A stretch of 27,151 bases of DNA, from positions 1-27,151 of the IMG/VR virus record IMGVR_UViG_3300030104_005567. One strand, written 5' to 3'. Positions within the stretch are counted from its first letter, which is position 1, and each line of letters starts with the position of its first letter. This stretch comes from a virus. Below the pieces are notes generated by a model. It was not told where the DNA came from. It worked only from the letters and a program-made list of their open reading frames with translations, and did not search any database. Both the position numbers and the translations under genes were made by a program. This document shows positions 1 through 27,151 of the stretch, piece after piece.

Positions 1-1128
1 CAGATGGTAATTGGACTTAGAGAGACAGCTATTAGAATAGATGTGAATCCTCATACTGTTGGAGGGTCAACACTTGCAGAGGGGATACAGTATAGAATAG
101 TAACCCCAGATCTATTATACTGTGAAGCTCATCCAGATCAGCCAGACATCCCAGTTTACTATCAAGAGGCCAGACTCCGAGTAGATGAAAAAGGTAAAAA
201 TAGATGGGTAGCAGATGTACTAGATATTAGAAACCCTAATAATGCAATATTTGGGATGTATGTAATTAACCAAGATGGGAGCCTCGGTGAGGATGTCAGT
301 GAGATGTATATGGGACATCCTACCCATAGAGGAGAGGACTATCCCTATCAAGATTCTAATGGGGTTCCATTTCTCCCAGTGGTTCTATATCACGCTGAAA
401 AAACAGGCTTTCTCTGGGATTCATATAATGCCTCTCAGATGGTCTATGGTTCTCTAACTAGCGCAGTACTCTATTCTATGTGGGTTCACCTTGTAAGAGA
501 TGCTTGTTGGTCTCAGAAATATGTTGCTGGATTATCTGTAGCTGGATTATCACAGATGGATCAGAATGAAATAGCGCGGAGGTCCAGCATAGCAACGGAT
601 CCAAGTTCAATCCTAGTATTCACACAGGATCCAGATGCACAAGGACAGCCTCTAGTAGGTTCCTTTTCAATCCCTACAGATCCTCACGCTCTATTAGAAT
701 CAATCTCCAAATATGAGATGAGAGTGGGATTAGCAGCTGGACTATCTCCCTCTGATATCTCAAGACAAAGCGGAGATCCTAGAAGTGGATACAGTTTAGC
801 CATTTCTAAGAGTGGACAAAGAGAGGCACAAAAGAAATTTGCTCCGATCTTTAGATTGGGAGATGAGGAGCTTTTGTCTAAGACTGCTATTCTTGCTAAT
901 CGCTTTCTTGGGACTTCTCTTCCAGAGGATGGCTATAGAATTAGTTATCATTCTCTCCCTCTGACATCTGATGAGATGAGAGCCCAGAGAGAGGATATTG
1001 TGGGCAAGATGCAAGCCGGACTCATCTCTCCAGTCCAGGCTGTTATGATGATGTACCCGGATATGGATGATCGAGAGGCTAGAGAGTATCTCCTCCAGAT
1101 ACGTAGGGAGAGAGCGGAGTTTCTATGA
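1..1128 (+). CDS. Phage portal protein, C-terminal part (cut by window edge)
   Basis: Likely the portal protein, which forms the ring at the capsid vertex through which DNA is packaged and to which the tail attaches. The frame is open from base 1 (the codon before the first ATG is CAG), so the N-terminus lies outside the window and the ATG at base 4 is probably internal. The visible 374 residues hold a beta-rich N-terminal half, a mostly helical section (about residues 130-300, with the segment VGLAAGLSPSDISR) typical of portal stem and wing regions, and a charged helical C-terminus with DEMRAQREDIVGKMQAGLISP, a pattern common in portal C-termini. It is followed by a small gene, a scaffold-like gene and the capsid gene, the usual portal context. 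The fold call rests on pattern and position, not on an alignment. Confidence 0.7.
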   Translation, partial: QMVIGLRETAIRIDVNPHTVGGSTLAEGIQYRIVTPDLLYCEAHPDQPDIPVYYQEARLRVDEKGKNRWVADVLDIRNPNNAIFGMYVINQDGSLGEDVSEMYMGHPTHRGEDYPYQDSNGVPFLPVVLYHAEKTGFLWDSYNASQMVYGSLTSAVLYSMWVHLVRDACWSQKYVAGLSVAGLSQMDQNEIARRSSIATDPSSILVFTQDPDAQGQPLVGSFSIPTDPHALLESISKYEMRVGLAAGLSPSDISRQSGDPRSGYSLAISKSGQREAQKKFAPIFRLGDEELLSKTAILANRFLGTSLPEDGYRISYHSLPLTSDEMRAQREDIVGKMQAGLISPVQAVMMMYPDMDDREAREYLLQIRRERAEFL

Positions 1129-1439
1129 TGCTATGTGAGGAGTGCAATCTCCCAGCAGATACAGATGCTAGGATCGAATGGTTAACAGTAGATGGATGGG
1201 CTGAATCTCTCTATATTAGACTCACTCATCCAGAATGTTGTTACTACGATAAGCGGAGAGAACTGATAGAAGAATTGGGAGCCAATGATCATTGGCTACC
1301 ATTAGAGGATATAGAGCCTCTTTTGGATATCGCTTTTGAGATGCCTTGGACTGATCGAGATATAGCGATACGCTCCTTTTTAAGATACATTAACAACAGA
1401 AAACTACAATTTAGTGAGGTACTGAATGAAAACAATTAA
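1125..1439 (+). CDS. Small Cys-rich protein between portal and scaffold
   Basis: Unrecognised 104-residue protein. Its ATG overlaps the portal stop in an ATGA, so translation is probably coupled. The N-terminus carries CEEC at residues 4-7, and a second HPECC cluster lies around residues 35-39. Together these could bind one zinc ion as a small ribbon or knuckle (inference). The rest is helical and acidic, with no membrane segment. Its C-terminus overlaps the start of the scaffold-like gene by 14 bases. Position suggests a late-expressed head or packaging accessory, but nothing in the sequence fixes a function. Confidence 0.6.
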   Translation: MMLCEECNLPADTDARIEWLTVDGWAESLYIRLTHPECCYYDKRRELIEELGANDHWLPLEDIEPLLDIAFEMPWTDRDIAIRSFLRYINNRKLQFSEVLNENN

Positions 1440-2034
1440 CCACGATGGAGAAGAGTTTGTACTCAAGTCAGAAATTGAGGCAGCTTTCAAAGATCGAATT
1501 AGCAAACTATCAAACCGAGCAATCCAAGCGGAGGAGCAAGCTGCTACACTCCAAGAGCAGATCGATTCTCAGAGTGGAGAGCTTAGCAAGATAACCAAAC
1601 TCCAAGAGCAGATCTCAACTCTAGAAGAATCCTTACAGAGTGCGGAGACAAAGTATTCTAGAGTAACAATGATGAGCGATCTAGGATTCACAGATCCAGA
1701 GATCAGAGATGCTCTAGAATGGGCTTATCAGAGGGCTGGAGTGGAGACTCCTTTGGAGGACTGGATCCGAGAGATCAAAGAATCCCCAGAATCTGCTCCT
1801 CTGGTACTGAGACCACATCTCTCCCAGGCTAAACCTCAAGAGGCAACTGTGGAAACAACAGAGATCCAAACTCAAGAGATAGAGCCTCCTCCTTTGATGC
1901 TACCACCTAAGACAAACACTGGAACCAAACCAGCTCCAGTCCAATCTGGTGATATTCTAAAAAGGGCAGCTACAGATCCAGAGTTCTACGCTCAGAATCG
2001 AGATGCTATTAAAAAGGCTTGGCGATCCAGATAG
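1426..2034 (+). CDS. Capsid scaffold-like protein
   Basis: Probable scaffolding protein, which guides coat protein assembly and is lost on maturation. The 202-residue protein starts with a short MKTINHDGEEF segment, then has a long charged, Gln/Glu-rich coiled coil (about residues 20-80), a globular helical part (about 85-125), a Pro/Thr/Gln-rich linker (about 130-175) and a basic C-terminus with DAIKKAWRSR. A coiled coil, a low-complexity linker and a basic tail that can contact the coat protein are the usual scaffold plan, and the gene lies between portal and major capsid protein. It overlaps the preceding gene by 14 bases. An internal protease domain is not seen, so maturation proteolysis would have to come from elsewhere or not occur. 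Confidence 0.65.
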   Translation: MKTINHDGEEFVLKSEIEAAFKDRISKLSNRAIQAEEQAATLQEQIDSQSGELSKITKLQEQISTLEESLQSAETKYSRVTMMSDLGFTDPEIRDALEWAYQRAGVETPLEDWIREIKESPESAPLVLRPHLSQAKPQEATVETTEIQTQEIEPPPLMLPPKTNTGTKPAPVQSGDILKRAATDPEFYAQNRDAIKKAWRSR

Positions 2035-2043
2035 GAGGATATT

Positions 2044-2349
2044 ATGGCTCTAGATCTCACTGGTGAGAATCTGTATCCAATTGTGAAAACGTTCACAGCA
2101 AACCAAACAGCTACAGAGATCATACTTCCTAGAACGTGTCTAACTGTTACAATTGGATCTGAGACTCACCAGATCTATTGGTCCAATGTTGGGACCGATG
2201 GACAAAGCCTATCACAACATAAAGACTTTATAGATGGAGGAGCCAAGCTATCAGTGAAATTAGGTAGGGGCTCGAATCGTACCAATGCTATATACATAGA
2301 GACAAAGAGCGCAGCTAGCGCAACGGTCTCTCTAGTTTTTGAGGAGTAG
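2044..2349 (+). CDS. Small beta-rich virion protein (decoration candidate)
   Basis: Unrecognised 101-residue protein preceded by a strong TAGGAGG ribosome site. The sequence alternates short hydrophobic and polar stretches rich in Thr, Ser and Val, as in an all-beta fold, with no Cys, no membrane segment and no coiled coil. The C-terminus, SATVSLVFEE, looks like a final beta strand. It sits in the head module between scaffold and fiber genes, where small capsid-stabilising or decoration proteins are usual. A role as head decoration or fiber-base protein is inferred from size, composition and place only. Confidence 0.55.
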   Translation: MALDLTGENLYPIVKTFTANQTATEIILPRTCLTVTIGSETHQIYWSNVGTDGQSLSQHKDFIDGGAKLSVKLGRGSNRTNAIYIETKSAASATVSLVFEE

Positions 2350-2352
2350 GCT

Positions 2353-2568
2353 ATGGCTGTTTATAGTGTCCCAGTCCATAGGAGACCTCAGAGCTTTAAC
2401 TTTAATAATGTTACTCAAGTGTCAATTACTCACGATTATGGATTCAAGCCCTTTGTACAGGTGATAGTGAATGATCAGATCGCTAGTGCTACAGTCTCTC
2501 ATATTGATGTGAACACGGTTAGAATTACTTTCCAAAATTCAACCTCTGGATCTGTTATCTTGAGGTAA
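2353..2568 (+). CDS. Stand-alone fiber-tip-like domain (71 aa)
   Basis: A 71-residue beta-rich protein starting 3 bases after the previous stop. It resembles the last 60 residues of the next gene product: both carry an ITH-[DN]-x-G-x-K motif (SITHDYGFKPFVQV here, TITHNLGKKFVHV there), then a V-x-V strand, an Asp-containing turn, a second strand ending in VRITF or CKVKS, and a hydrophobic end (GSVIL or AAIIAS). Such small C-terminal domains cap phage fibers or decoration spikes. This copy could be a free subunit of the same structure or a domain duplicate. The alignment was made by eye. Confidence 0.6.
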   Translation: MAVYSVPVHRRPQSFNFNNVTQVSITHDYGFKPFVQVIVNDQIASATVSHIDVNTVRITFQNSTSGSVILR

Positions 2569-2607
2569 GATTATCACGGGGAGAGAGTCCCCTAATAATC
2601 TTATTTT
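2567..2607 (+). terminator. Putative intrinsic terminator or attenuator
   Basis: Stem-loop beginning at the stop codon of the 71-aa gene. The outer arm AAGATTAT (2567-2574) pairs perfectly with ATAATCTT (2595-2602), and the inner arm GGGGA (2578-2582) pairs with TCCCC (2588-2592) around loop GAGAG. It is followed by ATTTT. The T-run is short, so partial read-through into the fiber gene is likely. Confidence 0.6.
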
Positions 2608-2619
2608 ATGGAGTAAACG

Positions 2620-3999
2620 ATGCAATTTCTAGCACCGACAAATATTTTTGAGGGAGTGGTACAACTAAACCAAGCCCCATCCGCTGATAACCACGCTGTA
2701 ACCCGTAGCTATTTGGAAGCCAATTCTGTAGTTGGTATAGCCTCAGACTCTGCTAATTATGCTGAGTTAGTAACCGAGGGAGGAGATTTAAAATTAAAAC
2801 TTAAGCCTTTGACTATCACTGATGTAGCAGTGGATACAACCGCTACAAGTCTAGCCAACTGGATCTCTGGAAATTACACAGGATCAGAAAAACAAGAGGG
2901 TGATATTATCATCCTTACTGGTGTAAGTGGAAGAGCAGAGACCTGGATCAATAATGGTGGTACTGGTAACAATGCTGGAGACTGGACCGAGATTGAGGGG
3001 CAAGATATCCAAGCCTCAGAAGTTCGATCCTTTATATCTGGATCTGCTGGTATTGATTACAACTCTGGAACAGGTGCGATCACTGCTGATCAAGGTGAGA
3101 TCAGAGCGTTTTTCTCTGCTGGATCTGGCTTGGGATATGATGCCGCTAATGGTGCTTTTTCTTTAACTGCTAACACAGATGGGATCGGTGAGGGTTCTAG
3201 TAACCTCTACTTCACTAATGCTAGAGCTCGATCTGCTGTATCGGTGACAGGTTCTGGATTGGCTTATAACTCTGGAACAGGTGCTATCAGTTTAACAGCT
3301 GATTCAGATGTGATCGGTGAGGGTTCTAGTAACCTCTACTTCACTAATGCCAGAGCTAGAGGAGCTGTATCTCTTGGAGCCGTTGCTGGTCCAGATGTAC
3401 AGCTTCTAGAGTATGATTCTGGAGCTGGTGAACTTAAAGTTAAATTAAGTAGTGTTCGATCTGGATTTTCTGCTGGTGTAGGTTTAAGTTATTCAAGCGG
3501 TGTCTATGCTCTTAATGCAACTACTCAAAACGTATCAGAACACTCTAGCAATTTGTACTTCACAGATGCAAGAGCCCGAGCTGCTATATCTGTAGATACT
3601 GCTGGATTAGCATACAACTCTGGAACTGGTCAAATTGCTCTAGATGCTAATACATCACAGATCTCTGAGGATGCTAGTGCTTTGTTCTTTACCAATGCAA
3701 GAGCTAGAGCTGCTGTCTCTGCTGATGCTAGTGCTAACAACTTGCTCCAATATAATGGATCAAATGGTGAGTTATTAGTTGATATTAACAAGTTCAGAGC
3801 AGAGTTAGCACCTACCAACTTGACAGCTAACACATTTACAACCATCACCCATAATCTTGGTAAGAAGTTCGTACATGTTTCCTGTTATGATTCTAATGAT
3901 AAATTGGTACAGGTAGAAGTTGAATTAATCTCTACTACTCAATGCAAGGTTAAATCCGTTATCAACGTTAGCGGAGCTGCTATCATAGCCAGTCTTTAA
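2620..3999 (+). CDS. Repeat-containing fiber protein (head or tail fiber)
   Basis: A 459-residue virion fiber-type protein. The N-terminal ~40 residues (PTNIFEGVVQLNQAPSADNH) look like an anchoring segment. The middle has four copies of a repeat with consensus [IV]-x-E-x-[SA]-S-x-L-[YF]-F-T-[ND]-ARAR-x-A-[IV]-S, starting at residues 189, 232, 305 and 348, separated by GLAYNSGTGAI-type beta segments. This LYFT-ARAR repeat is common in phage tail fibers and other virion proteins, especially from aquatic phages. The last ~60 residues form an ITHNLGKKF domain shared with the upstream 71-aa protein. A fiber gene between scaffold and major capsid protein is unusual for a receptor-binding tail fiber, so a capsid-anchored fiber is possible. 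It is bracketed by hairpins and followed by a strong terminator. Confidence 0.75.
   Translation: MQFLAPTNIFEGVVQLNQAPSADNHAVTRSYLEANSVVGIASDSANYAELVTEGGDLKLKLKPLTITDVAVDTTATSLANWISGNYTGSEKQEGDIIILTGVSGRAETWINNGGTGNNAGDWTEIEGQDIQASEVRSFISGSAGIDYNSGTGAITADQGEIRAFFSAGSGLGYDAANGAFSLTANTDGIGEGSSNLYFTNARARSAVSVTGSGLAYNSGTGAISLTADSDVIGEGSSNLYFTNARARGAVSLGAVAGPDVQLLEYDSGAGELKVKLSSVRSGFSAGVGLSYSSGVYALNATTQNVSEHSSNLYFTDARARAAISVDTAGLAYNSGTGQIALDANTSQISEDASALFFTNARARAAVSADASANNLLQYNGSNGELLVDINKFRAELAPTNLTANTFTTITHNLGKKFVHVSCYDSNDKLVQVEVELISTTQCKVKSVINVSGAAIIASL
3184..3720 (+). repeat. Four in-frame LYFT-ARAR repeats in the fiber gene
   Basis: The 60-base repeat units start at 3184, 3313, 3532 and 3661. 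Units 1 and 2 are identical over about 39 bases (3183-3221 and 3312-3350), while units 3 and 4 have diverged at DNA level. The first two therefore look like a recent duplication or a gene-converted pair, and the array could expand or contract by recombination. Confidence 0.85.
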
Positions 4000-4044
4000 G
4001 ATATTCCCTCCTAAAAAACTGGGGCTCTGTACCTCCTCCAGTTT

Positions 4045-4076
4045 CCCTCTCCATCTCCTTGGAGGGGGTTTTTTTT
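4045..4076 (+). terminator. Strong intrinsic terminator before the capsid gene
   Basis: CCCTCTCCA (4045-4053) pairs with TGGAGGGGG (4060-4068), nine pairs with one G-U, around loop TCTCCT. It is followed directly by eight T residues (4069-4076). A second, weaker hairpin lies just upstream: AAACTGG (4016-4022) with CCAGTTT (4038-4044). Together they should end transcription of the fiber cassette before the separate capsid promoter. Confidence 0.88.
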
Positions 4077-4080
4077 ATAC

Positions 4081-4109
4081 TTGCCAGGCTTAAAAATAGA
4101 GTATATTAT
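4081..4109 (+). promoter_or_regulatory. Sigma70-like promoter for the major capsid gene
   Basis: TTGCCA (4081-4086), a 17-base spacer, and TATTAT (4104-4109), lying between the terminator and the capsid gene. An alternative -10 is TATATT at 4102-4107. The -10 lies within AGAGTATATTA, a word also found upstream of the endolysin gene. The leader before the ATG (about 75 bases) contains a small GGGT-CGC-ACCC hairpin at 4122-4132. Confidence 0.65.
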
Positions 4110-4191
4110 ATCTATTGGGTAGGGTCGCACCCGAAACAGCAGAAAGCCTAGAAACAGAATACTAATTAACTTTTTTGCTAGGATATTAAAA

Positions 4192-5127
4192 ATGGCAACA
4201 ATTACTAATACTGGGCTAGTAGGTGATCTACGATTGGCTCAAATGATCTCTCAAGAGATTAGATTACTTTTAAACGATAATGTAAACCTTAGAAACACTC
4301 CATTTGTTGACTTTGTTGGAGCGATCAATGGCTCTGGATCTGATACTATTCGAGTTAGAAAGGCTTTCCTAGATGGAGAATCTGACTTCTCACAATTCAC
4401 AGGTGGAACTGAAGCAGATGCTGTATCTGATAAGGCTCTTGTAGATGGACATGTTGATCTAGTAGTTAAGCGAAATGCTTTAGCTTACTCTATCACTGAT
4501 ATGGCATCTATGACCGGAATGGGTGCAGGTGATATCGATCCTTTTCGTATTGCAGAACACATCTCCAAATCTTATGAGGCTCTTTTTGCTAAGCTTACAG
4601 CTGCTCTTTTTACTGGTTTTACTGCTCAGAAGGGAGCTGGAGCTGCATTAAGTGTATCTGTATTCTTGGACTGTGTACAAGTTCTAGAAGCTGCCGGAAC
4701 AAACAAAGGAGCCCCTGGTCCTTATGTTGCTGTATTGCATCCTAAACAATTCGCAGATCTGCAAGATTCAATCAGAGCGGAGGCTAACAATGCTCTAGCT
4801 TATGCACCTGCATCTTATGAAGCTCTTGAGGCTAAAGGCTCTCACTTTAAAGGGACCTTTATGGGTGTAGAGATCTACACATCTAGTTACATCTTGGATG
4901 ATACATCTAATTACCAAGGTGCTATGTTCGGACCTGGTGCTATTGGTTACGGTACTGGTACTCCTCAAGCATTGGCTGGAGCTGCTCAGTCTATGGATAT
5001 GGGTGAGGTTCTTATCGAGATGGATCGTGATGCTACTAAAGCGATCACTCGAATTGTAGGACACTGCTATCTAGGTATGGCTATCATCGATGATGATCGC
5101 GGTGTTGAGATTGCAACAGCAGTATAA
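4192..5127 (+). CDS. Major capsid protein (HK97-like)
   Basis: The coat protein that builds the icosahedral shell. At 311 residues it fits the HK97-fold range. The N-terminal arm (about residues 1-50) is followed by SGSDTIRVRKAF, then the V-x-L-x-V-K-R-x-x-L-A-Y-S-I-T-D segment (about residues 87-104), which resembles the E-loop/P-domain entry in many phage coat proteins. A helical spine (about 120-145), a VAVLHPKQFADLQD segment (about 177-192), and a beta-rich end with EIDMD-like and GVEI strands follow. The ATG has AGGAT upstream. The gene is monocistronic-like, with a promoter before it and a hairpin after it, as expected for the most abundant virion protein. Family assignment is by pattern and context. 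Confidence 0.85.
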   Translation: MATITNTGLVGDLRLAQMISQEIRLLLNDNVNLRNTPFVDFVGAINGSGSDTIRVRKAFLDGESDFSQFTGGTEADAVSDKALVDGHVDLVVKRNALAYSITDMASMTGMGAGDIDPFRIAEHISKSYEALFAKLTAALFTGFTAQKGAGAALSVSVFLDCVQVLEAAGTNKGAPGPYVAVLHPKQFADLQDSIRAEANNALAYAPASYEALEAKGSHFKGTFMGVEIYTSSYILDDTSNYQGAMFGPGAIGYGTGTPQALAGAAQSMDMGEVLIEMDRDATKAITRIVGHCYLGMAIIDDDRGVEIATAV

Positions 5128-5140
5128 TTACACTATTAGA

Positions 5141-5178
5141 AGAGGGGATCCATTGGGTCCTCTCTATCTATAATTTTT
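5141..5178 (+). terminator. Hairpin terminator or attenuator after the capsid gene
   Basis: AGAGGGGATCC (5141-5151) pairs with GGGTCCTCTCT (5155-5165) as an 11-pair stem with two G-U pairs around loop ATT. It is followed by a short T-run (ATTTTT at 5173-5178). The next gene starts at 5190, so partial termination would lower connector and tail expression relative to the coat protein. Confidence 0.7.
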
Positions 5179-5189
5179 AGAGGTACAAA

Positions 5190-5867
5190 ATGACTAACAA
5201 ATTCACCCCACAGCCTTGGGCTCCAATCTCCCAAACAGCAGAGCAAAAGCTCCTCCCAGCATCTCCAAATCATCCATTCTATTATAAATGGCATCCATCT
5301 AATTGGAGATTTGCGTATATTGATATTCCAGTAAAATCTGGAAAGAGTACAAAGATGGAAAAGAGGGGCTATTTCTTACCTACTGTCAGAATGGAAAGAG
5401 TAGTTCCAGGCGTTAACGGAGTCCACCAGATCAGCGGAGAAATTGGGAACGCTGGATCACGAATTGGAAAACTACAGCAGAAAGGATGGATTTATCTAGA
5501 ACCATCAAAATATCAATACATCTCTGTGTATCCTGTACGAGGTGGAAGATATCACGCTCCTAAATGGGAGAGTGTGAGAGTAGTAGGGAATACACTATTA
5601 AGATCATTCGATGAGAAAGGCTTTCTCCAGTGGAGTGCTAGTCTCATTCTAGATGGGACCTTTCACGTTATAGAGCCTCATTTCTGGGAACTGATGAAGA
5701 TCCAACACAATAAAACTATCAACCGATTATCAGCATCTCAGCATATTCCAGAGATTAAGATCAAACTAAATGAGAGCTACAAGATAGCGGAGGATATGTT
5801 ATCTTTTATGCAGAGGTACGAAGAGCAAGGAATCAATATCTACAAAGAGATCACCGATGCCAACTAG
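5190..5867 (+). CDS. Hypothetical virion or head-tail connector protein (225 aa)
   Basis: Unrecognised protein with the ribosome site GAGGTACA three bases before the ATG. The first two thirds are rich in aromatic residues and beta-prone (YYKWHPSNWRFAYIDIPVK, PVRGGRYHAPKWESV). The C-terminal third (about residues 165-225) is helical and charged (MKIQHNKTINRL, EDMLSFMQRYEEQG). There is no signal peptide or membrane segment. Its place directly after the capsid gene and before connector-like genes suggests a head-completion or neck protein, but the fold is not recognised. Its last 11 bases overlap the next gene. Confidence 0.55.
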   Translation: MTNKFTPQPWAPISQTAEQKLLPASPNHPFYYKWHPSNWRFAYIDIPVKSGKSTKMEKRGYFLPTVRMERVVPGVNGVHQISGEIGNAGSRIGKLQQKGWIYLEPSKYQYISVYPVRGGRYHAPKWESVRVVGNTLLRSFDEKGFLQWSASLILDGTFHVIEPHFWELMKIQHNKTINRLSASQHIPEIKIKLNESYKIAEDMLSFMQRYEEQGINIYKEITDAN

Positions 5868-6624
5868 CACCCCTTATGCACCCCAGATCAAGATCCCAGA
5901 ACTCCTAGAGAGAGAGATGGGTAACACCACCACACTCCCAGTATACAGAGATGGAGCCTTGGCTGTCCCCTCTGCTGTGAGATATACCCTCTATAGTCCT
6001 ACACAGGATAAATTGGTGGATAATGCTGTTGCTAGTTTCCCAGCAAATGTATCCACCTATGTACACTCTGCTGGATCTCTTCCAGATACGTTAAACTATG
6101 GAGAGGGCTATCTCCAAGAGTGGAAGATCACAATTGTGGGTGAGGATTATATCTTTCGAAGAATGTGTGCTCTAGTCAAGCGGAGACTCTATCCAGTAGT
6201 ATCAGATGGAGATCTCACTGCTACCTATTCTCAACTAGCAGATATCAGACCTAGCAACCTCACCAGCTACCAAACTTATATAGATGAGGCTTGGTACACA
6301 ATGATCCAGAGATTAAGAACTGAGGGAGGAGGCTTAGAATATCTAATTATGAGCTCCGAAGCTTTCAGAAGTTCCCACCAAAATCTCTCTCTATACTATA
6401 TTTTTAGAGACTTCCATTCCAGCCTTGGACAATCTAACGGAAGATATTTAGACTTAGCAAATGAGCATTTCAGACAGTATAACGATGAGTGGAAAAGAAT
6501 AAACTTTGTATATGATTATGACCATAATGGGCTCCCAGATCAGCCAGATAATAGAGTGGCTAAACAGCCAGTAATTTATCTGAGTAATCCGGGGAGATAT
6601 GGCAATTTCAGAAAGCGGAGATAA
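5857..6624 (+). CDS. Probable head-tail connector (adaptor) protein
   Basis: A 255-residue protein starting at ATGCCAACTAG, overlapping the upstream stop. Residues about 1-115 are beta-rich (VRYTLYSPTQDKLVDN, YLQEWKITIVGEDYIFRR). The segment from about residue 120 on (DLTATYSQLADIRPSNLTSYQTYIDEAWYTMIQRLR) resembles the helical start of phage head-tail connector proteins, in which a short helix bundle binds the portal. The tail of the protein is polar, with an Asp-rich DYDHNGLPD stretch resembling a small calcium-binding loop (inference). The position between capsid and tail terminator supports an adaptor role. No direct alignment was possible. Confidence 0.55.
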   Translation: MPTSTPYAPQIKIPELLEREMGNTTTLPVYRDGALAVPSAVRYTLYSPTQDKLVDNAVASFPANVSTYVHSAGSLPDTLNYGEGYLQEWKITIVGEDYIFRRMCALVKRRLYPVVSDGDLTATYSQLADIRPSNLTSYQTYIDEAWYTMIQRLRTEGGGLEYLIMSSEAFRSSHQNLSLYYIFRDFHSSLGQSNGRYLDLANEHFRQYNDEWKRINFVYDYDHNGLPDQPDNRVAKQPVIYLSNPGRYGNFRKRR

Positions 6625-6629
6625 TATAG

Positions 6630-7058
6630 ATGGCTCAATCTCTCTCCAGCATTAGAAAGCAATTAGCGATCAAGGTGGCAGCTCTTACAGGTTTTAAGGA
6701 GTCCAAACACACTCCAGATTATTTCGGTAGAGTTGAGAATACAGTGGCTCACAAAGCATTTGCTATATCTGTAGCCTCTAGTACTGCTCTGGATGAGAGA
6801 CAGAGGAGATCTGTGGGTGTGGTTCTTAATACTCCGATGATGATCACATTTGCATACAGATTGAGACCCTTAGATGTATATCCTATAGATTATGATGCAG
6901 CTCTGGACTGTGAGGAGACTGTAATCAATGGAGTACTCCAGGCTTATTCTAGTGACAACAAATTCACAATTAGATATCTCCAGAGTGTTAGAACTGTTAC
7001 AGAATCTCAAGAATACATTATCACACAATTATCTTTCAATATAATACACACAATTTGA
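6630..7058 (+). CDS. Probable tail terminator or head-tail joining protein
   Basis: A 142-residue protein just before the tail tube gene, the usual place of the tail terminator (lambda gpU-like) or the last head-tail joining protein. It begins with a helix (SLSSIRKQLAIKVAALTGF), has an alternating beta core including MMITFAYRLRP and IDYDAALDCEETVINGVLQAY, and ends with strands (EYIITQLSFNIIHTI). The alpha/beta pattern and length match that group, but sequence signatures are too weak for a firm assignment. Confidence 0.5.
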   Translation: MAQSLSSIRKQLAIKVAALTGFKESKHTPDYFGRVENTVAHKAFAISVASSTALDERQRRSVGVVLNTPMMITFAYRLRPLDVYPIDYDAALDCEETVINGVLQAYSSDNKFTIRYLQSVRTVTESQEYIITQLSFNIIHTI

Positions 7059-7065
7059 ATTTATC

Positions 7066-7080
7066 GGATACATTGTATCC
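7066..7080. promoter_or_regulatory. Perfect dyad before the tail tube gene
   Basis: GGATACA-T-TGTATCC is a perfect 15-base dyad in the short gap before the tail tube gene. It can form a 6-pair hairpin with loop ATT. No T-run follows, so an RNA processing or stability element, or an operator, is more likely than a terminator. Confidence 0.4.
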
Positions 7081-7098
7081 ATATTATAGGAGTCAAAA

Positions 7099-7608
7099 AT
7101 GGCATATTCAACAGTACCCAAGACCAAACGAGATGGAGTTATTCAGCTTATAGATGGTACAGGTTCACCAGTAACATTAGATGTAGCTTATGAGGATGGA
7201 AATTTCTCATTCTCAGATCCTCAACAATTCTCTGAATTGGTGGTAATGGATCGGGGTAACTTTTCTGCTGTACGGAGACAGGATGAACAAGCCAAAACTG
7301 GATCGTTTAGTTTTCACTTTAGACAGTTTACAGATGGATCAGAGGCTGGATCAGTTCGAGACTTTATCAATAAAACTGGAGCCTATGCAGCTAATGTATC
7401 TACTGGATTAGTTGGAGTTCCTTATGTAGAACACTATACAATAGATATCCGATACACAGCAGAGGGTACAGACTTTGGAGATGATGCAGATCACGCAGTA
7501 GTCTTATCAAAATGTGTTTGTTCTTTGGACTTCTCAGAGGGTGATCCTAGTTCGTTTACTTTAAACTTTACCTGTTATGGTGGAGTAACGGTTACAGGAC
7601 CAGCATAA
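7099..7608 (+). CDS. Major tail tube protein
   Basis: Likely the tail tube subunit that stacks in rings around the tape measure. The 169-residue protein is beta-rich and Gly/Ser/Asp-rich (FSFSDPQQFSELVVMDRG, TGSFSFHFRQFTDGS), with a central helix (SVRDFINKTG) and a final strand pair (SSFTLNFTCYGGVTVTG), typical of the tube-fold beta barrel. It is preceded by TAGGAGT and lies immediately upstream of the frameshifted tail chaperone pair, which is the conserved gene order tube, chaperone, tape measure. Assignment is mainly by order, size and composition. Confidence 0.75.
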   Translation: MAYSTVPKTKRDGVIQLIDGTGSPVTLDVAYEDGNFSFSDPQQFSELVVMDRGNFSAVRRQDEQAKTGSFSFHFRQFTDGSEAGSVRDFINKTGAYAANVSTGLVGVPYVEHYTIDIRYTAEGTDFGDDADHAVVLSKCVCSLDFSEGDPSSFTLNFTCYGGVTVTGPA

Positions 7609-7627
7609 TCTAATTAAGAGGTACAGA

Positions 7628-7987
7628 ATGATAAATCTAGGTAAATTGGGGACCCACGAAACAAAGATCCCCAATTCAATAGCTACATGTTTAGACTTTG
7701 TCAGTATATGGGGATCTGATCCGAATAGGGCTCAACTTGGTAGGCTTTGCGCTAGTGCTATAGCAGTAGCTGTAGACCACGCTAGAATCCTCCCAGCGTA
7801 TCCAGTACACTCTGGAGACCCTGTGAAATTTGGACATAAGATTCTAGATCGTTTGTTGGATGCTGGAGTGAGTCCAGGTCAAGTATATGATATGGGATCA
7901 GAGATTCTATTAGAGATGATGAGACAGATCCCAACAGAGAGAGAGGTTGAGGAAGTTGCAAATTTTACACCACAAGAGGAGGGCTAG
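7628..7987 (+). CDS. Tail assembly chaperone G (zero-frame product)
   Basis: A 119-residue helical protein between tail tube and tape measure, the position of lambda gpG. Ribosome site AGGTACA precedes the ATG. It has an N-terminal MINLGKLGTHETKIP strand and helical segments with GRLCASAIAVAVDHAR and PVKFGHKILDRLLDAGV. The reading frame ends TPQEEG-stop just after an A AAT TTT slippery heptamer at 7960-7966, where a fraction of ribosomes should shift -1 to make the longer GT product. G and GT bind the tape measure during tail assembly in lambda-type phages (established for that family). Confidence 0.85.
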   Translation: MINLGKLGTHETKIPNSIATCLDFVSIWGSDPNRAQLGRLCASAIAVAVDHARILPAYPVHSGDPVKFGHKILDRLLDAGVSPGQVYDMGSEILLEMMRQIPTEREVEEVANFTPQEEG

Positions 7988-8178
7988 ATCTCCTAGCCTT
8001 GAGGATATCCCTTAGATGGGGTCAAGAGCCTAATTGGTTCTATACATTGGATGAGAATCTTAAGATCAAATTGTTAGCGGAGTTTAGATTGGCTCACGAA
8101 GATTCAGACTCCAAAAAGGAGAGGCAAGAGCAACAAAAAAGAGATAGAATGGAGAGGATGATTAGAGGCAAGATATGA
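7628..8178 (+). CDS. Tail assembly chaperone GT, -1 frameshift product
   Basis: Reading 113 codons in the zero frame to the TTT at 7964-7966, then re-reading base 7966 in the -1 frame, gives a 183-residue protein. The extra 70 residues begin YTTRGGLDLLALRISLRWG and continue with NWFYTLDENLKIKLLAEF, then a charged Lys/Glu/Gln/Arg-rich end. This matches the usual T-domain pattern of phage chaperones (a hydrophobic helix with R-W-G, then a basic tail). The segment has no start codon of its own and lies in an otherwise empty 187-base gap between 7987 and 8175. Its TGA overlaps the next ATG in an ATGA. Location, site and product all agree with programmed frameshifting. Confidence 0.88.
7960..8000 (+). 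promoter_or_regulatory. Programmed -1 ribosomal frameshift signal
   Basis: The heptamer AAATTTT (7960-7966) is in the X XXY YYZ register of the upstream frame: A, AAT, TTT. Thirteen bases later a hairpin forms from AGGGCTAG (7980-7987) and CTAGCCTT (7993-8000), eight pairs with one G-U, loop ATCTC. The zero-frame stop TAG (7985-7987) lies within the stem. The spacer is a little longer than the common 5-9 bases. Confidence 0.85.
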
Positions 8179-8648
8179 GCTATACAACCACTAAGGGCAA
8201 CGCTACAATTAGTATTGATACAGACCTCCAAGAGTTATATACTGGATTCTTTGCTAAGGTGGCTCCCAATGCTAAGAAGATTATAGATGGGACCTTGGAA
8301 GAGATAGAAAGACAAGCCAAAAAGGATTGGCCTGTTAGAAAGCCTCAAGTAAGAAGAGACAGAGATGGAAAAGTTCTCTTCTTTCGTAAGACCTCAAGAG
8401 GCAGTTATAAAAGATTCGAGAGGGGCTATAGAATCAATGCAGATGGATCATTTGAGGGCTATCTAAGGAATAACGCTCCCTATGCTTGGGCTATCAAATA
8501 TGGGATAGATTCAGAGGATGCTCAAGGTAGAGATATCATCCAGCCAACAGGGAAAAGAGTATCACAGATTACAATGATATCACCACAAAGAAAAGCAGCT
8601 AGAAAAGTAGTCCAGGCTTTAGCCGATGACTTAATGAAGAGGATCTAA
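8175..8648 (+). CDS. Minor tail or tail-completion protein (HK97 gp10-like candidate)
   Basis: A 157-residue basic protein between the tail chaperone and the tape measure. It opens with a strand (ATISIDTDLQELY), then a helix (NAKKIIDGTLEEIERQAKKDWP), a Lys/Arg-rich beta segment (VRRDRDGKVLFFRKTSRGSYKRF), a Y-A-W-A-I-K-Y-G segment (about residues 108-115) and a C-terminal helix. The order of helix, basic strands and an NNAPYAWAIKYG loop resembles phage HK97 gp10-type neck proteins, which have a similar A-x-x-x-E-x-G loop. Its position after the chaperones is less usual for that family, so the assignment is tentative. Start and stop are translationally coupled with the neighbours. Confidence 0.5.
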   Translation: MSYTTTKGNATISIDTDLQELYTGFFAKVAPNAKKIIDGTLEEIERQAKKDWPVRKPQVRRDRDGKVLFFRKTSRGSYKRFERGYRINADGSFEGYLRNNAPYAWAIKYGIDSEDAQGRDIIQPTGKRVSQITMISPQRKAARKVVQALADDLMKRI

Positions 8649-10670
8649 ATGGCTACAGAAAACAGATCAATTAATATCTCCTATAAAGCAGATCTCAAGG
8701 ATCTAATTGCTAAGCTTAAGCAGATGCCTAATGTAACCGAAGCCGAAGCTAAAAAGATGGTGGGTGCTTTAGATAGGCAACTAAAGCAAGCGGAGAAAGC
8801 AGCTAAGAAATCAGCAGAGGCTAGCAAGAAAGCAGCTAAAGAGGCAGCTAGTACAGCAGCTAGAGGAGCCCACCAATTTGATAATCTAGCAGCTAGTGCG
8901 AGAGCTGCAGAGGAGAGAATGGAGGAGGCAGCTGATCAAGCTGGAGATGTTGATCGGGGATTCTCTATGATTGGGATCGCTCTTAGAGATGTCAACCCAC
9001 AATTAGCGGAAGCAGCTGATGGTTTAGCGGATACTTTCGCAGTAGCTGAGGGACTGGGAAAGAGTTTTCTAGCCCTCAATCCTTTGTTAATTGCTGGAGC
9101 TGTGGCTCTTGGAGCGTTAACTCTGGGCTTTGTATCTCACCAGCAAGCTCTGGAAGAGGCTAGACAATTAACTCTAGAATTAAAAGATGCTCAAAAGTTA
9201 CTCAATGCAAGTCTAGAAGAGCAACAATTGAATTTAGAAGATGCTGGATCCAAACTGAGACAGCAGAGGCTAGAATATAAACTCTTAACAGGACAGATCA
9301 CACAGTATGAATTTGAACTGAGCAAAGCTGGAGAGACTGCGAGTGAGTCATTTAGAACCAATTTAGAATCAGTTCAAGAGAATATAGATGATTCTAATTT
9401 ATTATTAAAGACAATTAGATCTTTAACAGATGCGTATTTTGAAGCTGGTAGTTCTAGTGTTGTTCTATCAGAATCTGAGATCGAGAGATTAAGGACTTTT
9501 CAATTACAGACTGACACAGTAAAAAATAATATTGACCTAACAAAAGAAGGAGCCTCTGAGACTGCGCAACTAATGAAATTAGAGAAAGCCCTTCTCCAGC
9601 AGATAACCGATCAGACTACCCAAAGAGCAGCTATAGAGGCTATGCAATCCGAAGCTACAGATAAAGCTATGGAGATGGTAAATCTTGAGAGAGAGTTAGC
9701 AGATGGGACCAAGGAGGCAGCTAATCAAAGCAAGAGAAGAGCGGAGCAAGATGAAAGAGCTCTAAAAGCCAAAGAGCGATATAAAAAGATGATGGAGGAG
9801 GCTCTCTTATTGGGAGAGGATCAGATTAAAGAACTGAACCTCCAGAGAACTCTTGATAATCAGATCACTGATTCTTTTCTAGATGATGAGGGCAAAAAGA
9901 GAAGAGCCCAGAGACAGAGAATGGAAGATCAGATCGCAAGGATTGAGGATCTGGGATTGGCTACTGGTAGAGAGGCAGATGCTGAATTGGCAGCTATACG
10001 AGTTAGAGAGCAGTTTGAGGAGGATGCTCACCAGTCCAGGCTAGACAGAATCCAAAAAGAGAACGAAGAGCGAGCCAAGGGAGCCAAAGAGACAATTAAT
10101 GATCTGCTAAGTACTGGACAGGCTTTCTCTAATTTAATGGATGCTAGAATCAGAGGGAATACAATTGATGTAGAGGGACAAAGAAAGAAACAAGAGGAGA
10201 TATCTGCTCTGAGTGATATAGAACAAGCAGCTTATCAACAGAAACAGAAACAACTTCGATCACTGTTTAGATTTGAGAAAGGAATGGCATTAGCTGAGAT
10301 CGCTATGAGTACAGCGGAGGCAGTGATCGCAGCTCAGAAATTACCGATCCCATTCAATGCTATAAGTGCAGCTCTAGCAGTGGCTACAGGTGTAGCACAG
10401 GCTGGAGTAGTTCAATCTCAACAGATGCCTAGTTTCCACATGGGGGGATTGGCTCCAGATGAGGCTACAGCTAGAGTATTAGCTGGAGAGGCTATCTTGG
10501 ACCGATCCACAGTAAGGAGACTGGGAGGAGAGCAAGGGGTTAAGAATCTCCAAGAGAATGGAGGAGCTAGATCTCAAGTGGTTGTTATACAACCTTTTAA
10601 ACACTTCGGAAGATTTGCCAAGGATCTTGGGTTAAGTACTCCCAAGATGGTTGGTATTAGAGGATATTAA
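8649..10670 (+). CDS. Tail tape measure protein
   Basis: The 673-residue tape measure sets tail length and passes through the tail tube. Residues about 10-110 are an Ala/Lys/Glu-rich coiled coil. A hydrophobic stretch (FLALNPLLIAGAVALGALTL, about residues 140-160) is followed by a long charged coiled coil to about residue 530, and a second hydrophobic region (MALAEIAMSTAEAVIAAQ, about 545-595) ends near MPSFHMGGLAPDEATARVLAGE, a Gly-rich motif very common near tape measure C-termini. Using the usual rule of about 0.15 nm per residue, a tail near 100 nm is expected (inference). It starts directly after the upstream stop and is the longest helical protein here. Confidence 0.9.
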   Translation: MATENRSINISYKADLKDLIAKLKQMPNVTEAEAKKMVGALDRQLKQAEKAAKKSAEASKKAAKEAASTAARGAHQFDNLAASARAAEERMEEAADQAGDVDRGFSMIGIALRDVNPQLAEAADGLADTFAVAEGLGKSFLALNPLLIAGAVALGALTLGFVSHQQALEEARQLTLELKDAQKLLNASLEEQQLNLEDAGSKLRQQRLEYKLLTGQITQYEFELSKAGETASESFRTNLESVQENIDDSNLLLKTIRSLTDAYFEAGSSSVVLSESEIERLRTFQLQTDTVKNNIDLTKEGASETAQLMKLEKALLQQITDQTTQRAAIEAMQSEATDKAMEMVNLERELADGTKEAANQSKRRAEQDERALKAKERYKKMMEEALLLGEDQIKELNLQRTLDNQITDSFLDDEGKKRRAQRQRMEDQIARIEDLGLATGREADAELAAIRVREQFEEDAHQSRLDRIQKENEERAKGAKETINDLLSTGQAFSNLMDARIRGNTIDVEGQRKKQEEISALSDIEQAAYQQKQKQLRSLFRFEKGMALAEIAMSTAEAVIAAQKLPIPFNAISAALAVATGVAQAGVVQSQQMPSFHMGGLAPDEATARVLAGEAILDRSTVRRLGGEQGVKNLQENGGARSQVVVIQPFKHFGRFAKDLGLSTPKMVGIRGY

Positions 10671-10672
10671 TT

Positions 10673-13600
10673 ATGGCTGATATAACACCAGATAATATAA
10701 GAGGCTTTCTCATTCCCTACATTGGGATCGCTAAAGATGCTCTATGGACTGCTCAGAGTACTTACTCCCAGGCTAATCCTAGATCGGGAATTCCAGAGGC
10801 TCAAAACATTGGGACCGGATTGGTATTGAGTGCTATTGGGACCCAATCTGAAAACATAACAGTAACCACCACAGAGGGAGGAATTCCCTCTGAGGCTCAA
10901 TTCACTTGGAGCGGAGTGGATACTATTGAGATGGGACAGGATGCCAATCATATCTTAACAGAAAGCGGATTCTGGAAGTTCTCATCCTCTGCAGCTGTAG
11001 GCTCTTACTTTCAATCTGATTGTGTATCTGATCTAGAGGGTAGAGTTTGGGTAGTATCTGAGGTATTGGATTCTGGTGGTAGATACACCATCTCTATACG
11101 GAGACAGGATAAGAATGGATCTATAACTGCTCTCAATACTTTCGTAAGTGTTATACCAGTTAGTACTCCCAACTCTAATGGGCTCCCCTGTATAACTAGA
11201 ACACAGGATGGATCGCTATTGGTTGCTTTCTTTACCTATACTCTCAATAATGATGTGAATATCCAGATCCATAGGTCTACAGATAACGGGGACAATTGGA
11301 CCAAGGTCTCCTCTAGAGGATTAAAGAATCCCATAGATAGTACAACCTTTACCAATAAAAAAATGAGAATGATTACAGTAGATTCTACTGTGGTTCTGTT
11401 TGTAGAATGTGTAGCCTCCAATAGAAACTCTCTAGCTCAATATGTCTCTAGAGATAATGGAACCTCATTCTCTTTGGTGGATGCTATCTCATCCAATACC
11501 AATGGAGACTTTCACGAACCAAGCCCGATCACTCTTCCAGATGGGACAATTGGAATTAGTTATATCAATGGATCTGGGGGATTGGTATTCTTAAAAATAC
11601 CCAATCCAGGCATCAGAGCAAGTTCCACCCGATGGCAAACAAACAACCTAAAAAACATAGATGTATCTGTGGGAGGACAGTTTGGAGATATCTCTGGAGC
11701 AGTGGTCCAGAATGGTAATTCCTGTATATGGTTCCAAGATGGTAGGCTCTGGGTAGTGGCTCAAAAGTTTGGAGATGGTAGGCTCCAATTATATTCTAGT
11801 GATGATCTGGGAGAAACTTGGACCTATGGAAGTTCTGGATCTGGAGCCTCCTCTGTTAATGATGCTATTATCTTAGACTATGGATCCAATAGTGATCGAT
11901 TGTTTCAATTGTCAGCTTGTGTCCACGAGGGGAGAGCTAAGATATTTGGACACAATACCAATTCAGTATGGTATCTAGCCTTGAATGGTTATAGTTCTTT
12001 TGGGTATCCCAAACGAGTAGACCAACCATCCAGATCACAGTATATGAGATGGGATTCAACTTATATCCCTGTGATGCTACCAGCTACCTCCAGCCAATAC
12101 ACAACCACCGGAGCAGCTACTCAAACTCTTGTAGAGAATGGATTGAGAATCCAATCAGCAAACCAAACGAGAAAGTATAGATACACTCACACAGGGTCAT
12201 ACTTTACTCAAGGTCAAGTTATTAGAGCCAGATTAAAAGTAGATGCTAACTCCTCCAATGCTACTGATCGAATTGCTCTAAGGATATTCCAAGACAACAC
12301 AGCAAACTCTAGGACCTTAAAATTAAGGTTCTCTACTACCCAAGTGCTAGTACAGGACTCTACAGGGACTAAGGCTACAATTACTCACGATATGACCAAC
12401 TCCACCGAGTTTGTAATTGTGTTCAAGGGGTCAGATGCTAAGGTATTCTACAGGACAGCAGATTCTAAGAGTGCTAAGAAGTGGACACTACAAAGCATCT
12501 CTGGAATAAACCTAGATGCAACAGGTACAGGGAACTACATAGAATGGGGACATCTAGCCCTCACAGCGGATTCTCTGGAGTCTCATTGGCAAGAGGTAAG
12601 TGTATCCAGTGGAGAAGAAGCTGGAGAATATAATACAGACCTAAGAGGAGCCCAATATCCAGCGTATGGAGAATTCATCTATATAGATGGAGGGCTATCT
12701 ATCACAGCAAAGGACTCACCAGCAAGGGGAGAGGATACATATAAAATAGACTCTCGATATGATTATCCTATAGATAATATATTCTACAGTATATCCCTCT
12801 CTCCGAGAGTGACTTGGAGATCAAAGGATGACACCCAAACAGAGAGAATTCCATTATTGATGGATAAGAATGTGGGCTCTACTATCAAAAGTCTAGGGCT
12901 CTCTGATACTCTCGGAGTATATCTAGGAAATATTAACTTCCAGAACTTTAATATTGAGAGCTGGGATGGTGGGAGCTGGGTTACCTTAGCTGCTGTAGAT
13001 GTTAGTGATGGGCTTTCTGGGACCTACGTTCTAAGAGGGGCTACTCTAGAATCCAACATAACAGAGAACCAATTCTATCTCCATTATGGAGAGGCTATAG
13101 GATGGAGGGCTATTCTAACCAGTGGAGAAACCAAAAAGATAGTTAAGATTATCCAGAATTCTGAGGGTGTATGGGGACAGAATAGTGATAGAAAGAGATG
13201 TGTATTGGTGTATGATACAGACCTAACAGATCACTCTACTATCCCAGCAAGTGGAACCATAAAGCTAATACCCAATAGTATTACATATCTCAAGAGTAGA
13301 CTGGATGGAGTAAACCTTGGACAGAGGGCTCTAGCTATATCTATTCCAACTCAGACCACGCTTGAGGGATACTATCAGATCGGGTCTATGGTTATGGGTT
13401 CTGTAGCCTATCCAGCTCCTCAGTATCAAAGAGGGAGAACTATATCCTATCAACCGAATAATCAAGATACTGAGACTCTAGATGGTATGTTTTTCTCTAG
13501 AAAGATGAGCGATGGGAGGAGAGTAGCCTCTGTAGCCTGGACAGAGCCAATTGACACAACGAAGATCCAATCTAGAGATCCGGACTATTGGAAAGTAACC

Positions 13601-13861
13601 AACACAGCTGGGGCTCTTCCAGTCGCTAATTATGGAGATGCTCCGTTCCTTATGCAAGGGCTTTTTAGATATCTACAGAATAGAAAGCCTCTAATTTATA
13701 TCCCTGTAATAAAGAAAGCGGATGATCAACTATTAAACCGATACTATGATCATCTATTGGCTAGAACTACAGGATCAATTACAATTGAGAGTGTATTGGG
13801 AGATGAGTTAGATAATGAACTGTTCAGAGTGGCTACTATCAATCTAGAGGAGATTGAGTAG
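10673..13861 (+). CDS. Large tail protein with BNR/Asp-box sialidase-like repeats
   Basis: A 1062-residue tail-tip or distal-tail protein. Three Asp-box-like motifs are visible: STDNGDNW at residue 202, SRDNGTSF at 259 and SSDDLGETW at 375, each on a predicted beta turn, with RTQDGSL and LPDGTIGISY strands between them. This is the signature of a sialidase-type beta propeller, about residues 90-460. Residues about 490-640 form a jelly-roll-like beta domain (concanavalin-like by pattern). The C-terminal ~300 residues (VAWTEPIDTTKIQSRDPDYW, LLNRYYDHLLARTTGSI) resemble phage distal-tail proteins. Catalytic Arg-triad residues of true sialidases could not be confirmed, so carbohydrate binding is as likely as cleavage. 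Confidence 0.7.
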   Translation: MADITPDNIRGFLIPYIGIAKDALWTAQSTYSQANPRSGIPEAQNIGTGLVLSAIGTQSENITVTTTEGGIPSEAQFTWSGVDTIEMGQDANHILTESGFWKFSSSAAVGSYFQSDCVSDLEGRVWVVSEVLDSGGRYTISIRRQDKNGSITALNTFVSVIPVSTPNSNGLPCITRTQDGSLLVAFFTYTLNNDVNIQIHRSTDNGDNWTKVSSRGLKNPIDSTTFTNKKMRMITVDSTVVLFVECVASNRNSLAQYVSRDNGTSFSLVDAISSNTNGDFHEPSPITLPDGTIGISYINGSGGLVFLKIPNPGIRASSTRWQTNNLKNIDVSVGGQFGDISGAVVQNGNSCIWFQDGRLWVVAQKFGDGRLQLYSSDDLGETWTYGSSGSGASSVNDAIILDYGSNSDRLFQLSACVHEGRAKIFGHNTNSVWYLALNGYSSFGYPKRVDQPSRSQYMRWDSTYIPVMLPATSSQYTTTGAATQTLVENGLRIQSANQTRKYRYTHTGSYFTQGQVIRARLKVDANSSNATDRIALRIFQDNTANSRTLKLRFSTTQVLVQDSTGTKATITHDMTNSTEFVIVFKGSDAKVFYRTADSKSAKKWTLQSISGINLDATGTGNYIEWGHLALTADSLESHWQEVSVSSGEEAGEYNTDLRGAQYPAYGEFIYIDGGLSITAKDSPARGEDTYKIDSRYDYPIDNIFYSISLSPRVTWRSKDDTQTERIPLLMDKNVGSTIKSLGLSDTLGVYLGNINFQNFNIESWDGGSWVTLAAVDVSDGLSGTYVLRGATLESNITENQFYLHYGEAIGWRAILTSGETKKIVKIIQNSEGVWGQNSDRKRCVLVYDTDLTDHSTIPASGTIKLIPNSITYLKSRLDGVNLGQRALAISIPTQTTLEGYYQIGSMVMGSVAYPAPQYQRGRTISYQPNNQDTETLDGMFFSRKMSDGRRVASVAWTEPIDTTKIQSRDPDYWKVTNTAGALPVANYGDAPFLMQGLFRYLQNRKPLIYIPVIKKADDQLLNRYYDHLLARTTGSITIESVLGDELDNELFRVATINLEEIE

Positions 13862-15553
13862 ATGGACACAATTAAGCCTAGTACTATCCAAAATGGAGAT
13901 GTATGTTTTTTATTGAATATCGAGTATTATGGTACTCCCTACAGATTCTCAACAATACCGATCAGCATAACCGATATAGCTGAGAATCAAAGTATTCCAT
14001 ACAGAGGAGGCTTAAGCGATCCAACTATAAACCTACAGAGCAAGAGAGTAGGAGTGGATCTAGAGGCTAATACGATAGCGATCAGTATTGTATTTGAGGA
14101 GATAAATTGGGTTAAGGAGTGGACTAGGGGTAGGACCTTAAATGATGCTAAATGTGATCTGTCTTTGGTCGTAGTGAGTAAAGATAAAACATCATTCACT
14201 CTTCAAGATGCAGTTAAGATATTTACTGGGAGAGCAATTGATTCAATATTCGGAGACCCTCAAGAGCCAGAGGGTAGAATCTCATTCTCTATAGAGAATT
14301 CAATTAATGTTCGAGAGGTAAAACTCCTAGGAGATAAGCACGTAATCAAAGAGGAGGAGGCTAGTTGGGCCTCTCTTGGAATCATAGAACAAAGCAAGGG
14401 GAAAATTGTTCCCTTTGTATTTGGTACTCTTGGCAGTTCACCCATAGAGGATGAAGAGAATAACATTATATTCACTAATCAAATTCCAATGGCTCCAGCT
14501 TACAGGGCTGGTGGAACTGGGACTACTTTAACAGTTCACTATCTCGTAGCTTATCACGATATAGTTGAGGGGACTGCTAGAGTCTACGACAGTGTTGGAG
14601 GGAATATGAGAAACAACATCCTCCAGGCTACTGATCAGAATGGAGAGATCTATAGCTATGTTCCTTATTATGTATCTAATACTGAGGGAACCAATATAGA
14701 TGACAATAGCTTCCAAGTTAATAATCCAGAATTCCAATTGAATTACTTTGTTAGCTGGGGAGAGTCTAATGGTGGGATCCCTAATGTATTGGGAGATGGT
14801 CCTCTAACCAGTTCAGTGGACCTCTCTCTCTATGTACTAGAGATATCAGATCTAGATTATGACTTTGGAGCTTGGAGAGGACTGGAACCAATCCTCAATA
14901 GATACAAGTTTGGAGGGTATGTCAATGATCTGGAGGTAAATGCTTTTGACTGGTTGAGAGATAATATCTGGAATCTACTTCCCATTGAAGTGGTTAACTC
15001 TGGAAAGGGACTCAAGCCCAATCTGGATCTATATATGTACTCCCAAACAATAGAGCCTACTCATCATATACAAGATAGCGGAGAGTTTGAGATCATTAGC
15101 CCTATGACTCCTTTGGAACAGGATATCTATAACAAAGTCACGATCCAATTTGGTTATGTTGGGTCCTCAGATACATATAGATCCAAGGTTGTGATTGATC
15201 CATTAGCAACAGAGGATCGAGGGTTGACATTCAAAGACCCTCTAGCCCAGATCAGTTATTCTAGATATGGATTGAGAGAATTGGTGATCACTGCTCCATT
15301 TGTATGGGACCTAACCACAGCGATCAGAATAGCCAGAGACAAGATAAGATATCATTCTCTCTCTGCTTATGCTGTGGAGATATCAGCAGCTCCAAAGTAT
15401 GGATATATAGACCTAGGAGAGGTTATCTCTCTCACTTCGGAGAGAGTCGGATTCTCAAACCATAAAGCCCAAGTGATGTCAAAGAGTTGGAGCGATAATC
15501 GCTGGAGGTTTATAGTCCATATAGAGGATAACCCTCTGGTTAATCTGAGATAA
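13862..15553 (+). CDS. Tail hub or baseplate-like protein
   Basis: A 563-residue beta-rich protein beginning directly after the preceding stop. Its N-terminal part (residues about 15-140: ITDIAENQSIPYRGGL, ANTIAISIVFEEINW, IFTGRAIDSIFGDPQEPEGRISFSI) has the pattern of phage hub proteins that define a surface and track derivative terms on it. A long central beta region includes EVNAFDWLRDNIWNLLPIEV, typical of a hub helix, and the C-terminus (ISAAPKYGYIDLGEVISLTSERVG, SKSWSDNRWRFIVHIED) matches the end of tail hub domains. It probably forms the tail tip with the upstream protein. The assignment is by pattern and order. Confidence 0.65.
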   Translation: MDTIKPSTIQNGDVCFLLNIEYYGTPYRFSTIPISITDIAENQSIPYRGGLSDPTINLQSKRVGVDLEANTIAISIVFEEINWVKEWTRGRTLNDAKCDLSLVVVSKDKTSFTLQDAVKIFTGRAIDSIFGDPQEPEGRISFSIENSINVREVKLLGDKHVIKEEEASWASLGIIEQSKGKIVPFVFGTLGSSPIEDEENNIIFTNQIPMAPAYRAGGTGTTLTVHYLVAYHDIVEGTARVYDSVGGNMRNNILQATDQNGEIYSYVPYYVSNTEGTNIDDNSFQVNNPEFQLNYFVSWGESNGGIPNVLGDGPLTSSVDLSLYVLEISDLDYDFGAWRGLEPILNRYKFGGYVNDLEVNAFDWLRDNIWNLLPIEVVNSGKGLKPNLDLYMYSQTIEPTHHIQDSGEFEIISPMTPLEQDIYNKVTIQFGYVGSSDTYRSKVVIDPLATEDRGLTFKDPLAQISYSRYGLRELVITAPFVWDLTTAIRIARDKIRYHSLSAYAVEISAAPKYGYIDLGEVISLTSERVGFSNHKAQVMSKSWSDNRWRFIVHIEDNPLVNLR

Positions 15554-15593
15554 GATAGCTGTATTTCACATCAAAGCAGAGTATATTAGAGCT

Positions 15594-16175
15594 ATGATAG
15601 TATTCTTAGATAGACAGCACGTAGGCAAGCCAAACAATATTTACGATAGAGGAGCCAGTTTGGATCCAGTCCCATCATTTGGACTAGGACTAGAGGCAAT
15701 CTATACAGGTTATCTATCTCTGATCATAGAGTCCAAACTAATCTCTCAAGGTGTTAAGGTGATGCCTCTATCAGATGGGAGATATCCAGAGAGACATAAG
15801 AGAGTAAATGAATATGCTAGACACTTCCAAGAGAAACAGGTCTATCTCTCTCTACATCTTAACGCTGGAGGAGGAGACTATTGTTCAATGTTCTATCACC
15901 ACCAGTCCACACAGGGAGCTCTATTAGCGGAGAGTATCTGTGAGAGAATGAAAACCATTAAGGATCAATTCCCTAAGATTAAAAGATGCCTACCTAAGAA
16001 AGCCTCTCCAGAGGATTGGACCAAAAACGCATACAATACAATTAAGGGAGTAGGATCTCCAATTGCTATTTGTGCGGAGCCCCTTTTCATAGATACACAT
16101 AGAGATTATCTTTCTCTTACTCAATTAGAGGTTATTGGTGATATGATAGCCTCTGGAATTATAGACTGGAGTTAA
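15594..16175 (+). CDS. N-acetylmuramoyl-L-alanine amidase endolysin (Amidase_3)
   Basis: Peptidoglycan amidase for host lysis. The 193 residues show the Amidase_3 plan: an N-terminal strand with His9 (FLDRQH), Glu34 in GLGLEAI, the S-L-H-L-N-A box with His88, and Glu162 in CAEPLFI, matching the zinc His-Glu-His set and the catalytic Glu. The catalytic domain spans almost the whole protein, with no signal peptide and no separate cell-wall binding domain, so a holin is needed for release. The 40-base gap upstream holds AGAGTATATTA (15578-15588), also found in the capsid promoter. The ribosome site is weak, which could delay synthesis (inference). The next gene is holin-like. Confidence 0.85.
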   Translation: MIVFLDRQHVGKPNNIYDRGASLDPVPSFGLGLEAIYTGYLSLIIESKLISQGVKVMPLSDGRYPERHKRVNEYARHFQEKQVYLSLHLNAGGGDYCSMFYHHQSTQGALLAESICERMKTIKDQFPKIKRCLPKKASPEDWTKNAYNTIKGVGSPIAICAEPLFIDTHRDYLSLTQLEVIGDMIASGIIDWS

Positions 16176-16176
16176 A

Positions 16177-16467
16177 ATGACTGAAGATTTAATTATGCAA
16201 ATTATCACTGGTCCAGTAGCTGCCCTAGGTCTCTGTATTATGGCTCTATGGGTAATATTCAAATGGATAGGTCAGAATGTACCTCAATGGGTAGCTAGAC
16301 ATCTAGCCCAGATAGATAGTATTGTTCACAGTCACGATCAAGATCGGGAGATGTACAGGGAATCATTAGAGACTCTCACAATCCATCTCAAGGATCTTGA
16401 TAAGGAAGTGACAGTTATTAAAGAGGATGTCAAGGATATTAAGTCTCACATCCGATCACAGGTGTAA
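16177..16467 (+). CDS. Holin-like one-TM protein with coiled coil
   Basis: A 96-residue protein starting one base after the endolysin stop. A single hydrophobic segment (about residues 8-32, ITGPVAALGLCIMALWVIF) is followed by KWIGQNVPQW and a charged helical tail (about residues 45-96) with heptad-like spacing (LETLTIHLKDLDKEVTVIKE). One-TM proteins with a coiled-coil tail next to endolysins are common holins or spanin-like lysis factors, but some are membrane anchors of other function. Its last 29 bases overlap the 3' end of the converging minus-strand gene. Confidence 0.6.
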   Translation: MTEDLIMQIITGPVAALGLCIMALWVIFKWIGQNVPQWVARHLAQIDSIVHSHDQDREMYRESLETLTIHLKDLDKEVTVIKEDVKDIKSHIRSQV

Positions 16468-16966
16468 TTATCTTAGAGATATCCTCTGGATGGAATAGAT
16501 CAAAAGGAGCCCTCTTAAAGGTTGTAATATCCTTTGGTCCAGTATTCTGTACATAGAACTCCGATAAGAAAGGGACCATACCATCTATAGCAGTATAGAG
16601 GGTATGGGTGTTAATGATACCCATATACAACTTACCTTTGTAGAGAAAGCCCTCCATAGTAAGATCACTTATCTCTTCTCCATTCTTAATGGCTCTAAGC
16701 CTACTATCTATCTCTAGTCCCATCTCTGGATAGATGGATCTCCTATATCTCATAGAGAAATGTTGATATGGATGGCTCTTCCATAGTCTAGCGGAGATGG
16801 TTATTCTAGTATCGTTATGGGTGTAGATATAATCAATTCCATTCTGCATATCTAGATCGGTTCCAAGAGTGGACTCGAAAGAGCCTGGATACCAATCTCT
16901 AATACTGGGAACCACCCAGCCAAACCATAAGCGATCAGACTCTTTTAATCTTTCAATTGTTCCCAT
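16439..16966 (-). CDS. Minus-strand gene of unknown function (175 aa)
   Basis: A convincing gene on the opposite strand: it fills a stretch with no + strand gene and its 29-base overlap with the holin-like gene is tail to tail. The protein is soluble, with Trp/Tyr-rich N-terminal segments (DRLWFGWVVPSIRDWYPG) and then a strand pair around GIDYIYTHNDTRITISARL. A Gly-Ile-Asp strand followed by a second strand is reminiscent of small phage nucleases of the PD-(D/E)XK type, but the Lys of that motif appears replaced by ISAR, so this is only a hint. A promoter region divergent from the 17056 gene probably serves it. Confidence 0.7.
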   Translation of the reverse strand: MGTIERLKESDRLWFGWVVPSIRDWYPGSFESTLGTDLDMQNGIDYIYTHNDTRITISARLWKSHPYQHFSMRYRRSIYPEMGLEIDSRLRAIKNGEEISDLTMEGFLYKGKLYMGIINTHTLYTAIDGMVPFLSEFYVQNTGPKDITTFKRAPFDLFHPEDISKIITPVIGCET

Positions 16967-17024
16967 TCTCTCTCTCTTGGGTGTATATGTACCACATACA
17001 AACGTGAGAAAAGGGAATTAATTA

Positions 17025-17040
17025 TGCTATAATATTATAG
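17025..17040. promoter_or_regulatory. Palindromic extended -10 promoter in the divergent gap
   Basis: TGC-TATAAT is an extended -10 (TG at 17025-17026, TATAAT at 17028-17033) for the rightward genes from 17056. The -35 region is poor. CTATAATATTATAG (17027-17040) is a perfect 14-base palindrome, so a TATAAT also faces left, toward the minus-strand gene. A TATGT-acc-ACATA dyad lies at about 16985-16999 between them. Confidence 0.6.
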
Positions 17041-17055
17041 ACAATTGGAGGAGTT

Positions 17056-17271
17056 ATGAGTTATTCAAAATATTCTAGAAAACTTAAAACTAGATTCACA
17101 TTTTATCTCTTCAGAGATTGTATTGTGGTCTGTATAGGTGATCGGAGAGCACGTAGGATCTGTACTGGAGGGAAACTGATAGGAAAGATGCTACACACAA
17201 CAGAGAACAGATTCAAGAGGGATTGTGAAAGATGGTACAGAAAGCACATAAAGAGAGCGGAGTTAGTATGA
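17056..17271 (+). CDS. Small basic protein (71 aa), first early gene
   Basis: Unrecognised, with a strong TTGGAGGAG ribosome site. The 71 residues are rich in Arg and Lys (SRKLKTRFTFYLFRD, DRRARRICTGG, RFKRDCERWYRKHIKRAE) with a hydrophobic VVCIG strand, and look like a compact basic beta/alpha protein. Being first in the early operon and strongly basic, it could bind nucleic acid (inference). Its stop overlaps the next start as ATGA. No family is recognised. Confidence 0.6.
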   Translation: MSYSKYSRKLKTRFTFYLFRDCIVVCIGDRRARRICTGGKLIGKMLHTTENRFKRDCERWYRKHIKRAELV

Positions 17272-17567
17272 CTCTGGGAGGATGGATAGAGCTATATATG
17301 AGTAAGACAGGATACTCATATAGGGCTCTAGCAGATAGGATCGGAGTATCTCACTACTCTGTAAGAGCCTGGGGGAGAGATGTTAATCTCCCTAGGATAG
17401 ATAACATTGTGATGATGTGTGAAGTATTCGGAGAGTCATTGGACCGTAGACCTACACAATTAGTGTTTGAGATGTTGCTGTATCTACCAGAGTTAAAGAT
17501 GGCAGATCAGAGGTGGCTTAAGAGAACAAATGAGGGAGGGATAAAAAATAATAATAATAATCCTTGA
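17268..17567 (+). CDS. HTH regulator (Cro/C1-like)
   Basis: Likely DNA-binding regulator. The ATG at 17268 is chosen over one 36 bases upstream because it forms an ATGA with the previous stop and has GCGGAG upstream. Residues about 4-50 (WIELYMSKTGYSYRALADRIGVSHYSVRAWGRDVNLP) fit the Cro/C1 helix-turn-helix: helix, A-D-R-I-G-V turn, S-V-R-A-W recognition helix, then the LPRIDNIVMMCEVF helix. About 50 further residues may dimerise. The 3' end encodes a run of Asn (AAT repeats) over the next promoter. Just downstream lies a 17-base operator-like dyad, which this protein could bind. Confidence 0.75.
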   Translation: MTLGGWIELYMSKTGYSYRALADRIGVSHYSVRAWGRDVNLPRIDNIVMMCEVFGESLDRRPTQLVFEMLLYLPELKMADQRWLKRTNEGGIKNNNNNP

Positions 17568-17593
17568 CAGTAAACTTTTTTATATGATATAAG
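17564..17593 (+). promoter_or_regulatory. Consensus sigma70 promoter for the main early operon
   Basis: Perfect TTGACA at 17564-17569, an 18-base T-rich spacer, and TATAAG at 17588-17593. The -35 overlaps the stop of the HTH regulator gene. Transcription would start close to the operator-like dyad at 17598-17614. Confidence 0.8.
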
Positions 17594-17597
17594 AAAG

Positions 17598-17614
17598 TAT
17601 ACTCAATGAGTATA
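17598..17614. promoter_or_regulatory. Operator-like 17-base dyad at the promoter start site
   Basis: TATACTC-AAT-GAGTATA is a perfect inverted repeat with 7-base arms. It lies 5 bases after the -10 hexamer, over the expected transcription start, the classic place for a repressor to block initiation. The half-site GAGTATA also occurs at 4099-4105 (capsid promoter) and 15579-15585 (before the endolysin). Confidence 0.65.
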
Positions 17615-17638
17615 ACCAATAAACCAATAAACCAATAA
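17615..17638 (+). repeat. Three tandem ACCAATAA repeats in the 5' leader
   Basis: Three perfect 8-base copies directly after the dyad, in the untranslated leader before the GAGGTACA ribosome site. Two related copies (ACCAATAA, ACCAATAG) lie at 23088-23103 just before the VapE-like gene. The leader could bind a protein or RNA, or be simple slippage. Confidence 0.75.
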
Positions 17639-17650
17639 ACGAGGTACAAA

Positions 17651-17950
17651 ATGCAACGTAGGACAGTAAATAAGTTAAGAAAAGCAATTGAGAAAGAAAT
17701 CTCACCTTTAGCAGATATGGGAAACCAAATAGCTGATCAAATAGAAACATTGATTAGCAGCGCTAGAGATGATGATGAAACTTATCAGATGGAAAAGAGC
17801 GAAAGATGGCTAGAATCTGAAAAAGGAGAAGAATTCCAAGAGAGACTAGACAATCTTGATAACTACGAAGAGCTTTTAGAGAAATTCAGATACCTAACAG
17901 ATGAGATCGATAATGCAGTTATGGAATTTCTAAACGGTATAGAACATTAA
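17651..17950 (+). CDS. Small acidic coiled-coil protein (99 aa)
   Basis: Unrecognised. It starts at the GAGGTACAAAATG site, is very acidic and mostly helical, with MGNQIADQIETLISSA, an SERWLESEKGEEFQERLDNL segment (about residues 49-68) and DEIDNAVMEFLNG. The S-E-R-W-L-E-S-E-K-G-E core is frequent in small phage early proteins of unknown function. No membrane segment or HTH is seen. As first gene after the strong regulated promoter it is probably made early and abundantly, possibly as a protein-binding inhibitor or DNA mimic (inference from its acidity only). Confidence 0.65.
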   Translation: MQRRTVNKLRKAIEKEISPLADMGNQIADQIETLISSARDDDETYQMEKSERWLESEKGEEFQERLDNLDNYEELLEKFRYLTDEIDNAVMEFLNGIEH

Positions 17951-17962
17951 AGGAGGTACAAG

Positions 17963-18097
17963 ATGACTAGAGAAAGAGCCAGAAAGATGGGAAAGGATAT
18001 AGGACTGGGATGGATGGCTTTTGGAATGGCTCTCCTCTTTGCTCCAATGATTAAGCTGCTAGTGTTTCTCTGTATGGTTGTTACTGGTGGAGTATGA
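17963..18097 (+). CDS. 44-aa single-TM protein
   Basis: Small gene with a strong AGGAGGTACA site before its ATG. Translation gives MTRERARKMGKDIGLGWM, then a hydrophobic segment (about residues 17-40: AFGMALLFAPMIKLLVFLC) and VVTGGV. A basic N-terminus and one hydrophobic segment predict an inner-membrane peptide. The TGA overlaps the next ATG as ATGA, which supports it as a real gene. Its role is unknown. Confidence 0.65.
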   Translation: MTRERARKMGKDIGLGWMAFGMALLFAPMIKLLVFLCMVVTGGV

Positions 18098-18300
18098 GAA
18101 TCCAGACTTATTACATCCTAGTAATGATTGATAGAGTTACTAAGGAGGTACAGACAGAACTACACAAAACCCAATCCCAGGCTAGAGAGAGGGCTATGGA
18201 GATTATGGGATATATGGGACCTTGGAGAGCTTTTAAAAAGGCTATGGACTCTAGCCCATCAATGATACTCTCTATTCAAACAATATCTATAAATTTATGA
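18094..18300 (+). CDS. Small hypothetical protein (68 aa)
   Basis: Unrecognised. The ATG overlaps the preceding TGA. The protein has an IQTYYILVMIDRVTKEVQTEL beta-hairpin, then the helix QSQARERAMEIMGYMGPWRAFKKAM and a short hydrophobic tail, consistent with a small alpha/beta domain. The next gene begins 7 bases later. An internal GGAGGTACA occurs at 18144-18152 without a start codon next to it, so it is probably not used. Confidence 0.55.
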   Translation: MRIQTYYILVMIDRVTKEVQTELHKTQSQARERAMEIMGYMGPWRAFKKAMDSSPSMILSIQTISINL

Positions 18301-18307
18301 GGTACAA

Positions 18308-19021
18308 ATGACAATAGAAATTAAAAACGCTAAAGAGGCTCTAAAAGAGGGACATACTCATGCTAAGATCTTGATCTGGGCTAACTCTGGAACTGGAAAA
18401 ACTTGGCTATCTGCTACAGCCTCCAATCCCTTAATAATGCTTACGGAGGCAAATGGAGCGGTTAGTGTAGGACACTCTAACCCTCAAGCGGATATCGTAG
18501 TAATTAACACCATTGAACAACTCAGAGAGATTATCAAGTTAGCCAATACAGGGAAGTTAGATAAGTATGATACTTTGGTCTTTGATTCAATAACTGAGAT
18601 CCAGAGGATGTTTAAGGATGAGATTATTGGGAATAAAGAACAGCTCTCTATTAAAGAATGGGGTACTCTAGCTAAGAAGATGCAATCCTTTATCCGTAAG
18701 ATTAGAGATCTACCTTTTCATATTATATGTACAGCCCTAGCAGATAGGACCACAGATGATGAGGGAGCAACACTAAGCAACCTCCCACAGTTCGAGGGAA
18801 AGAAAACAGCTAATGAAATAATGCAGTTCTTCACTGCTGTAGGCTATCTATTTAACACTACAAAGACCATAGAGAATGAGACTGTGAGAGTCCGTAAACT
18901 AATGTTTGAGAGTTCTGATAAGTGGTTTGTTAAACCGTGTCACCCTCTAGGAAACCAAGAGAATCCCAATATGAGTGAGATTATCCAAAGTATAATCACT
19001 GGAGAGGTACAGGGTGATTAA
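18308..19021 (+). CDS. Sak4-like ATP-binding recombination protein
   Basis: Phage RecA-like P-loop ATPase of the Sak4 / AAA_24 type, thought to assist single-strand annealing recombination and replication. Walker A is ANSGTGKT (residues 25-32) and Walker B is LVFDS (90-94), followed by an ICTAL strand with conserved polar end and a TTDDEGATLSNLPQFEGKKTANEIMQFFT segment (about 149-177), typical of this family. At 237 residues it is of normal length. The gene follows a GAGGTACA ribosome site and its last bases overlap the PAPS-reductase-like gene. Together with RusA downstream it makes a recombination set; no separate single-strand binding protein is seen. Confidence 0.85.
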   Translation: MTIEIKNAKEALKEGHTHAKILIWANSGTGKTWLSATASNPLIMLTEANGAVSVGHSNPQADIVVINTIEQLREIIKLANTGKLDKYDTLVFDSITEIQRMFKDEIIGNKEQLSIKEWGTLAKKMQSFIRKIRDLPFHIICTALADRTTDDEGATLSNLPQFEGKKTANEIMQFFTAVGYLFNTTKTIENETVRVRKLMFESSDKWFVKPCHPLGNQENPNMSEIIQSIITGEVQGD

Positions 19022-19859
19022 TTATCGTGAGATGTATGCAGATACAAAAATCATAGTATCTGTATCTGGTGGTAAAGATTCTACAGCTATGTGTCTAAAC
19101 CTTATAGAGAATGGATTCTCTATAACAGAATTTACTAGAGTATTCTGTGATACAGGATGGGAGGATATAACAACCTATCAATATCTAGATTATCTTGAGA
19201 ATCACATAGGACCTATAATAAGACTAAGAGCAAATGTAGCGATAGCACCAGCCAACAGGGAATTAGTTTCTAGGCTAGAGAATCAATTAGGCTTTGAGAG
19301 TGACTTTATTAGATATGTTGTACAATGGGGTAAATTCCCAGCTACTCCACACAAATATTGTACTGATAGACTAAAGATAAGACCCTATACAAGGTATCTA
19401 AGAACCTTAGAAGAGGACTATGTTAATCTAGTAGGAATAAGAGCGGAGGAATCTGTTAAAAGGTCTAAGTATAAAGAATGGGAGTACTTCGATACATTCG
19501 AATGTTATACACACAGACCTCTATTAAACTGGACAGAAAAACAGGTTATAGATATCCACAATAGACATAATGTTCTACCTAATGCTTTGTATTTGAATGG
19601 TCATAGTAGAGTAGGATGCTATCCCTGTATAATGGCTAGAAAAGCAGAAATCAGAAAGATATCAGAGGAAAGGATCTCTATTATTAGAGTACTAGAGAAT
19701 ATATATGATATTACATACTTTAAAGGGGGGAAAATTGATCAGATGAGATCTTGGTCAATGACTAGCAGAGGAGGAACACAATTCTTTTTATTCGATACGG
19801 AGAAACCAACTTGTGAAAAGTGGGGACTCTGTGAATTTGCTAATGGAGGTACAGAATGA
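19014..19859 (+). CDS. PAPS-reductase-like (CysH/DndC-type) protein
   Basis: An adenine nucleotide alpha-hydrolase-fold protein of 281 residues with a SGGKDS P-loop (residues 18-23), a YCTDRLKIRPY motif (Cys116), GIRAEESVKR (141-150), LLNWTEKQVIDI (170-181), and cysteines at 202, 205, 267 and 273 that could hold an iron-sulfur cluster. Family members reduce PAPS or activate sulfur in DNA phosphorothioation (DndC). The start is GTG at 19014, chosen because AGGTACA lies just upstream and because it overlaps the Sak4-like stop. The next gene overlaps by 4 bases and encodes a DPPY methyltransferase-like protein, so a joint nucleic-acid modification role is plausible. A plain sulfate-assimilation function is the alternative. 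Confidence 0.85.
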   Translation: MINYREMYADTKIIVSVSGGKDSTAMCLNLIENGFSITEFTRVFCDTGWEDITTYQYLDYLENHIGPIIRLRANVAIAPANRELVSRLENQLGFESDFIRYVVQWGKFPATPHKYCTDRLKIRPYTRYLRTLEEDYVNLVGIRAEESVKRSKYKEWEYFDTFECYTHRPLLNWTEKQVIDIHNRHNVLPNALYLNGHSRVGCYPCIMARKAEIRKISEERISIIRVLENIYDITYFKGGKIDQMRSWSMTSRGGTQFFLFDTEKPTCEKWGLCEFANGGTE

Positions 19860-20398
19860 GAATTCGTAGAGAGTGGGCTATGCCTAATAAAAATACTTTT
19901 AGCATTAAACCAATACACCATCTAATTACTAAATACTTTATAACAGGACACAAATGGATCGATCCATTTGCTAGAAATAATACCTATGATTGTGTAACTA
20001 ATGATCTCAATCCAGAGTTTAATACAGATTATAATCTGGAGGCTTTGGAGTTCCTAAATCTGTTTGATAATCTCTCTCTGGATGGTGTATTCTTTGATCC
20101 TCCATATAGTCCTAGACAGATAAAAGAATGTTATAACGGTATCGGTAAAAAGGTACAGATGCAAGATACACAAAGTTCTTTCTGGAGCCAGAGAAAGGAT
20201 AAAATTGCAGAACTGATCAAGCCGTTTGGATTATGTATCTCCTTTGGTTGGAATACTAATGGACTGGGATTGAATAGAGGTTTTGAAATATTAGAGATTC
20301 TTATGGTAGCTCATGGAGGGGCACACAATGACACCATAATAACAGTAGAGAGAAAAGCCAGAACACAGTACACGCTAGATCTAGGAGGTACAGAATGA
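19856..20398 (+). CDS. DPPY methyltransferase-like protein
   Basis: A 180-residue protein with SAM-methyltransferase features: KPIHHLI (motif X-like, residues 18-24), WIDPFARNN (motif I-like, 34-42, in place of DPFxGxGT), TNDLNP (48-53), and FFDPPYSPRQ (79-88), the N6-adenine/N4-cytosine type catalytic motif IV. It lacks the classic FxGxG glycine pattern and a clear target recognition domain, so it may be a small or diverged enzyme, or act on a nucleotide or modified base. It overlaps both neighbours by ATGA. Like the PAPS-reductase-like protein it ends GGTE, because the ribosome site of the following gene is read through in this frame. Confidence 0.75.
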   Translation: MRIRREWAMPNKNTFSIKPIHHLITKYFITGHKWIDPFARNNTYDCVTNDLNPEFNTDYNLEALEFLNLFDNLSLDGVFFDPPYSPRQIKECYNGIGKKVQMQDTQSSFWSQRKDKIAELIKPFGLCISFGWNTNGLGLNRGFEILEILMVAHGGAHNDTIITVERKARTQYTLDLGGTE

Positions 20399-20877
20399 GC
20401 AAGCGTAGAAAGTATATAAGAGAAAATGGGAGGGTTCAATATCGGGAGATGTGTCATAGAAAGAGCCCCAGTGAGGAGATACATCTCCAAGGGGTTAAGA
20501 TTGGCTACATCCATAGATATTGGAGTTCTGTGTATTGTACCTGGGTCTGGGAGGCTCAACTACATTATCAAGGTAGAATCTATAGTAATGTGGATACAGA
20601 ATCTAAAGAGAAAATGGTTAGCTGGGCTCAGAAAAAGGTCAAGGCATTAAGAGATCCAGTATTCCCACAGACACTCTCCAGGCTAATCCATCGGAGTGAA
20701 TACACCCAAGAAGACCTAGCGGATCTATGTGGGATAACAAAGGGAGCAATTGCAAAGTGGATCAGCGGTCAATCTCTACCATCTATTACCAGTCTAGTGA
20801 GAATCTCTAGGCTAATTTGTGAGGATTGGGAAAATCAATACTTAATCTTATCCGAAATGGTAGAGTTAGAACGTTAA
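20395..20877 (+). CDS. Two-domain HTH protein (160 aa)
   Basis: Probable DNA-binding protein. The start overlaps the previous stop and follows GGAGGTACA. Residues about 1-90 form a basic aromatic-rich domain of unknown type (YIHRYWSSVYCTWVWEAQLHYQG, EKMVSWAQKKVKAL). Residues about 100-145 are a Cro/C1-like HTH: LIHRSEYTQEDLADLCGITKGAIAKWISGQSLPSI, then a helical end. The TQEDLADLCGI turn and IAKWISGQ recognition helix are clear. It lies within the DNA modification and recombination cluster, not next to an obvious operator, so it could regulate the operon or guide a DNA enzyme. Confidence 0.7.
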   Translation: MSKRRKYIRENGRVQYREMCHRKSPSEEIHLQGVKIGYIHRYWSSVYCTWVWEAQLHYQGRIYSNVDTESKEKMVSWAQKKVKALRDPVFPQTLSRLIHRSEYTQEDLADLCGITKGAIAKWISGQSLPSITSLVRISRLICEDWENQYLILSEMVELER

Positions 20878-20879
20878 AC

Positions 20880-21314
20880 ATGTGGAAGTTAAGCTATCAA
20901 GGGATTCTAACGGGTCCACCCAAACCAATGGGAAGGCCTCGGATGACTAGGAGAGGTACTACATACACTCCTAAGACCTCGAGAGAGTATAAGGAGGAGG
21001 CTGTTGAGAGTATAGCCTCAACCTTAGCAGATGGGTGGACTCCCCTTGATGGTCCTCTCCGCATACAGATAACATTTGTGCACAGTAGACCACAGAGGCT
21101 CCAGAGGAGTTCTGTGAGCACAGGTAGAATCTGGAAAGTTACCAAACCAGATACAGATAACCTATTGAAGATGGTACTTGATACTCTTACCGTGGCTAGA
21201 GTTTGGGAGGATGATAATAGGGTGTGTTCAATATCTTGTAGCGATTATTATGGGGCTATGAATGAGGAGCCTCATACACTTTTTACAGTATATGAATGGG
21301 GAGATGATGCCTAA
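20880..21314 (+). CDS. rusA: RusA-like Holliday junction resolvase
   Basis: Endonuclease that resolves Holliday junctions during phage recombination and packaging. The ATG at 20880, two bases after the upstream stop, is preferred to a TTG at 20826 that would add an unrelated extension. It then has 144 residues. Family hallmarks: PPKPMGRPR near the N-terminus (13-21), a strand with ITFVHSRP, and KPDTDNLLKMVLDTL (residues 89-103), in which the Asp residues bind metal. WEDDNRV (109-115) supplies further acidic residues, and an EW end matches the family. The ribosome site is weak, so translation is probably coupled to the HTH gene. Confidence 0.92.
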   Translation: MWKLSYQGILTGPPKPMGRPRMTRRGTTYTPKTSREYKEEAVESIASTLADGWTPLDGPLRIQITFVHSRPQRLQRSSVSTGRIWKVTKPDTDNLLKMVLDTLTVARVWEDDNRVCSISCSDYYGAMNEEPHTLFTVYEWGDDA

Positions 21315-21942
21315 GATTAATATCCATCTTGGATGTAGCTTGGAGGCTATGAGAGAGATGGAGGATAACCAATATACAATTGCAATAGTAGATCCACCTT
21401 ATGGACTAGATAAAAAGAGTTGGCAAGGTGGAGGACTAAAAGGAGAGGGACAATATGGAAATAGAGCGTTTTTTGCTCATTATGGCAAGGCTACAGGCTG
21501 GGACAAAGCACCCAGTACAGAGTACTTCGAGCAGCTTATGAGAGTATCACAGAATCAAATTATCTGGGGTGGGAATTACTTTGATCTACCCCCTAGCAGA
21601 TGTATAATAGCTTGGGATAAGGTCCAACCTTGGACCAACTTCTCTCAATGGGAAATGGCTTGGACATCCTTTGATAAACCAGCTCCGCTATTCAAATTTG
21701 ATAATAGATACAGTGGTAAGATCCATCCAACCCAGAAACCAATAGAGCTATATAGATGGCTACTAGATAAATTTGTACAGCCTGGAGAGACTGTTCTGGA
21801 TACTCATCTAGGCTCTGGATCTATCGCTTGTGCTTGTTATGATGCTGGAATCTCTCTAGATGCTTGGGAGATTGATGCGGAGTATCACAAAAAGACTGTA
21901 GAGAGGTTCAATGAATACTCTAGACAGATCAAACTATTCTAG
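21307..21942 (+). CDS. DNA methyltransferase, beta-class (N6-adenine or N4-cytosine)
   Basis: Site-specific DNA methyltransferase. The catalytic motif VDPPYGLD comes early (about residues 28-36) and the SAM-binding part late: HPTQKPIELYRWLL (motif X-like), then GETVLDTHLGSGSIACACYDAG (motif I, here DTHLGSGS), AWEID and EYHKKTVERF. The order IV before X-I marks the beta group. The start is taken at ATGCCTAAG (21307); upstream in-frame ATGs at 21262, 21292 and 21304 lie inside the RusA gene. At 211 residues it is compact, with a short recognition region around YSGKI. Likely role: protecting phage DNA from host restriction. It has no partner endonuclease. Confidence 0.88.
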   Translation: MPKINIHLGCSLEAMREMEDNQYTIAIVDPPYGLDKKSWQGGGLKGEGQYGNRAFFAHYGKATGWDKAPSTEYFEQLMRVSQNQIIWGGNYFDLPPSRCIIAWDKVQPWTNFSQWEMAWTSFDKPAPLFKFDNRYSGKIHPTQKPIELYRWLLDKFVQPGETVLDTHLGSGSIACACYDAGISLDAWEIDAEYHKKTVERFNEYSRQIKLF

Positions 21943-21950
21943 GGGGGAGG

Positions 21951-22787
21951 ATGTTTAAGATATCACTGTTTGAGAATAGATTCTCAAGGGTCCCCCAGTC
22001 TATAGAGATAGACCTACATAATCTCAAGAGGGGACTACTGAAACCATCTAAGAACTATCCAGTAAAAGAGAAGAACTCTTTACCTCTATGGAGTCCTACC
22101 ATCTTTAACGGTAACAGGTGCGGAGCCAATGCCATCCAAATCTCTTGTTTAGTGTATGATCTAGATGATGGAACCAGCATAGAAGAGAGAACCAAGTTCC
22201 AAAAGTACAATTATCTATTCCACACTTCATTCTCTCACACTGAAGAGAAACACAAATACAGAATTATCTTCCCATTAGCGGAACCAATACCAGCCAAAGA
22301 CTGGAGAAGAGCCTCTATAGCTGCTAAGAACTTATGGGCTAATACCATTGGAGTAGGCTCTCCAGATAGCTCAGCTATAACAGATGTGGCTAGGATGTAT
22401 TATAGATATGCTATTCCAGATTATAACGGAGCCTCTATCATCCAGCATACTGATTATAATGAGGGAGAGTATCTCTCTCTGGATTATTCTCAGATAGTAT
22501 TTGAGGACCCAAAGAAGAATAGATATAAGAGATGGCAACCAAGGACAGAGGGATCCAAGATGGGAATGGAGGCTCTGTTCCATAATGCCTCATTCAGATT
22601 GGGAATAGCAGAGAAGATCGGAGCCTCTGTAGAGGGAAACACTGCTAGAAATATTCGATGTCCGAATTGTGGAGAGTATGATGTGTATTATAGTATTGAT
22701 CCCTCTTATCCTTACACTGTTTTATATCCTCACTGTAATAGAGTAAACAAATGTGGATGGTGGGGGAGATTGGAGGACCTGTTATGA
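21951..22787 (+). CDS. Primase (prim-pol-like) with C-terminal zinc motif
   Basis: Replication priming protein of 278 residues. A Y-D-L-D-D segment (D70, D72, D73) after the strand IQISCLV fits the metal-binding Asp pair of archaeo-eukaryotic primase-like (AEP) domains. It is followed by FHTSFSHTEEKHKYRIIFPL (about 90-109), a His-containing strand pair, and TDVARMYYRYAIP (about 143-155). The last 45 residues carry CPNC (237-240) and an HCN...KCGWW cluster (C262, C268), a zinc ribbon that may read the template. Its gene ends in an ATGA with an HTH-like gene, and the VapE-like helicase follows, so primase and helicase are separate proteins here rather than one fusion. GGGGGGAGG abuts the ATG. 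Confidence 0.75.
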   Translation: MFKISLFENRFSRVPQSIEIDLHNLKRGLLKPSKNYPVKEKNSLPLWSPTIFNGNRCGANAIQISCLVYDLDDGTSIEERTKFQKYNYLFHTSFSHTEEKHKYRIIFPLAEPIPAKDWRRASIAAKNLWANTIGVGSPDSSAITDVARMYYRYAIPDYNGASIIQHTDYNEGEYLSLDYSQIVFEDPKKNRYKRWQPRTEGSKMGMEALFHNASFRLGIAEKIGASVEGNTARNIRCPNCGEYDVYYSIDPSYPYTVLYPHCNRVNKCGWWGRLEDLL

Positions 22788-23107
22788 AACATAGAGATAT
22801 GGGATATATTCCAGCTAGGCTACATCCGTTTGGATTGTATATCTGGAGAAAATTAAGAGATCAAAATAAGGATGTAGAGTATCTAACTCGAAGAACTGGA
22901 TATAATAGAGAGGCTCTATTAAGAGTATTCAGATGGGATAGACAGCCTCCGCTAGATATGTTCCTAGCAGTAGCGGAGATATTATCTGAGGATAGAGAAG
23001 AGTTTGATCGATACATTATGAATATGTTAGAACAGACTGGAGAATATCAGATGGCTAGGAGGAGACTTAGAGCCAAAGAAAACAAAACCAATAAACCAAT
23101 AGAATAA
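22784..23107 (+). CDS. HTH-like small protein between primase and helicase
   Basis: A 107-residue protein. The ATG at 22784 is chosen because it overlaps the primase stop and has TGGAGG seven bases upstream; an upstream start lies inside the zinc motif of the primase. The segment LYIWRKLRDQNKDVEYLTRRTGYNREALLRVFRWDRQPPLDMFLAVAEIL has the length and helix spacing of a Cro/C1-like HTH, with a long basic recognition helix, and is followed by a charged helical tail. It may assist origin or helicase loading given its place between the two replication genes (inference). Its final codons run over an ACCAATAA repeat. Confidence 0.6.
   Translation: MKHRDMGYIPARLHPFGLYIWRKLRDQNKDVEYLTRRTGYNREALLRVFRWDRQPPLDMFLAVAEILSEDREEFDRYIMNMLEQTGEYQMARRRLRAKENKTNKPIE
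23088..23103 (+). repeat. Two ACCAATAA-type tandem repeats
   Basis: ACCAATAA (23088-23095) and ACCAATAG (23096-23103) match the three leader repeats at 17615-17638. Here they lie in the last codons of the HTH-like gene, just upstream of the VapE-like start. Confidence 0.6.
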
Positions 23108-23116
23108 AGAGGACCA

Positions 23117-24376
23117 ATGAATGAAAAGATGAGAAAACTCCTCCAAGTAGCGGAGGAGATGGGCATTGATGCGGAGTATAAATTTGCTCCAGAGGGAGCC
23201 GATATAGAGACCTGGGACAGACTGGAGAAGTCTGATCCAAAGTTTGATAAAGAGGGCTATCTAACTAGAGCCCCGAAACCATACACCACTAGAAACAACC
23301 TAGCGATCATCCTAGAGAATGATCCAGAGTTCTTAACTCTCTGCTACAATGATCACTCTAATAAGATCAAGTGGAAGAGTGAGGAGTTATGGGATCCTCA
23401 TCTTGAGGACATAGGACTACATGTAGAGAGATGCTACAGAATAAAGTATCCAAGTCACGATATTAAGAGAGCAGTGCTAAGGGTAGCCCATAAAAATATA
23501 GAGGAGCCGATTAAGGATTGGTTAAACTCTCTACAATGGGATCAGCATCCAAGGATTAACCATCTCTTCCATAAGGTGTTTAAGGCTCAGAGGATAGATG
23601 GAGGAGATGAACTTATCCGAGAGATGAGCAGAAAGTGGATGATCTCTCTGGTGGCTCGGATTATCTTTCCAGGCTGTAAGATGGATACTTTCTTGGTATT
23701 GTGTGGAGAGAAAGGACTGGGAAAGAGTACAGCATTGAGGGCTCTTATTGGAGATGATTGGTTTTCTGATAGTCCCATAGACATCTCCAAAAAGGACTCT
23801 CTGGAACTCATACACAGTACAGAAACTTGGCTCTGGGAGTTAGCAGAACTACACTCTCTCCAAGGGAGAACAGCGGACAATTTTAAGGCTTTTATATCTA
23901 GCGGAGAGGATAAGTTCAGACCATCTTATCAGCAATTCCCTAAGACCTATAAGCGGAGAGTAGTATTTGCTGGGACCTCAAACAATTATCAATTCCTGTC
24001 CGATGGTCCAGAGAGAAGAGTTTGGCCCATAACCTGTGTAAGTGAACTAGATAACCAATACTTGATAGATAATCGGGTACAACTCTTTGCTGAGGCTATG
24101 GATGCTTTTAGGAATAAAGAGATATGGCATCTGGAGAGAGAGTCTCAGATGATGCTATCCAATCTCCAAGAGGCTTACATTATAGATGATCCTTGGGCTC
24201 TAAGAGTTAGAGAGGCTATCACTCAAGGTCTTAATACCACCAGTCAGATAATGATCTATCTGGAGCTATCTACTTCACAGCAACACTCTGGAAACGCTAG
24301 AAGAATAGCCCAGATCGCTAGAGATTATGGATATAAACAGACTATAGTGGAGGGAAAAAGAGTATGGAGAAAGTAA
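23117..24376 (+). CDS. VapE/VirE-like replicative helicase (P-loop ATPase)
   Basis: Replication helicase of the VapE or virulence-associated E family. The 419 residues have a helical N-terminal part with a WLNSLQWDQHPRI segment (residues 135-147) that is highly typical of the family, Walker A GEKGLGKST (197-205), the Walker B-like ETWLWELAEL (236-245), the F-K-A-F-I-S-S-G-E-D-K-F-R-P-S region (256-270), a GTSN sensor (286-289) and paired arginines before the WPI strand (300-305). The C-terminal ~60 residues (TSQIMIYLELS, ARRIAQIARDYGY) form a winged-helix-like end. In phages and satellites this protein works with a primase at a nearby origin, which fits the upstream primase and the mirrored element 1 kb downstream. 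Confidence 0.9.
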   Translation: MNEKMRKLLQVAEEMGIDAEYKFAPEGADIETWDRLEKSDPKFDKEGYLTRAPKPYTTRNNLAIILENDPEFLTLCYNDHSNKIKWKSEELWDPHLEDIGLHVERCYRIKYPSHDIKRAVLRVAHKNIEEPIKDWLNSLQWDQHPRINHLFHKVFKAQRIDGGDELIREMSRKWMISLVARIIFPGCKMDTFLVLCGEKGLGKSTALRALIGDDWFSDSPIDISKKDSLELIHSTETWLWELAELHSLQGRTADNFKAFISSGEDKFRPSYQQFPKTYKRRVVFAGTSNNYQFLSDGPERRVWPITCVSELDNQYLIDNRVQLFAEAMDAFRNKEIWHLERESQMMLSNLQEAYIIDDPWALRVREAITQGLNTTSQIMIYLELSTSQQHSGNARRIAQIARDYGYKQTIVEGKRVWRK

Positions 24377-25296
24377 AAGAATGGAGGCTAGGTTCTCTCT
24401 TCTCTGGGATCGGTGGCTTTGAGTTGGGATTGGAGAGAGCTATTAAAGGCTTAAGAACTGTGTGGCAAGTAGAACAAGAGCAATTTTGTCAAAGTATTTT
24501 GAGAAAACACTGGCCAGATTCAATAATTTATGATGATGTTAGAACTATAAACAAAAACAATGTAGCCCCTGTAGATATTCTATGTGGAGGCTTTCCCTGT
24601 CAAGATATATCCTTGGCTGGAAGAGGAGGAGGAATCAATGCGGAGAGGTCTGGTCTTTGGTGGGAGTACCACAGAATTATCAACGAGTTACAACCCAGAA
24701 TCGCAATCTTGGAAAACGTTACAGCTATCACTGTTCGAGGACTGGGAGCAGTACTTGGATCGCTATCCGAGATTGGGTATGATGCGGAATGGGTCACTAT
24801 ATCAGCTTCACAATTTGGAGCTCCCCATAAGAGAGACAGGTGGTTTTGTGTCGCGTATCCCAGCGGATTCGCTTGTAAGCGGAGGACTACTCCCAACACC
24901 CACAGCAACAGGATCAGAACACAGAACACGATACAGCCAAGGGGGGAGACCTCTAATGTATATGATAGAGAAAGGGATGCTACCTACTCCAACCTCAAGC
25001 GATTGGAAAAGGGAGACACCATCCAAAAGAGACTACAACACAAAAGAGAGAGGGGTGGGAATGGGTCTACCAGCACAAGTAGTACTATCAACGGGAATAA
25101 CAAAAGAGGAGGCTATTGGGCAACGTTTCCAACTCAACCCCCAGTTTTTAGAAGAGATGATGGGGTTTCCAATAGGATGGACCGAGCCTCTAACAGAATC
25201 CGAAAGAACAGAATCAGAGCCCTAGGAAATGCAATAGTTCCACAATGTAGCCAATGGATTGGAGAAAAGATCTGGGATAGTGGATTGTTATTCTAG
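24364..25296 (+). CDS. C5-cytosine DNA methyltransferase (Dcm-like)
   Basis: Methylates cytosine at C5. The 310 residues contain the usual motifs: LFSGIGGFELG (I, about 12-22), GGFPCQDIS (IV, with catalytic Cys79), LENV (VI, 116-119), FGAPHKRDRWF (VIII, 151-161), and the GNAIVPQ of motif X (288-294). The region between about 165 and 275 is polar and Arg/Asn/Thr-rich (TPNTHSNRIRTQNT, KRLQHKRERGG) where the recognition domain is expected. This frame shares its bases with a second conserved gene (24638-25225), which probably limits its sequence. It overlaps the VapE-like gene by 13 bases and is the last early gene before the terminator. Catalysis looks intact. Confidence 0.92.
   Translation: MEKVKEWRLGSLFSGIGGFELGLERAIKGLRTVWQVEQEQFCQSILRKHWPDSIIYDDVRTINKNNVAPVDILCGGFPCQDISLAGRGGGINAERSGLWWEYHRIINELQPRIAILENVTAITVRGLGAVLGSLSEIGYDAEWVTISASQFGAPHKRDRWFCVAYPSGFACKRRTTPNTHSNRIRTQNTIQPRGETSNVYDRERDATYSNLKRLEKGDTIQKRLQHKRERGGNGSTSTSSTINGNNKRGGYWATFPTQPPVFRRDDGVSNRMDRASNRIRKNRIRALGNAIVPQCSQWIGEKIWDSGLLF
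24638..25225 (+). CDS. Embedded +1-frame methyltransferase-associated protein
   Basis: A 195-residue protein in a second frame, lying entirely inside the C5 methyltransferase gene. Its ATG has AGGAGG (24627-24632) with five bases between. It shows motifs I recognise from a conserved phage family often fused to or next to C5 methyltransferases: QSWKTLQLSL (23-32), GMMRNG (47-52), LLPTPTA (84-90), MLPTPTSSDW (114-123) and LNPQF...EMMGFPIGW (166-181). These match that family's W-K-T, G-M-M-R-N-G, L-P-T-P-T-x-S-D and L-N-P-x-F-x-x-x-M-M-G-F-P-x-G-W patterns, which would not arise in a random frame. The role is unknown, perhaps target recognition or a cofactor. A GTG at 24584 would add 18 residues. 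Confidence 0.85.
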   Translation: MRRGLVFGGSTTELSTSYNPESQSWKTLQLSLFEDWEQYLDRYPRLGMMRNGSLYQLHNLELPIRETGGFVSRIPADSLVSGGLLPTPTATGSEHRTRYSQGGRPLMYMIEKGMLPTPTSSDWKRETPSKRDYNTKERGVGMGLPAQVVLSTGITKEEAIGQRFQLNPQFLEEMMGFPIGWTEPLTESERTESEP

Positions 25297-25341
25297 AATT
25301 TGATATACTGTATATACGAGAGTTCCTCTTGTTTATTGGTT

Positions 25342-25370
25342 AACCCCCTTGCTCATCCAAGGGGGTTTTT
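25342..25370 (+). terminator. Strong intrinsic terminator of the early operon
   Basis: AACCCCCTTG (25342-25351) pairs perfectly with CAAGGGGGTT (25358-25367), ten pairs around loop CTCATC. The last stem bases begin a run of five T residues (25366-25370). It lies about 45 bases after the methyltransferase stop, at the end of the early operon and before the mirrored element. Confidence 0.9.
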
Positions 25371-25380
25371 CAGTTTCTAT

Positions 25381-25684
25381 ACAGATAGATCAGTTTAAAA
25401 TACAGATAATAACAGATAAGATACAGATAATAACAGATGGTTAAAAGTGCTACGTTATCGAGTACTACAGTACAAAATATCAAAAAACAAAGATAATTAG
25501 TAGTTAGTTTATATAGAGAATAATAATAGTAGTAGTATTATTATAATTATAGGGAACTGATCTAGAATATAGGCAAAAAGTACACTCTGATCTAGAGAGT
25601 AACGGAGTTATCGTAGAATCATCTATCTGTTATTATCTGTTAATTATCTGTTATTATCTGTTAATTATCAGATTCTATCTGTTT
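25381..25684. repeat. Mirrored phased-repeat element (candidate replication origin)
   Basis: Non-coding region of about 280 bases plus the end of the minus-strand gene. The left arm has ACAGATAA-type octamers at 25381, 25402, 25412, 25423 and 25433. The right arm has the reverse complement ATCTGTTA type at 25625, 25635, 25646, 25656 and 25677. Each arm has one degenerate site (near 25391 and 25667). Spacing outward from the centre is 10, 11, 10, 11, 10 in both. The 37-base cores 25402-25438 and 25625-25661 are identical on opposite strands except for five central bases. The axis is at 25531.5 and carries a hairpin. Phasing near one helical turn suggests a protein bound along one face: a replication initiator, a partition protein or a regulator. 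Confidence 0.85.
25520..25544. other. Hairpin on the axis of the mirrored element
   Basis: ATAATAATA (25520-25528) pairs with TATTATTAT (25536-25544) around GTAGTAG. Its centre, 25532, agrees within a base with the axis of the outer arms. It is all A-T in the stem, so it melts easily, as expected of an unwinding element. Flanking it are two CTGATCTAGA direct repeats (25557-25566, 25587-25596) on the right only, and the dyad GTACT-AC-AGTAC (25462-25473) on the left. Confidence 0.75.
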
Positions 25685-26008
25685 TATAGCACGGTTAACC
25701 CATCTACGAGCTGGAGTACCACCCCAGAGAGCCCAAGCAATTGAGGCTTTGGATGTCTTATCCTGTCTAGCCTTAGATTCTTTAGGGCTCTCTCCGTGTC
25801 TAGCAAACCAAGCTCTCATAAGAATAAGCTGCTCCAGATCTACCTTACCAGAGATTAATTTTCTAGCGGTCCTCATCCCTGTTCCAGGCTTTCTCTTTCC
25901 ATCCTCATCCTTATATGCAGCTCTATTAGATATGGATAGAGATAGATTATATTCAATAGCTCTTTTGGCTATTAGTTGTATGTTTTTTGGTACTGTTACC
26001 GTAGGCAT
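25661..26008 (-). CDS. Conserved phage protein of unknown function, minus strand
   Basis: A 115-residue basic protein, clear on the minus strand, with GGAG six bases before its ATG. Residues about 8-55 form a helical N-terminal region with TGMRTARKLISGKVDLEQL, and the C-terminal motif KASIAWALWGGTPARRWVNRAIKQ (about 86-109) is one I recognise from many small phage proteins of unknown function (pattern A-W-x-L-W-G-G-x-x-x-x-x-W). That region resembles a small DNA- or nucleotide-binding module but this is not established. Its last codons overlap the outer sites of the right arm of the mirrored element, so it may regulate or be regulated there. It is divergent from the + strand gene starting near 26037. 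Confidence 0.75.
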   Translation of the reverse strand: MPTVTVPKNIQLIAKRAIEYNLSLSISNRAAYKDEDGKRKPGTGMRTARKLISGKVDLEQLILMRAWFARHGESPKESKARQDKTSKASIAWALWGGTPARRWVNRAIKQIESDN

Positions 26009-26036
26009 AAGGGGCTCCGATGAGTTATATTATGTT

Positions 26037-26360
26037 ATGAAGATTGTTAATGAACTACCCAAAGATCGCAAAATACTATCCGAGATATTCCAAGGCTTAG
26101 AGGTTGAGGTTCCATTCTGCATAGAGGAAGCTCAAGAGATACTCAGACTACAGATAGAACAGCTCCACGATGCTATCCAATACAAAGAGATAGGGGATAC
26201 ATCTATTATATCAGTGAATGGAGAGATCTACATTGAGGCTAAGTGGGATATGATTGGAGTGATGTTAGATATTAAGAAAGAACAATTCCCTTGTATGGGA
26301 TTGATAGGAACAATATTAACAACAATTAAGATATTAAGAGGAGATGATACAGATGGCTAG
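26037..26360 (+). CDS. Small hypothetical protein (107 aa)
   Basis: Unrecognised. The open frame extends upstream to 25749, but that part is antisense to the minus-strand gene and lacks phage-like composition (hydrophobic Cys/Leu/Ser), so the ATG at 26037 is preferred. The protein has an MKIVNELPKDRKILSEIFQGLEVEVPFCIEEAQEILRLQIEQL helical half and a beta-prone end (SIISVNGEIYIEAKWDMIGVML). No ribosome site is obvious. Only about 28 bases separate it from the divergent gene start, leaving little room for two promoters. The last 8 bases overlap the next gene. Confidence 0.55.
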   Translation: MKIVNELPKDRKILSEIFQGLEVEVPFCIEEAQEILRLQIEQLHDAIQYKEIGDTSIISVNGEIYIEAKWDMIGVMLDIKKEQFPCMGLIGTILTTIKILRGDDTDG

Positions 26361-26571
26361 AAGTGCTAGAGATAACGAACTAATCACATACAAGGTCCAG
26401 CAACTACAGAGAGAGGGATATGCTTTGGACCAAGCCCAAGCTATAGCCCTTAGAATGTACAGGGATGGAGAGTTAAGAGGGACTACTCCAACAGCTCCCA
26501 AGTATACAGCTAAGGATAAAAAGAATATGAATAGGAGACTACGAAGAGCCCATAGGAGTTATCGGAGATGA
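26353..26571 (+). CDS. Small helical basic protein (72 aa)
   Basis: Unrecognised. The ATG at 26353 is preferred to one at 26344 because GAGGAG (26338-26343) is nine bases away from it and would abut the other. The segment ITYKVQQLQREGYALDQAQAIALRMYRDGEL is a helix-turn-helix-like pair resembling small UBA-type domains, followed by a Lys/Arg-rich tail (AKDKKNMNRRLRRAHRSYRR) that may bind nucleic acid. It overlaps its neighbours at both ends (8 bases upstream, ATGA downstream), so it is translationally coupled. Function unknown. Confidence 0.6.
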   Translation: MARSARDNELITYKVQQLQREGYALDQAQAIALRMYRDGELRGTTPTAPKYTAKDKKNMNRRLRRAHRSYRR

Positions 26572-26645
26572 ACGTATACAAAAGAAAAAAGAAACCTTTA
26601 AAGCCTAAGAAACAAAGGACAAAGAGAAAAGGTTATGGCAAATAA
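26568..26645 (+). CDS. 25-aa Lys/Arg-rich mini-gene
   Basis: A short frame starting in an ATGA with the previous stop and preceded by AGGAG nine bases upstream. It encodes MNVYKRKKKPLKPKKQRTKR and ends with KGYGK, more than half Lys or Arg. It overlaps the next gene by 11 bases. The coupled start and ribosome site suggest it is translated, either as a functional peptide or as a leader coupling the next gene. A chance frame is possible because the region is A-rich. Confidence 0.45.
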   Translation: MNVYKRKKKPLKPKKQRTKRKGYGK

Positions 26646-27108
26646 AGTACCGAAGAAATATACTCAAGGCTTGAGTAAGTCAACAAGTGATAAGCGTAAA
26701 GCAGAGATCCGAAAGAGACAGAAAGGGAAGAAGAGCTTTGAGAAGTTGCCTGGTGATACCAAAGCAGAAACCAAGCCAAGCAAGTATACAAAGAGAATCA
26801 AAGCCTCTGGACTCCGATCAGTTATCCAAGAGGAGACTACTAAGAAAACCGGATCCCAGAGAGAGAGATTCATTAAAGCAGTAGCCAGTGTAACCGATAT
26901 ACCAAAAGGAATAATTCAAGAGGTATATGATAAAGGGTTAGCAGCTTGGGCAGTAGGACACAGACCCGGAGCAACTCAAGATCAATGGGCTAGGGCTAGA
27001 GTATATAGCTTTATAAGTAGAGGGAAAACCACAGAGACAGCAGATAAACAACTTTTTGAGGATGCCAAAGAGGCACTTAAGAAAAAAGGGAAGAGGTTCC
27101 CTCGATAG
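26635..27108 (+). CDS. DUF5824-like phage protein
   Basis: A 157-residue basic protein. The first ~50 residues are a Lys/Arg/Ser-rich, likely disordered tail. The rest (KYTKRIKASGLRSVIQEETT, FIKAVASVTDIPKGIIQEVYDKGLAAWAVGHRPGATQDQWARARVYSFISRGKTTETAD, about residues 50-140) matches my recollection of the DUF5824 family found in tailed phages and some large DNA viruses: V-Y-x-x-G-x-A-A-W-x-x-G-H-R-P-G-A, W-x-x-A-R-V-x-S-F and a K-T-x-x-x-A-D end. Function is not established. A ribosome site is not clear (an AGAAAAGG stretch lies upstream), and translation may be coupled to the 25-aa mini-gene it overlaps. It lies near the window edge, where terminase genes may follow. Confidence 0.65.
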   Translation: MANKVPKKYTQGLSKSTSDKRKAEIRKRQKGKKSFEKLPGDTKAETKPSKYTKRIKASGLRSVIQEETTKKTGSQRERFIKAVASVTDIPKGIIQEVYDKGLAAWAVGHRPGATQDQWARARVYSFISRGKTTETADKQLFEDAKEALKKKGKRFPR

Positions 27109-27113
27109 GGGCT

Positions 27114-27151
27114 ATGTGCTCGGACCAGATAGAGGGGGCACTTCTCTCACA
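27114..27151 (+). CDS. Start of a further gene, cut by the window edge
   Basis: An ATG six bases after the previous stop opens a frame running off the end (MCSDQIEGALLS). AGGGG precedes it closely. The order DUF-type gene then terminase would be normal for such a phage, but 12 codons do not allow recognition. Confidence 0.35.
   Translation, partial: MCSDQIEGALLS

Follow-up and report, generated by a model that had tools for sequence, protein, structure and literature searches.

The closest described systems are the replication origins of phage satellites. In PICI origins, two sets of iterons always flank an AT-rich region (PMC6092414). In SaPIs, the C-terminal domain of Rep recognises an iteron origin located directly downstream of the rep gene (PMC7581432), and the repeats, which stand in opposite orientations, load two head-to-head hexamers (PMC9894130). 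Opposed sites also load two head-to-head hexamers at the origins of SV40 large T antigen and papillomavirus E1 (PMC9894130). The putative SCCmec Cch2 origin has iterons directly downstream of the gene for a D5-like helicase, whose C-terminal domain binds them in vitro (PMC7581432).

The window analysed here is the whole of a 27,151-bp IMG/VR record (IMGVR_UViG_3300030104_005567). It contains a mirrored ladder of octamers that is very probably a phage DNA replication origin of the SaPI/PICI kind, with octamers that would be recognised by the C-terminal winged helix of a VapE-like helicase. The VapE-proximal left arm (25381-25440, plus strand) has six rungs of the site ACAGATAA and is mirrored by the six rungs of the right arm (25623-25682, minus strand). 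Scored as matches to ACAGATAA and read outward from the axis, the left-arm rungs begin at 25433 (6/8), 25423 (8/8), 25412 (8/8), 25402 (8/8), 25391 (3/8, degenerate) and 25381 (7/8), and the right-arm rungs at 25623 (7/8), 25633 (8/8), 25644 (8/8), 25654 (8/8), 25665 (6/8) and 25675 (7/8). The outward steps are 10, 11, 10, 11 and 10 in both arms, and no rungs were present at positions 7-8 of either arm. The 37-base arm cores agree on opposite strands at 34 of 37 positions. The axis lies at 25531.5 and the arms are 182 bp apart. A detector that scores mirrored ladders with 10/11-bp phasing gave 18.5 at the ladder and at most 6.0 across positions 1-25300. Controls with other gap sets or non-mirrored arms also peaked at 6.0, as did 400 dinucleotide shuffles of the ladder region, none of which reached the score of 8 used to call a ladder in relatives; the maximum among 40 shuffles of the whole window was 6.5. 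The ladder is real and far beyond chance. The rung positions and the detector score thus bear out the mirrored arms and the spacing reported in a preliminary description of this DNA, and its estimate of about 185 bases from arm to arm was close. Its opposite-strand core match holds as well, with three contiguous mismatches in place of the five central bases claimed.

Between the arms is an AT-rich centre (25441-25622; 73% AT compared to 59% for the window), the proposed melting region, in which the most AT-rich 50-mer starts at 25502 and is 86% AT. An A/T inverted repeat of 12 bp (25520-25544) is centred at 25532, within one base of the axis as had been noted. An axial palindrome recurs in some close relatives, but in most others the axis does not fold more stably than shuffled sequence, which argues against the coaxial hairpin as a general part of the family's ladders. 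An Rfam search of 25280-25720 gave no match, and a DNA-level search of a phage collection with 23117-27151 returned a single match of 58 bp. GC skew, which had been proposed as a check, showed no switch at the ladder and was uninformative because nearly all window genes sit on one strand.

On the plus strand the ladder is preceded by a primase-like gene (21951-22787; weak PHROG primase hits, with the same gene order in relatives), a small open reading frame (22751-23107), the gene for the VapE-like AAA+ initiator helicase that we propose as both reader and self-loading helicase (23117-24376; Pfam PF05272, E 2.8e-60), a C5-cytosine methyltransferase gene (24364-25296) and a strong terminator-like hairpin with a T tail (25342-25367). 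The hairpin bounds the ladder region on the left and, from its terminator-like sequence, probably ends the VapE-methyltransferase transcription unit ahead of the ladder. A 115-aa open reading frame with no assigned function (25661-26008, minus strand) is convergent with vapE, and its last codons overlap the right arm. Its product had no match in Pfam, PHROG or NCBIfam; more than 100 relatives were present in IMG/VR, with or without VapE. The first 1-16 kb or so of the window hold a morphogenesis-type gene block, few genes of which were named by profile libraries; a PICI satellite, by comparison, has no full set of structural genes and relies on a helper phage. The distance of 1 kb between vapE and the ladder was correctly reported, but it is owed to the intervening methyltransferase gene: in many relatives that lack this cassette the ladder begins 130-205 bp past the VapE stop codon. 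The cassette is optional: of 36 relatives, about a quarter have it at precisely this place, after vapE and before the ladder. That it is an insert supports the origin reading, and a link between origin methylation and replication is possible.

The VapE gene product resembles a satellite initiator over its full length. Two structure models (mean pLDDT 87.7 and 90.9) were obtained, and the best structural match was 7PDS ("PriRep1 with dsDNA"; Z 30.9), which covered residues 29-419, winged helix included. The second-best match had a Z of 13.9, and the helicase folds of E1 and AAV Rep were also among the matches. The VapE sequence profile matched the 7PDS protein ("Similar to D. nodosus vapE"), which we take to be a SaPI Rep, with an E value of 3.4e-57. 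The C-terminal winged-helix domain (residues 355-419; 24179-24376, plus strand) is predicted to have the order helix-helix-helix-strand-strand, with a recognition helix at about residues 391/393-403 that includes R395. Searched alone, this domain gave weak PDB matches, several of which were winged helices. With its AAA+ domain and C-terminal winged helix, the protein belongs to the VapE-like/SaPI Rep family.

The preliminary description offered no precedent among phage origins for this exact mirrored geometry. The geometry is less unprecedented than that, as in SaPI and PICI satellites, too, iteron sets of opposite orientation lie on either side of an AT-rich region 3' of rep (PMC6092414, PMC9894130), and a SaPI/PICI-type origin is a kind already known from phage satellites. 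The window shares with these origins two iteron sets that flank an AT-rich centre, the opposite orientation of the two sets, a helicase homologous to a SaPI-type Rep and a position 3' of the helicase gene, directly so in many relatives and with the methyltransferase gene between in the window. Unlike the satellite origins, window-type ladders occur in tailed phages that appear to have morphogenesis genes of their own. Further distinguishing traits are arms at a near-constant distance from each other, at most six positions per arm with the fifth vacant in the VapE-proximal arm, and the methyltransferase cassette that may sit between vapE and the ladder. Strict 10/11-bp phasing is likewise a trait of window-type ladders and may set them apart from SaPI iterons; in two Streptococcus satellite loci, opposed sites come after a short set phased at 11 bp. 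The SCCmec Cch2 origin differs in having three direct iterons only, with no mirrored ladder described, and the SV40 large T and E1 origins differ in site number and spacing and in the N-terminal rather than C-terminal location of the DNA-binding domain. Iteron plasmids and the phage lambda origin also combine short repeats with an AT-rich region, but there the repeats are direct and on one side, and the initiator recruits host DnaB and is not itself a helicase. What appears to be new is that many related phages with a morphogenesis-type gene block have probable origins of this kind, together with strict helical phasing, a near-constant span, a vacant rung and a natural record of password switching. 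No description of these phage origins was found in the literature searched, a body that excluded most subscription papers.

Relatives were retrieved from IMG/VR with the 115-aa open reading frame and VapE as queries, and, with vapE read in its own sense, a ladder was counted when it lay no more than 3 kb past the gene and had a score of at least 8. A mirrored ladder was detected 3' of vapE in 86 loci, or 44 after removal of near-copies of VapE. About 36 of the 44 are clear relatives, and the eight weakest and most distant loci were not relied on. Among 46 loci without VapE, one reached a detector score of 8, with a GC-repeat as its word. The distance between mirrored key bases was 191-198 bp in 26 of the 33 clear relatives that could be put in register, 203-214 bp in six and 182 bp in one. 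Helical quantisation of the arm-to-arm distance was also considered; the resultant was 0.54-0.60 for periods of 10-11 among loci that are not independent, and quantisation is not claimed. One natural variant (L088:10249-10433) has both arms intact only 98 bp apart (key-base distance 105) and lacks the AT-rich centre found in its relative L104; it is a deletion mutant, a miniature or an assembly artefact.

Rung occupancy was compared across 32 loci. Positions 1-4 of the VapE-proximal arm were occupied in 26-32 loci, position 5 in one and position 6 in 18. In the other arm positions 1-3 were occupied in all 32 loci and positions 4, 5 and 6 in 19, 10 and 10, respectively. Neither arm extended past position 6. 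The degenerate fifth rung, first noted for both arms of the window, is therefore a family trait in the arm nearer to vapE, whereas the opposite arm shows it less clearly. The centre is AT-rich in most relatives too. A scan of a genome collection gave five ladder loci, of which only two, in a Myxococcota MAG and in Methylomonas, were clear VapE relatives.

Spacing and mirror symmetry were kept among relatives while the site word changed, an outcome set beforehand as support for function. The word is ACAGATAA-like in the nearest kin of the window, ACACTAG in sisters whose VapE is about 70% identical and AATACACG or CAGATAAAA in a clade where that identity is about 46-48%; more distant loci had TTCACAC, GCAGATAA, TGACAGATAA, GCCACATAA and other words. 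As judged from these sequences, a change of word with geometry retained is the behaviour expected of a site that evolves in concert with the protein bound to it, because unconstrained drift would not keep both arms and all rungs in step. Of 36 loci, 34 pair CAG sites with R at VapE residue 395 or CAC sites with K. On a VapE tree built without the C-terminal domain the K/CAC label needs at least four changes, and the coupled switch from R to K and from CAG to CAC therefore arose more than once. In a column scan of 45 clade I and 23 clade II loci, residue 395 alone among the VapE columns underwent an identical swap in both clades, from R to K as CAG became CAC. The site-tracking columns of the primase and of one HTH protein were inconsistent. 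Because there are exceptions (R with CAC-type sites in L146 and L151 and, by eye, K with CAG in L036), the R/K rule is a lead for one probable contact and not a code. Partial Mantel correlations for the winged helix and the AAA domain were both significant and similar (0.24 and 0.27), and the test was not decisive as a discriminator between the two domains. The VapE C-terminal winged helix appears to read the octamers, and the co-switch of R395/K395 lends this indirect support.

The same comparisons bear on other candidate readers. The ladder might be an operator or silencer bound cooperatively by a phage HTH repressor or by the 115-aa protein to control transcription; phased operator arrays exist, and the window encodes HTH_3 proteins. 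We consider this highly improbable. The ladder lies between convergent genes and behind a terminator-like hairpin, and promoter-like sites are no more frequent at the ladder than in shuffles. In clade II, contigs with a ladder yielded no copy of the HTH gene at 22751. As for the minus-strand protein (25661-26008), which had been listed among possible binders, none of its columns tracked site type in both clades, and all eight contigs with a close copy of its gene and no VapE lacked a ladder; it is an unlikely binder.

DnaA boxes (TTATCCACA) were concentrated beside the ladder in related loci, with 24 in the 37.7 kb within 400 bp of a ladder compared to 10 in the 259 kb elsewhere, a density about 16 times that of the remainder of the same loci. 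Five loci (L089, L104, L099, L135 and L162) have three to eight perfect boxes arrayed beside the ladder, and the window itself has none near its ladder. A phage contig that has the same 115-aa open reading frame and a DUF5824 gene but no detectable VapE (L032) has paired DnaA boxes (GAGTTATCCACA), repeated as five units of 32 bp, in the corresponding gap (2325-2485), where a DnaA-type origin has possibly been exchanged into the same place.

The DnaA boxes of the relatives and the position 3' of a helicase gene point to an origin rather than to a partition site, the other function that the preliminary description had put forward. Plasmid parC sites include arrays of 11-bp repeats, and some plasmid partition sites resemble the ladder in having two arms of helically phased short repeats, so that a ParB- or ParR-like adaptor on the rungs could segregate an extrachromosomal prophage. 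Among the window proteins scanned, which included part of the small open reading frames, none resembled ParA, ParB or ParR, and no partition gene pair (ParA or ParM with ParB or ParR) was found linked to the ladder. What the ladder accompanies is VapE, together with the recognition residue of that helicase. A centromere-like site is accordingly very unlikely, whereas the origin half of the proposal is strongly supported by comparison. A pac or cos site read by the small terminase is just as unlikely: terminase small subunits can bind phased repeats and about 1.5 kb separates the ladder from the record's right end, but its site type covaries with a helicase residue, it remains 3' of vapE in otherwise different phages and its mirrored arms around an AT-rich centre are a trait of origins.

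A replication origin is by far the best reading of the ladder because the homology of VapE, the cited SaPI/PICI parallels, the DnaA boxes, the 3' position and the gaps of named phages described below combine. We infer that the C-terminal winged helix of VapE would recognise the octamers. The spacing of 10/11 bp would place all rungs of one arm on one face of the DNA, and several VapE protomers could therefore align and assemble into a hexamer. Because the arms are mirrored, two AAA+ hexamers would face each other across about 185 bp that include the AT-rich stretch, which the opposed helicases would melt, and the neighbouring primase-like protein may then start synthesis in both directions. 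A tentative and rather doubtful extension is that one hexamer docks on each arm as on a rail. Up to six phased positions, one of them often vacant, would serve the winged helices of six protomers, and the near-constant span would hold two opposed rings at a fixed distance before the DNA is sheared open. Octamer and recognition-helix residue would change together as a password that separates the origins of co-infecting phages, and these might be the first origins of this type described from tailed phages that are autonomous. Because the ladder can be read from sequence 3' of vapE, origins can be predicted in many uncultured phages. Octamer and recognition helix vary naturally, which opens both the helicase-origin code and the model of head-to-head loading to direct tests.

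Named phages with VapE were also inspected. The strict detector found no equally regular ladder in them except for a weak one in Lactobacillus phage PLE2, and no clear ladder was seen in the gap in SJC25, BV200P1 and Lactococcus 1358. Despite the negative detector results, iterons were plain by eye in several named phages, in which a gap of 240-390 bp directly 3' of vapE contained opposed iterons with a different word. In Enterococcus phiFL4A, Streptococcus Javan100, Bacteroides F2, Paenibacillus FutureBee and Acutalibacter Fontainebleau (L227, L228, L230, L231 and L237) the gap that follows vapE is unannotated, filled with iterons and 240-330 bp long. From their sequence, the gaps in these five phages are likely origins. 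The gene past the gap is unnamed in Javan100 and encodes a VRR-NUC protein or endonuclease in the other four.
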